From: Candidatus Roizmanbacteria bacterium RIFCSPLOWO2_01_FULL_40_13
GTDB lineage: Bacteria; Patescibacteriota; Microgenomatia; UBA1406; GWC2-37-13
DNA length: 48,396 bases
Reading direction: 5' to 3'
Assembly (NCBI GenBank): GCA_001789745.1
Contig: MGAN01000021.1
Coordinates: 434-48,829, forward strand
Part shown: piece after piece, positions 1 through 48,396 of the stretch
Layout: each line of letters begins with the position of its first letter
Numbering within the stretch: the first letter of the stretch is position 1
The notes under the pieces: generated by a model
Database searches by the model: none
What the model was told of the DNA's origin: nothing
The model's input: the letters and a program-made list of their open reading frames with translations, nothing else
Program-made: the position numbers and the translations under genes

Positions 1-293
1 CTTCGAGGGAATGACATAAAGATACCCCGCAGCTCTGCTGCGGGGTAGTTCATTATCCAAGCACAAGGATATAAATAATTAAGAAGTATAAAGGTTCTTT
101 AAATTTTTTGCGTTCCGAAGGTCCTGAGCGGAGTCGAAGGATTTATTTTTAGATCCCGCTTTCAGCGACTTTTACGAGCCGACAGTTTTGGAGGCGCGGA
201 GCCGCAAAAAATATTATTATGAATCGGCCGGAATTAAACCAAGCCTCGGGTTATACCTAAAACTCTCCATCGGCCGATTCAAAAGACTTATTA
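1..293. other. Gene-free left edge with repeat debris
   Basis: I see no supported gene here. Positions 23-47 form a perfect 10-bp stem with a 5-base loop (TACCCCGCAG / CTGCGGGGTA), without a following T-run, so it is a repeat hairpin and at best a factor-dependent terminator. Around 119-141 lies the common repeat word CTGAGCGGAGTCGAAGG, which recurs near 2090, 14065 and elsewhere. An open frame on the + strand from 188 into the peptidase gene is antisense to that gene and is not supported. Confidence 0.5.
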
Positions 294-1163
294 TCAAGCG
301 AAATATGGTCTATCACTTGAATCAGTTAAAAATAAGGGGTTTTTCCCCATACTCAATTTGTTGTAATGTGTTGGATAGTGATGATCTTGCATATATATGT
401 CATATGGGTCTCTCCTCCAATCTTTTTTCCCATTTGTGTAATTTCGCTGAAATTCATCCATATGTATGTGAGGGATGCTCCAAGAAGGAGTATTTGGATT
501 TATTACATATGGTCTTTCGTAACCTGCTATATAGTCTTCTTCATCAGCTAGACCAGAATAACCAACAAAACCGATTTGCTCGCCAATTTTTACAAATTCA
601 ACATTTGAATTGTTACCGACCATCATGTCTGCGGGAGTTAAAATATGACCCGTAGCTACCCATGATGCGCCATTTTTTACTGGCATACTAAAGGGGATAT
701 TGTCAGCAATATTTGAAAGGTGACCAAGTTGCACAAACCTGTTTTGTTCAGGGTTATAAATTTGTACAAAATAACCTATCCCAAACTGCTGTCTTATTCC
801 GTTTTTCACTTTTACATTTCCTTTCCTATCAACTAATGGAAATGAATGATAAGAAGACATTGCATATCCATCGCATGGGGCAACCACTGGATGTCCATAC
901 GGTAATTCAAAATCGACAGCACCATGACCAAAAGGCACAACTTTTCTTACCCTTGTCGAGTAGTACCAACCTTCTGAAACACAATAATGTTCTTTTCGAC
1001 CGATGCCTAATTGACCGGATCTCAATTGTGCGTGGTCAAGTCCATCTTTTGTGAAAGGAAGGCGCAAATATGGCACGGGTTCTATAGATTTGTCTTCTCC
1101 AGGATATATAGGTTTATGACGAAAGTATCGTGCGGCTTCTGATAATAGTATTTCGTGAATCAT
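294..1163 (-). CDS. M23-family (LytM-like) metallopeptidase homologue
   Basis: This 289-residue protein carries the zinc-site pattern of M23 endopeptidases, which cleave peptide cross-bridges of peptidoglycan: H80 and D84 in a GHGAVD context (HxxxD), a GHLS motif with H148, and the HxH pair H232/H234 in PHIHMD. The surrounding segment 'HPVVAPCDGYA' fits the beta-strand core of the family. There is no signal peptide or membrane segment, so a cytoplasmic or non-classically exported protein, or a role other than wall cleavage, must be considered. The N-terminal 70 residues match nothing I recognise. The gene is divergent from the sulfotransferase at 1231 with 67 bp between the two starts. A TATATT box lies 7 bases upstream of the ATG, consistent with a leaderless start. 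Confidence 0.7.
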   Translation of the reverse strand: MIHEILLSEAARYFRHKPIYPGEDKSIEPVPYLRLPFTKDGLDHAQLRSGQLGIGRKEHYCVSEGWYYSTRVRKVVPFGHGAVDFELPYGHPVVAPCDGYAMSSYHSFPLVDRKGNVKVKNGIRQQFGIGYFVQIYNPEQNRFVQLGHLSNIADNIPFSMPVKNGASWVATGHILTPADMMVGNNSNVEFVKIGEQIGFVGYSGLADEEDYIAGYERPYVINPNTPSWSIPHIHMDEFQRNYTNGKKDWRRDPYDIYMQDHHYPTHYNKLSMGKNPLFLTDSSDRPYFA

Positions 1164-1230
1164 ATCTCTAAATATATCAATATGCTACAAATTTGGTACA
1201 ATACGCTTTGATTTTACTAAATATACAACT

Positions 1231-1974
1231 ATGGCTGTAGAGCGTGGAATTATTACAAGTGTCCATATCCCCAAAACCGGCGGAGTAAGCCTGAAGAAAT
1301 TTTGGGTTGATCTTTTCGGAGCAGAGAACGTATTTTTTTCATATCCCAACAAAGGTGGATTATACAGAGCTTCAGAAGAAGGATTATTTAGACAACCAAA
1401 CCCCTTTATGTATCAACTAAAGAGAAGGCTCATAGAAACTAATCTTGGGCGCTTTTTGTATCAATCTATATATAAGGCCACAAGACCGAATATTGCTATT
1501 CTTCATGATGAAATAGTCCCTCCAGAATGCAAAGTCGTGCATGGCCATTTTACTCCTGATCATTTTGCCAAAACAATCAAAGATGCGCGATTAGTAACTG
1601 TTTTGCGAGAGCCATTAGATAGAGCTAAATCTCATTATAAATATCTGCGAGATCATGTACGTATTATGGCGATCAAAAAAGAATTTTTTCGACCAAATAT
1701 GTCGTTTGAGGAATTTGCGGAGCTTCCGTATCAAACAAACTATCAGTATAGACATCTTCATGGGGTTTCACTAAATAAATTTGATGTTGTTGGAACCATG
1801 AAAGCACTTGATTGTTATTGCAAGAATTTTGATCCAGAAGGAAATGTGTCTTTATCTAAATTGAATACAACTGCGGGTGATGTGTCCGTATCAGAACAAT
1901 TCAAAAATAGATTTCAGCAGTTAAATTCGCTCGACTATCAAATTTATAACGAAGCGCTATTAAGAACTTCATGA
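1231..1974 (+). CDS. Sulfotransferase family protein
   Basis: This 247-residue protein has the two PAPS-binding signatures of the sulfotransferase superfamily: a 5'-phosphosulfate loop at the N-terminus (HIPKTGGVSL, about residues 12-21, with Lys15 the expected catalytic lysine) and a 3'-phosphate motif (VLREPLDRAKSHY, about residues 126-138). An HGHF motif between them resembles the family-2 (heparan/chondroitin-type, Sulfotransfer_2) group. It would transfer sulfate from PAPS to a carbohydrate or other acceptor. No signal peptide or membrane segment is visible, so it is probably cytosolic. No PAPS-synthesis genes are in the window; the acceptor is unknown. It ends in repeat-rich DNA. Confidence 0.75.
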   Translation: MAVERGIITSVHIPKTGGVSLKKFWVDLFGAENVFFSYPNKGGLYRASEEGLFRQPNPFMYQLKRRLIETNLGRFLYQSIYKATRPNIAILHDEIVPPECKVVHGHFTPDHFAKTIKDARLVTVLREPLDRAKSHYKYLRDHVRIMAIKKEFFRPNMSFEEFAELPYQTNYQYRHLHGVSLNKFDVVGTMKALDCYCKNFDPEGNVSLSKLNTTAGDVSVSEQFKNRFQQLNSLDYQIYNEALLRTS

Positions 1975-2285
1975 CTATAATTTTTGAATAAAAGTACCTA
2001 ACAATTTTTGCGTTTTTTCTTCTTTCTTTTTCTTTTACGGCGACTAACCTCACGTTTCAAAAAAGGCGGATTTGACGGGCTTTCCGCGGAGCACTTCGAC
2101 TTCGCTCAGTGTAAAGCGGGCGCGGAAAGCGCTACCTCCCGACCTCCTTTCAATTCTTACTGGCTGGCACTATTAAACTTTGTCTGCATCTTCTACAAAC
2201 AACAAATCCAAAAACAATTTATTTATACTCACCCTACTTTTATTTTACCTAATAAATCTCACATATATCGTTAATATAACCAAAT
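1975..2285. other. Intergenic region with repeat debris
   Basis: About 310 bases without a convincing gene. It holds a GC-rich patch (2060-2150) containing the repeat word CTTCGACTTCGCTCAGTG at 2095-2112 and a degenerate inverted repeat of GCGGA/TCCGC words, then AT-rich sequence. A small open frame from 2008 is low-complexity and repeat-derived and is not annotated. Confidence 0.4.
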
Positions 2286-2744
2286 CTAAATCTCTTTTTT
2301 GGTATGACCCCAACTTGCAACTCCGTTTAGGATATCAGCTTCGGATGAATTACCAAGCATCTTTTGTAAATCCGGTAGTTGTTTTATATCAGTAGCTAAT
2401 TGTTTTAATTCGTCTAATGCTCTTTGATTTTTATTATTTTGCCACTCTCTCCAAGCTGTATTGATTCTTGATTTAACCACCATCTGAACATATTTTAAAA
2501 GTGATTCGGCTTTATAGGGATATTCGGGAAAAATTTTATCAATTGCGGTTCCGCTTTCTAACCACCTCTTTACTTGTTTATATGAATAAGGTTCCGGTGT
2601 GGCTCGGTTTAAATGTGTGACTATACCTAATGATGTAGCGAGAGAAAAATCTTGTTCGCTTTTACCCTCTTGTGCTTTTAAAAGTTGAGTAAATTCATAA
2701 TCTTCCGCTCCGGTTGAGGGAGTATTCGTTGCTATAGAAATCAT
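2286..2744 (-). pseudogene. 3' fragment of a frameshifted glycosyltransferase
   Basis: This frame encodes the C-terminal part (about 152 residues from an internal ATG) of the glycosyltransferase begun at 3700. The frame is open upstream of its first ATG through 'ALLAKPENYIAG', and this joins exactly to the upstream frame if the run of seven G at 2780-2786 (minus strand) is read as eight, that is, after a -1 shift. The fragment contains 'GAEDYEF', where the ED is in the position of the catalytic-base motif of GT2 inverting enzymes. I see no promoter or Shine-Dalgarno for the ATG at 2744, so it is very unlikely to be an independent gene. Confidence 0.65.
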
Positions 2745-2770
2745 TCCGGCAATATAATTTTCCGGTTTTG

Positions 2771-3700
2771 CTAATAATGCCCCCCCGATAGGGATACTAA
2801 TCGGTCTCTTGTGTTTGTAAGCATAAATCCTACTTGTGCGCCTCCTACCGGAACATCTGCTGGGGATCCGGTTTCAGAATCAATAACTTTGAATCTGTCT
2901 TTTGTTCCGATAGCAACAAGCTTTCTTCTTTTCAAATTATTAAAAAGAGCTTTTAATGGAGGAATCGATCCTTTAAATTTTTCATCCGAATATTCGAGAA
3001 TTGTTTCCGCATCAGTTTGGAATATGGCATCCGGTCGATAATTATCGTCACTCATTGATTTTTTGAGTGCGTGGACAACATCTCTGACCGCTCTTATTTT
3101 TCCCGCATTTGCTCCGTTACTGTCCGTGAATGGCTGATCTACAAGAATGATCCTATTACCGTCCGATCTTGTAAATTTTGAAACTAAAGGTAAAGTTAAA
3201 TCCCACGGCGTGGACGAATTAAATACCCCTGCAGGTTGCTTCGTATTAATCGCAGTTGTATTAGAAATGTTTAGTTGATCTTTTTGGACTTTTAAAAACT
3301 CTACCAGTTTCGCTCGCAATTGTTCTCCTAATTCTGCCGTTTTCCCGCCTCCGTTATTTGCGACGATAATAAAATCCAAATTAAATCCACTTTCTTTGGC
3401 TTGTTTTACTAAATCGGCTATCGATCTTTCAAACATTTTCATCGTGGTCATATCAGAAGTTTCTTCCCATAATGAAGTTACAACCGTAACGAGTGGACGT
3501 TTGTCAGGAAATTCACTGTGTTCGACTGGCATTTGAGAAGGATTTTTTTCCAATGCCGAAGTTAATGCTGTTAAATTATTCTTATAATCACCGATTAGAT
3601 TTGCTCTAATTTTAGAAAATTTCTCCTCTTTTGCTACTGGACTGAACTTTTGCAAAATATTACTTTGAGTTGGATTAACACTTTCGCCTGATTCAACCAT
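2771..3700 (-). pseudogene. Glycosyltransferase family 2-like protein, 5' fragment (frameshifted)
   Basis: The 309-residue frame shows a GT-A-type nucleotide-sugar fold: a first strand 'PLVTVVTSLWEE' near residue 70, 'DFIIVANNGGG' near 110, and 'IFQTDAETIL' near 225-234, where TDAET is a DxD-like metal motif. A 'PVGGAQVGFML' stretch precedes the break. It terminates at a TAG just after a run of seven G (2780-2786 on the reverse strand); one extra G, or a -1 shift, restores the frame into the segment ending at 2286, giving a protein of about 470 residues. There is no membrane segment. Whether the break is a sequencing error, decay, slippage or phase variation cannot be decided from the sequence. 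Confidence 0.65.
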
Positions 3701-3842
3701 TTGATAAAAATTTTATTAAATTAATAAAAACATAGCAACAATAATTGAAGAAGTATTAATACAAAAAATTGAAAGGTTAGAACTTTAAAATAGATTTATT
3801 TTAAGATCTAAAGTTACCTTATTTTTGCTTTTTAAAACCGGG
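3701..3842. other. AT-rich spacer upstream of the glycosyltransferase
   Basis: AT-rich sequence between the glycosyltransferase start and tRNA-Gln, with a TAAAAT candidate -10 box about 9 bases upstream of the glycosyltransferase ATG. No gene is seen. Confidence 0.3.
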
Positions 3843-3913
3843 CTGGGAGACTAGGATTCGAACCTAGATAAACGGATTCAGAGTCCGTTGTCCTACCGTT
3901 AGACGATCTCCCA
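3843..3913 (-). tRNA. tRNA-Gln (anticodon CUG)
   Basis: Read on the minus strand, the sequence folds as a tRNA: acceptor stem TGGGAGA / TCTCCCA (3907-3913 with 3844-3850), D arm containing CTAACGGTAGGAC, anticodon stem ACGGA/TCCGT with loop CTCTGAA, T arm with GGTTCGAATCC, and discriminator G at 3843. The anticodon CTG is complementary to + strand bases 3879-3881 and reads CAG (Gln). The bases after the discriminator are CCC, so the CCA end is not encoded and must be added by tRNA nucleotidyltransferase. It stands alone between two protein genes. Confidence 0.93.
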
Positions 3914-4034
3914 ACTCGAATTCCAATCCTTCTCTATTTTACCAAAATTTATCTTAGACAATACGGAATGCCCTGATTCCAATTGATGTTTAACCGGGAA
4001 GATTAGATTTATAAAAAACTAGCTGAAGGTTATT

Positions 4035-4643
4035 TTACAGTCCTATTTCCGGCGCAATATTTTTCATCGCGTTCAAACAAACTTCCACAAACTTCTCTAA
4101 GGGCAAATTTAGGCCGCCGGTATCCGAACACTTCTTTATATCCTCTCGTCTTGTGCCGGCTGCGAATTTGGGTTCCTTAAGCAGCCTTTTTATTACTGAT
4201 TTTAATTTAACGTCCGTCAATTTTTTACTTGAATAAACTAAAGCAACTGCTGTTACCAGTCCGGTCAAACTGTCGGCACAGAATATCGACCATTCGGCTT
4301 TAGTTTTTGGCGTAACCCCGGTCAGTTCGGGTCCATGGGCTTTGATTATCTGATAAGCATTATCGTTGACTCTCAAATTATATTTCGCCAATACTTCGTT
4401 GACCTTCAAGGGATGATCGGCTTTTGTATCTCCCCAGTAAGCTATATCATGCAGGAATCCCGCCAGCATCCAGTCTTCTTTTGGGGCTTCTTCAGGCCCC
4501 AATAGATTATTTAGTTTAAAATAATCATAGAGTCCGCCCATACAAGACTCCAAAGCCAGACAATGTCTGTAAATGTTCTCCGCCAGCATCTCCTTCGCCG
4601 CTATCAAATATTTCTCCCTGTCTTGATAAATCATATTGGTCAT
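4035..4643 (-). CDS. HD-domain hydrolase
   Basis: The 202-residue protein has the hallmarks of a small HD-superfamily phosphohydrolase: H in 'HCLALESCM', the HD pair in 'GFLHDIAYWGD' (about residues 84-94), 'KAHGPE' and the later 'FCADSLTGL' aspartate, which together make the metal site. Proteins of this type in related genomes are annotated only as HD hydrolases, and the substrate is not predictable. No membrane segment. The ATG at 4643 lies within a palindromic repeat (about 4640-4695), so the next in-frame ATG at 4634 may be the true start. It lies downstream of leuS on the same strand but is separated by hairpin repeats. Confidence 0.75.
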   Translation of the reverse strand: MTNMIYQDREKYLIAAKEMLAENIYRHCLALESCMGGLYDYFKLNNLLGPEEAPKEDWMLAGFLHDIAYWGDTKADHPLKVNEVLAKYNLRVNDNAYQIIKAHGPELTGVTPKTKAEWSIFCADSLTGLVTAVALVYSSKKLTDVKLKSVIKRLLKEPKFAAGTRREDIKKCSDTGGLNLPLEKFVEVCLNAMKNIAPEIGL

Positions 4644-4733
4644 TCCGGCTTGCTTGCGCTTCGAAGCTCGAAGAGCGAAGTGGTGACCGGAATCCTCGTT
4701 ATCAATTTATATTTATACAGCCTCATGCCAGCC

Positions 4734-4762
4734 CGATTTCCAACCGCTGCGGTTGGAAATCG
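4734..4762. terminator. Perfect 14-bp palindrome after leuS
   Basis: CGATTTCCAACCGC and its exact complement are separated by one base, giving in practice a 13-bp stem with a 3-base loop, 16 bases after the leuS stop on the minus strand. There is no T-run after it on either strand, so it may stabilise the leuS 3' end rather than act as an intrinsic terminator. Confidence 0.45.
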
Positions 4763-4777
4763 TGGCCTTAAATTAAT

Positions 4778-7468
4778 CTAATTTACAACTAAGTTCAGTA
4801 TTTTACCTTTCACGTAGATTACTTTAAATTTTTTCCCAGCCAAATATTTTTTTATTTTTTCACTTTCCATTGCTTTGCTCTCTATATATTTTTGGTCTTC
4901 CAGCTTCTCACTTGTCACTTTCAACATCTCTCTTAATTTACCGTTCACCTGCACCGGCAGATTAACCAATTCTTCACTTATTTCACGTCCGGTCGCTGTC
5001 CATTTTGACAGATGAATCGATTTTTTCTCTCCAAAAAAATTTCTCCAGATCTCTTCGGTCATGTATGGCGCAAAAGGCGCCAAAATCTGCAAAAATTTCT
5101 TGGCGTTTTCTATGCTTAATGTTTCATATTTCATGTTATATCTTGATTCCCATTCCTTCAAAAACTCCATCATCGCCGCAATCGCGGTGTTCATCTTAAT
5201 CTTTTCGATATCAGCGGTTACCTTCCTGATAGTTTTTTGCAATTTTGAAACTAGTTGTGGACTTTCATTAAAAGATGAGGCAATAGCATTTTTTTCACTT
5301 TCGAGGGGACCGCGAGCTTGTCGAGCGATGATACTCTCGTGTGATAAAAATTGCGTTGCCGAATCTTTATATCCTTGAAAAATCTTCCAAACGCGGTTCA
5401 AAAATCTGTGTACTCCGGCTATTGTCTTATCCGACCAAGGGCCGGTTGCCTCATACGGCATCATAAAACAAAGATACATCCTTACCGTGTCGCTGCCGTA
5501 TTCGGCGACCACGTCATCCGGATTGATCACATTGCCTTTTGACTTGCTCATCCTTGCCCCATCCGGTCCCAGTACTACTCCGTGCTGAATTCTCTTTAAA
5601 GCAAACTCCTCATAGTCTACCAAGCCCAAATCCTTAAAAAACTTGGTAAAAAATCTGGCATACAAGGTATGACCCAAAGTGTGCTCTGCCCCGCCGAAAT
5701 AAACATCCACGGGCGTGAGTTCTTTCACATTACTCTTGTCGAATGGGGCTTCAGTATAATTCGGACTCACATACCTATACCAATACCAAGCGGAGTCGAA
5801 AAACGTGTCCAAAGTTTCCGCATCCCGCTTTGCCTCACTTCCACAACGAGGACATTTCACGTTCAGCCATTTTTTATTCGTAGCCAAAGGCGGCTTTCCT
5901 TTCGGTGTGAAATCGACTTCGTAGGGCAATTCCACCGGCAAATTTTCTAATGGAACCGGATGTATCATATATTCTTTTCCCTCAACAATTGTATAATCAA
6001 CTCCGCTTCTTAAACTTTTGACTTTGGATTTTTGACTTTTAACTTCCCAGCAATTCCGACAGTAAATTATGGGTACCGGTGTTCCCCAATATCTTTGTCT
6101 TGACACCGACCAATCACGAAGATGGTAAGTTACTACCCTTTTCCCCCATCCCTTCTTTTCAAAATAATCCATAGTCATCTGCATTGCTTTCTTAAAAGGT
6201 ATTCCATTTAGAAAATCAGAATTTACCATAACTCCACCGTGCTCCACAACATCTTCTTTTTTTTCAATTGGGTCTGTTTCTCCCTTTGGTCCAGTAACAA
6301 CTCTCGGAATTGGAATACCGAATTTCTTTGCAAAATCAAAATCTCGATAATCGTGTCCGGGACAGCCCTGTACCGCTCCTGTACCTACGCTCATCAAAAC
6401 AAAATCCGAGATCCAGATTGGGATTGGTTTTCCAGTTAGCTGATTAATCGCATAAAATCCGGTAAAAATACCGGTTTTATCCTTCTCGGCAATTTTTCTT
6501 TCTTCTTCTGTTTCGTGTTTGGCCTTCTCAACATACTTTTTAATTTCGTTTAGTGTTTTTTCGCCCACTTTTAACTTTTTATTCAAAATTTTAGTGACAA
6601 AAGGATGTTCTGGAGCAACTACTAAAAATGTCGCTCCAAAATTAACCGGAGTAGTAGTAAAACAAGTAATGGTTTCATTTGAATCTTTAATTTTATATGT
6701 AATATTAATTCCTTCCTTCCTCCCAATCCAATTATTCTGCCCGATCTGCACCTGTTTCGGCCAATCAACCCCATTTGCTTTTTGGGAACCCTCAGGGTTC
6801 CCAAGCTCGCTATTTTCATTTTTTTTCCACAATAATCTATTTGCATACTTTGTAATTCTCAAAAACCACTGCTCGACTTGCTTCTGAATGACAACCGTTC
6901 CGCATCTCCAGCATTTGCCGTTCTCGATATTCTCGTTGGCGAGTACCGTCTGACAGCTTGGACACCAGTTAGACAAAGCCATACCTCGGTAAGCAAGACC
7001 ACGTTCGTACATCTTTAAAAATATCCACTGGTTCCACTTGTAATATTCAGGCAAGCAGGTTATTACAACTTCCTCCCAATTGTTCAACATCGTCCCCATG
7101 GTCTGGAATTGCCTGGTCATATTTTCGACATTCTTCATCGTCCAATCCTTGGGGTGAACCCCGTGTTTTATTGCGGCGTTCTCAGCCGGAAGCCCGAAAG
7201 CATCGTATCCTATAGGATAAAAAACATTGAAGCCGCTCATCCTTTTGAAACGAGCCAAAATATCAGGAATTGCGAAAGAAAACCAATGCCCGACATGCAG
7301 ATCTCCCGAAGTATAAGGCAGCTCTACTAAAACATAATATTTTTTTGCTTGCCCCGCAAGTCCCGATTGGGTCGGGAGATGTGGAGAAAATTGAAAATTG
7401 AAAATTTTTTCCCTCTTCCATACCTCTCTCCACTTACTCTCAAATTCTTTCGGTTGATATTTTTGCAT
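4778..7468 (-). CDS. leuS: Leucyl-tRNA synthetase
   Basis: This cytosolic class I synthetase charges tRNA-Leu. The HIGH box appears as HVGH in 'TSGDLHVGHWF' (near residue 55), Zn-finger cysteine pairs occur in 'NWCPSCQTV' and 'CWRCGTV', the CP1 editing region includes 'CFTTTPVNFGATFLVVAPEH', and the KMSKS box is 'ARMSKSKGN' (near residue 640). I place the start at the ATG at 7468 (896 residues) because the upstream TTG at 7477 overlaps a perfect -10 box. Three in-frame repeat insertions are visible: about residues 30-43 (HLPTQSGLAGQAKK), a KSQKSKVKS heptad patch near 478-487, and a 30-residue segment at about 702-731 encoded by repeat family G, which is also present outside genes at 28348. 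Function is very likely intact. Confidence 0.97.
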   Translation of the reverse strand: MQKYQPKEFESKWREVWKREKIFNFQFSPHLPTQSGLAGQAKKYYVLVELPYTSGDLHVGHWFSFAIPDILARFKRMSGFNVFYPIGYDAFGLPAENAAIKHGVHPKDWTMKNVENMTRQFQTMGTMLNNWEEVVITCLPEYYKWNQWIFLKMYERGLAYRGMALSNWCPSCQTVLANENIENGKCWRCGTVVIQKQVEQWFLRITKYANRLLWKKNENSELGNPEGSQKANGVDWPKQVQIGQNNWIGRKEGINITYKIKDSNETITCFTTTPVNFGATFLVVAPEHPFVTKILNKKLKVGEKTLNEIKKYVEKAKHETEEERKIAEKDKTGIFTGFYAINQLTGKPIPIWISDFVLMSVGTGAVQGCPGHDYRDFDFAKKFGIPIPRVVTGPKGETDPIEKKEDVVEHGGVMVNSDFLNGIPFKKAMQMTMDYFEKKGWGKRVVTYHLRDWSVSRQRYWGTPVPIIYCRNCWEVKSQKSKVKSLRSGVDYTIVEGKEYMIHPVPLENLPVELPYEVDFTPKGKPPLATNKKWLNVKCPRCGSEAKRDAETLDTFFDSAWYWYRYVSPNYTEAPFDKSNVKELTPVDVYFGGAEHTLGHTLYARFFTKFFKDLGLVDYEEFALKRIQHGVVLGPDGARMSKSKGNVINPDDVVAEYGSDTVRMYLCFMMPYEATGPWSDKTIAGVHRFLNRVWKIFQGYKDSATQFLSHESIIARQARGPLESEKNAIASSFNESPQLVSKLQKTIRKVTADIEKIKMNTAIAAMMEFLKEWESRYNMKYETLSIENAKKFLQILAPFAPYMTEEIWRNFFGEKKSIHLSKWTATGREISEELVNLPVQVNGKLREMLKVTSEKLEDQKYIESKAMESEKIKKYLAGKKFKVIYVKGKILNLVVN
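5275..5365. repeat. Family G element inside leuS
   Basis: A roughly 90-bp element bounded by GGCAA/TTGCC and by TTTTTTTCAC/GTGATAAAAA inverted ends, near-identical to 28348-28440. Here it is read through in frame as about 30 residues (ATQFLSHESIIARQARG...) in the C-terminal anticodon-binding region of LeuS. Confidence 0.8.
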
Positions 7469-7476
7469 ATTTAGCA

Positions 7477-7527
7477 ATTATATCCCGCTTAAATTCCTTT
7501 GACAAGTGCTATTTCAAGCGTTAAAAT
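7477..7527. promoter_or_regulatory. Overlapping divergent promoters of leuS and the 7535 gene
   Basis: Forward: TTGACA (7499-7504), 17 bases, TAAAAT (7522-7527), then 7 bases to the ATG at 7535. Reverse: TTGTCA (7505-7500), 17 bases, TATAAT (7482-7477), then 8 bases to the leuS ATG at 7468. The two -35 boxes occupy the same palindromic bases, so the two polymerases should compete. The start-codon distances leave essentially no 5' untranslated region in either direction. Confidence 0.8.
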
Positions 7528-7534
7528 AGTCCAC

Positions 7535-7795
7535 ATGACTGAATTACCTAGCGATCCCTTTAAAAATGCAGAAGATTTTGCCCAACGCATACCTCCAGGA
7601 TCTTTAGTCATTGTTGTACCTTCTGATTTGTTAGCAATAACACTTCCTGGCTTCATTTATGTTGATCCACGTCAAAAAGTACACGTTCTATATGATATTA
7701 ATCCAGAAGATTCATACAGTCGGGGTTTTGTCCCTTTTGAAGAATTGCAAAAAGCGCCTCCCGAAAGGATAGATGCAGCTATATTTCTGAAATAA
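7535..7795 (+). CDS. Hypothetical protein, 86 residues
   Basis: I do not recognise this protein. From the ATG at 7535 it reads MTELPSDPFKNAEDF..., with an amphipathic core 'GSLVIVVPSDLLAITLPGF' followed by 'VDPRQKVHVLYDINPED'. No cysteines, signal peptide or convincing membrane helix are seen. The start is chosen because a TTGACA-17-TAAAAT promoter sits 7 bases upstream; a longer frame would begin inside that promoter. The strong promoter shared with leuS is the best evidence that it is expressed. Confidence 0.55.
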   Translation: MTELPSDPFKNAEDFAQRIPPGSLVIVVPSDLLAITLPGFIYVDPRQKVHVLYDINPEDSYSRGFVPFEELQKAPPERIDAAIFLK

Positions 7796-7988
7796 ATTTG
7801 CTTAAAATTCTTTTTATAAATATACCGTTCGTAGTTCAATTTGCGAAAATAAGTGAGTCATTGGAGCGTACGAACGGTTATGCCGCTGGCAATTCAATTA
7901 CGTAGCGGTATACTTTAGATAACTTAAGGGATTGCAACTGATACCACGTGTCATAAATCTATAAAACCGTCAAGACAGCTACGTTAGG

Positions 7989-8118
7989 TATAGCGATCGC
8001 AAAACGAAATGGCAGATTGTATTCTGTGTCATGCTGAATTTATTTCAGCATCTTATCATTCAGATCCTGAACCAAGTTCAGGATGACAAATACGACATTT
8101 TGTTTTGCGCTAACTATA
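7989..8118. repeat. Family A palindromic element, copy 1
   Basis: About 130 bp with imperfect inverted ends (TATAGCGATCGCAAAACGAAATG and the complement of TATAGTTAGCGCAAAACAAAATG) and two nested hairpins (CTGAA...TTCAG and CCTGAA...TTCAGG). Related copies lie at 12141, 24727, 29698, 32050 and 35796. Confidence 0.8.
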
Positions 8119-8175
8119 ACTGCTTATATCTCTTACTACTACTGACGTTTCTAAAACTGTATACCTATCGCCCCA

Positions 8176-8281
8176 TATATACCCGTCTTAGTTGATTTTG
8201 CAAATTTTCAACTAAAAATATCTTATTAAATCAACTTTAGATGGGTATATACTGATTGCAATCTCAATCAATAGAAGTATA
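8176..8281. repeat. Family B palindromic element, copy 1
   Basis: About 106 bp with TATACCCGTCTTAGTTGATT pairing to AAATCAACTTTAGATGGGT and a tail ending GATTGCAATC...AGAAGTATA. The word TTAGTTGA occurs once direct and twice inverted, so two alternative hairpins are possible. Confidence 0.8.
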
Positions 8282-8351
8282 GTTTTAACAATTTTGATCT
8301 TAATTTCAGGTCCTAACCATTATTCTCTCAAGCACGGTTTATCAAGTCCTG

Positions 8352-8380
8352 TTGACAAAAAGAAGAAGAAGAAGTAAAAT
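8352..8380 (+). promoter_or_regulatory. Promoter of the 8391 gene
   Basis: TTGACA (8352-8357), a 17-base spacer of AAG repeats, and TAAAAT (8375-8380). The first in-frame ATG, at 8391, starts 10 bases after the -10 box, so the message would have a leader of only a few bases. A TTG start at the -35 box itself is therefore unlikely. Confidence 0.7.
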
Positions 8381-8390
8381 CGCCCATAAT

Positions 8391-8696
8391 ATGGGAAGAA
8401 AGATTGATTGGGATTTTTACAAAGTTCCGACACAATCAGAATCTTTGAGAGGCGGTTGTTTAGATGGAGTCGTTAAGGTTATTAGTCTGGGATACCTTGG
8501 CATAGAAACAACCATAACTAGCCCTGAAATTTTGTTTCGACCATCCTCTAGCCCTGAAATACCAGGAGTGAAAACAGTCGAAGCAGCAGAATGGTCTTTG
8601 AATCATGATGTAATTCTTAATCCTACGGATTTTGATGATTTTAACTCTCCTGAAATTACTAGAAGAATTGTAAGAAAGAAACCAGAAGATTTGTGA
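8391..8696 (+). CDS. Hypothetical protein, 101 residues
   Basis: I do not recognise this protein (MGRKIDWDFYKVPTQSESLRGG...). It is soluble and mixed in character, with a duplicated 'SPEI' word in the middle ('TSPEILFRPSSSPEIPG') and again 'NSPEITRR' near the end. The start at 8391 follows from the TTGACA-17-TAAAAT promoter. It is convergent with the CoA-biosynthesis fusion gene, 12 bases from its stop codon. Confidence 0.5.
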   Translation: MGRKIDWDFYKVPTQSESLRGGCLDGVVKVISLGYLGIETTITSPEILFRPSSSPEIPGVKTVEAAEWSLNHDVILNPTDFDDFNSPEITRRIVRKKPEDL

Positions 8697-8708
8697 GTAA
8701 CAAATGAG

Positions 8709-9848
8709 TTAAATAAATCTCTTTAAAATTTCCCTCACCTCCCATTTCTTTTCCTCCGTCACCTCGACCATTACCACCCCCAAATCCATCTGACCATATA
8801 AAACTACTGCTCCAAGCGGCGCGAAAAGGATTGATGACAAAGCCAGAAGATCTTCTTCACCTCTGACTACCAACAGCTGTTTTTCTTGATTTTTAAGATA
8901 CTTGTTAAATGATTTTTTTAATTCAAGAGCTGTTTTAATGTTAATTGTTCCGGGATCATTTAATAAACTAATAGATTCCGGAGTCGCTAGCTCTCCCCGG
9001 AATTGCGTCATTCTGGCTTGTCCAGAATCAACTTTCTTAATTTGAAATTTAGATCTTGAAAATTCATCGGAAACTGCCTGCCTACCGGCGAGGTAGGGAA
9101 ATTGGAAATTGGAAATTTGTTTTCTCCTGCTTCGCAAGTCAATAATTTTCACATTCGGATCAAAATCTAGCTGTAAAAGCGACTCGGTAATAATGTCCCC
9201 AACCGAAATAACCATAGTTACTATCGGCTTTTTCGATCTTATTGTTTCTATGACTTGCTTTGCGATCGCTGATAGCTGACCAACTGATCCATAGAATACT
9301 CTTCCCAATGGCTTCCTCAACTCCTGCCTTAAATATTCGGGCAAAAGCAATACTTTTAACTTTTGACTTTTAACTTTTAACCTATATTTTTTTCCCTCCC
9401 TATCAATCTCCCCCATTCTAATTCTCTCCGAAGTCACAACCTCTCCGTCATCACCGCGTACCAGCGGGTCAACAATAATTCTTAAGGTTCTCATCCCGTG
9501 TTCAGTTCTTACTTTATTGATCTTTTCCGCGTTGGCCTTAGTCCAGTCTGTAACCAAGATCGAATCTATCGTCTCATCCACAATCGAAGGACCATAAATG
9601 TCATCCAATCTAAAAAATCCTGCTCTTTTTAGCCATTTTTGTTCTTCTAGGTACTGCTGTACCGCCCCCTTCCGAACCTGCCAGGTTAATATTAGATTGG
9701 CCAGAGGCTTTGAATTGTAGATTTTTTCGCCGGTTATGCCGATCGAGACTTTTTCCGCCAACTCAAATGCCCGATCCAGCATCTTTTTATGCCCGGTATG
9801 TAACCGGTCAAAAGTTCCGGCGTAGACTAGATGATTAAATTGTTTCAT
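8709..9848 (-). CDS. Fused archaeal-type phosphopantetheine adenylyltransferase and GTP-dependent dephospho-CoA kinase
   Basis: One polypeptide appears to carry the last two steps of CoA synthesis. The N-terminal domain (about residues 1-155) is a nucleotidyltransferase of the archaeal/eukaryotic PPAT type: 'YAGTFDRLHTGHKKML' supplies the HxGH motif, 'PLVRGDDGEVVTSERIRMGEI' the C-terminal signature. The second domain (about 165-379) matches DUF359/GTP-dependent dephospho-CoA kinase: 'SVGDIITESLL' and 'VRGEEDLLAL...APLGAVVLYGQMDLGVVMV'. Between them is a repeat-coded LKVKSQKLKV patch. Two further in-frame repeats (9008-9030 and 9075-9105) interrupt the kinase domain between 'RRKQISNF' and 'SLLNDPG'. 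The ATG at 9848 is preferred over an upstream TTG. It follows nadM, separated by a family D element that touches both genes. Confidence 0.85.
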   Translation of the reverse strand: MKQFNHLVYAGTFDRLHTGHKKMLDRAFELAEKVSIGITGEKIYNSKPLANLILTWQVRKGAVQQYLEEQKWLKRAGFFRLDDIYGPSIVDETIDSILVTDWTKANAEKINKVRTEHGMRTLRIIVDPLVRGDDGEVVTSERIRMGEIDREGKKYRLKVKSQKLKVLLLPEYLRQELRKPLGRVFYGSVGQLSAIAKQVIETIRSKKPIVTMVISVGDIITESLLQLDFDPNVKIIDLRSRRKQISNFQFPYLAGRQAVSDEFSRSKFQIKKVDSGQARMTQFRGELATPESISLLNDPGTINIKTALELKKSFNKYLKNQEKQLLVVRGEEDLLALSSILFAPLGAVVLYGQMDLGVVMVEVTEEKKWEVREILKRFI

Positions 9849-9856
9849 TCGTCTAT

Positions 9857-9966
9857 TCAAAGTAGGTGGCAGAAAAGAAAGGGATCCCGCAAGCGCGCAG
9901 AATTTTTCCAGCCTGTTGCTGGTTCGAGCAATTGTGGGAATGAATTTTCTGACAGAATCTACTTTG
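9857..9966. repeat. Family D element, copy 1 (nadM-CoA fusion junction)
   Basis: About 108 bp with ends AAAGTAG / CTACTTT, an internal stem CCAGC/GCTGG and an outer CCCGCAAG arm. About 80% identical by eye to 33880-33987. The right end supplies the TAG stop codon of nadM. Confidence 0.75.
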
Positions 9967-10444
9967 CTTTTTTAATTAACGTAACAATGTATCCAGGTAC
10001 TCTCTCCTCCCAACTTTTACCCTCCCTCATCAGTTTTCTGATTCTCTCCCCTTCATATAAATACCTTTTATAATACCCCAACCGCAGTATCGGATACCCT
10101 GCCCTTTCAAATATCCCATTGGTCCACTCGTTATTCCCAATCACCACATCAATTTCCCCGGATTGCTTAAGGCTATTCTCCAGCCATAATTTATCGTTAT
10201 GATAATCATTAAGCGGCACAATCTTCTTAATCCTCTCGCTCCACCCTTCATTTTTAATCACCGCGTCAAGAATCCTTTTCCTCTCATCATAAGTCAAAAA
10301 GTTATCCGTATCTATAACTCCCACACTTCCTATACCTACCACCAGCATATCAACCAAGTTAAGAGATTTTTCAATCAAGTGTAAGTGACCTTTATGAAAA
10401 GGCTGGAATCTACCTACCAATAAGCCCACTTTGTACTTTCGCAT
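9959..10444 (-). CDS. nadM: Nicotinamide-nucleotide adenylyltransferase, archaeal NadM type
   Basis: The 161-residue protein makes NAD+ from NMN and ATP. The N-terminus 'KVGLLVGRFQPFHKGHLHLIEKS' is the archaeal NadM signature with the HxGH nucleotidyl-transfer motif (HKGH), and the C-terminal 'YEGERIRKLMREGKSWEERVPG' matches the IS.T/R-type phosphate-binding motif. Length is typical for single-domain NadM. It is divergent from nadE, with 29 bases between start codons and overlapping -10 boxes, so two NAD-synthesis genes share a promoter region. TATACT lies 8 bases upstream of the ATG at 10444. The stop codon TAG lies in the family D element. Confidence 0.9.
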   Translation of the reverse strand: MRKYKVGLLVGRFQPFHKGHLHLIEKSLNLVDMLVVGIGSVGVIDTDNFLTYDERKRILDAVIKNEGWSERIKKIVPLNDYHNDKLWLENSLKQSGEIDVVIGNNEWTNGIFERAGYPILRLGYYKRYLYEGERIRKLMREGKSWEERVPGYIVTLIKKAK

Positions 10445-10452
10445 CAACTTAA

Positions 10453-10465
10453 AGTATACTATAAT
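10453..10465. promoter_or_regulatory. Divergent -10 boxes of nadM and nadE
   Basis: TATACT on the minus strand (10458-10453) is 8 bases from the nadM ATG, and TATAAT on the plus strand (10460-10465) is 8 bases from the nadE ATG. Neither has a good -35 box. Both starts should give leaderless messages. Confidence 0.65.
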
Positions 10466-10473
10466 ATTACTCT

Positions 10474-11253
10474 ATGAACCCCCTTATTGCCGGCTTTAAT
10501 CTCAAAAAAGAATCCGAGAAAATAATTAAATTTCTTAAAGCTGCTTTTGCAAAAACCGGTTTGAAAAAGCTGGTCATCGGAGTCTCAGGCGGAGTCGACT
10601 CCGCAGCCAGCCTTTATCTTGCGGCAAAAGCCATCCGGCCGCAGAAGATCCTTATCGCCCACCTATACTATTTTCAACCTCATATCAGTCTTATTCGTCA
10701 TCTTTGCAGCAGTCTTCAAATTCCTCCCCAAAACCAACTCTTTCTCTCAATCAAAAAACCGGTCGACGAACTAAAAAAATCATTAGAGCTCACCAATCAA
10801 CACTTAGCAATTAATCGTATCCGTTTCGGCAACGTCATGGCCCGCGTCCGCATGCTCATCCTTTTTGATCTGGCCAAAAAACATCGCGCCCTCGTCTACG
10901 GCACAGAAAATAAATCGGAAAATCTCTTAGGCTACTTTACCCGCTACGGTGACGCCGCTTCGGACATCGAACCCATAAGCCATCTTTATAAAACTCAGGT
11001 TTTCCAGCTCGCCAAATATCTCAAACTTCCTCCTAAAGTACTAAAAGCCAAGCCTTCGGCCGGCCTCTGGGTCGATCAAACCGATGAGGGAGAATTCGGC
11101 TTTACTTATCAGGAAGCAGATCAGGTCTTGTACCAATACTTTGATAAAAAAATATCCGTTTCTGTCATAAAAAAACACTTCCCCAATGCCGAAAAAATCA
11201 TCAATTTCAGTAAAAAAAATCAGTTTAAGCAGGTTGTTCCCTATTGTCTTTAA
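10474..11253 (+). CDS. nadE: NAD+ synthetase (ammonia-dependent)
   Basis: This 259-residue cytosolic enzyme adenylates nicotinic-acid adenine dinucleotide and amidates it to NAD+. The PP-loop motif 'VIGVSGGVDSAASL' is at about residues 36-49, 'GTENKSENLLGYFTRYGDAASDIEPI' supplies the substrate and Mg site near 145-170, and 'KPSAGLWVDQTDEGEFGFTY' is the conserved C-terminal loop. There is no N-terminal glutaminase domain, so ammonia or a separate glutaminase is the nitrogen source. Its TAA overlaps the convergent HD gene's TAA by two bases (TTAA). Confidence 0.93.
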   Translation: MNPLIAGFNLKKESEKIIKFLKAAFAKTGLKKLVIGVSGGVDSAASLYLAAKAIRPQKILIAHLYYFQPHISLIRHLCSSLQIPPQNQLFLSIKKPVDELKKSLELTNQHLAINRIRFGNVMARVRMLILFDLAKKHRALVYGTENKSENLLGYFTRYGDAASDIEPISHLYKTQVFQLAKYLKLPPKVLKAKPSAGLWVDQTDEGEFGFTYQEADQVLYQYFDKKISVSVIKKHFPNAEKIINFSKKNQFKQVVPYCL

Positions 11254-12122
11254 CTAATTAACTTTTCCATATATCTTAAATCGCCACTCATTTGCTCCAA
11301 AAGTGGAAAGCCGGAAAAATATTTTTCAATTAGCATTAATCTTTGCCTGAACTCCTCAATCCTCCAATCAAGATCTTTCATACCATTTCTTGCATGCTTT
11401 TCATCTACCCCCCTTTGTAAGTCGACTACGGTTTCCCTCATATTCGCAGCCAGATCCGCAAGTTTAATAATTTTTATCCTCGCGACTAAAGATTCTACCT
11501 CTTTATCAGCTATTGTTAAGTCTTTCTGAAAAATTTCCCTATACCTGTTGCTCACATCTCTTGCTTTCAAATCCATGATTGATCTAAAATTATCAATCTT
11601 GACTTTTATCCAATCGTCTCTTGCGATATCGTCCGCTTTTGCCGGCGGGGTAAGAATATCGACTATCAAGACTAACTCTCTTAACCCGTCTCCGTCGTCT
11701 AATCCATAAGTAATTAGATCATTATGAAAGTCGAGGGCAGAATATCCGTCATTAAATTGCTGTTTTCTTCTTAATTCGATAGCGTCATGAAAAAAAACTA
11801 CCTGTGGATTTATAAATTCTTGATCAAAGTGTTCAAAAATCAAATATCCTGTATAAAAAAGGTGCTTGAAATAAGGATCCCTGGTCACTTTCCTCACATC
11901 TCCTCTGTGAAACCGAACTGCTGCATCTGTCAAATCTGAAGAGGTTCTAGGCTGGTCTAAAAAATAGACAATCCGTGGACAGTTACCTAGCCAGAAGTCG
12001 ATTGTGGATTTAGTATTTGGATCTGCATAACTTTCAAAAAGACCTAACTTGTGAAAATATCTATAAATAAACAGAGATTTTAACTGTCCTAAAAATTTCC
12101 CTTTTTCCACCCTTTCGGTCAT
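11250..12122 (-). CDS. HD-domain protein with RelA/SpoT-hydrolase-like motifs
   Basis: The 290-residue protein contains a histidine in 'FKHLFYTGYLIFEHF', an HD pair in 'VVFFHDAIE' and a later 'KIIKLADLAANMRETV', which together resemble the HD metal site of RelA/SpoT (H, HD, and KLADxxxNM). No ACT, TGS or synthetase domain is present. A (p)ppGpp or nucleotide hydrolase is possible but the substrate is not shown. The N-terminal third is unassigned. A TATAAT box lies 11 bases upstream of the ATG, immediately next to family A copy 2. The stop overlaps that of nadE. Confidence 0.65.
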   Translation of the reverse strand: MTERVEKGKFLGQLKSLFIYRYFHKLGLFESYADPNTKSTIDFWLGNCPRIVYFLDQPRTSSDLTDAAVRFHRGDVRKVTRDPYFKHLFYTGYLIFEHFDQEFINPQVVFFHDAIELRRKQQFNDGYSALDFHNDLITYGLDDGDGLRELVLIVDILTPPAKADDIARDDWIKVKIDNFRSIMDLKARDVSNRYREIFQKDLTIADKEVESLVARIKIIKLADLAANMRETVVDLQRGVDEKHARNGMKDLDWRIEEFRQRLMLIEKYFSGFPLLEQMSGDLRYMEKLIS

Positions 12123-12140
12123 ATAAGAAAAGGATTATAC

Positions 12141-12265
12141 TATAGTCAGCGCAAAACAAAATGACCGGTTTTGATAAATGTCATACTGAACTTGTTTCTA
12201 AACAACAAGATCCTGAAATAAATTCAGGATGACAAATATGACATTTCGTATTGCGCTAGCTTTAG
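12141..12265. repeat. Family A palindromic element, copy 2
   Basis: Begins TATAGTCAGCGCAAAACAAAATG and ends CATTTCGTATTGCGCTAGC. It occupies nearly all of the space between the HD gene and the CaCA antiporter and abuts the HD-gene promoter. Confidence 0.75.
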
Positions 12266-12325
12266 GATTTTATTCTTTTTATGATGGATAATAAAAAATC
12301 CAGGTTCAAGTTCTCACTGACTACT

Positions 12326-13258
12326 TTAAAGCACCTCCATCAGCAAAAACAAAATATAGACAAGCAAAAGCACCAATCCTTCCGCCCTTGAGATATCCTG
12401 TTTTGATCGTGCAAAGATATAGAATAGAGTCATCCCGCCTGCTATAAACACAAAAGTCTGGTAAAAATGATTCTGGACAAAAAAGCCCGACCCTCCAAGA
12501 AGAATTAACACCCCAAAAATACCGGTGTTGGCCGCCGCCGACCCAAGATAGTCACCCAGAGCGACTTCTTTCTTCTTTAATGAGAGCGCCCTAAAAACTA
12601 ATGAAAGCTCCGGCAAATTAGTCCCAATCGCCACGATCACCAAACTGATCAAAAACGAAGAGATATTAAAAAGTTGGGAAAAGTAGATTGTCGTATCGAC
12701 AATATATTTGCTGACCAAAAATACCACCACCACCCCAACCAAGATCTTTATCAGGTCATAATCGGTATAATCTTTATTATGAAAAATGTTATCTTTTATT
12801 CTTTCAAATAAACCTTTTCGTTTCTCAACCATCATAATCAGCATCAGATATAGCAGTACCGCCATAATTCCTTCGGGTATCCCTATCAACCCGTCAAAAG
12901 TGAAGACAGACGGAGCAATGATAATCAATAATGCTAAAATCAGATGTTCTTTACTCATCTGATGGGTTAATTTCACACCGTTGCCAAAAATCGCCAGGAG
13001 CGGAATGATGAGCAGAAAAATCACCACAATCCCGCCTATCAGATTTCCCACAAAGATCTCGGGTTTTTCGTCAATCAGCGCGCTTATCCCAACTGACATC
13101 TCCGGTATTGAAGTCAATATGCCCAATAAAAAAAAGGATACCGCAAATGACGAGAGATTTAACTTATGTGCCAGTCTGTCTACCGACGTCACAATCACTC
13201 CCGAAACGTACCAGATGACGAGGAAAGAAAAGATGTACAAAAATACATACCCTATCAC
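12326..13258 (-). CDS. CaCA-family Na+/Ca2+ antiporter-like membrane protein
   Basis: About ten transmembrane segments and two inverted alpha-repeats characteristic of the Ca2+:cation antiporter family: 'GILTSIPEMSVGISALIDEKPEIFVGNLIGG' near the N-terminus and 'VAIGTNLPELSLVFRAL...EVALGDYLGSAAAN' in the second half. The P-E and G-x-x-x-x-x-N motifs line the ion path in the family. Length (310 residues) is typical of bacterial YrbG-like proteins. The start is a GTG at 13258. With the P-type ATPase at 21478 it would provide Ca2+ efflux. Confidence 0.85.
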   Translation of the reverse strand: MIGYVFLYIFSFLVIWYVSGVIVTSVDRLAHKLNLSSFAVSFFLLGILTSIPEMSVGISALIDEKPEIFVGNLIGGIVVIFLLIIPLLAIFGNGVKLTHQMSKEHLILALLIIIAPSVFTFDGLIGIPEGIMAVLLYLMLIMMVEKRKGLFERIKDNIFHNKDYTDYDLIKILVGVVVVFLVSKYIVDTTIYFSQLFNISSFLISLVIVAIGTNLPELSLVFRALSLKKKEVALGDYLGSAAANTGIFGVLILLGGSGFFVQNHFYQTFVFIAGGMTLFYIFARSKQDISRAEGLVLLLVYILFLLMEVL

Positions 13259-13301
13259 ATAATAATAGTAGCAGTATTTTTCCAGATTTCAAAGAATCAT
13301 T

Positions 13302-13631
13302 TTATTCTCTTCTGAATCTGTCTCCTCCTCCGCGTCTGTTTCCTCTTCCGTATCCTCCGCCGCCTCCGAAATCATTTCTCGGTCTCGGGGGTCTGGCTTC
13401 TGATACGATTAGTTTTCTGCCTTTGTTATCTTGACCGTTAAGCGTGTCAATTGCTTTTTGAGCAGCTTCATCAGTTTCCATCTCGACAAAACCGAATCCT
13501 TTTGATCTGCCTGTATCCTGATAACGGATAATTGACGCAGATACTACATTTCCCGCTGACGCAAAAAGATCTTTCAGCTCCTCATCGGTCATCTCATACA
13601 AAAGATTGCCTACGTATAATTTTTTGTTCAT
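13302..13631 (-). CDS. RRM-domain RNA-binding protein with Gly/Arg-rich tail
   Basis: This 109-residue protein is a single RNA-recognition motif: RNP2 'KLYVGNLLY' (residues 4-12) and RNP1 'KGFGFVEM' (about 44-51), followed by a short glycine/arginine-rich tail (from about residue 88). It is like the cyanobacterial-type Rbp proteins, often cold-induced RNA chaperones. It is the one gene in the window with a strong Shine-Dalgarno (GAGGTG, 9 bases before the ATG), which contrasts with its leaderless neighbours. Confidence 0.92.
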   Translation of the reverse strand: MNKKLYVGNLLYEMTDEELKDLFASAGNVVSASIIRYQDTGRSKGFGFVEMETDEAAQKAIDTLNGQDNKGRKLIVSEARPPRPRNDFGGGGGYGRGNRRGGGDRFRRE

Positions 13632-14221
13632 TATTATTTCACCTCGCTTTCATATTCTGGTCATTCCCGCGAATGCGGGAATCCATTTAATAACATCATT
13701 ATTAAGTTTATTTCGGGATCCGGTGTAGTCAGCAATTCTGCATTTTCCAGAAGCGTAGTATATGAGCGTATGTGTAAATTCTATCACAGAAAATGTTGTA
13801 TAAATTCTAGCGGAATCTGTTGAAGGCTATAATTGAAGCCGTAACATCAATCCTTGAATCTTTGAAGTAAATTAAAATTAGTTAACTTAAACAAAATTGA
13901 AAAATTCTGTTTCATCCTGTGCGGCCATATTTAATTATCGACTGCCAAAGGATTTTTTAAGTATATCAATTAATTTCTAAAAGTCAAAAGATTTTTTTAG
14001 TGGTAAGAGTTCACAAGTCTTGACAAAACTGTATCGATCAATGTCGTTTCGACTGAAGTGACTCTGAGCGGAGTCGAAGAGGAACGGAATGGAGAAATCT
14101 CTTTACAAAAACCCGCAAGAGATTCCTCGACTTCGCTCGGAATGACAACTGTGTCAAGAACCGTGAACTCTTACAATTTGGTAAAGTCCAGAATTGTTGC
14201 TAAATTCTGTATAATCTCCTT
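13632..14221. other. Intergenic region with hairpin repeats
   Basis: No gene is supported over 590 bases. An ATTCCCGC/GCGGGAAT hairpin lies at 13665-13684. A pair of long inverted words (CTGAGCGGAGTCGAAGAGG near 14065 and CCTCGACTTCGCTCGG near 14123) encloses a GAGATT/AATCTC-like core, bordered by the words GTGTCAAGA and TCTTGACA and by AAGAGTTCAC/GTGAACTCTT ends (about 14004-14173), so it looks like one further composite palindromic element. A TATAAT at 14210-14215 belongs to the NYN gene. Confidence 0.45.
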
Positions 14222-14725
14222 ATGCCCAAAAAATCTGAATCACAAAAAATCTACGCCTTCATCGACAGCCAGAATCTGAATCTTGGTGTAAAAAGCCAGG
14301 GCTGGACTCTTGACTTTGGCAAATTCCGTCAACTTCTAATCACAAAATACAACATAAAAAAAACTTTTTTGTTCATTGGTTTTGTTCAAGATAATCAATC
14401 TTTGTACACCTATTTGCAATCTGTCGGTTTTATCTGCGTTTTTAAACCGACTCAAGAAATTAAAGATAAAAGTGGAAAAGTAATAGTGAAGGGAAATGTG
14501 GATGCAGAATTAGTACTGCACGCCATGATTGAGTACAAAAATTATGATAAGACTGTAATTGTCTCTGGAGATGGGGATTTTCACTGTCTTATTGAGTACC
14601 TTTATCAAAAAAATAAGCTGCTAAAAGTTATCGTGCCTAACAAAAGATATTCCTCCCTATTAAGAAAGTTTGGGAAATTTATCGTTAATGTAGGGTTATT
14701 TAAGGAAAAGTTGAAAAAACGATAA
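14222..14725 (+). CDS. NYN-domain (LabA/DUF88-like) putative RNase
   Basis: The 167-residue protein has the PIN-like NYN fold: 'YAFIDSQNLNLG' (first catalytic Asp, then the N-L-N motif), 'KGNVDAELVLHAM' (second acidic pair) and 'TVIVSGDGDFHCLIEYL' (third acidic cluster). Family members are metal-dependent RNases or RNA-processing factors. TATAAT (14210-14215) is 6 bases before the ATG, putting the expected first transcribed base on the A of the start codon. Confidence 0.85.
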   Translation: MPKKSESQKIYAFIDSQNLNLGVKSQGWTLDFGKFRQLLITKYNIKKTFLFIGFVQDNQSLYTYLQSVGFICVFKPTQEIKDKSGKVIVKGNVDAELVLHAMIEYKNYDKTVIVSGDGDFHCLIEYLYQKNKLLKVIVPNKRYSSLLRKFGKFIVNVGLFKEKLKKR

Positions 14726-14838
14726 AAAAGAGAGGCATTCCCGCGGGGAGCAAGGTCCGCCTTTGGTAGTCCTCTCATCGTGATAGAAATATTGTATATT
14801 GTTGTTACATGATTGTCAAATGAATGTTAAGTAATTGT

Positions 14839-14943
14839 TATACCCGTCTTAGTTGATTTTGCAAATTGCTAACTAAAGTCATCTTATCAAATCAACTAAG
14901 GAGGGGTATATACTGATTGCGGTTTCAATTAATAGAAGTATAG
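14839..14943. repeat. Family B palindromic element, copy 2
   Basis: TATACCCGTCTTAGTTGATT pairs with AAATCAACTAAGGAGGGGTA; the tail ends CAATTAATAGAAGTATA. Its end overlaps the promoter region of tyrS (TACAAT at 14945-14950). Confidence 0.75.
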
Positions 14944-14957
14944 ATACAATTTAACTT

Positions 14958-16076
14958 ATGACAACCGAAGAAAGATTAAATTTCATAAAACAAGTCGGCG
15001 AAGAAATTGTCCAGGAAGATGAACTTGTTAAACTTATTGAAAACGGCGAACAGTTAATTGCTTACGACGGCTTTGAGCCGTCAGGTCAGATCCATATCGC
15101 CCAAGGCGTCCTTCGTTCCATCAACATTAATAAAATAACCAAATCCGGAGTCAAGTTCAAGATGTTGGTTGCGGACTGGCATGCGCTGGCTAATAACAAA
15201 CTTGGAGGAGATCTTGAAAAGATCAAAACCACAGGAAAATACTTCATCGAAGTCTGGAAAGCTTCTGGTATGGATTTGAGCAATGTCCAGTTTGTCTGGG
15301 CTTCCGATATGGTCAAAAACTCCGATTACTGGAAATTGGTAATCCAGGTCGGAAGAACCAATGCCCTTAGACGATTTATCAGAACTGCCGAGATGATGGG
15401 TAGGAATGAGTCGCTCGATGCCTTAACCGGGGCCAATATTATCTACTCCTGCATGCAGGTGGCAGATATTTTTATGCTCGGCGCCAAGATCACCCAGCTT
15501 GGTATGGATCAACGTAAAGTAAACATGTTGGCAAGAGAAATCGGGCCCCAACTTGGCTACTGGAAACCTGTCGTGGTATCCCATCATATGCTGATGGGAT
15601 TGGGTAAACCGACCGTTGTAGAGACGCATAGCAATGCGTCTCTACAACCAGATAAATTGAAACGTGCAATCGCGCTCAAAATGTCCAAGTCCCTGCCCGA
15701 CTCGGCCATCTTCATGACCGATACTCACGAAGACATCAAAAGAAAGATTGCCAAAGCCTACTGTCCGGAAGGGATAATAGATGAAAATCCTATTTTAGAG
15801 TACTACAGATACATCCTCTTTGAGTCTCTGGACCGGTTACAGCTTCAGAATATCGTCGTCGACCGCCCGGCCAAATTCGGCGGTCCGGTAATTCTTAATA
15901 GTTATGAAAACTTGGAGAGGCTTTTCAAAGAAAAACAAATCCACCCTCTGGACATCAAAACCAAAGCCATAGAGCTTTTAGACAAACTCCTCCAACCGGT
16001 TAGAGAACATTTTGAAAAAAATAACCAGGCTAAAAGACTTCTTGAGGAAGTCAAGAAATTTCAGATAACTCGGTAA
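14958..16076 (+). CDS. tyrS: Tyrosyl-tRNA synthetase, archaeal/eukaryotic type
   Basis: This class I enzyme charges tRNA-Tyr. Sequence words such as 'EPSGQIHIAQGVLRSININK', 'ADWHALANNKLGGDL', 'QLGMDQRKVNMLAREIG' and 'KMSKSLPDSAIFM' match the archaeal/eukaryotic group (close to plant and protist cytosolic TyrRS), not the bacterial TyrS, which carries a KFGKT-type motif and an S4 tail; no S4 domain is present. The HIGH box is degenerate (HIAQ), as in that group. A perfect 34-base palindrome at 15615-15648 is translated in frame between 'VVE' and 'PDKLKRAIALKMSKS'. TACAAT lies 7 bases before the ATG, so the mRNA is probably leaderless. Confidence 0.93.
   Translation: MTTEERLNFIKQVGEEIVQEDELVKLIENGEQLIAYDGFEPSGQIHIAQGVLRSININKITKSGVKFKMLVADWHALANNKLGGDLEKIKTTGKYFIEVWKASGMDLSNVQFVWASDMVKNSDYWKLVIQVGRTNALRRFIRTAEMMGRNESLDALTGANIIYSCMQVADIFMLGAKITQLGMDQRKVNMLAREIGPQLGYWKPVVVSHHMLMGLGKPTVVETHSNASLQPDKLKRAIALKMSKSLPDSAIFMTDTHEDIKRKIAKAYCPEGIIDENPILEYYRYILFESLDRLQLQNIVVDRPAKFGGPVILNSYENLERLFKEKQIHPLDIKTKAIELLDKLLQPVREHFEKNNQAKRLLEEVKKFQITR
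15615..15648. repeat. Perfect palindrome inside tyrS
   Basis: GTTGTAGAGACGCAT, four bases, then its exact complement. The word resembles repeats known from cyanobacterial and other genomes. It codes for about 11 residues (ETHSNASLQ...) just before the KMSKS region. Confidence 0.85.
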
Positions 16077-16271
16077 GTTCTCCTTGATTTTTCTTGTGAT
16101 TTTCTTCACAATAGAATAAACACTGTCGTCCTGAATTCATTTCAGGATCTGATTTTAGAACCGGATTTCGAAATCCATTCGACAAGCTCAGGCCTTCGGC
16201 TCTGAGGCTGCTCAGGCTCGAAGAGATCCCGAGTTTATCGAGGGACAAGTTCGGAATGACAGCAAGACTTA
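16077..16271. other. tyrS-acs spacer made of repeat fragments
   Basis: Contains CCTGAATTCATTTCAGG (16132-16148, the inner hairpin of family A), CATTCGACAAGCTCAGG (about 16178) and ATCCCGAGTTTATCGAGGGA hairpin words. No promoter or ribosome-binding site for acs is obvious, so acs may be co-transcribed with tyrS. Confidence 0.4.
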
Positions 16272-18503
16272 ATGATCAAACCTTCTCAACAAACGATTGA
16301 TTCATCATACGTCAAAGACTATGAAAAGCTTTACTCTGAAGTCCAGGCCGACCCTGAAACTTTCTGGGAAAATATTGCCCGCGAACTCTCCTGGTTCAAG
16401 CCTTGGAACAAAGTGCTTGAGTGGAAGTATCCTTATGCCCGTTGGTTTGTCGGAGGTCAAACCAATATCGTCCATAATGCTTTAGACCGCCACCAAAAAA
16501 CCGCAACCAAGGACAAACTTGCTTATATTTGGGTCGGTCAAGATATGTCCGAACGAAGATTCACTTACGGTCAGCTCAATACCGAAGTTTGCAAATTCGC
16601 CAATGCGTTAAAATCCTTGGGAATCCGAAAAGGCGACCGTATCACCATCTATCTCCCGCGAATCCCGGAGCAATTTATAGCCATGCTATCCTGTGCCAAA
16701 ATCGGAGCTGTCCACTCTGTAGTTTTCTCCGGTTTCTCCGCCGATGCCCTGAAAAACAGGATAATGGACGCTCAATCCAAGATTGTCATCACCACGGACA
16801 AATATCCATATAAAGATAAAGTGCTCGACTCCAAGAAAACCGTCGAAGAAGCAATAAAGGAAATAACTTCAGTTCAACACATAATTTTAGTTGATCGTAT
16901 GAATCAAAATTATGGAAAATCAGAGACTCAGAAAACCGGAAATTCGGATGAATCAGATAAAAATAACTCCGAATTATCTGATAATTCTGATGTCAACTAT
17001 CACTGGTATGATGAACTCATGGCCAGTGCCGATACAATCTGTTCGACCGAAATTATGGAAGCTACAGACGCCTTATTTCTTCTTTATACTTCAGGCTCTA
17101 CCGGCAAACCCAAGGGCGTTCTTCACTCCCACGGTGGTTATATGGTCGGAACGTACATCACATTGAAGTGGGTATTCGATATTCGGAATAATCAGAGACT
17201 CGGAGAATCAGAAATTCAGATGAATCAGAATAAATCTGAAGTTTCCGATATTCCGGCAAATCCGGGTCTCCGGCCCTCTGATGATATTTGGTTCTGTACG
17301 GCTGACGCAGGCTGGATCACCGGCCACAGCTACATCGTCTATTCACCTCTCATCAATGGCGCCACTTCCCTCGTCTATGAAGCTACGCCCGACTATCCCC
17401 ATACCGGCATCTGGTGGGAACTCATCCAAAAATACAAAGTAACCAAATTCTATACCGCGCCTACTGCCGTGCGCTCTCTGATGCGTCTTGGCAATGATAT
17501 TCCCGATAAATACGATCTTTCTTCTTTAATAATCTTAGGAAGCGTCGGTGAACCAATCAATCCCGAAGCCTGGCTTTGGTACTACAAAGTTATCGGTAAA
17601 GAGAAATGCCCGGTCATGGACACCTGGTGGCAGACCGAGACCGGCATGTTCATGCTGACCCCCCTGCCGTCTGTCCCCTTGAAGCCCGGCAGTTGTTTCA
17701 AGCCCTTCCCCGGAGTTGAGACCGATATCGTCGATGAACACGCCAATCCGGTCGAAGTTAATAAACAAGGTTTTTTGGTAATCCGTAAGCCTTGGCCATC
17801 GATGCTCTTGGATGTCTATAATAATCCTAAAAAATATCTGGAGACGTACTTTGAAAATGAGAATTTGGAAAAATATTCCGAAAGTAAACACGACCAACAA
17901 ACTGAGACAGGTATCGCAAGTGGTGATAAAAATGCGATGGGTGACGCGAGTGGAAGGGCTCCCGACCCCGCTTCGCCAAAAGGCTTCGAGGGGCAAGCAG
18001 TACTGGCGGCTCGGCCTTCCGTAGCTTCAGCGAAGGAGGCGAAGGACAACGAGCGGCAGGATCCATCGCAAGATTTAAATAATTTTCTTTACTTCACCGG
18101 CGACTCTGCCAAAAAAGACGAAGACGGTTACTTCTGGATCATCGGCCGCAACGACGACGTCATCAAAGTCTCCGGCCACAGGTTGGGCAGCGCCGAGTTG
18201 GAAAGCGCCTTTGTCGCCCACCCGGCTGTAGCCGAAGCCGCGGTCATCGGCAAGCCCGACGAGATCAAAGGCGAAAAAATCAAAGCCTTTGTGATTCTCA
18301 AAAAAGGAAATGAACCGGGTGAAGAGCTCAAAAAAGAATTAATCCAGCAAGTGAGAAAGATGATCGGACCGATTGCCACCCCTGACGAGCTGGACTTCGT
18401 CGACATGCTCCCCAAGACCAGAAGCGGTAAAATCATGAGAAGGGTACTCAAAGCGCAGGAGTTAGGTCAACCTTTAGGCGACACGTCTACATTGGAAAAC
18501 TGA
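16272..18503 (+). CDS. acs: Acetyl-CoA synthetase (AMP-forming)
   Basis: The 743-residue enzyme would activate acetate to acetyl-CoA through an acetyl-adenylate. Adenylate-forming motifs are intact: 'LLYTSGSTGKPKGVLHSHGGY' in the P-loop region, 'DTWWQTETG', 'YFTGDSAKKDEDGYFWIIGRNDDVIKVSGHRLG', and the C-terminal acetylation/catalytic lysine motif 'PKTRSGKIMRR'. The protein is about 90 residues longer than usual because of three in-frame repeat-derived inserts: at 16905-17000 (NSDESDKNNSELSDNSD), 17185-17265 (GESEIQMNQNKSEVSD) and 17930-18066 (a GC-rich, Ala/Arg/Pro segment). All are in surface positions between motifs. It is followed two bases later by family B copy 3. Confidence 0.93.
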   Translation: MIKPSQQTIDSSYVKDYEKLYSEVQADPETFWENIARELSWFKPWNKVLEWKYPYARWFVGGQTNIVHNALDRHQKTATKDKLAYIWVGQDMSERRFTYGQLNTEVCKFANALKSLGIRKGDRITIYLPRIPEQFIAMLSCAKIGAVHSVVFSGFSADALKNRIMDAQSKIVITTDKYPYKDKVLDSKKTVEEAIKEITSVQHIILVDRMNQNYGKSETQKTGNSDESDKNNSELSDNSDVNYHWYDELMASADTICSTEIMEATDALFLLYTSGSTGKPKGVLHSHGGYMVGTYITLKWVFDIRNNQRLGESEIQMNQNKSEVSDIPANPGLRPSDDIWFCTADAGWITGHSYIVYSPLINGATSLVYEATPDYPHTGIWWELIQKYKVTKFYTAPTAVRSLMRLGNDIPDKYDLSSLIILGSVGEPINPEAWLWYYKVIGKEKCPVMDTWWQTETGMFMLTPLPSVPLKPGSCFKPFPGVETDIVDEHANPVEVNKQGFLVIRKPWPSMLLDVYNNPKKYLETYFENENLEKYSESKHDQQTETGIASGDKNAMGDASGRAPDPASPKGFEGQAVLAARPSVASAKEAKDNERQDPSQDLNNFLYFTGDSAKKDEDGYFWIIGRNDDVIKVSGHRLGSAELESAFVAHPAVAEAAVIGKPDEIKGEKIKAFVILKKGNEPGEELKKELIQQVRKMIGPIATPDELDFVDMLPKTRSGKIMRRVLKAQELGQPLGDTSTLEN
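16905..17000. repeat. Family H insert 1 inside acs
   Basis: Begins with AATCAGAGACTCAGAAAAC and shares the words AATTCGGATGAATCAG and TCTGATAATTCTGAT with insert 2 (17190-17265), but is read in a different reading frame. No stop codon arises. Confidence 0.65.
17190..17265. repeat. Family H insert 2 inside acs
   Basis: Begins AATCAGAGACTCGGAGAATC and continues AAATTCAGATGAATCAG, aligning with insert 1 but translated in another frame. Confidence 0.65.
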
Positions 18504-18504
18504 T

Positions 18505-18616
18505 TATACTTCTATACCCGTCTTAGTTGATTTTGCAAATTTTCAACTAAAAATATCTTATTAAATCAACTTAGAGGGGTATATACTGATTGCAATCTCA
18601 ATCAATAGAAGTATAT
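18505..18616. repeat. Family B palindromic element, copy 3
   Basis: Starts TATACTTC two bases after the acs stop and ends GAAGTATA, with the usual TTAGTTGA/TCAACTTAG hairpins. Its position suggests that it forms the 3' end of the acs message. Confidence 0.8.
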
Positions 18617-18656
18617 TAATTGAAATCGCGATCGGTATTTACCCCTCTAATTTGTT

Positions 18657-20222
18657 TTACCTACCCGGTTTAACCCAATCTTCAAGTCGTTTACCGAATT
18701 TGTTCCATAGTTTCGCCTCCTGTTCCGACCCCCAGCCTCCGCCCAATTTTTCTGACATGCCTGCAATGATTTTTCTCAAAAAATAATGCCTGATCGTCTC
18801 ACTCCCGCGGGATGGTTCTAGCGCATATTGAGCAACTATCGCATAGGTATAGAGTCCCTTTGGCAAGGCTGAAAGCATTGCGGCAATGTTAAGATCATTT
18901 TTTGTTATGGATCCGATGGCCTTGGTTGACGCGAATCTAAAAATACAGGGAAGTACCCAACCTACAAAAAATCCGGTTAAAAAATCACTCGCCAAATCAT
19001 CTCCTAACACGCCTTTTGCGTAAAAAGCCGCCTCAGCCAGATTTAAAAGCTGTCCGGTAGCTGCGTAATATATGGGAAGGCCTTTTAATATAATGTCCCT
19101 CCTTCGTCTTTCATCTTCACTAAGATCATCCGTCAACCCACCTATTGCTGTATTATATTCGTCTTCTGATATTAATAATCTCGATCTTGCCTCCTCCAGT
19201 CCCCCAGTTACATTTTGGGTTCTAAATTCGGGACTAAAAATAATTTTGACTGGATCAATCAAGGCCCCTACTGCTATATTTTTTATTCCCGGTACTGCGT
19301 CAATTAAGACATGAGATAAAGCATTTAAGGTGACCGCTCTGTTTCGTCTCGGCCCTGCTTCTTGACTACTTTTTGCTTCCCATAATTGATCGTAAAGGTC
19401 GAGATCTGACATTATTCTTATATAGAGCTCATCCGGAAATCTTTGCCTGTGTCTCTCCACCACTCTTCTAAAATCTTGTGTGTGGATTCGATTAAAAGTA
19501 GGAGACTCTGACTTGAAATATTGCCTTATCTCGTCATGAAATTTATAATTAAAAAATGGCCAGACGCGGCCTGTATGACGGAAGGCCGGATTTACGTCAA
19601 GCCATATCCAGCGGTTATTCCGCTCATCCCACCAAAGGTTTGACATGGCAAAAGGATTGTCCGGATGGATCTGCCCGACTTGCTCTAATCCCAGACGGTA
19701 AGCAATCCCTGCTAATTCTGCTTGGGCGCCTTTGAATCGTTTAAATTCCCCGCCGTGCCCTAAATCATATCTTAGCCCTCTTCCCTGCATTTTTTCTAAA
19801 ACTTGAGCAAAACCTGTGTTCAATAAGGTATATCCCAAAGAATTTGGACTACAAGATTTACCTTGTGTTAACGGTGACAAAACATCATGGATAAGTCTTG
19901 CCCCAAGATGTTCAATTTGAGCCTTATTCTCATTGATTTGAGCCGGAAAAAGAGCGTGGCCCCAGTTGACGGCTCTTAGGAAATGATGCAACGGGTCGGG
20001 GGTTGGAGTTTTTAGAATAAAATCCTCGTCTACGGGTTCTATAACCTGGCCAAAAAATCCTCCGCTATGGACTCGCCCGATTGTGCAGGATTGAGGATGA
20101 ATGCTTACAGTTCCATTGGGATTGAGAGTTTTTAAATTAAATGTCAAAGACTGACCCGGTTTAAATTCATGATAACCATTAAGTTTAATATTCCCTTCAC
20201 TACCTTCTAATCGATTCGACAT
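18657..20222 (-). CDS. Large protein with a divergent kinase-like domain
   Basis: I do not recognise a named family for this 521-residue protein. The N-terminal 220 residues carry a pattern like the protein-kinase fold: a glycine-rich turn 'HSGGFFGQV' (G54, G55, G58), a strand ending in lysine, 'EDFILKTPTP' (K71), a catalytic-loop-like 'QIHPDNPFAMSN' (H186, D188, N195) and 'WIWLDVNPAF' (D209) in the place of the DFG motif. This order and spacing resembles ABC1/UbiB-type or aminoglycoside kinases. The C-terminal half has hydrophobic helices ('FLTGFFVGWVLPCIFRF', about residues 420-440) that may sit at the membrane. An extended -10 (TGCTATAAT, hexamer 20236-20231) is 8 bases before the ATG, directly behind the terminator of the upstream RNA. 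Confidence 0.6.
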   Translation of the reverse strand: MSNRLEGSEGNIKLNGYHEFKPGQSLTFNLKTLNPNGTVSIHPQSCTIGRVHSGGFFGQVIEPVDEDFILKTPTPDPLHHFLRAVNWGHALFPAQINENKAQIEHLGARLIHDVLSPLTQGKSCSPNSLGYTLLNTGFAQVLEKMQGRGLRYDLGHGGEFKRFKGAQAELAGIAYRLGLEQVGQIHPDNPFAMSNLWWDERNNRWIWLDVNPAFRHTGRVWPFFNYKFHDEIRQYFKSESPTFNRIHTQDFRRVVERHRQRFPDELYIRIMSDLDLYDQLWEAKSSQEAGPRRNRAVTLNALSHVLIDAVPGIKNIAVGALIDPVKIIFSPEFRTQNVTGGLEEARSRLLISEDEYNTAIGGLTDDLSEDERRRRDIILKGLPIYYAATGQLLNLAEAAFYAKGVLGDDLASDFLTGFFVGWVLPCIFRFASTKAIGSITKNDLNIAAMLSALPKGLYTYAIVAQYALEPSRGSETIRHYFLRKIIAGMSEKLGGGWGSEQEAKLWNKFGKRLEDWVKPGR

Positions 20223-20230
20223 CGGCCGTA

Positions 20231-20239
20231 ATTATAGCA
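20231..20239 (-). promoter_or_regulatory. Extended -10 promoter of the kinase-like gene
   Basis: TGCTATAAT on the minus strand, 8 bases upstream of the ATG at 20222 and directly after the T9 tract of the terminator; no -35 box is evident. It lets the gene be transcribed independently of the upstream RNA. Confidence 0.6.
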
Positions 20240-20287
20240 AAAAAAAACGCACCGGGTCCTTCGAAGTGCTCTCCGGACCCGGTTGCG
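20239..20287 (-). terminator. Intrinsic terminator of the 20550-20248 RNA
   Basis: On the minus strand CGCAACCGGGTCC pairs with GGACCCGGTGCG (12 bp with one bulged A) around a 15-base loop and is followed by nine T. It is the clearest intrinsic terminator in the window. Confidence 0.85.
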
Positions 20288-20550
20288 CGTAAGTTTCGAA
20301 TTCAGATTTTTTCTTCTTATTCTGGTTTGCCCTTTCTTGGTTCTTGCTTCTGAATTCTTTATTCTGTTATTTCTCTTATCCTCCCATTCCGCCTGCCGGC
20401 TCGTTGCCGAAATCCTTGGGCAGGTGATGGGCTATAAGATGAGTTTCGTCCCTTCTCATAAGTCTTATAGTCTTCTACTTTAAACCGGTATGTATTTAGG
20501 TTTAAAGGAACTTGTAATCAGGCCCTTCTTTGTAAAATTGCATCTGTAAT
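20248..20550 (-). ncRNA. Putative structured RNA or 5' leader, about 300 nt
   Basis: A promoter (TTGACA at 20583-20578 and TAGAAT at 20559-20554, 18-base spacing) points leftward into a gene-free stretch that ends in a strong terminator. Within it are nested perfect stems, in transcript order: CTTTAAACC/GGTTTAAAG (20507-20478), CTATAAG plus ATGAG with CTCAT plus CTTATAG (20470-20432), CCCAT and CCTGCC with GGCAGG and ATGGG capped by CGGC/GCCG (20431-20383), GAATTCAGA/TCTGAATTC enclosing a purine-rich 42-base loop (20357-20298), then the terminator. It lacks the conserved words of RNase P RNA, tmRNA and SRP RNA. It may be a free small RNA or an attenuator/riboswitch for the kinase-like gene. 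Confidence 0.6.
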
Positions 20551-20553
20551 ATC

Positions 20554-20583
20554 ATTCTATACATATCCTATATTATTTGTCAA
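20554..20583 (-). promoter_or_regulatory. Promoter of the structured RNA
   Basis: TTGACA (20583-20578) with TAGAAT (20559-20554) at 18-base spacing, or TATAGA at 16; expected start near 20548. No start codon with an open frame follows. Confidence 0.65.
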
Positions 20584-20718
20584 GGGGTATTTTTATTTCA
20601 CTTTCAAAGCGGATAAAAACAGGCTCATGAGAAGTTTAAAAAGACAAAGCTTTTTGCTGACATCGCAAAGCAACCTTATTTAAAATTTAAAAAAGGAAAC
20701 TCTGTGTTATAATCTATA

Positions 20719-21471
20719 ATGGCTGAACAAATTAATCCAATAGATAATAGTCCAATACTGCGGCCGGGGTTTGGCTTAATTGATGGCAAAATACGAGTAT
20801 TGTCTCCGATTAATCCATATAGAGCCGCTCGAGAACTTCTTGGAGGATCTGAGTATTCTTCTCGGCACGGTTTATTAGCCGAACACCTTTTTATTCTTGT
20901 TGCGGCTTTAATTTTCCCTGATATCCCGGAGTCGGAATTAGCCCGCTTGGGATCTTATGCGGGATTGCATGATCTGGGTAAATCAGCCTTATTACCTATC
21001 GTAATCAAACGCGATTTGAACCCTCTTGAAAGAGGTCTACTCCACCAACATCCCGAAGTTGCCGCTAAATTACTCTCTGGATGGCCAAACGTACCTCCGG
21101 ATTTGTTTACTATGACCACCCTGCATCATGAACGCCAGAATGGAGAGGGATACCCTAAGGGTTTAAAAGCTGGCGATATTCCCTGGCAAGCGAGCATGAT
21201 GGCAGTGGTTGATGTACTAGTCACAGTTACTGCCCCCAGACCATGGGAAAATAAAGTTTTAACTTTTTCTGATGGACTAGGAACTATTGACGAAGAGGCG
21301 TCAAGAGGTAGGCAGCATGGTCAGACAGTTGCGATTCTGATCAAGGCCCTTCCCTCTCTTCAGGATGGCTCGATTGTCGATAGATTCGCTGACAACCCAA
21401 CGGTTCTTCGAAGTCTTTATACGTTGGCGCCTATATATAATTGGCCAACACCTCCATTATCCACTACCTAA
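20719..21471 (+). CDS. HD-GYP-domain protein (putative cyclic-di-nucleotide phosphodiesterase)
   Basis: The 250-residue protein has an HD metal site in 'AGLHDLGKSALLP' (about residues 85-97) and the HD-GYP signature 'TTLHHERQNGEGYPKGLKAGDIP' (about 135-157), close to the canonical HHExxDGxGYP but with N in place of the Asp. 'MAVVDVLVTVT' corresponds to the usual 'VaDvyDALt' helix with changes at the second metal position. A cyclic-di-GMP or other phosphodiesterase activity is likely by family. No receiver or membrane domain is attached. An extended -10 TGTTATAAT (hexamer 20708-20713) ends 5 bases before the ATG, so the message is leaderless. It is divergent from the structured RNA. Confidence 0.82.
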   Translation: MAEQINPIDNSPILRPGFGLIDGKIRVLSPINPYRAARELLGGSEYSSRHGLLAEHLFILVAALIFPDIPESELARLGSYAGLHDLGKSALLPIVIKRDLNPLERGLLHQHPEVAAKLLSGWPNVPPDLFTMTTLHHERQNGEGYPKGLKAGDIPWQASMMAVVDVLVTVTAPRPWENKVLTFSDGLGTIDEEASRGRQHGQTVAILIKALPSLQDGSIVDRFADNPTVLRSLYTLAPIYNWPTPPLSTT

Positions 21472-21477
21472 CAATGC

Positions 21478-24087
21478 TCAATGCCCTTGTAATTTTCTCA
21501 ATGTTTTCGTGCCGAAAAGAATAAGCGAAGACATTAGGACAAAGGCTAAATAATAATATATCGATACTGTCTGGGATTTGAAAATTTCGGCCAGCACCGG
21601 CACATTGACTATCAAATACTGCGTCATAAAAGGAAGCGCAAATGCCAGGAAAAAGATTCCCTGCAAAAGCTTTTTATAATGCCTCCGTAATGACTGGTGC
21701 GAAATCCAAAGATCCACAAAGATAAAAGACTGTATCAAAGCCAGGACCGAGAAAGCGGCAGTACGTCTAAAAACCGCGCCATCGGTGAAGATAAAATAGG
21801 AGCTTAAGACGATAAAAGTGGCAAAAATTCCCACCGCAAAAATATATTTTTTGCCGAATGGTGAAAGAAGCTCAAGTTCTTTCTGCGGCAACTGCCTCAT
21901 CACCTTTTCTTCCCTGGGTGAGAATGCTAAAGCCAGAGCGGGGACTCCGTCAGTAACCAAGTTAATATATAAAAGCTGGATGGGATAAAAGAGATTGGGT
22001 ATTCCAACCATTAGACCCACTATTAAAGCGAGCGCCTCCGATACATTACAGGACAAAAGATACTTTACCGCGTTGCGCAGATTTTTGATGATATTCCTGC
22101 CCTCCTCGACCGCATCGACAATCGTGGCAAAATTATCGTCCGTGATCACCATGTCTGCAGTTTCGCGGGCTACATCTGTACCGATTAGTCCCATTGCAAC
22201 TCCTACGTCTGCCTGCTTTAATGCCACGGCATCGTTAACCCCATCCCCGGTAACCGCCACCACCTCTCCCAGCTGCTGGTAGAGTTTGACAATCCTTGAT
22301 TTATGAAACGGCGTAACCCGCGCGAACACTTTAACTTTAGGCAATTTAAGCATTAATTCTTTGTCGGAATAATCGTCGACCTGTTTGCCCAGCATGATCT
22401 CATCCCCTTCTTCGATAAAACCGGTTGTCACCCCGATTGCCTCGGCCGTTACGGCATTGTCGCCCGTGATCATTACGGTCTTGATTCCTGCAAGCTTCGT
22501 CTTCTTTAGTGCCGCCAATACTTCCGGCCTTGGCGGATCATGAATGGCAACCATACCCAAAAATGTAAGTCCTGACGTATGAAGTGAGAGGTTGGAAACT
22601 GGATTTTTTTTCTTCCCAATTCTAACTTCTTTATCCAACTTCCCACTTCCGTCTTCCAACTTCGCCTCGTTGTAAGCAAACGCCAATACTCTTAGCCCCT
22701 TTTTCGCCCACTTCTCGATTACTTTCTCTATAATTTTGACTTTAGCAGGAGTGAGTTTAACGATCTTCTCACCTATCTGTATCGAATCGCTTATCTCCAA
22801 TATCGACTCCGGTGCCCCCTTTGTAAATAAATATTTTTGACTTTTGACTTTTGACTTTTGACTTACTAATACGCTCATCCTTTTAATCACACTGTCAAAA
22901 GGCTGCTCCTCCACCACCTCCCACTCCTTCCTCACCATCTCAGGAATTAGGCCCACCTTATGGCCCAAAAATAACAAAGCGCCCTCGGTCGGATCACCCA
23001 AGACATCAAAACTGTCATGATCGTGTACGTAGACCAATGAGGCGGTAGAGCATAAAATCCCGTTGAGTATCATTCTGGAAAAAGGGTGGTTTGACAGCAT
23101 AGGCGGCTTTTCTTCCTTATAGATGTCTTCGTCGACATAGATCTCCGTTACCTTCATTTTATTGGTAGTTAAGGTGCCGGTTTTGTCTGTGGCAATAAGC
23201 GTGATGCTTCCTAAGGCCTCAATTGCCGAGAGCTTGCGGATTATGGTTTTTCTTTTTGCCATTTCCTTCACCCCTATAGCCAGCGTAATCGTCATCACCG
23301 CTGGTAGTCCCTCCGGCACTATTGCCACAGCCAATGAAATTGCCAAAAGAAAAGCCGAGAAAATTCTGCCTCCGGCATGAGCCCCTCCTGCACTCTGCCA
23401 GTAACTTAAAGCAAATACCAATATCGACAAAGAAATGCCGACGATCCCGATGGTTTTGGTCAAAGCCTCAAGCTTTTTCTGCAGCGGTGTCTTGGTCTTG
23501 ACTATAACTTCTATCCCTTTGGCAATCTGGCCAAATTTTGTATTCATGCCTGTTTTGACGATTTCTGCGTATCCCCGACCTTTGGCTGCGATTGTCCCCA
23601 TAAAAATCGTCTCCTCTGCGGCCTTAACCACAGGCAGGGATTCTCCGGTTAGTGCGGCTTCGTTGATCTCAAGATTTCGCACCTCCAGAAGCTTGGCGTC
23701 TGCCGGCACTTTAAGCCCTTCCTCAACATAGATCACGTCTCCGGGCACCAGGTAGTGGCTGTCTATTTCCCGTTCTTCCCCGTCTCTCATCACCCTCACC
23801 TTGGTGACCGCCATCTTCTTCAGCATGCTTATGGCATGCTCGGCTTTTCCCTCTTGATAAAGCCCAAAAAATGCGTTGAGAATTACTATGGTCAGAATCA
23901 GCGAGCCGTCTACGGTCTCCCCGACTAAAAATGAAAGTAAAGCCGCCACAATAAGCAGAATCACCAAGAAGTTATTAAACTGCTCCAAAAACTTTAGCAA
24001 AATTGTTTTCTTTTTTTTCTCGCTTATCTCGTTGAGGCCGTATTGTTGCAATAATTCCTCCGCTTCTGGTGATGTTAATCCTCTCAT
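21478..24087 (-). CDS. P-type Ca2+-transporting ATPase
   Basis: The 869-residue pump has the P2-type layout: N-terminal cation ATPase domain, about ten membrane helices, the phosphorylation motif 'ATDKTGTLT' near residue 300, 'KGAPE' in the nucleotide domain and 'VAVTGDGVNDAVALKQADVGVAMG' in the hinge. Membrane-4 'AIVPEGLPAVMT', membrane-5 'SCNVSEALAL' and membrane-6 'YINLVTDGVPALALAF' carry the SERCA-like Ca2+ ligands. It should export Ca2+ (or Mn2+) at the cost of ATP. A repeat-coded SQKSKVKSQK patch lies in frame in the nucleotide-binding domain (22829-22866). It begins 14 bases after the HEPN-like gene, so the two are probably one operon. Confidence 0.93.
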   Translation of the reverse strand: MRGLTSPEAEELLQQYGLNEISEKKKKTILLKFLEQFNNFLVILLIVAALLSFLVGETVDGSLILTIVILNAFFGLYQEGKAEHAISMLKKMAVTKVRVMRDGEEREIDSHYLVPGDVIYVEEGLKVPADAKLLEVRNLEINEAALTGESLPVVKAAEETIFMGTIAAKGRGYAEIVKTGMNTKFGQIAKGIEVIVKTKTPLQKKLEALTKTIGIVGISLSILVFALSYWQSAGGAHAGGRIFSAFLLAISLAVAIVPEGLPAVMTITLAIGVKEMAKRKTIIRKLSAIEALGSITLIATDKTGTLTTNKMKVTEIYVDEDIYKEEKPPMLSNHPFSRMILNGILCSTASLVYVHDHDSFDVLGDPTEGALLFLGHKVGLIPEMVRKEWEVVEEQPFDSVIKRMSVLVSQKSKVKSQKYLFTKGAPESILEISDSIQIGEKIVKLTPAKVKIIEKVIEKWAKKGLRVLAFAYNEAKLEDGSGKLDKEVRIGKKKNPVSNLSLHTSGLTFLGMVAIHDPPRPEVLAALKKTKLAGIKTVMITGDNAVTAEAIGVTTGFIEEGDEIMLGKQVDDYSDKELMLKLPKVKVFARVTPFHKSRIVKLYQQLGEVVAVTGDGVNDAVALKQADVGVAMGLIGTDVARETADMVITDDNFATIVDAVEEGRNIIKNLRNAVKYLLSCNVSEALALIVGLMVGIPNLFYPIQLLYINLVTDGVPALALAFSPREEKVMRQLPQKELELLSPFGKKYIFAVGIFATFIVLSSYFIFTDGAVFRRTAAFSVLALIQSFIFVDLWISHQSLRRHYKKLLQGIFFLAFALPFMTQYLIVNVPVLAEIFKSQTVSIYYYLAFVLMSSLILFGTKTLRKLQGH

Positions 24088-24101
24088 TATGCTTTTGACT
24101 T

Positions 24102-24593
24102 TTAACTTTTGACTTTTAACTTTATATAGGCTTCCTCCATGGCATTAATAATCTGTCCGATTATTTTTTCAGCCTCTTCAAAACTCACGGCCTTGATATT
24201 ATGAGGATAATAATGGAAGATCTGATTGCGACCTAGTTTCCAGGTAGTCCAGACTCGCTCGGCAAAGTCGCGAGTCACGCTTTCTCTCATTTTTTTAAAA
24301 AGCGATCTTTCTCCCAGCTTTCCCTCCAGATTTGGCGACATGAGTTTCCCCAACCGCAGATGATCGGATATATAATCCAGGTGGGAAATAAATTTCATAT
24401 CCTTAAAAAGCTGCTTCAAAAATCCCTCATAAGCTTTGGCGAATGGGAATACCAGGAATGAGTAGTCTTTAAAATGATAGGCGTTGCTTTTGATGATATT
24501 ATTCATGAGGTACTGCCCCTCCAAAATAAGATCTTTCTGCTCTTGGCTCAGATACTGCCAAAACTCCCGGTACTTATCACTAACTTCGGTCAT
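24102..24593 (-). CDS. HEPN-like helical protein
   Basis: The 163-residue protein is mostly helical and contains 'KLGRNQIFHYYPHN' (about residues 120-133), a match to the RNxxxH motif of HEPN ribonucleases, preceded by 'AKAYEGFLKQLFKDM', typical of the first helices of HEPN or RnlA-related proteins. No antitoxin-like neighbour is visible, so a toxin role is only a possibility. Its last codons (LKVKS, stop TAA) are provided by the AAAAGTCAAAAGTT heptad repeat at 24090-24123. TATCAT lies 6 bases upstream of the ATG. The Ca2+ ATPase follows directly. Confidence 0.6.
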   Translation of the reverse strand: MTEVSDKYREFWQYLSQEQKDLILEGQYLMNNIIKSNAYHFKDYSFLVFPFAKAYEGFLKQLFKDMKFISHLDYISDHLRLGKLMSPNLEGKLGERSLFKKMRESVTRDFAERVWTTWKLGRNQIFHYYPHNIKAVSFEEAEKIIGQIINAMEEAYIKLKVKS

Positions 24594-24823
24594 TTACTAA
24601 TGATAACATTTTGACCTTGACTTTTGCATATATAAGATTTATCCTAAAAATAATGAAAGACGGCATGGACGGTGATGGAAACTCATAATAAACCAACGTC
24701 ATTTCCGCGAAGACGGATTAAATTGCTATAGTTAGCGCAAAACAAAATGTCGTATTTGTCATCCTGAATTTATTTCAGGATCTGGATTACGCATGGAGTA
24801 CGGATTATTGGGATGTAAATAAA
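24594..24823. other. Spacer with family E and half of family A
   Basis: Contains TTTCCGCGAAGACGGATTAAAT (about 24700-24723, shared with 30968-30990) and a 57-bp half of family A (24727-24783). No gene or clear promoter for the DUF4349 gene is visible. Confidence 0.45.
24727..24783. repeat. Family A, half element (copy 3)
   Basis: TATAGTTAGCGCAAAACAAAATG followed by CATCCTGAATTTATTTCAGGATC; only one half of the family A palindrome. Confidence 0.75.
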
Positions 24824-25726
24824 ATGTCTAGAATTTTTAGTTGGATCAAAAACAACAAGCTGGCTTTTGTTCTTCTGCTGGTCGTTGCCTATTTTCTCTA
24901 TAAACAGTACTCTCTTCCCCTGCGTTATCAGATCTCCTCTCCTGCCATTGATTATCCGGCGGTTGGAAGCGGGGAGATGATGATGAAATCTCAAGACCGG
25001 GCGATCGGCGGCATCGGCATGTTTCCTCAGCCCGAAGCTCCTCCCACTCAAAATATCGAAAACAGGTTGGTCATTCAGGAATCATATCTATCCCTTCAAG
25101 TAACTAACGTCAGAGAATCGCAGGATCAAATCATCGGAACCGCGGAAGATCTGGGAGGCTATATGGTCAATCGATCACTCTCAAATCCCCAGGACGCCCC
25201 CACTGCTTCGGTTACCGTACGAGTCCCGTCGGACAAACTTAAGCAAGCCCTAGAAGCGTATCGTAATCTTGCAGTCAAAGTTGTCTCGGAAAACCTGAAC
25301 GGTACCGATGTCACCGACCAGTATGTCGACAACGAAGCCAGACTCGCAACGCTGGAAAAAACAAAAACCAAGTTTGAAGAGATCCTGGCATCCGCAATCA
25401 GAGTTCAGGATATTCTCGAGGTTCAACGAGAACTTATTAATCTTCAATCTCAGATCGACGCGGTAATTGGCCAGCAAAAATATTACGAGCAGTCGGCAGC
25501 CATGGCTAGACTGACTGTCTATCTCTCGACCGACGAATTTGCCCTCCCCTATAGTCCGTCGGAGTCGTGGAGGCCGGAAGTGATCTTCAAACAGGCGATC
25601 AGATCCCTAATCACCCATGTCAGAAAATTAGGCACTGCCCTGATCTGGCTGGCAGTCTATTCTCCTGTCTGGCTAATTGGACTTCTGTTAATTCGGTTCT
25701 TGCGAAAAAAGAATATCCCCACTTAG
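24824..25726 (+). CDS. DUF4349-domain membrane protein
   Basis: The 300-residue protein starts with a short cytoplasmic segment and a membrane helix (about residues 13-26), then an extracytoplasmic domain typical of DUF4349: 'NRLVIQESYLSLQVTNV', 'GGYMVNRSLSN', 'SVTVRVPSDKLKQALEAY' and 'DVTDQYVDNEARLATLEKTKTKFEEIL' followed by a coiled-coil ('ILEVQRELINLQSQIDAVIGQQKYYEQSA'). It ends with a second membrane helix (about 272-294) and a basic tail. The domain is widespread in Gram-positive lipoproteins; its function is unknown. It stands alone between repeat arrays. Confidence 0.85.
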   Translation: MSRIFSWIKNNKLAFVLLLVVAYFLYKQYSLPLRYQISSPAIDYPAVGSGEMMMKSQDRAIGGIGMFPQPEAPPTQNIENRLVIQESYLSLQVTNVRESQDQIIGTAEDLGGYMVNRSLSNPQDAPTASVTVRVPSDKLKQALEAYRNLAVKVVSENLNGTDVTDQYVDNEARLATLEKTKTKFEEILASAIRVQDILEVQRELINLQSQIDAVIGQQKYYEQSAAMARLTVYLSTDEFALPYSPSESWRPEVIFKQAIRSLITHVRKLGTALIWLAVYSPVWLIGLLLIRFLRKKNIPT

Positions 25727-25770
25727 AAAGTCGCCCCTTCCTTCACGCTTGCTTTTTTTAAATTGAGGGT

Positions 25771-26090
25771 TATACTTCTATTAATTGAAATCGCAATCAG
25801 TATATATACCCGTCTTATGCTGGTTTGCAACCCGTCGGGTTGTCAAAGCAGCTTAGAGGGGTATATACTCGAGCAAATTCATTTGCGAGTGGTATATACC
25901 CATCTTACTTACGATTTGCAGCTCTCTCGGAGCGCGAAAAAGCGGAATAGACGGGTATATACTGAGTAACTCGGTTGCAAACCTTAAGTTATCGAAGTAT
26001 ACCCCTCCTTAGTTGATTTGATAAGATAACTTTAGTTGACAATTTGCAAAATCAACTAAGATGGGTATACAATATTGATAGAGATTGCAG
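25771..26090. repeat. Array of three family B-type hairpin modules
   Basis: Three modules share the outer words TATACTTC and GGGTATATAC but differ inside. Module 1 (25771-25869) has GCTG/CAGC in place of the usual GTTGA/TCAAC stem and its own CAACCCG/GGGTTG hairpin. Module 2 (25891-25962) has a GCTC/GAGC hairpin. Module 3 (25997-26070) is a standard family B sequence in reverse orientation. A CTCGAGCAAAT/ATTTGCGAG hairpin (25868-25890) joins 1 and 2. The region contains no gene. Confidence 0.7.
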
Positions 26091-26106
26091 TTGACCCAAA
26101 CTTCTT

Positions 26107-26784
26107 ATGAAAAGAGTATTCGAACTGATCAACAAAAATATTTTGCAACAACTTATCTTTAACCGCAAAAAGGACGTCCCGGATAACGAAGATATGCCCA
26201 TGATCACTATCTCCCGCGAGATGGGATCAGGCGGCAGGCCGATTGCCGAATTGGTAGTGAAAAAATTAGGCAAGCCCTGGAAACTTTTCCACAAAGATCT
26301 GATTGATAAGATTGCGAAAGAAGGCAATCTGGAAAAAAAACTGGTCAAAGAAATTGATGAAAACCGTATTCCTTTGGTTGACGAAATCATCGGTGATTTT
26401 TTTGGCAAAAGATATCTTTCCCTTTCCAATTACTACAAACATTTGCTCAAAATTTTAAGCGTCATCGGTCAAAGAGGTTACGGCGTGATTATGGGTCGGG
26501 GAGCGCATCACCTTTTTCGGGAAGCTCTAAATGTCAGAATTGTCTGCGAGATGCACCAGCGCATCAAATGGGAGATGGAATTTGAGGGATTGACTAAAAC
26601 CCAGGCAGTAAAAAGAGTCGAACTTTCAGACAAGCAAAGATATGAATTTGAACGAATACTCTATAATCATGATATCAGAAAAGCCCACCACTATGATCTG
26701 GTCATCCGAACCGGTCCCTATTTATCTATTGAAGAAGCTTCTGATATTATTGTCTTTACCGCCAAGAAAAGATTTAAGCTGTAA
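26107..26784 (+). CDS. Cytidylate kinase-like family protein
   Basis: The 225-residue protein has the P-loop of the cytidylate-kinase-like family near the N-terminus ('MITISREMGSGGRPIAELVVKKLG', about residues 31-54), 'FHKDLIDKIA', and 'VIGQRGYGVIMGRGAHHLF' in the middle, followed by 'VRIVCEMHQRIKWEMEFEGLTKTQAVKRVELSDKQRYEFERILY', the lid-type region. These proteins resemble Cmk but are a separate family whose substrate is mostly untested. Its stop codon is immediately followed by the stop codon of rplA on the other strand, with no spacer or terminator between. Confidence 0.8.
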   Translation: MKRVFELINKNILQQLIFNRKKDVPDNEDMPMITISREMGSGGRPIAELVVKKLGKPWKLFHKDLIDKIAKEGNLEKKLVKEIDENRIPLVDEIIGDFFGKRYLSLSNYYKHLLKILSVIGQRGYGVIMGRGAHHLFREALNVRIVCEMHQRIKWEMEFEGLTKTQAVKRVELSDKQRYEFERILYNHDIRKAHHYDLVIRTGPYLSIEEASDIIVFTAKKRFKL

Positions 26785-27660
26785 TTATTGTAATCCGAGG
26801 GTAGTATCAAGCTTAATTGAGGGACTCATCGTCGACTTAAGATAAACTTTTTGGATATTTTTTGCGCCTACGGATTCGATGAATTTTTCTACGTTTGCCT
26901 GCAGATTCTTCTCTTCAGTTGAGATTTTTCCGATCATTTGATGAATCAAAGGAGCTTTGCTTTCTGTTTTCCAACGAATTACTCCCTTGGAGAACTTTTT
27001 GACCGCTTCCTCCGGCTTATCGGAAATCGTACCGGCTTTAGGATTTGGCATCAAACCTTTGGGGCCTAAGAATTTGGCGTATTTTGCCAACTTCGGCATG
27101 AAAGAAGGATGAGTTATCAAGACGTCAAAGTCAACCTTGCCCTTTTCGATTTTTTCCAGCAATTTATCATTCACGACTGCCACTCTAACCTGCTTTCCTG
27201 AAGAAAAGGGCAACTCTGCCTCACCTTTTAATCCTGTTTTATTAACCACCAGATGAAGTTCTACCGATTCGTCGAAGTTGGCATATTTAAGTTTCTTAAG
27301 CAGAACTAGCGCGTCTTTTATAGAATAGTTTTTTTTGGGATCGACCAATTTTTTGGCTTTTTTATACTTGCTCCCATGCGCTCTTATTTTGATTTTCTTG
27401 GCTTTGTCTTTAGCGGCCGGAGCTTTAGTGGAGGCAGGCACTGTCTCAATAATCTCCTTTGCTTTTTGCATCTTTATTATTGCCTCATCGCTCACCTCAA
27501 CCTGTGTCATCCTCTCGCCGCCTTTTAATCCCTGAGCTCTTATTTTTACCTTTTCCGCTTTTTTAGCGGTTTTTTTTTCGGCAGAGCGGCGCTTCTGCTC
27601 GTCTTTCTGCTGTTTTTCAATATCTTCGTAACCTAAAATACGCGTTTTGACTTTTCCCAT
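26785..27660 (-). CDS. rplA: Ribosomal protein L1 with long N-terminal extension
   Basis: The C-terminal 200 residues are a standard uL1 ('KNYSIKDALVLLKKLKYANFDESVELHL', 'GPKGLMPNPKAGTISD', 'TEEKNLQANVEKFIESVG', 'KSTMSPSIKLDTTLGL'). About 90 additional N-terminal residues are basic and contain three related words, KTRILGYE, KVKIRAQGLK and KIKIRAHGSK, suggesting an internal duplication of a short KxxIxAxGxK unit. L1 forms the ribosomal L1 stalk and often represses its own operon. I choose the ATG at 27660; the GTG in frame upstream lies at the edge of a MITE whose end is only 7 bases from this ATG. It is the last gene of secE-nusG-rplK-rplA. Confidence 0.93.
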   Translation of the reverse strand: MGKVKTRILGYEDIEKQQKDEQKRRSAEKKTAKKAEKVKIRAQGLKGGERMTQVEVSDEAIIKMQKAKEIIETVPASTKAPAAKDKAKKIKIRAHGSKYKKAKKLVDPKKNYSIKDALVLLKKLKYANFDESVELHLVVNKTGLKGEAELPFSSGKQVRVAVVNDKLLEKIEKGKVDFDVLITHPSFMPKLAKYAKFLGPKGLMPNPKAGTISDKPEEAVKKFSKGVIRWKTESKAPLIHQMIGKISTEEKNLQANVEKFIESVGAKNIQKVYLKSTMSPSIKLDTTLGLQ

Positions 27661-27666
27661 ATATTT

Positions 27667-27806
27667 CACGACTTACGCACTTTTTAATAATTAGGTTGTT
27701 GTAGCGTCATTCTGGCAAGCGAGGCACGAGCGCGACCAGAATCATTGTTTGGATTCTGGAGTCGCTCTAAAACTCATCGCTCCCCAGAATGACTGCGTAA
27801 GTCCTG
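27667..27806. mobile_element. Family C MITE, copy 1 (rplK-rplA gap)
   Basis: A 140-bp non-coding element with terminal inverted repeats (ACGACTTACGCAC and TGCGTAAGTCCTG) and inner CATTCTGG/CCAGAATG arms, flanked on both sides by TATTT, a 5-bp target duplication. It lies in reverse orientation relative to copies 2 and 3. It contains no coding region. Confidence 0.85.
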
Positions 27807-27900
27807 TATTTATAAAATTCTAAACTCTAAATCCTAAATCCTAAACAATATCAAAATTCAAATCTTTAAACTCAAAACTTATTTTATTGCCAATTAGAAA

Positions 27901-28323
27901 TTATTCTATGTCCACTCCCATCGATCTTGCCGTTCCCGCAACCACTTTTATTGCCTGCGGTAAATTGTCCGTATTCAGATCGTCCAGTTTTTCTTTTGCA
28001 ATTTCTTCTACCTGCTGTTTGCTCAACTTTCCCACTTTCTCGGTATTTGGCTTGCCCGAACCTTTCTCAAGCGATATTTTTTTCTTGATCATCGCGGCAA
28101 CCGGTGGAAGTTTGGTAACAAAAGTATACGACCTGTCTTCATAGACGGTAATCACGGCCGGGATGATCTGGCCTTTAAGCTTGACGGTTGCATCATTATA
28201 CTCTTTGATAAAGCTCATGATCGGAACTCCGTGCTGACCCAGTGCCGGTCCCACCGGAGGCGCCGGGGTCGCCACTCCCGCTGGTAAATTTAACTTAATG
28301 ACGGTTTTGATTTTCTTAGCCAT
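27901..28323 (-). CDS. rplK: Ribosomal protein L11
   Basis: A 140-residue uL11 with the usual features: '[39 protein letters not shown]' at the N-terminus and '[50 protein letters not shown]' in the rRNA-binding C-terminal domain. It forms the GTPase-associated stalk base with 23S rRNA. It is preceded by family G copy 2 and nusG and followed by MITE copy 1 and rplA. The overlap between nusG and rplK usual in other bacteria is absent here because of the inserted repeat. Confidence 0.97.
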
Positions 28324-28347
28324 TTATTTTTTAAAAATAAGTTGTAA

Positions 28348-28440
28348 ATGAGGCAAATGCAATTTTTTTCACTTTCGAGGGGACCGCAGAGCTTGTCGAG
28401 CGGTGAGACTCTCGTGTGATAAAAAATTGTATTGCCGAAT
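28348..28440. repeat. Family G element, intergenic copy
   Basis: Starts ATGAGGCAAATGC and ends ATTGCCGAAT. It is the counterpart of 5275-5365 inside leuS and fills the nusG-rplK gap, with GGCAA/TTGCC ends and an inner TCGAGGGGACCGC/GAGACTCTCGTG core. Confidence 0.8.
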
Positions 28441-28451
28441 TTTCAGAATTT

Positions 28452-29039
28452 TTACAATTTGGCAACCTGCAAAAAATCCAACTCAACCGGTGTTTCCCGA
28501 TCAAAGATAGATACAAGCACTCGAACTCTCCCCTTCTCTTCATCAATCGCCTCAATTGTCCCCAAAAAATCAACAAAGGGCCCTTCGGTTATCTTAACTG
28601 CCTCGCCGGGTGAGAACTTTGTTTTAAACTTGGGCTGCTCCTGCTGGACGAACTTCATGATAGCTTCGACCTCGGTATCTGAAATAGGGGTGGGCTTAAG
28701 ACCTGCGCCGACAAAACCAGTCACGCCTTCTGTCGTTCTCACCACTAGCCATGAGTCATCATCCAGAATCATCCTGATCAAGACATATCCCGGAAATACT
28801 TTCTCATTGGCTTTAGACTTTTTGCCTTTTTTAACTATCACAATTTCTCGCATCGGTATAACTACGTCATATATTTTCTTCTCAACCCCGAGACTTTTGA
28901 TTCGCTGCTCTAGGGCATTTTTTACTCTTGCTTCATAACCGGTCTGAACATGGATGACATACCATTTAGCCAGCGATTGTGGAGTTAATTCCTTTACGAT
29001 CTCCTTTTTTTCTTCCTGAAGTTGTTGTTGATTAACCAT
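28452..29039 (-). CDS. nusG: Transcription termination/antitermination factor NusG
   Basis: The 195-residue protein has the NGN domain ('KWYVIHVQTGYEARVKNALEQRI', 'PGYVLIRMILDDDSWLVVRTTEGVTGFVG') and a C-terminal KOW domain ('FSPGEAVKITEGPFVDFLGTIEAIDEEKGRVRVLVSIFDRETPVELDFLQVAKL'). It binds RNA polymerase and couples transcription to Rho and the ribosome. I take the ATG at 29039; an in-frame TTG 9 bases earlier is less likely. It is downstream of secE but separated by MITE copy 2. Confidence 0.96.
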   Translation of the reverse strand: MVNQQQLQEEKKEIVKELTPQSLAKWYVIHVQTGYEARVKNALEQRIKSLGVEKKIYDVVIPMREIVIVKKGKKSKANEKVFPGYVLIRMILDDDSWLVVRTTEGVTGFVGAGLKPTPISDTEVEAIMKFVQQEQPKFKTKFSPGEAVKITEGPFVDFLGTIEAIDEEKGRVRVLVSIFDRETPVELDFLQVAKL

Positions 29040-29116
29040 ACTTAACAATTTCGAAATCCTAAAATCTAATTTCTAAATAATTCTAATTTTCAAATTTCAA
29101 ATAATCCAATTCTCTA

Positions 29117-29256
29117 CAGGACTTACGCAGTCATTCTGGGGAGCGATGAGTTTTAGAGCGACTCCAGAATCCAAACAACGATTCTGGTCGCGCTCGTGCC
29201 TCGCTTGCCAGAATGACGCTACAACAACCTAATTATTAAAAAGTGCGTAAGTTCTG
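29117..29256. mobile_element. Family C MITE, copy 2 (secE-nusG gap)
   Basis: A 140-bp element with ends CAGGACTTACGCAG and GTGCGTAAGTTCTG, flanked by TCTCTA on both sides (6-bp target duplication). It is inverted relative to copy 1, so rplK and nusG sit between inverted copies. Confidence 0.87.
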
Positions 29257-29324
29257 TCTCTATTTGAATTTCGATCATTTGGATTTTGATATTGTTTAGA
29301 GTTTCGAATTTAGGAATTAGGAAT

Positions 29325-29525
29325 TTAACGAAATTTGGTCAATATCTCAAGTCCTTTTGTCAGTAAGATATCTATTATACCTATATAAAACCCGGTTAGC
29401 AAGGATATTCCGATCACGATCATCGTAAGCTTCACTGTCTCTTTCCGTGTGGGCCAGGTGACTTTCTTAAGTTCGTCTATAATATCTCTGGTAAAAGCCG
29501 GTGTCGGCAATCTTTTTTTATCCAT
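29325..29525 (-). CDS. secE: Preprotein translocase subunit SecE
   Basis: A 66-residue SecE with the conserved amphipathic segment 'IIDELKKVTWPTRKETVKLTMIVIG' followed by one transmembrane helix ('SLLTGFYIGIIDILLTKGLEIL'). It clamps SecY in the translocon. Position before nusG-rplK-rplA matches the bacterial consensus order. Confidence 0.94.
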   Translation of the reverse strand: MDKKRLPTPAFTRDIIDELKKVTWPTRKETVKLTMIVIGISLLTGFYIGIIDILLTKGLEILTKFR

Positions 29526-29697
29526 AAATAATACAACTATTTTACCAATTGCAAACTATTTTTCAATCTTATAGGAAATATCATCTCGGGGGACAAATAA
29601 AAGGGTCGGGATTCTGCCATACTTTTTCACCCGAAAGCAACACCTTAAGATTTTTTCATCCTTTTCTCCCATAATTTAATTTTAACAACTTCCCATC

Positions 29698-29844
29698 GTT
29701 AGCGCAAAACAAAATGTCGTATTTGTCATCCTGAACTTGGTTTGGGACCCGATTGATAAGATGCTGAAACCGCGTCAGACGCGGTGAAATAAATTCAGCA
29801 TGACATAGAATACAATCTGTCATTTCGTTTTGCGATCGCTATAT
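29698..29844. repeat. Family A palindromic element, copy 4
   Basis: About 147 bp from GTTAGCGCAAAACAAAATG to CATTTCGTTTTGCGATCGCTATA, with an extra ACCGCGTCAGACGCGGT hairpin nested in the centre. Confidence 0.8.
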
Positions 29845-29848
29845 CTTC

Positions 29849-29877
29849 TTGACAAGAAACCAAAGTAAAAGTATAAT
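29849..29877 (+). promoter_or_regulatory. Consensus promoter of the WhiB-like gene
   Basis: TTGACA (29849-29854), 17 bases, TATAAT (29872-29877): a perfect sigma-70-type promoter. The ATG begins 8 bases later, so the mRNA should carry at most one or two leader bases. Confidence 0.85.
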
Positions 29878-29885
29878 AAGGCGTT

Positions 29886-30251
29886 ATGACAAATGAAATT
29901 AATATTCCAGTTGGGAATTTTGACATGACTATAATATATGGAGTAAAGCTTTCGGATGATAGAGAAGGATTATTCATTAAGCCGGATCGATGGAGAAATC
30001 CTGACCTTCTCCATTTATTACCTTCCTTCGGGTCTGGCATGATTGCGCAGGGTATATCCGACGAAAGAATACAACAGGTAGTTCATTCAGTTTGTCAAAT
30101 CTGCCCCGTTTTTGCAGTCTGCAAGCCAGAATATATAAAAAGAGCGGGGTTAACTGATGCAAAATTAACGGGAACCCAAACTCGTTCGGACCACTGCGCT
30201 CTTGGAATAAGAGGGGGCGGATTTATCGCCGCCGAATATTTCCGGTCTTAA
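29886..30251 (+). CDS. Small Cys-cluster protein with WhiB-like signature
   Basis: The 121-residue protein contains C70-x2-C73-P-V-x3-C79, exactly the Cx2CPVx3C of WhiB-type [4Fe-4S] transcription factors, and then C104 beside G107-I-R-G-G111, which resembles the WhiB G[VI]WGG turn. It differs from WhiB because the first of the four cysteines is not upstream; C104 is the only other cysteine. 'SDERIQQVVHSVC' corresponds to the helix that leads into the cluster in WhiB. WhiB proteins are otherwise an actinobacterial and actinophage family, so this may be a distant relative or convergence. An iron-sulfur or zinc site is an inference. It has a perfect consensus promoter and is likely strongly expressed. 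Confidence 0.6.
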   Translation: MTNEINIPVGNFDMTIIYGVKLSDDREGLFIKPDRWRNPDLLHLLPSFGSGMIAQGISDERIQQVVHSVCQICPVFAVCKPEYIKRAGLTDAKLTGTQTRSDHCALGIRGGGFIAAEYFRS

Positions 30252-30350
30252 TGATAAATTCTATCCTGTCTTTCATACCTGTCTCTCGTCAAGATTTCCC
30301 TTCGGTACTAATTACTGGATACTAAATACTGGATACTTTATACTATTTTC

Positions 30351-30941
30351 ATGCGCAAGTTGATTATTATTATGTTTTGTTTCTTTTTCTTTGCGGTTTC
30401 TTCTTTCGCACTCGAACTCCAATCTCCCCGCTTCAGAATCGAAGTTGGAGATGTCGAAATCGATAAGCAAGCCGAAAAAGAAGTTGTTTATACTATCGAA
30501 ACACTTTTCGGCCAAGGCAGTCTTTCTAAATTCAATGCCCAAGGTTTCCTTGTCAAAAAACCGCAGCCTAATGAAGGTCTGGAATTCACTCTATCCCCCA
30601 CCCTCCTAACTATTCATCCACCCTTCTCCGCTGCAAGTCAAAATCAAGCTATTGCCATCTCAGTCACTACCCAGAATCAGTCTGGTTTTTTTCTCAATTT
30701 CATTCAGGAATACAAATTAAAAAATCTGTCAGGTCAAACTTTGGACTTAAATTACGGTTTAACCAAAGACGGACCCTTTTATACTTTGCCCAATCAAAAT
30801 AGCGGCGATTCTCCCACAGTTTTAAACGACGATAACCCCAACCAACCCGACTCAATTTATTTCCGCCTTATTCCACCGACTCACCTTCAAGAGGGAACTT
30901 TTGAAACCATTTTAAACTTTATTATCGTTCCGGATTATTGA
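30351..30941 (+). CDS. Secreted protein of unknown function
   Basis: The 196-residue protein starts with a signal peptide (MRKLIIIMFCFFFFAVSSFA, cleavage probably after residue 20). The mature part is beta-rich and Ser/Thr/Asn-rich: 'LESPRF'-like start, 'GFLVKKPQPNEGLEFTLSPTLLTIHPPF', 'AISVTTQNQSGFFLNFIQEYKLKN', and it ends 'EGTFETILNFIIVPDY', like the last strand of an Ig-like or WxL-type domain. It has no anchor. TATACT (30339-30344) is 6 bases upstream of the ATG. It is probably co-expressed with the next gene, another secreted beta-sandwich protein. Confidence 0.65.
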   Translation: MRKLIIIMFCFFFFAVSSFALELQSPRFRIEVGDVEIDKQAEKEVVYTIETLFGQGSLSKFNAQGFLVKKPQPNEGLEFTLSPTLLTIHPPFSAASQNQAIAISVTTQNQSGFFLNFIQEYKLKNLSGQTLDLNYGLTKDGPFYTLPNQNSGDSPTVLNDDNPNQPDSIYFRLIPPTHLQEGTFETILNFIIVPDY

Positions 30942-30995
30942 AGCTCCCACGACCTAACGGTCGGGGATTTCCGCGAAGACGGATTAAATAAGCAC
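30942..30995. repeat. Family E element, copy 1
   Basis: GAAGCTCCCACGACCTAACGG then TCGGGGATTTCCGCG; the CGACC/GGTCG hairpin recurs at 32222-32283, and its tail GAAGACGGATTAAAT recurs near 24708. Confidence 0.6.
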
Positions 30996-31000
30996 TTCTT

Positions 31001-31960
31001 ATGAAGAATAAATCATTATTAATACATATATTAAGATTGGTTTTTATTGTTATATGTTATATGTTATATGTTACAGGTGCATCTGCTCAACAAATCTCGG
31101 TCTTTTTTACTCCCATTCTTAATGAGATTGCTGTCAAGCCTGGTCAATCAATCGACCTCCAGTATAGACTCAACAACAATGGCGACCCGGCCATCATCAA
31201 GCTGCGGATTTTACCCTTTGAACCCGAAGGTAATTCCGGGAATATAAAAATAATATCATCCTTGCAGAGCCCTATTGAATTTAGTTTGCAACATCAGGAA
31301 ATCCAGCTTGAAAAACCCTTTTTCCTCCAGAGCTCAACCTCAAAACAATTCAACTTAAATATCGCCATTCCCGAATACGCAAGCGGCAAAGACTATTATT
31401 TCGGCCTTGTTGCGGAAACTCAACCGCCTCCACTTCAGGAAGGCGCAGTCAGCCTCAGGTCTAAAACCAGTGTTATATCCAAAATATTGTTAATGGTTAC
31501 CAAGGACGGCAGCCTTGAAATTAAACCACAGATTAATCTCTTTGAAGTTGTACCAACTCACAAAATTAATTTGTTTGGTATGAATGTCAATCTGATTGAC
31601 AGCCTTAAACCAATACCCGTTGTTCTCAGTCTCGACAATATTGGTAATAATCTCATTAAAGCCCGGGGAGAAATTATCCTTCGCGGTCCCTTTTGGCAAA
31701 GTAAGAGTATTGATTTTAAGCCTAAAACCATCCTCGCTCGCTCCCAAAGACAAACTAAAATTGAATTTCCGGGAAAACTTATTGGCAACTATCGCCTTTC
31801 AGCCAATCTCTCTTTTGGTGAAGGAACCCCAACCGTCTTCGCTTCAACTTCACTCACTGTGTTACCTGTAAAAATTACAATTTTCTTATTTACAATTATC
31901 TCGCTGTTGCTTCTTTACATCCGGTTAATGCATAAACGATATTATACTTCTATTGATTGA
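31001..31960 (+). CDS. Membrane-anchored DUF916-like extracellular protein
   Basis: The 319-residue protein has a signal peptide ending near 'TGASAQQ', then Ig-like beta-sandwich sequence resembling WxL-interacting DUF916 proteins ('FTPILNEIAVKPGQSIDLQYRLNNNGDPAIIKLRILPFEPEG', 'ASGKDYYFGLVAE', 'VVLSLDNIGNNLIKARGEIIL'), and a C-terminal membrane helix ('VKITIFLFTIISLLLLYIRLM') with a short basic tail. The topology suggests surface display. Two oddities: the signal-peptide codons include three tandem 7-bp units GTTATAT (31050-31070), and the last residues (YTSID, stop) are coded by the start of family B copy 5. Confidence 0.65.
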   Translation: MKNKSLLIHILRLVFIVICYMLYVTGASAQQISVFFTPILNEIAVKPGQSIDLQYRLNNNGDPAIIKLRILPFEPEGNSGNIKIISSLQSPIEFSLQHQEIQLEKPFFLQSSTSKQFNLNIAIPEYASGKDYYFGLVAETQPPPLQEGAVSLRSKTSVISKILLMVTKDGSLEIKPQINLFEVVPTHKINLFGMNVNLIDSLKPIPVVLSLDNIGNNLIKARGEIILRGPFWQSKSIDFKPKTILARSQRQTKIEFPGKLIGNYRLSANLSFGEGTPTVFASTSLTVLPVKITIFLFTIISLLLLYIRLMHKRYYTSID

Positions 31961-32045
31961 GATTGCAATCAGTATATACCCCTCTAAGTTGATTTGATAA
32001 GATATTTTTAGTTGAAAATTTGCAAAATCAACTAAGACGGGTATA
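31943..32045. repeat. Family B palindromic element, copy 5
   Basis: TATACTTCTATTGATTGAGATTGC... to AAATCAACTAAGACGGGTATA. Reverse orientation relative to copies 1-3. Provides the stop codon of the preceding gene and abuts family A copy 5. Confidence 0.8.
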
Positions 32046-32049
32046 TTAG

Positions 32050-32204
32050 TATAGCTCGCGAAAAACGAAATGGCAGATTTTATTCTATGTCATGCTGAAT
32101 TAATTTCACCATCTTATCAAATAGATCCTGAAACCCATTCGACAAGCTCAGGGCGTACTAGTTCAGGATGACAAAGACGACATCTTGTTTTGCACTTGCT
32201 ATAG
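32050..32204. repeat. Family A palindromic element, copy 5
   Basis: From TATAGCTCGCGAAAAACGAAATG to CATCTTGTTTTGCACTTGCTATA, with an additional CATTCGACAAGCTCAGG word inserted in the inner hairpin. Confidence 0.75.
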
Positions 32205-32221
32205 TTTTAATTCTCCTGTTT

Positions 32222-32283
32222 TGAAGCTTCCGCGACCTAACGGTCGGGGATTTTCGCGCAGGCGCATTAGAATATACCGAAGT
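32222..32283. repeat. Family E element, copy 2
   Basis: GAAGCTTCCGCGACCTAACGG followed by TCGGGGATTTTCGCG, matching 30942-30995. Confidence 0.6.
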
Positions 32284-32288
32284 TCGAA

Positions 32289-33131
32289 TCAAATAATCTT
32301 TCTCAAATACAAATCCCTATGAAGTCCGGATTTGCCATGCATTTTAATCGCATGAATATGCTGTCTTGTCCCGTATCCTTTATTCCTTTTAAAATTGTAT
32401 ATAGGATATTTTTGATGCAGTTTAATCATAGTTTGATCGCGTTCCACCTTGGCGATGATCGATGCCGCGGCAATCGAAATACTCTTTCGATCCCCCTTAA
32501 TAATACGGGTCTGATTTTTAAGCCCGATGCCATTTAAATACTTTAGGTAAAACCCGTCTATGAGAACATGGTAAATGGGTAATTTGCTAAATAGGTAACT
32601 GCTATTCTCACTTTCCTTAATTACCTCATTACTTATTTTGCTCATTACCCGCATTATTGTCTTCCTCATAGCCTTTTGTGTAGCCTTAACTATTCCAGCT
32701 CTGTTTATTTCCCGATTTGAGATTTGCCCTATAGAATAAGCTAATGCCTGCTCTCTAATCAGCTTTGCCAGGGTTTCTCTTTTTTTGGCAGACAATCTTT
32801 TAGAATCATCGATACCGATCTTTTCAATTTGTTTTTTGTTTTCAGGAGAAAGTAAATTTGTGAGCGAAGTGGATGTTCGAGCAAGGGATCTACGAAGCGA
32901 ACCCTCGGATTCCGAGGGTGAGCGGGGAGAGACTGATCCCGACGTACGTCGGGATGCAAGTTCACATCCAAACAAATTTACTTTTCTGAGTTGAGCTGCC
33001 GGAAAACATACTGCTCCCACATGTAAAGGCCCTGCCAAAGCCCCACGCCCTACTTCATCCACCCCGATCACCCAATAACCCTTCTTCCACCACTTTTTTT
33101 CGAATTTGAAATCAGGCTTTGTCTTCTTCAT
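32289..33131 (-). CDS. rnhB: Ribonuclease HII
   Basis: RNase HII removes ribonucleotides from RNA/DNA hybrids. The protein keeps 'WVIGVDEVGRGALAGPLHVGAVCF' (DE-G-RG catalytic motif, near residue 23), 'IDDSKRLSAKKRE', 'HVLIDGFYLK' (third acidic residue) and 'IIKGDRKSISIAAASIIAKVERDQTM' (fourth Asp and KV-R). A repeat-derived insert of about 40 residues (ELASRRTSGSVSPRSPSESEG..., 32855-32980), rich in Ser and Arg, interrupts the protein between strand 2 and 'NKKQIEKIGIDDSKRL'. I use the ATG at 33131 (280 residues). Confidence 0.93.
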   Translation of the reverse strand: MKKTKPDFKFEKKWWKKGYWVIGVDEVGRGALAGPLHVGAVCFPAAQLRKVNLFGCELASRRTSGSVSPRSPSESEGSLRRSLARTSTSLTNLLSPENKKQIEKIGIDDSKRLSAKKRETLAKLIREQALAYSIGQISNREINRAGIVKATQKAMRKTIMRVMSKISNEVIKESENSSYLFSKLPIYHVLIDGFYLKYLNGIGLKNQTRIIKGDRKSISIAAASIIAKVERDQTMIKLHQKYPIYNFKRNKGYGTRQHIHAIKMHGKSGLHRDLYLRKII

Positions 33132-33229
33132 ATATATCGCTGATAACAAAGCGATCTAACGATGAAACAATAGGTTTTTGTCGCTTATAATCCATTGACT
33201 CGATTTAGTTTACTTCCAATTATAAAAGT

Positions 33230-33871
33230 ATGCAGGGATTTATTGATTCTTTAAGGCCCATCTGGGAAAAATATAAAATCGAGGTTTTTCTCATCACCGC
33301 TTCTTTTATTATCACAATCTTATCAGGATTTATCTTTATCATCAACCAGACGGCAAATCAAGCCGAAATCCCAACCCTTACCTCTCCCGACTCCTCAACT
33401 GCATCTTTAAATAAAATCTATGTTGATTTGGCCGGCGCCGTTGAGAAGGCTGAAGTCTATGAGGTTAGCTCCGGGGCTCGGCTAAAAGACATATTGATAA
33501 TGGCCGGGGGTCTATCCCAAGACGCGGACCGGGAGTATTTTACCCGTAACTTTAATTTAGCCAGAGTCGTTAGCGATCAGGAAAAGATTTATGTACCGAG
33601 CATCGAAGAAATCCAATTTAATCAATTTGAGGCTTTACAACAATCTGTTTCAACTTTAAATTTACCTTCTCCTGAAGCTCTGGGAGTTACATCTCTTATA
33701 AATATAAATTCCTCCTCGATGGACGAGCTTGAATCTTTACCCGGTATAGGCCCCGTGACTGCCCAAAAAATTATTCAGGGAAGGCCTTACCAAGCCATTG
33801 ACGACCTGATCAATAAAAAAATCGTCGGCAAAAGCGTCTTTGAAAAAATTAAGGAATTAATTCAAATTTAA
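33230..33871 (+). CDS. comEA: ComEA-like DNA receptor
   Basis: The 213-residue protein has one N-terminal membrane helix (about residues 18-36), an SLBB-type domain ('IYVDLAGAVEKAEVYEVSSGARLKDILIMAGGLSQDAD', about 65-125) and C-terminal helix-hairpin-helix DNA-binding motifs ('ININSSSMDELESLPGIGPVTAQKIIQGRPYQAIDDL'). This is the standard ComEA layout for a DNA receptor on the outer face of the membrane. It is followed by comEC, separated by family D copy 2. TTGACT lies 17 bases before a weak AATTAT box 6 bases from the ATG. Confidence 0.9.
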   Translation: MQGFIDSLRPIWEKYKIEVFLITASFIITILSGFIFIINQTANQAEIPTLTSPDSSTASLNKIYVDLAGAVEKAEVYEVSSGARLKDILIMAGGLSQDADREYFTRNFNLARVVSDQEKIYVPSIEEIQFNQFEALQQSVSTLNLPSPEALGVTSLININSSSMDELESLPGIGPVTAQKIIQGRPYQAIDDLINKKIVGKSVFEKIKELIQI

Positions 33872-33879
33872 AAATGTAA

Positions 33880-33987
33880 AGTAGGTGGCAGATTTGAAAG
33901 GGCTTCCGCAAGCGCGCAGAGTTTTTCCAGCCTGCAGCTGGCTCGAGCACTTGCGGGAATGAAAAATCTGACAGAATCTACTTTGTT
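33880..33987. repeat. Family D element, copy 2 (comEA-comEC junction)
   Basis: AAAGTAGGTGGCAGA at the left and TCTGACAGAATCTACTTT at the right, with nested TTCCGCAAG/CTTGCGGGAA and CCAGC/GCTGG stems. Counterpart of 9857-9966. The outer arms differ from copy 1 in sequence but still pair. Confidence 0.75.
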
Positions 33988-33998
33988 TTTACGAAAAT

Positions 33999-34811
33999 AT
34001 GATTAATTTCACCCCTTCTATTTTCACCGGCGTAATTAATTCTTACCTTCCCGAACCCCACGCCTCCCTTCTCAACGGTATGATCTTCGGCGCCGACCTT
34101 AAAACTTCAAAAGTCTTTTATGAGCAACTTAAAGTCGTTGGTTTACTCCATCTTGTCGTACTCTCAGGTATGAATATAACGCTTCTATCTTCGATAATCG
34201 TGGCTGTATTCTCTTCACTTGGCAAATACTTATCAAGTTTGCTAACCATACTGGCAATATTTATTTTTATCGTCTTCGTTGGGCCGGAAGCCCCAATAAT
34301 CAGAGCTGGCTTTATGGGTATATTAACGCTCGTAGCTTTTATAACAGGCAGAAAAAACTTTGTCTTTTTTTCACTTTTTTTATCGCTGGTCTTTATTTTT
34401 CTCTTCTTTCGCCATTGGTTAACTTCGATTTCCTTACAACTCTCTTACGCTGCAACCACCGGAATCATACTTTTTGGACAGACGAAAGAAATTAACGCCG
34501 ACGGATGGATTAAAAAAATATTCCACTCGATTTATAAAGAATTTAAATTGTCTTTATCGGCGCAGATTTTCACCGTTCCCATTATTTTCATTTACTTTAA
34601 GCAGGTTTCTTTAATTTCACCTCTTGTCAATGTTTTGGTTGCTCCGCTGGTTGCGCCGATTATGGTGTTTGGCTTTCTCACGGCATTCTTGGGAAAAATT
34701 AACTTTCTGCTCGGGTTAATTCCAGCCTATATCTGCTATGGCCTTCTTTCATATATTGTTTTTGTTGTCAATACTTTAGCAAAAATTCCTTTCGCTTTTT
34801 TTAATTTTTAA
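33999..34811 (+). CDS. comEC: ComEC permease (competence) domain, first part
   Basis: This 270-residue frame is the polytopic channel domain of ComEC/Rec2: 'HASLLNGMIFGADLKTSKVFYEQLKVVGLLHLVVLSGMNITLLSSII' (the conserved H..LSG motif) followed by about seven membrane helices. The N-terminal OB-like DUF4131 region is absent. The frame ends at TAA (34809-34811) and then continues open in the same reading frame into the metallo-beta-lactamase domain, so the two parts are separated by one stop codon. In most bacteria these are one protein. Confidence 0.85.
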   Translation: MINFTPSIFTGVINSYLPEPHASLLNGMIFGADLKTSKVFYEQLKVVGLLHLVVLSGMNITLLSSIIVAVFSSLGKYLSSLLTILAIFIFIVFVGPEAPIIRAGFMGILTLVAFITGRKNFVFFSLFLSLVFIFLFFRHWLTSISLQLSYAATTGIILFGQTKEINADGWIKKIFHSIYKEFKLSLSAQIFTVPIIFIYFKQVSLISPLVNVLVAPLVAPIMVFGFLTAFLGKINFLLGLIPAYICYGLLSYIVFVVNTLAKIPFAFFNF

Positions 34812-34814
34812 TTG

Positions 34815-34885
34815 ATACTCCCTGATCTTGTCCATCCTCCGTCCCGATTTAATCGGGACTGCGAAAGGACGGGCGATCGGGAAAT
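34815..34885. repeat. Hairpin repeat between the comEC parts
   Basis: CGTCCCGATTTAATCGGGACG-type hairpin (GTCCCGATT/AATCGGGAC at 34842-34860), followed by CGGGCGATCGGG. Similar words appear in frame in leuS (7360-7380) and elsewhere. It separates the permease and metallo-beta-lactamase parts. Confidence 0.55.
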
Positions 34886-34898
34886 CTTTAACAATTTG

Positions 34899-35777
34899 AT
34901 GTTTGAATCTCCTCTTTCAAAATTTTCCTTATTTCTATCGTTATTTTTATCTCTGCTCATCTTGATTGTTATCCTGTCGGCTTCACTTTTATCCGATCCA
35001 GCCAAAGTTGTTTTTTGCGATGTTGGACAAGGCGATGCTGCCTATATCAGGATTAAAAATCATACCGATATCTTAGTCGACGCCGGACCTGAGAGAAAAA
35101 TTCTCGATTGTCTGGGGAAGTACATGCCGTTTTACGACCGCACCATCGAACTGGCAATAGTTTCCCATCCGCAGAAAGATCACTTTGGCGGACTTGTATA
35201 CATTTTAGACCGTTATGATACTAAAAAGATCTGGATGAGCGAAATCTACAACTCAAGTAAGACCTTTGCAACGCTACTGGATAAGATTGCAACAAAAGAT
35301 ATATTATTAGAATACCCCAAAGCCGGAGAAACCGCCGATTTATCCCGGGCGAAAATTGAGTTTTTGTGGCCTTCCAACGACTTTTTGCTTGCAAATAGCG
35401 TCATCGATCCCGCGACCCACTCTCAACTTAGGCGCTCAGGTAAAGATCCCAATGATTTTTCTCTAATTTTTACTTTTTCTACTGACGGAAACATATTCCT
35501 GTTTACAGGCGATGCTTCTGCTTCAATATTAAATAAGTTGTCAAATCAATCTAAAATTAAATCAGATATCTTAAAAATTCCTCACCATGGCTCAAAATAC
35601 GCACTAGCCGTAGAGTTTCTAGAATTAGCAGACCCCAGATATGGAGTGATAAGCGTTGGCAGCAAAAACTCTTACGGACACCCTGCGCCGGAAGTATTAA
35701 AATCACTCGAAGAGCGAAAAATAATAATTCGCCGGACGGATAAGGAAGGAGATATCATTTTTAATTTTCCAAATTGA
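34899..35777 (+). CDS. ComEC metallo-beta-lactamase domain, second part
   Basis: From the ATG at 34899 (292 residues) the protein has one or two membrane helices ('FSLFLSLFLSLLILIVILSASLL') and then the ComEC-type metallo-beta-lactamase domain: 'VVFCDVGQGDAAYIRIKNHTDILVDAGP', 'ELAIVSHPQKDHFGGLVYIL' (HPQKDH in place of HxHxDH), 'FLFTGDAS' and 'ILKIPHHGSKYAL'. This domain is thought to degrade the non-transported DNA strand. The reading frame is open right back to the stop of the first part; a TTG at 34812 could also serve as start. Confidence 0.85.
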   Translation: MFESPLSKFSLFLSLFLSLLILIVILSASLLSDPAKVVFCDVGQGDAAYIRIKNHTDILVDAGPERKILDCLGKYMPFYDRTIELAIVSHPQKDHFGGLVYILDRYDTKKIWMSEIYNSSKTFATLLDKIATKDILLEYPKAGETADLSRAKIEFLWPSNDFLLANSVIDPATHSQLRRSGKDPNDFSLIFTFSTDGNIFLFTGDASASILNKLSNQSKIKSDILKIPHHGSKYALAVEFLELADPRYGVISVGSKNSYGHPAPEVLKSLEERKIIIRRTDKEGDIIFNFPN

Positions 35778-35795
35778 TCTAATTTCTCATTGACC

Positions 35796-35963
35796 TATAG
35801 TCAACGCAAAACAAAATGACCGGTTTTGATAAATGTCATGCTGAACTTGTTTCAGCATCTATACCCCCTCTTAGTTGATTTTGCAAATTGTCAACTAAAG
35901 TCATCTTATCAAATCAACTAAGGAGGGGTATTACTGATTGCAATCTCAATCAATAGAAGTATA
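35796..35963. repeat. Joined family A (half) and family B elements
   Basis: A 69-bp half family A (CTATAGTCAACGCAAAACAAAATG...TTCAGCATCTATA, 35796-35864) runs directly into a full family B element (TATACCCCCTCTTAGTTGATT...AATAGAAGTATA, 35861-35963). They fill the space between two convergent genes and could end both messages. Confidence 0.75.
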
Positions 35964-35995
35964 TATCAAATACTTATTTTTATTATTTTTAAACT

Positions 35996-36778
35996 TTATG
36001 CAAGCAATATGCTTCTTATTTCTTTGTAGATTTTGAAGGCTTCGAATCCGATCCAGTTACTTCCCATCAACTCCGGCGGAAGTCCGGGATCATTTTTCAG
36101 AATCTCGACGTAAAGACTGATGATTTTCGAAAATTTATCCAATTTTTCTCCGTTTTGAGATAGTATGTCATGCCAGACTTTGAAAATATCTCTGTATTTC
36201 TTCTCCAGCGTGGATTTTTGCCATACTTTCTCAATTAGCACATCACGTTGGCCCACAACATGATCCGATTCGAAGGCTTGCACGTATTTCTCCTCTTCTT
36301 GCTGATAAATCAACTCACGTAAATTTTCTATAATCGGATGAGGAGTTAACCAAAAAGATCTATGCCAAGGACCCAGTCCCCAACCCGCCACTTCCCTTCT
36401 CAATCTATCTCTAATCTCCCTTTTCTTTTCAGGTATCTCGTATGAAAGTATTCTCCACTTGGAATCCCAAGTGTCCTTAACAAACCTGAAAAAAGGAAAT
36501 TTCAGGCAAATATGATAAAAACCTTTTTCTGTGAGTCTGTATTGATTATTTGTTTCGTTCGTTTGAATTACGCCTCCATCTTGCGTCTGTTCTTGATTAT
36601 GCGTTTTCTCGATTGACCCCTCCTTTATTAAACCGGATATAGTCCCTTTAGTTTTTTGGTTTAGTTTTAAATCAAAAATACGCTGAAGTTTATCATTAAA
36701 AGCAACGCCGCCTAAATTTACGTCAGATAATAATATTAGCGAGAGTAAAATTTTCGTTCGCCTATCTTTAATTCCCAT
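35996..36778 (-). CDS. PaaX-like transcriptional regulator
   Basis: The 260-residue protein has an N-terminal winged-helix-like region ('KILLSLILLSDVNLGG...GTISGLIKEGSIEKT...YRLTEKGFYHI'), the PaaX central domain ('WDSKWRILSYEIPEKKREIRDRLRREVAGWGLGPWHRSFWLTPHPI', a ferredoxin-like fold related to Cas2) and the PaaX C-terminal 'LYVEILKNDPGLPPELMGSNWIGFEAFKIYKEI'. PaaX regulates phenylacetate degradation in Proteobacteria, but no such genes are here, so the ligand is unknown. The start at 36778 follows a TTGACA-17-TAAATT promoter 8 bases upstream. A 9-bp inverted repeat covers the -10 box, suggesting autorepression. Confidence 0.8.
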   Translation of the reverse strand: MGIKDRRTKILLSLILLSDVNLGGVAFNDKLQRIFDLKLNQKTKGTISGLIKEGSIEKTHNQEQTQDGGVIQTNETNNQYRLTEKGFYHICLKFPFFRFVKDTWDSKWRILSYEIPEKKREIRDRLRREVAGWGLGPWHRSFWLTPHPIIENLRELIYQQEEEKYVQAFESDHVVGQRDVLIEKVWQKSTLEKKYRDIFKVWHDILSQNGEKLDKFSKIISLYVEILKNDPGLPPELMGSNWIGFEAFKIYKEIRSILLA

Positions 36779-36782
36779 GTGC

Positions 36783-36808
36783 AAACAATTTAACAGACGA
36801 AATTGTTT
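36783..36808. promoter_or_regulatory. Probable operator of the PaaX-like gene
   Basis: AAACAATTT, 8 bases, AAATTGTTT: a perfect 9-bp inverted repeat. It contains the -10 box TAAATT (36792-36787) and lies inside the TTGACA (36815-36810) to start-codon interval, so a protein bound here would block transcription of the regulator. Confidence 0.65.
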
Positions 36809-36815
36809 TTGTCAA
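36787..36815 (-). promoter_or_regulatory. Promoter of the PaaX-like gene
   Basis: TTGACA (36815-36810), 17 bases, TAAATT (36792-36787), 8 bases, ATG. A leaderless layout like that of leuS and the WhiB-like gene. Confidence 0.75.
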
Positions 36816-37464
36816 CAACTATTTTCTGACGTAGATTTTAGATTAAAAATGCCGAACTAGATTATAACGTACGAGCTAAATATGAGAATGAAGATAAATA
36901 CTTAGCTGACTGACGACTTCTTTTTAGAATGTCTTTTTACTAACGTAAACTTTTATCAATTAGGTTGGGGATTTTGCGAAAGCCGTGTAAAATATAGCGA
37001 AGTACGAATTCTTAATTGTTTTTAGGATAAACAAATGCAGCTGGATAAAGAAGTATAGTTTTTCCATACACTACGTCTGTTTTTGTATAAGAAGGCGTTT
37101 GATCTTAAACTCAACCTAAATCAGGATATAAAAAAATTAGCACTTATCAAATATGGATGCCAGATTAACAAATAATAACGTTTATTTTAAAAATTTTAAA
37201 TATAGAAACATAACTATTTTCAAACTCTGTTTTTTGCTTAGCGGTTGACTCCCATTAATTCAATTTTAACGAAGAGAAACTTAAGCATTTCTTAATTACT
37301 ATAAGTTAATACTATTATAGGTTTAATGATCGATTACGACCTATTGACTTTATCTGTTTTGCATGCGGTAATGAAAATAAATACGATTAAACTTTATTAT
37401 AAGATTATTTACTCTTTACCTTTTTAGCTTCAAGAACTATATCAAAATACCACTATAATATCTC
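36816..37464. other. AT-rich gene-free gap upstream of the recombinase-domain fusion
   Basis: About 650 bases with stop codons in all frames and unusually low GC. The only repeat-like word is GGTTGGGGATTTTGCG near 36964, a diverged family E fragment ending in AGCGAAGTACGAATTC (compare AGAATATACCGAAGTTCG near 32270). AT-rich words such as TATAAGTTAATACTATTATAGG (37301-37320 region) are short imperfect palindromes. I see no gene or tRNA. It could be a regulatory or attachment region for the large surface gene. Confidence 0.5.
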
Positions 37465-37494
37465 TTGACATCTTCCTGCTTATTCTATTATTAT
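37465..37494 (+). promoter_or_regulatory. Promoter of the recombinase-domain fusion
   Basis: TTGACA (37465-37470), 18 bases, TATTAT (37489-37494). The expected start site is about 10 bases before the ATG at 37512. An ATG at 37500 opens only a six-codon frame overlapping the true start. Confidence 0.6.
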
Positions 37495-37511
37495 AAATAT
37501 GAATAAAATAT

Positions 37512-40358
37512 ATGTATAATCTTTCTAATTTAGAGCCTAAATTTAAAAATTTTCTGCTTGCGGAAAATATTTCTGTCATCAGTATCAGGAATTATCTCTC
37601 TGACGTTAGACATTTCTTTGGCTGGTTGATTGCGAATCAGATCTATGATAACGATAAAAATCTGCGGACCAATTTAGCCTCAATTAAGGAATCTGCTATT
37701 GAAGACTATAAAAATAGCTATCTCAAGGCCAATCTTCCCAAAAAGACGATAAATCGCAGACTATCTGCTCTCAGGAAATTTTTTACGTTTGTCCAAAAAC
37801 AAGGCGCAATCGAAGCTAATCCCGCAACTAAAGTAAACAACGTCTCCTCTCTTCAGGTAAAACCTACAGTTCACAAACCTGCTCCGGCAATCGATAAAAC
37901 TCCCACCCGGAATAAAATGAAAAATAAGCAGAAAGCTGTTAAATTCAATTTTATCTTTCTAAAAATTGCTTTAGCAATTATAATCTTATTTTTTCCTCTT
38001 GCTCTTTTTATTCAACACAAATTTAAAACTGCACAACAGTTTGTTCCTGTTCTCAGTAAACAACCTCCAAACAAACGGTATATCGCTTTTAGCGGAAAAT
38101 TAACAGACGAATTGGGTAATCCAATTATTTCAAAAACAGACGTTAAATTTAACTTATATACAGCGCCAGTTGGAGCAGAATCTGTTTATACGTCATACTG
38201 CATTGGACAAGATGGCGCAATAACTCCGGACGTAAATGGCAACATTCGTGTACTTATTGGATATGACTGTGATAGAAGTCCAATAGACTCAAATATTTTT
38301 ATTGATTACCCGGTAATTTATCTTGGAGTTACGCCCGGATCAGATGTAGAGATGCAACCTAGGCATAAAATTCCGAACGTAGGATATGCACTCAACTCAG
38401 ATACCCTTCAAGGCTTGAATCCAGGGTCAGATTATATGTCAATTCCTTTTATCAACCAAAGCGGAGATCTGCTAATCGGAGCTTTAGAGCCAGGAATACA
38501 TTCAATTTTTGAAAGTGAAAATTTTACTATCTCAAGCGCCGAAACCATAAACGTGCAATCCGCAGGCATCGGCGACGTAGTCTTGCAGGCGTCAGACAGC
38601 GGAGGAATTAAATTTCGCACGGGCGGAATTAGTGATACCTATACCAGATTGCTTATCAATAATGAAGGCAATATTGGAATAGGAACTCTTTTTCCCTCTT
38701 ACGGTTTGGAAGTAAATGACGATATTAAGGTCACAGACGGCAATAGATTGATTGTAGGATCCTCACCGACAGATCCAAGCGGCGAAAACGGAGCCATTTA
38801 CTATAATACCGGTTCAGGAAAATTTCGCTGTTTTCAGAAAAATCAATGGTTTGACTGTTTTGATCAAGCTGAAACTAACTCGATTGGTGGCGCCTACGAA
38901 GGTAACTTGTCCACAGATACAGCCTGGTCTCAACTTGAAACTCAAATCTATCTGCTTACAAATACTGTTGACAATTTAAAAAGCAAAATTGACACTTTAT
39001 CAAAATTCTCTCTGAACGTCCTAACTGCTAACTACCGGCTATTAGCTACCAATCTATCCGTCAGTGAAAAAATTACTTCTCCGATTGTCGAAACAACCCA
39101 AATTAAAACTAATGAAATTATAAATAATCATGGAGATATTAATGTCATTCTGGGGAGTCAGGTCTCGGATGCTAACCTGACTACTCCCGAATCCGACGGC
39201 GATTCTGGCCAAACCGGATTGACAAACAAAAATAAGGGTTCGCTTGCCTCACTCATCATCAAAGGACTTGAAGGAAAAACCGTCGCTATAATTGATGCGG
39301 CCGGCAACGCCTCCTTTAGCGGGCAACTCGCCGCCAACGATCTATTGATTGCAAATAACGCATCTGTATCCGGTAGTCTTTACGCAAATTCTATAGAATC
39401 AGAAAATTTAAACTCGTTAACTCAAGAAGTCTCCAACACCAAGGCCAGAACCGCTGCGGTTGAGGAGAAGATAAGCGGACTTGTCCCTCGAATCCCGACC
39501 GAGTCGGGAGAAGTGGAAAAAACCTCGGCGGTTAGCCAAAGCTTGATAAACGATATTAATGATATTCAATTTCTACTTGCCGATCTCAAGTCCCAACCGC
39601 TCCCCAACCCAAACTATTATCAAAACTTAGATACCAATCAACAATCAACAATTGACAATGTAATCATGGAACAATTAACCGTTACGGACAAATCCAACTT
39701 TTATGACACTGCCGTCTCTAATTCTTCAACCGTAGGCAGTCTACTTTTGCAGGACAACTCTATCCTCTCCCTCGCCTGGGATCTGAAGTTATCCGCACTC
39801 TCCAAGATCAAGCTTTTTGACGATACCGTCATTATCTCCAAAGACGGATCTATCACAGCAAAAGGTAAAGTGCTAGCTGAAGGCGGTCTTGTTACTAATA
39901 AGATAGAAGCCTTAAATGAGAATGAAGCAGTTAACATTGACAGATTAGCCCTTTCTAACTTAATAATCAATGATCGGTTTTTAAGTAATTCCTCCTCTTC
40001 TGCCTTAATCGCGTCATCCGAAAATTTTGAAATTAACGGAATCTTTAGTCCTGCCTTCGAAACCGGAAAAACAATTGCCGGAGATGCGGTTATTCCTTCC
40101 CAAAGCCAAGAGATTATAATATACAATAGTAATGTTACCGATTCCTCTCTCATTTATCTTACCCCAAAAGGCCAAATCACAACTTCACCCGTATCTGTCA
40201 GTAAAAAAGAGCCTTGTGGATCAATCTCCCCCGAGATGAATGAAACAAATAAAACCACCTCGGGGGTGGAAAATCCCGGCTGTAAACCTTATTTCAAAGT
40301 CTCACTTCCCGTCCCGGCAACCCAACCATTAGCTTTTGACTGGTTAATAATCAACTGA
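37512..40358 (+). CDS. Membrane surface protein with N-terminal tyrosine-recombinase DNA-binding domain and tail-fibre-like ectodomain
   Basis: The first 108 residues are a clear core-binding (SAM-like) domain of XerC/D-type recombinases ('FLLAENISVISIRNYLSDVRHFFGWLIANQ', 'YKNSYLKANLPKKTINRRLSALRKFFTFVQKQGAIEANPATKV'). No catalytic domain follows: there is no R...HxxR...Y. Instead come a Lys/Pro linker, a basic stop, and one membrane helix (about residues 146-168, positive side N-terminal), so the DNA-binding part should be cytoplasmic. The 780-residue ectodomain begins with a carboxypeptidase-regulatory-like strand set ('FSGKLTDELGNPIISKTDVKFNLYT'), has a tail-fibre-type motif 'NEGNIGIGTLFPSYGLEVNDDIKV', coiled-coil stretches (about 475-520, 640-665) and repeated beta-helix-like words. 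Repeat-coded patches occur in frame (39142-39180, 39488-39510, 40215-40275). It probably forms a transcript with the TPR gene. Confidence 0.8.
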   Translation: MYNLSNLEPKFKNFLLAENISVISIRNYLSDVRHFFGWLIANQIYDNDKNLRTNLASIKESAIEDYKNSYLKANLPKKTINRRLSALRKFFTFVQKQGAIEANPATKVNNVSSLQVKPTVHKPAPAIDKTPTRNKMKNKQKAVKFNFIFLKIALAIIILFFPLALFIQHKFKTAQQFVPVLSKQPPNKRYIAFSGKLTDELGNPIISKTDVKFNLYTAPVGAESVYTSYCIGQDGAITPDVNGNIRVLIGYDCDRSPIDSNIFIDYPVIYLGVTPGSDVEMQPRHKIPNVGYALNSDTLQGLNPGSDYMSIPFINQSGDLLIGALEPGIHSIFESENFTISSAETINVQSAGIGDVVLQASDSGGIKFRTGGISDTYTRLLINNEGNIGIGTLFPSYGLEVNDDIKVTDGNRLIVGSSPTDPSGENGAIYYNTGSGKFRCFQKNQWFDCFDQAETNSIGGAYEGNLSTDTAWSQLETQIYLLTNTVDNLKSKIDTLSKFSLNVLTANYRLLATNLSVSEKITSPIVETTQIKTNEIINNHGDINVILGSQVSDANLTTPESDGDSGQTGLTNKNKGSLASLIIKGLEGKTVAIIDAAGNASFSGQLAANDLLIANNASVSGSLYANSIESENLNSLTQEVSNTKARTAAVEEKISGLVPRIPTESGEVEKTSAVSQSLINDINDIQFLLADLKSQPLPNPNYYQNLDTNQQSTIDNVIMEQLTVTDKSNFYDTAVSNSSTVGSLLLQDNSILSLAWDLKLSALSKIKLFDDTVIISKDGSITAKGKVLAEGGLVTNKIEALNENEAVNIDRLALSNLIINDRFLSNSSSSALIASSENFEINGIFSPAFETGKTIAGDAVIPSQSQEIIIYNSNVTDSSLIYLTPKGQITTSPVSVSKKEPCGSISPEMNETNKTTSGVENPGCKPYFKVSLPVPATQPLAFDWLIIN

Positions 40359-40378
40359 CTCGCCGAATTTGGCGAGTC
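40357..40378. terminator. Hairpin after the fusion gene
   Basis: GACTCGCC/GGCGAGTC stem with a 6-base loop overlapping the stop codon; no T-run follows, so its terminator role is uncertain. Confidence 0.4.
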
Positions 40379-40428
40379 ATCCTGAGCAGACATTTACTTT
40401 TAAGTCTGTGTAGGATCCCATTCAATCC

Positions 40429-41373
40429 ATGACTAGCATAAATTCTATCTATCATTCACTACAACCATTTTTCAAATTTTTTCCGGGTTTTCTTGCAATA
40501 ATGGTCCTTTTTGCGCTAATCATTAAAGGTAGTTTTCGAAAAAGAAATATACTCAAGAGAAAGCCCTATCTTTATTCTCTACCGATAATTTTCGCTTTCC
40601 TGCTTGCCATAAGCTTTTTCCTTTTGGCTCGGGCAGTGCAGGCAGAATTTTACTTCACCAAATCCTTGTCTACCCGGATCGCCAAAGAAATCTATAGTTA
40701 TCAAAAAAAAGCTGTCTTGATTAATCCCTATAATTCTGCCTATCGCAGAGCCTTTTCCCAAACCAATCTGCTCATCGCCGGCGGCATAGTTCGACAATCG
40801 GACGATCAGCAAAACACTCTAACCCCCGGGGTTGAAGAACGCGGCGGGTTCGCCCCTCGAAGCTCGGAGAACGAAGCGGGGAAAACCTCGGGGGTTGAAT
40901 TGTCAGATACCGATCGCCAGACTATAATCCAAGCTATCCGCGCGTCAATCGATGAAGCCAAAGCCGCAGTCAAATTAGACGATCATGATAGTAAAAACTG
41001 GGAAAATCTGGCGCTTGTTTACCGCAACCTGATTAATCTGGTTGAAGACGCAGATCTTTGGGCAATTTCTTCCTACCAGAGAGCCATAATCCTGGATCCT
41101 AACAATCCCGAACTTCGCTTGGGACTGGGGGGCGTTTATTACTCCATATCCGAATACAAAGAAGCAATTAAAGCTTTCGAAGAAGCCATAAAACTTAAAC
41201 CCGGCTGGCCCAACGCCTACTATAATCTGGCTTGGACCCACTATAAAATCGGCAATCAATCCCAGGCTATCTCTGGTATGGAAAAAGTAATAACCCTGCT
41301 AAAATCGCAAAATAAAGGCAGTGAATTAAAACAAGCCGAAAAAGATTTGAGTGAATTTAAATCTTCACCTTAA
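40429..41373 (+). CDS. Membrane-anchored TPR protein
   Basis: The 314-residue protein has two N-terminal membrane helices ('FLAIMVLFALIIKG' at about 18-33 and 'SLPIIFAFLLAISFFLLARAV' at about 48-69), then tetratricopeptide repeats ('SKNWENLALVYRNLI', 'DLWAISSYQRAIILDPNNPELRLGLGGVYYSISEYKEAIKAFEEAIKLKPGWPNAYYNLAWTHYKIGNQSQAISGMEKVI'). It resembles the C-terminal part of O-antigen-ligase-like TPR proteins found in related genomes and likely scaffolds a membrane complex. An in-frame repeat insert (PGVEERGGFAPRSSENEAGKTSGVE, 40820-40905) is bounded by CCCCGGGGTTGAA/CTCGGGGGTTGAA words. It lies 70 bp after the fusion gene. Confidence 0.75.
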   Translation: MTSINSIYHSLQPFFKFFPGFLAIMVLFALIIKGSFRKRNILKRKPYLYSLPIIFAFLLAISFFLLARAVQAEFYFTKSLSTRIAKEIYSYQKKAVLINPYNSAYRRAFSQTNLLIAGGIVRQSDDQQNTLTPGVEERGGFAPRSSENEAGKTSGVELSDTDRQTIIQAIRASIDEAKAAVKLDDHDSKNWENLALVYRNLINLVEDADLWAISSYQRAIILDPNNPELRLGLGGVYYSISEYKEAIKAFEEAIKLKPGWPNAYYNLAWTHYKIGNQSQAISGMEKVITLLKSQNKGSELKQAEKDLSEFKSSP

Positions 41374-41441
41374 AAAAGTCGTTCTGGCTTGTCCAGAATC
41401 GTTGTTTAGAATTTCATTTTGAAATTCGGATTTATTATTTT
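41374..41441. other. Short repeat CATTCTGG-type word after the TPR gene
   Basis: GTTCTGGCTTGTCCAGAATCG (41383-41403) matches the sequence translated in frame within the CoA fusion gene at 9008-9030. Confidence 0.5.
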
Positions 41442-41581
41442 CAGGACTTACACAGTCATTCTGGGGAGCGATGAGTTTTGGAGCGACTCCAGAATCTAAC
41501 TACGATTCTGGACGCGCTCGTACCTCGCTTGTCAGAATGACGTTGTAACAATCTAAATGATTATAAAGTGCGTAAGTCCTG
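41442..41581. mobile_element. Family C MITE, copy 3
   Basis: 140-bp element with ends CAGGACTTACACAG and GTGCGTAAGTCCTG, flanked by ATTTT on both sides (5-bp target duplication). Same orientation as copy 2. Confidence 0.85.
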
Positions 41582-41615
41582 ATTTTGTAATTGTATAGAA
41601 ATTAGGAATTAGGCT

Positions 41616-42641
41616 TTATCTTAAGGTATACCCTCTTCTTCTTACGGTTTGGATGTAGTCTCCCGAGACTCCGTTAGCTTCAAGCTTCTCCCGCAGCCTT
41701 TGGATGAATTTGGCCACCGCCCACAAGCTAAACTCCGCATCATTCTTATAGATGATTTGTCCTATTTCATCAAATTCAACTACCCTGTCCTTATTCTCAA
41801 TCATCAGACACAAAGCTCTTTTCTCCTGCCAATTCAGATTGCGTAGGGGCTCTGAACAATAATAAGGATTTTTACCTTTTAAGCTAAAACCGGCGGCGCC
41901 TACTCTGGACCGGCCTAATTTCTGCAAAAAAGTGCTCGAAACTTCGCTCAACTCGCTCGTCTGTTTTTTGCTGATCGTCCTGCTGGTTGGGATGAATTTT
42001 GACCTTGGCTCAAATTTGCGCAAAATCTCCCCGATTGACGATTCCCCAACCAGCCAGTCGATCAAAAACTCTTTTTCCTTGAAAGTTCCGCCCATCCTGA
42101 CAATCAGATTGTCATGCAATAGGCTTGAAATGACACCTTCTGCTATAGTGTGTATATTTTGATCAAAACGTAAAAATAGCTGAATATCAGCAGAAGTATT
42201 TTTAACGACATTGTAGCTGACGGATGCTCCGAAATTAGAAGGGTGAATTATTATGGCTTGAATTGAAGATGTTATTGTTAAAATCCGTTCAATTTCTTTT
42301 AAAACATCTTTTTCCGCTCTTTCCCATTGAATTTTAAGATTATCGATCTCCGGCTCTCTTATTTTATCTCCCGTTAGATATTTAACAATAAGTTCAATCA
42401 ACTCGCGGTCATTACTGACTGGATATCTGTCGATTTTGGCTGATTTGACTCTTGTCCAGAACTTGTCTATTTTCCCAACCTCTATTTCAGGGAAGACAAT
42501 AATTTCCGAGCTTTTCTTCAGATACTTCGGCGGTAGAACCAAAAAACTATTCCTCTCATAAAATCCTGTCGCAATATTTCTGGCTATAAAAATCAATCTT
42601 TGAGCCTCTGTCTCCACCGACCACTCCCATCTGGTTTTCAT
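41616..42641 (-). CDS. OmpR/PhoB-type winged-helix DNA-binding protein
   Basis: The last 75 residues are a winged helix of the Trans_reg_C type ('NLNWQEKRALCLMIENKDRVVEFDEIGQIIYKNDAEFSLWAVAKFIQRLREKLEANGVSGDYIQTVRRRGYTLR', with the conserved R-RGY wing). The N-terminal 260 residues are not a receiver domain and are not recognised; they are soluble, with 'FYERNSFLVLPPKYL' and 'IHTIAEGVISSLL'. I take the ATG at 42641, because the 23 residues of a longer frame are coded by a palindromic repeat (42655-42705). It is divergent from the ATPase gene at 42813 and may regulate it. A TATAAT at 42738-42733 would serve the longer transcript. Confidence 0.72.
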   Translation of the reverse strand: MKTRWEWSVETEAQRLIFIARNIATGFYERNSFLVLPPKYLKKSSEIIVFPEIEVGKIDKFWTRVKSAKIDRYPVSNDRELIELIVKYLTGDKIREPEIDNLKIQWERAEKDVLKEIERILTITSSIQAIIIHPSNFGASVSYNVVKNTSADIQLFLRFDQNIHTIAEGVISSLLHDNLIVRMGGTFKEKEFLIDWLVGESSIGEILRKFEPRSKFIPTSRTISKKQTSELSEVSSTFLQKLGRSRVGAAGFSLKGKNPYYCSEPLRNLNWQEKRALCLMIENKDRVVEFDEIGQIIYKNDAEFSLWAVAKFIQRLREKLEANGVSGDYIQTVRRRGYTLR

Positions 42642-42760
42642 ATTTTTATCAACGTCATTCTGGTAAGTCCCGCCGATGGCGGGGCGCATCCGGAATCGTT
42701 GTTTATTCATTTTTAATTTTCTTATTATACCCTATAATATCTTGGGTCTCCGTTCATCTT

Positions 42761-42803
42761 TCGTCAAGTTCCGTCAAGATAATTTTACTTATGCCGATAA
42801 AAT
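42761..42803 (+). promoter_or_regulatory. Candidate activator site and -10 box of the ATPase gene
   Basis: Tandem direct repeats TCGTCAAGTT and CCGTCAAGAT (42761-42780, 10-bp period) occupy the place of a -35 box, 17 bases before TAAAAT (42798-42803); the ATG is 9 bases further. Direct repeats on one helix face are the usual target of OmpR/PhoB-type winged helices. Confidence 0.5.
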
Positions 42804-42812
42804 AAAGGCTGT

Positions 42813-43907
42813 ATGGCCAATACCCTAGAACTTTTAGCTGAATCCAGACCCGATTTGGCTGTTGATCGTCGACCCCACCTCGACAGAATCTCTTACGCTC
42901 CGGAAATGTTTGTAGAAACGGGCATACTTCGTCGAGATATTAATCTCGTAACTGGTCTAATAAACAGGTACATGTCTAGGGATGACAAAAATCGCAGAAG
43001 CATTCATCTTAGCGGTGAAGCAGGAAGCGGTAAAACTTGGCTGATGTATCGTCTTAAGGAAATACTTGGTCTACAAAAGCTAGACGTCACGTACATAGAC
43101 TGCCTGGAAGATCCTCAATTTATAGATTATCCTACTGACTTACCCGAAGGCTCAGTCTTATTACTTGACAATATTTATCAACTAGAATGGGAAGACTTAG
43201 AAAAATTGGAGGCGGAGTTTATCACCCCTCTAATGACACAAGACAAAGTAGCATTTATTTTTTCAGGCAGAGGACGCCTTTTTCCTTGGGCAAATCCTCA
43301 ACTAAGAATATTTGCCGAACCCATAGAGCTTGGTAATTTCGATCGGTCGCAAACCTTTTTTCAATTAAAAAGCCAGGCTCCGGGATCCGAATCACGGGCA
43401 GAGGAAATTCATCAGCTAAGCGGAGGATATCCCTTGGCAAATTATGCCTTGACTAAACTTGAACCTGATCAGGCTTTGGATTATGCTTTAGGCGAGATGC
43501 TAAAATTTATTCCTTCTTCGCATAATCGCTCAGTAAGAAACGCAATTCAAGCTTTGTCGGTACTTGATGGATTTAATGAAGTAGATATTCCTCCGATATT
43601 AGAATCATATCTGGGCCAAGATATGCCCGCCCAATCCCAAAGAGCTGTCAGAGATTTATTGTTAAGTTATTCTCTCGCCGGATATGATACTGAAAAAGGC
43701 AGATATAGAATTCCGCCTGCTGTTAGGATCTTGGCTGAAAATTTTTTGAGAGTAATAAATCCGGAGCTCTGGAGGAATCTGCATCAGACGGCTCAAGAAC
43801 ATTTTGAAGAACTGGCAGAAAATTTCGAAGGAATACCTGCAACTTTGCTACATTTCAGTCAAAGAACCGAGTATCATCAACAACAACTCTCCCTAGATAA
43901 ATCATAA
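42813..43907 (+). CDS. STAND/AAA-like P-loop ATPase
   Basis: The 364-residue protein has a Walker A in 'IHLSGEAGSGKTWLMYRL' (about residues 66-83), a Walker B-like 'GSVLLLDNIYQL' (about 113-124), a sensor-like 'KVAFIFSGRGRL' and a following 'LSGGYPLANYAL', typical of the STAND/MNS-type signalling ATPases, then a winged-helix-like C-terminal region ('NAIQALSVLDGFNEVDIPPIL...LLLSYSLAGYDTEKGRYRIPPAVRILAENFL'). No enzymatic effector or repeat sensor domain is attached. Its divergence from a winged-helix regulator suggests a signalling pair. Confidence 0.72.
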   Translation: MANTLELLAESRPDLAVDRRPHLDRISYAPEMFVETGILRRDINLVTGLINRYMSRDDKNRRSIHLSGEAGSGKTWLMYRLKEILGLQKLDVTYIDCLEDPQFIDYPTDLPEGSVLLLDNIYQLEWEDLEKLEAEFITPLMTQDKVAFIFSGRGRLFPWANPQLRIFAEPIELGNFDRSQTFFQLKSQAPGSESRAEEIHQLSGGYPLANYALTKLEPDQALDYALGEMLKFIPSSHNRSVRNAIQALSVLDGFNEVDIPPILESYLGQDMPAQSQRAVRDLLLSYSLAGYDTEKGRYRIPPAVRILAENFLRVINPELWRNLHQTAQEHFEELAENFEGIPATLLHFSQRTEYHQQQLSLDKS

Positions 43908-43922
43908 CTTTGTCAAATACTG

Positions 43923-46277
43923 TCAACCTTTGCTCAATTTAGATTTGTTTCGTATGTTTTTCCGTGTGAAATACCAAATCATCAGCAATCCCGCCGCCCC
44001 AATTTCCAGTAAAAGTAAAAACGTCTTTAATCTGCCTGGTTTATATTCGGCTAAAATTTCATAACTCCCATTCTTCCCGAGCGGAATCCCGATATAAAAA
44101 GGAAAAACCGGGATAGTCTTAACTTTTTTTCCGTTTACCTTCACCTGCCAGTTGGGGTGGAAACTCTGTTTTAGTACCACTATGCAGTTACTGCAGTCTT
44201 TCTCGGCTTTGACATGTGCCCGATAACCGTTTACCAGCATTTCCTGCAGTACAATCGCGGTTGGTGTAGCTTGATTGGATATAACCGAGATGCCGCCGGC
44301 AAAAGGATTGGCCTGCCAGATATTCCTTTCCAACCCGTCGTTGAGATTAATCCAGTTATTTTTATCAGTCATCTCTATATACCAACGCTTTCCGTCAGGA
44401 GAATCAGTGCCGATGTCAATCATCGGGTACTCTCCCCGCTTGAATAAATCACTCTCAAACCAAAGCCGTGTCATATTCAGTAGGTTAATCTTGTCAGATT
44501 TTACTGCTATACTGCTTTGACCGGTCGTAAACCAACCATCAGATTCGATCCGGTAAAGATTGTACTTGCCTTCTTTGACTATTAATTTGGCAAATTCAGG
44601 AGGTTTGATATCATCAGGCAGTATGCTGTAGCCGACGTTGTATAGATGGTAAAAATTGACATCCTGCTCGTTAAAAAACTGTTCCGGATCGGAGTTGGGA
44701 GACCAGCTTTGCGGCAGGAATCCGATCGTTGGATATCCGTCTTGAGACGACGCCATATATAAGGGAGTCTCCCCGACCGTGAATTGTTTTCCCCAATTTC
44801 CCGGCCTGCCTACATATATCCGTGCCGGCGGAAGTGAAGTCAGCTTCGCCTTTATCGCTTCATAATGGGGCAAATCCTTAAGATAAGCCTTATTTGACCT
44901 TTCGATCCAAACTGCATTGTCCTTGGAGTACTTAATTAACGGCTGCTCCAGATAATAAATTACAAATAACGCGATCACCGACAACAATATAAAAACATTT
45001 GAGTTTGCCCTACTGTCATGCTGAACTGATTTCAGTATCTGATTTTTAGATAACAGATCCTGAAATAAATTCAGGATGACAACAATTGATTTGTGTGCAA
45101 ACCATGCTCCTAAAAGTATTCCGGCGAATTGGACCATTACTATTATCCTATGCTGATGAAACTCCGAAAATCCCGGAATAATATCAATCGGTCCTCCCAA
45201 AGTCGTCCTGCCGGCAAAAAGAATAAAGTAAAAGATAAATAAGCAACTCAAATAAAAAAAAAGTTTTCTCTCCCTCCCGTTGGCCTCGTTTGACCCGTCA
45301 GCCTCGTCTCTCCCGTATCCGCCCAATCCCGCGAACAACCCGAAAATCACGGCCAAACTAATCACCGGAAATCTGCCGAAATCAAACAAGTCTCCATTCA
45401 AAAACCAAACTATAATTTGCCTCAATCCCCAGCTGTCGAATTTCCAGATCGGATCCCAGACCGAAAAATTACGATATTCACCTTGAAAGAAGAATGGAAC
45501 TATAAAGTAAGACAAGGAAAATAATGTTAAACCAATAAATAATAAAATCCTGAATACTAAATCCGGCGCACGAAACCACGTCAAACGGGCCTGTCGTAAG
45601 TTATATAACAGTCCGACAAAGAAATAAAGCGCGTATCCCAATAGTAATAAAAGAAAAATACCAATATGACTCTGCGCCAGCAAAAAATTAAATAAGATTG
45701 CTTTACCTAGGTTTTTCTTATTTTCTAGGTAGTCAATCGCGTAAGCAAAAGCCACCGGCAAAAAAAAAACAGCCATCAGCTGTGCCGAAAGCCCCCACCC
45801 CCTCCACAAAAAACTGGATATGTCAATTCCGTATAATCCGTCGGTAATAACCGCTTGACTAAACAAGGCAACAAGGTAACTGGTTAACCGGTTGACTCCA
45901 AGTATTTTTGCACCGAAGAAAAACATCAATGGGAGAAATATCAACGTCAAAGTCCTGATTACGACAAAAGCCTTATACATCCCAATCGGACTAATTAGAC
46001 CAATCAGGCTTATCACCGCCTGCGGCAAGTGCGAGTAATAGCTTGTCAGGGCAAACCCTTCTGCCCACCGCTCATTCCAGCTGTCAAGAAGATAAAATGG
46101 AGATAATCTTCCGGCGAAAATCTCTTTCCAGATATTTTTTGCTTCATCAACCAAAGCATACTGAAAGATATTATCATTCGGATCAATCAGGACAGTGAAC
46201 TCTGACCGGAAGTGATAAAAATTAAAACCTACCAGCAATAATAAACCAATAACAGTTAACGCCTTCTTAGTCCTCAT
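43923..46277 (-). CDS. Large polytopic membrane protein, PTPS-related / GT-C-like
   Basis: From the ATG at 46277 the protein has 784 residues, about a dozen membrane helices in the first 500 residues ('TVIGLLLLVGFNFYHF', 'AFVVIRTLTLIFLPLMFFFGAKIL', 'AQLMAVFFLPVAFAYAIDYL'), and an extracytoplasmic domain of about 270 residues before a last helix ('FLLLLEIGAAGLLMIWYF'). An Asp-rich first loop ('FTVLIDPNDNIFQY') and the overall layout resemble the 6-pyruvoyl-tetrahydropterin-synthase-related membrane family and YfhO-like GT-C proteins, which act in surface polysaccharide or lipid glycosylation. Repeat-coded residues (ILNLFQDLLSKNQILKSVQHD, 45013-45085) are inserted in a loop. It lies 87 bases after the GT-C/NPCBM gene on the same strand. 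Confidence 0.75.
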   Translation of the reverse strand: MRTKKALTVIGLLLLVGFNFYHFRSEFTVLIDPNDNIFQYALVDEAKNIWKEIFAGRLSPFYLLDSWNERWAEGFALTSYYSHLPQAVISLIGLISPIGMYKAFVVIRTLTLIFLPLMFFFGAKILGVNRLTSYLVALFSQAVITDGLYGIDISSFLWRGWGLSAQLMAVFFLPVAFAYAIDYLENKKNLGKAILFNFLLAQSHIGIFLLLLLGYALYFFVGLLYNLRQARLTWFRAPDLVFRILLFIGLTLFSLSYFIVPFFFQGEYRNFSVWDPIWKFDSWGLRQIIVWFLNGDLFDFGRFPVISLAVIFGLFAGLGGYGRDEADGSNEANGRERKLFFYLSCLFIFYFILFAGRTTLGGPIDIIPGFSEFHQHRIIVMVQFAGILLGAWFAHKSIVVILNLFQDLLSKNQILKSVQHDSRANSNVFILLSVIALFVIYYLEQPLIKYSKDNAVWIERSNKAYLKDLPHYEAIKAKLTSLPPARIYVGRPGNWGKQFTVGETPLYMASSQDGYPTIGFLPQSWSPNSDPEQFFNEQDVNFYHLYNVGYSILPDDIKPPEFAKLIVKEGKYNLYRIESDGWFTTGQSSIAVKSDKINLLNMTRLWFESDLFKRGEYPMIDIGTDSPDGKRWYIEMTDKNNWINLNDGLERNIWQANPFAGGISVISNQATPTAIVLQEMLVNGYRAHVKAEKDCSNCIVVLKQSFHPNWQVKVNGKKVKTIPVFPFYIGIPLGKNGSYEILAEYKPGRLKTFLLLLEIGAAGLLMIWYFTRKNIRNKSKLSKG

Positions 46278-46363
46278 TGTAAAATTTAACCATCTTTTAT
46301 TATTCTTAACAAGTTTTGAGCCTAATCCACCCGCAGGGTGGACAGGCACGGATTTTGCAAATT

Positions 46364-48301
46364 TTATCTGACTAATTTGGGATCGAGCCAGTCGGTATGC
46401 GCTCCGAAATTGCTTTCACCGGATCTTGTTATCCTTAATGTCAGATAGTTTACACCCTTAACATCGACTGTAGTCGTCCCCGGTTGGTCAAACCTACCCT
46501 TCGCTTCCGATTTAAAAAGCTCCCTGCTGTCTCCTATTAAAGAAAAATAGACTCTTGCCGACTGGTCAGATTCAGTATCAATGCCGTAATCAGTGCTAAA
46601 TCTGCTAAATTTTCGGTCTAAATGGTAGGTTATCTCCGAATCGGCGTGCGACCCAATGCCTTTATCGTAAAAATAATAGTTGACCGATAATCTATTCCAA
46701 AATTTTACCCCTCTACCAGACTCGACAGTTTTATTGATCTGGGGAGTAAGATAGTCTTGTCGAAATCCGATCGGTTTTAACGAAGTCAATGAAACCGGTT
46801 TACCCCGATAATAAGGGCTATTTTGCCAAAGCAAAACTCCCGCCAATAATACTCCCATCACCCCCATCAGTCTCATAAGTCTCATTTGTCTCATTCTCCT
46901 AAAGACCCAAACTATAAATACACCAAACAGCAAAATCTGCCCAACTGCTATCCGCCATGACCATCCCAACGTCTGCTTACTGGTAAAATGAGGGATAACC
47001 TGATCCGGATAGTTCCAGCCCATAGATAAATACATGTTTGTAAAGAAAGTTACACTTATTAGTGAATAGAATATAAGAAAAGTTAAGAGTATATTTTTAA
47101 AGGAAATTCGAAATTTTTGAACATTTGAATTCGTTTCGGATTTCGGATTTAGTGTTTCGGGTTTAATTTTATAAATAAATAATATTGGCAACAGTCCCAT
47201 CACCGGAAAAAGATAGCGCTCATGGCTTTGCGTCAGTAAATGAAAAAAAGCAAATACCGCTAAAGCGCAGGCCACGATAAAATTCCTGAATAAGTTCTTT
47301 TTTGTTGAGAAAAACACCGTTATAAAGCCGGTAAAATAGGCAAAGACAAATAAATACAGCCCCAGCTGTTTGGCCGATGTTATACCAAACACCAGCTGCT
47401 TATCATTCACCGACATCCCCTTCAGGCCGGACGCGATCCACCAGCCGTTAAAGGCGTTTAACGAATACCAGGGAAACCAGTCCGAGTTGACGGTCAAAAG
47501 CCAGACTAACCTGTCTATCTGCTTTGTCAATAAAAACGGGAAAATAACAATAATAAAAGTTAGAAAACCGGTAGCCAAGCTCGAAGCCAAACCTTTTATA
47601 GAATATTGCTTAAAAATATAAAGAAAAAACAAGGGAATAAAAATAATATTCTGGAATTTCATCAAACACCCCACTATCAATGCTGCCGTCGCCCATTTCG
47701 GCCTATTTATAAGCAACAAATAACAGCTTGCCGATAAAAAAGCCAGGCCAAACTGATCTACTTGCCCCCAAACCACGCCGTCAAAGATTACGGCAGGATT
47801 GAGGAAGTAGAAAAGAGCTAAAGTTTTTAACCATTTGTTATTCTGAGCTTCCTTTTTTTTGTCATTCTGAGTCCCGACGCTGGGTCGGGACGAAGAATCC
47901 GGCGAAACGTTTTTACCTTCACTTCGCTCACCAGATCCTTCACTTCGTTTCACTCCGTTGAGGATGACACGGCCGATTTTTATTATTACCCACACCACCA
48001 GCAAATCCGCAATAATTGTGACTACCTTAAGCAAAAATAGATATAAAACATTATTATCAGCCCAATAGCTGCTAATCTCATGGGAGTCGGCAAACATAGC
48101 GTAGATTTTGTTTACCAGCCATAAAACATAAGCAAATCCGGGTGGGTAATTGTAGTTGGTATTGGTCATCATCCATAAGACCCCTTTATCGGCCGCAGCC
48201 AATCCCCACCCTTTCCAAAAAGCCACATCCGCTTTAAAGCCGGGTAAAGGAACAAGAATTAAACGGATCAATAATCCCAACAAAAGGAGCACTTGGAACA
48301 T
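46364..48301 (-). CDS. GT-C glycosyltransferase fused to an NPCBM domain
   Basis: The 645-residue protein has 10-12 membrane helices with a first extracytoplasmic loop 'GFKADVAFWKGWGLAAADKG' (acidic residue as in GT-C enzymes) and 'NPAVIFDGVVWGQVDQFGLAFL', typical of polyprenyl-phosphate-sugar-dependent transferases. The C-terminal 140 residues match NPCBM, a carbohydrate-binding module: 'NYYFYDKGIGSHADSEITYHLDRKFSRFSTDYGID', 'ARVYFSLIGDSRELFKSEA', 'VDVKGVNYLTLRI...GAHTDWLDPKL'. An in-frame repeat insert (GVKRSEGSGERSEGK..., 47850-47970) lies in a loop. An extended -10 (TGATATCAT, hexamer 48313-48308) is 6 bases before the ATG. Confidence 0.85.
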   Translation of the reverse strand: MFQVLLLLGLLIRLILVPLPGFKADVAFWKGWGLAAADKGVLWMMTNTNYNYPPGFAYVLWLVNKIYAMFADSHEISSYWADNNVLYLFLLKVVTIIADLLVVWVIIKIGRVILNGVKRSEGSGERSEGKNVSPDSSSRPSVGTQNDKKKEAQNNKWLKTLALFYFLNPAVIFDGVVWGQVDQFGLAFLSASCYLLLINRPKWATAALIVGCLMKFQNIIFIPLFFLYIFKQYSIKGLASSLATGFLTFIIVIFPFLLTKQIDRLVWLLTVNSDWFPWYSLNAFNGWWIASGLKGMSVNDKQLVFGITSAKQLGLYLFVFAYFTGFITVFFSTKKNLFRNFIVACALAVFAFFHLLTQSHERYLFPVMGLLPILFIYKIKPETLNPKSETNSNVQKFRISFKNILLTFLIFYSLISVTFFTNMYLSMGWNYPDQVIPHFTSKQTLGWSWRIAVGQILLFGVFIVWVFRRMRQMRLMRLMGVMGVLLAGVLLWQNSPYYRGKPVSLTSLKPIGFRQDYLTPQINKTVESGRGVKFWNRLSVNYYFYDKGIGSHADSEITYHLDRKFSRFSTDYGIDTESDQSARVYFSLIGDSRELFKSEAKGRFDQPGTTTVDVKGVNYLTLRITRSGESNFGAHTDWLDPKLVR

Positions 48302-48396
48302 AATGCAATGATATCAAACTTAGGAAGCTGGGGTACCGTATCAAAAATGTAACCCGTAAATGAATCTTCTTCTTGATTTAGTATACCAAACTCTTC
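48302..48396. other. Right edge
   Basis: Holds the extended -10 of the GT-C gene; nothing else is identified in the remaining 80 bases. Confidence 0.4.

Follow-up and report, generated by a model that had tools for sequence, protein, structure and literature searches.

The window, by which we mean the whole stretch of 48,396 nucleotides that was analysed (part of one contig of a 1.04-Mb genome), encodes a genuine tyrosine-recombinase core-binding domain (CBD) that lacks its catalytic domain and is continued, in the same open reading frame, by a membrane helix and a tail-fibre-like ectodomain (Table 1). The protein belongs to a family of Microgenomatia in which the CBD is mostly a separate gene beside a fibre gene, a second CBD is cut between the two products, and a conserved array of short boxes lies upstream.

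Table 1. Features of the locus, with positions in the window and residue numbers of the 948-aa protein.
Feature	Position	Strand	Remarks
PaaX-like regulator	35996..36784	-	divergently oriented neighbour within the window's order; still present where the array has gone
Conserved box array upstream of the CBD gene	37297..37403	+	CTATARG boxes, TGATATA repeats, TGCGGTAATT, TTAAAT repeats
Conserved promoter block	37434..37501	+	AACTATATCAAAATA, TTGACA 37465-37470, TATTAT about 37489-37494
Single ORF: core-binding domain, membrane helix, tail-fibre-like ectodomain	37512..40358	+	948 aa, ATG start
Tyrosine-recombinase core-binding (SAM-like) domain, residues 6-108	37527..37835	+	PF02899; AlphaFold2; XerD 1a0p
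Basic disordered linker, residues 116-146	37857..37949	+	9 K/R, 1 D/E; place of CBD2 in tandem relatives
Membrane helix, residues 147-170	37950..38021	+	Kyte-Doolittle scan, AlphaFold2
Beta-rich membrane-proximal ectodomain module (FSGKLTDELGNPI...VGYA), residues 188-290	38073..38381	+	AlphaFold2, structure alignment; conserved in alignments A2, A3
Fibre segment with NIGIGT motif, residues 356-403	38577..38720	+	like Bdellovibrio fibre Bd2133 (8ond)
Conserved C-terminal region, residues 680-948	39549..40355	+	common to most relatives of the order
TPR protein	40429..41373	+	the window keeps only the TPR end of a larger membrane protein

The identity and fold of the domain are established computationally. 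In a search with the whole 948-aa protein, Phage_int_SAM_1 (PF02899) matches residues 11-97 over profile positions 4-82 of 83 (E 7.8e-11; 42.6 bits, gathering score 22.3), and residues 1-113 searched alone give E 6.8e-13. The NCBIfam XerC and XerD models match only within their first ~100 positions, and no Pfam or NCBIfam match to a catalytic recombinase domain occurs anywhere in the 948 aa, the membrane helix and fibre standing there instead. In an AlphaFold2 model of residues 1-460, the CBD consists of helices at 7-17, 22-41, 51-57, 60-72 and 77-96 (pLDDT about 86-98) and is followed by the membrane helix (147-170) and then by a beta-rich ectodomain; in VIA-align, the XerD structure 1a0p superposes on residues 3-108 with Z 12.8 and rmsd 1.7 over 90 residues. 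CBDs make protein contacts in recombinase tetramers, and such a domain might contact the cell's own XerC/D-type recombinase or compete with it at dif, so that dimer resolution would be coupled to the envelope. The window genome does encode a separate complete Xer recombinase, but the window protein is only ~30% identical to Xer CBDs and a search near the gene with a general dif consensus gave no convincing or shared site, and we regard this explanation as very improbable.

A Kyte-Doolittle scan finds one membrane segment, at residues 147-165, flanked by the basic linker on one side and by 5 K/R in residues 170-190 on the other. Because basic residues concentrate N-terminal of the helix, the CBD is predicted to lie on the cytoplasmic side of the membrane. 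Within the ectodomain, the NIGIGT segment superposes on Bd2133 (8ond) with Z 6.5 and rmsd 1.6 over 48 residues (29% identity) and also aligns with Bdellovibrio Bd3182. Among relatives, the ectodomain of L074 carries Gp34_trimer, a phage long-tail-fibre trimerisation domain (3.2e-20), together with an S74 chaperone, and that of L063 carries collagen repeats. As regards a trimeric beta-rich shaft, the window protein itself shows the short Bd2133 alignment, the trimer modules being found only in the relatives; the trimerisation domain, chaperone and collagen repeats of these relatives point to a surface-fibre locus, with a product that is probably trimeric. The sequence-only reading had proposed a XerC/D core-binding domain at residues 6-108 with no catalytic part, a membrane helix with a basic N-terminal side, and a tail-fibre-like ectodomain, and had suggested checking the N-terminal segment for a SAM-like fold; the results above bear it out on all of these points.

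Two further fibre proteins may be noted here. The window's own genome encodes a second tail-fibre-like surface protein with an NIGIGT segment (L071, contig C6, 4268-7387), in which no CBD was detected and whose ORF is cut by the contig end. Open frames of fibre genes in relatives reach 7471 aa, a length attained by a single open frame (G036:C32:42401-65255) in a genome of ~1.5 Mb.

The same single-frame fusion is present in same-genus and near genomes (G001, G002, G004 with two copies, and G006), and the join in the window is therefore genuine. In G004 the complete locus (ComEA, ComEC, PaaX, CBD-fibre and TPR genes) is present twice, on contigs C20 and C8, each time with a protein ~55% identical to that of the window. 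That the protein is evolutionary debris or an assembly artefact has nothing in its favour beyond the odd mix of domains: its occurrence in several independent genomes rules out assembly as the source of the join, the first CBD, both half-domains and the array are conserved class-wide, and we give this explanation practically no weight.

Beyond the window's genus, the CBD of most relatives is encoded on its own, by a gene of about 153-215 aa that closely precedes the fibre gene. The sequence-only reading had recommended a search for the fusion in other Patescibacteria, and had named, as a finding that would speak against it, homologues with the segment in a gene of its own together with an artefactual join here. 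Only half of this applies: separate genes are common, but the join is real. The view of a single fused protein, correct for the window, overlooked the separate gene of most relatives, the class-wide family, and the tandem or split second CBD. A survey of 281 Microgenomatia genomes found the orphan CBD family in about 113 of them (at E 1e-14 or better, a threshold at which a few matching rows are genuine Xer recombinases); named members include Roizmanbacteria, Shapirobacteria, Gottesmanbacteria, Amesbacteria, Woesebacteria, Collierbacteria and Levybacteria (Microgenomates). No genome of the other patescibacterial classes surveyed matched, all 13 matches of the phylum survey being Microgenomatia. 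A search of viral contigs gave only five weak matches (27-35% identity), probably ordinary integrases, and no earlier report of a fibre combined with a recombinase CBD was found in the open-access literature. One PDB entry, 9i5v chain 14 (labelled RaiA, 401 aa), also has an N-terminal core-binding domain and is probably a mislabelled or fused Xer recombinase.

The family occurs in three layouts. In the first, found in more distant families, CBD1, CBD2, the membrane helix and the fibre follow one another within one protein. In the second, there are two genes and the cut falls inside CBD2, so that CBD1 and the initial half of CBD2 make up a soluble protein, and the other half of CBD2 opens the fibre protein, ahead of its membrane helix. 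In the third, which is that of the window, CBD1 is fused to the fibre and CBD2 is lost; all 14 single-CBD fusions, the window's included (families f1, f2, f4 and f9), are without CBD2. On a short and weakly resolved CBD1 tree, the fusion label needs seven changes on the best tree, of which well-supported branches force at least two. CBD1 itself is strongly conserved across relatives, including its aB and aD helices (KNYLSDLRHF and TINRRLSTLRKF), and is mostly basic, with a mean net charge of +5.4 over 73 CBD1 sequences and +8 in the window protein.

The split position within CBD2 emerges from several comparisons. Ends of the small protein (ORF1) resemble helices 1-2 of a second CBD and starts of the fibre protein resemble the remaining helices, with fibre heads alone matching only the second half of the PF02899 profile. 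Once joined, the halves of G051 match positions 3-83 of this profile (E 1.1e-13) and those of G041 match it with E 2.1e-10. A profile of joined CBD2 matches the CBD1 profile with E 2.2e-18, the swapped order matching through one half only, and of 15 split pairs from families that had not entered the HMM training, 14 had both halves recognised. When a natural pair is translated through its stop, the prediction shows two CBDs, with high-confidence helices on either side of the stop; in this model, which represents CBD2 complementation as one read-through chain, residues 123-243 superpose on the integrase CBD IntS (2kj8) with Z 7.1, a value that is modest on its own.

The two CBD2 halves of G030 and G037 are separated by an entire surface-protein gene of ~6 kb (1899 aa at L051, 5093-16230; 2214 aa at L056, 4897-16001) and are thus distinct products. 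Frameshifting, stop readthrough or bypass is rejected as a general cause of the split because the stops vary (TAA, TAG and TGA), the gaps in the window's order are in mixed frames, and intervening genes occur in the two genomes just named. Where the gap between the split genes is shorter than 20 nt, the genes are in frame in nine of ten cases, and the split may therefore have arisen by a nonsense mutation followed by restart. Given the three layouts and the loss of CBD2 in direct fusions, the second half-domain looks like a docking joint: we infer that the half-domains attach the soluble subunit to the membrane protein and are no longer needed once the two are covalently fused. CBD2 may also have a role on DNA, since the tandem one-gene forms keep it with no need of docking. 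At one locus (L094, 2588-3562), the soluble partner consists of two whole CBDs and the fibre protein starts with a further half-domain, so there may be three CBDs in total.

Between PaaX and the CBD gene, many relatives have an AT-rich gap of 650-900 bp in which little can be aligned apart from two elements, the promoter block and an array of ~107 bp that has CTATARG boxes at both ends and lies about 60-170 bp upstream of the conserved -35 element. A model of the array (R1) gives E below 1e-3 in 25 of 57 genomes, in every case directly upstream of the CBD gene; there is one array per genome, except that G004 has two, one beside each gene copy. Loci that were outside the model building (L040, L052, L057, L058, L035 and L038) match with E 1e-10 to 9e-5, compared with 0.003 for the best match elsewhere, and weaker matches occur at the equivalent place in other families (L080, L074 and L063). 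Searches of 35700-37700 against Rfam gave chance-level matches only. Between the promoter and the CBD gene, several families (L088, L095, L102, L082-L084) have a small ORF of ~40-50 aa with a single membrane helix (MYKSYNFEPKSL...MAERLVPFLIIATTFV is an example), the start of which is similar to the N-terminal MYNLYNLE of CBD proteins in the order.

The losses bear on what may bind the array. G016 and G035 keep the fibre and PaaX genes, have lost CBD1, and retain a remnant of the array or none; since PaaX persists in several CBD1-less genomes from which the array is absent, PaaX is disfavoured as its sole binder. CBD1 fits as the putative binder, and the array could also be bound by another regulator. 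The linkage between array and CBD1 is partly the simple inheritance of one locus, the informative losses coming from two genera only.

The main rival to DNA binding is the view that the CBDs serve for docking alone, as structural parts. CBD folds can serve protein contacts too, and here they would have lost DNA binding and would help to dock or assemble a trimeric fibre at its base, the array being an ordinary promoter region to which an unrelated regulator binds. This would suit the cutting of CBD2 between two proteins in most relatives and its loss after direct fusion, the slightly acidic ORF1 tail halves (mean charge -0.8), and the trimer modules of relatives' ectodomains (Gp34_trimer and S74 in L074, collagen repeats in L063). 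It accounts for CBD2 alone, however, and leaves unexplained a CBD1 that is still basic and conserves its aB and aD helices, and an array that tracks the CBD gene rather than PaaX. We consider it rather unlikely.

Alternatively, the protein might be a DNA anchor rather than a regulator, with a centromere-like array that fastens the chromosome, or else its origin or terminus, at the fibre-bearing pole or attachment site. One site per genome beside the gene of its presumed binder recalls parS-type sites, and the membrane linkage would suit an anchor, but the distance of the array from the -35 element is that of a regulatory position and no dif-like site or link to the terminus was found. Moreover, about half of the class is without the family, which is therefore not a general segregation system, and an anchor of this kind seems improbable to us.

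A search for conserved neighbours (PaaX-like, TPR) had been recommended at the outset. A PaaX gene is the divergent neighbour within the window's order, and a membrane protein of 630-760 aa with C-terminal TPRs is encoded downstream class-wide; one of three such proteins tested has a Wzy_C (O-antigen-ligase) match. Upstream, many relatives encode a small membrane protein that contains a Big_1 Ig-like domain. ComEA and ComEC genes lie near the CBD gene at 33230-35777 in the window and within a few kb, on varying sides and in varying orientations, at other loci (L033-L040, L043, L052, L058, L059, L061, L063, L068 and L097). Their vicinity, which the sequence-only reading had noted, proved a weak link to competence: ComEA/ComEC are found at 12-13 loci of the window's order and a few beyond it, and because their side and orientation vary and most other families are without them as searched, a role in competence is not supported. 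CBDs bind double-stranded DNA and ComEC delivers single strands, which also argues against a protein that receives incoming DNA together with ComEA/ComEC; despite the proximity in the window's order, we think such a function highly improbable.

The reading that we favour, tentatively and at somewhat less than an even chance, is that of a DNA-binding fibre, anchored in the membrane, that acts on the array upstream of its gene. CBD1 would still grip double-stranded DNA and would have as its target the conserved array that closely precedes its own promoter. Where there are two genes, the soluble subunit would complete the second CBD and thereby dock on the membrane stub, so that DNA is linked to the fibre; in the form seen in the window, the link would be covalent, with the docking domain lost. 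The fibre could then regulate its own gene, or keep that gene membrane-bound so that a very large exported protein is made on the spot, perhaps depending on the fibre's binding partner. The earlier proposal of a DNA tether or membrane-bound regulator thus had the right frame, whereas its plasmid or incoming DNA gives way to evidence that points to one chromosomal site beside the gene.

The full extension of this reading is bolder, and we rate it as possible but rather doubtful. It would be a class-wide system of the Microgenomatia in which a soluble DNA-binding subunit and a membrane stub, each with half of a CBD, join by making the domain whole and bind the array, present in single copy at the promoter of the fibre gene. 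A giant phage-tail-like fibre would thereby keep its gene membrane-bound, and attachment on the outside would be coupled to fibre synthesis on the spot inside the cell. If true, this would be a membrane-bound DNA-binding receptor made of recombinase parts, with a split domain linking the products of two genes, in episymbiont-like bacteria about whose host attachment and gene control, to our knowledge, very little is known. It would also be an example of transertion, the coupling of gene to membrane, for exported proteins of very large size. Two of the predictions, binding to one array of ~107 bp and docking through a split domain, are directly testable.

Regulators of the ToxR/CadC/VtrA type have the same general plan, with an N-terminal DNA-binding-type domain in the cytoplasm, one membrane helix and a C-terminal domain outside, which for the window protein is a prediction. 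They differ in that their DNA-binding domain is a (winged) helix-turn-helix rather than a recombinase core-binding domain, and their outer domain a small sensor rather than a fibre adhesin. The window protein has no match to the Trans_reg_C winged helix-turn-helix and is therefore not a member of the ToxR/CadC family. As a sign of promoter binding and of an effect on transcription, which mark that family, the conserved array beside the gene is circumstantial. VtrA/VtrC is a two-protein version of this type, which captures its target locus at the membrane (PMC9977878).

With the tyrosine recombinases (XerC/D, lambda Int), the window protein shares the core-binding fold. Its family is without the catalytic domain, is membrane-anchored, and has tandem or split CBDs in relatives; lacking the catalytic domain, the window protein is thus not a recombinase. 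A recombinase fold that serves as a transcription repressor without recombination is known in MrpR (YopR) of phage SPbeta (PMC10516654).

The ectodomain most closely recalls the mosaic adhesive trimer (MAT) fibres of Bdellovibrio, through the segment shared with Bd2133 and Bd3182, the S74 domain of a relative and the beta-rich membrane-proximal module. MAT proteins follow a signal peptide (PMC10769870), and neither this nor the conserved N-terminal beta domain of MAT fibres was found in the window protein. Its N-terminus is instead the CBD, and the internal helix at 147-170 joins the fibre to this predicted cytoplasmic domain of DNA-binding type.
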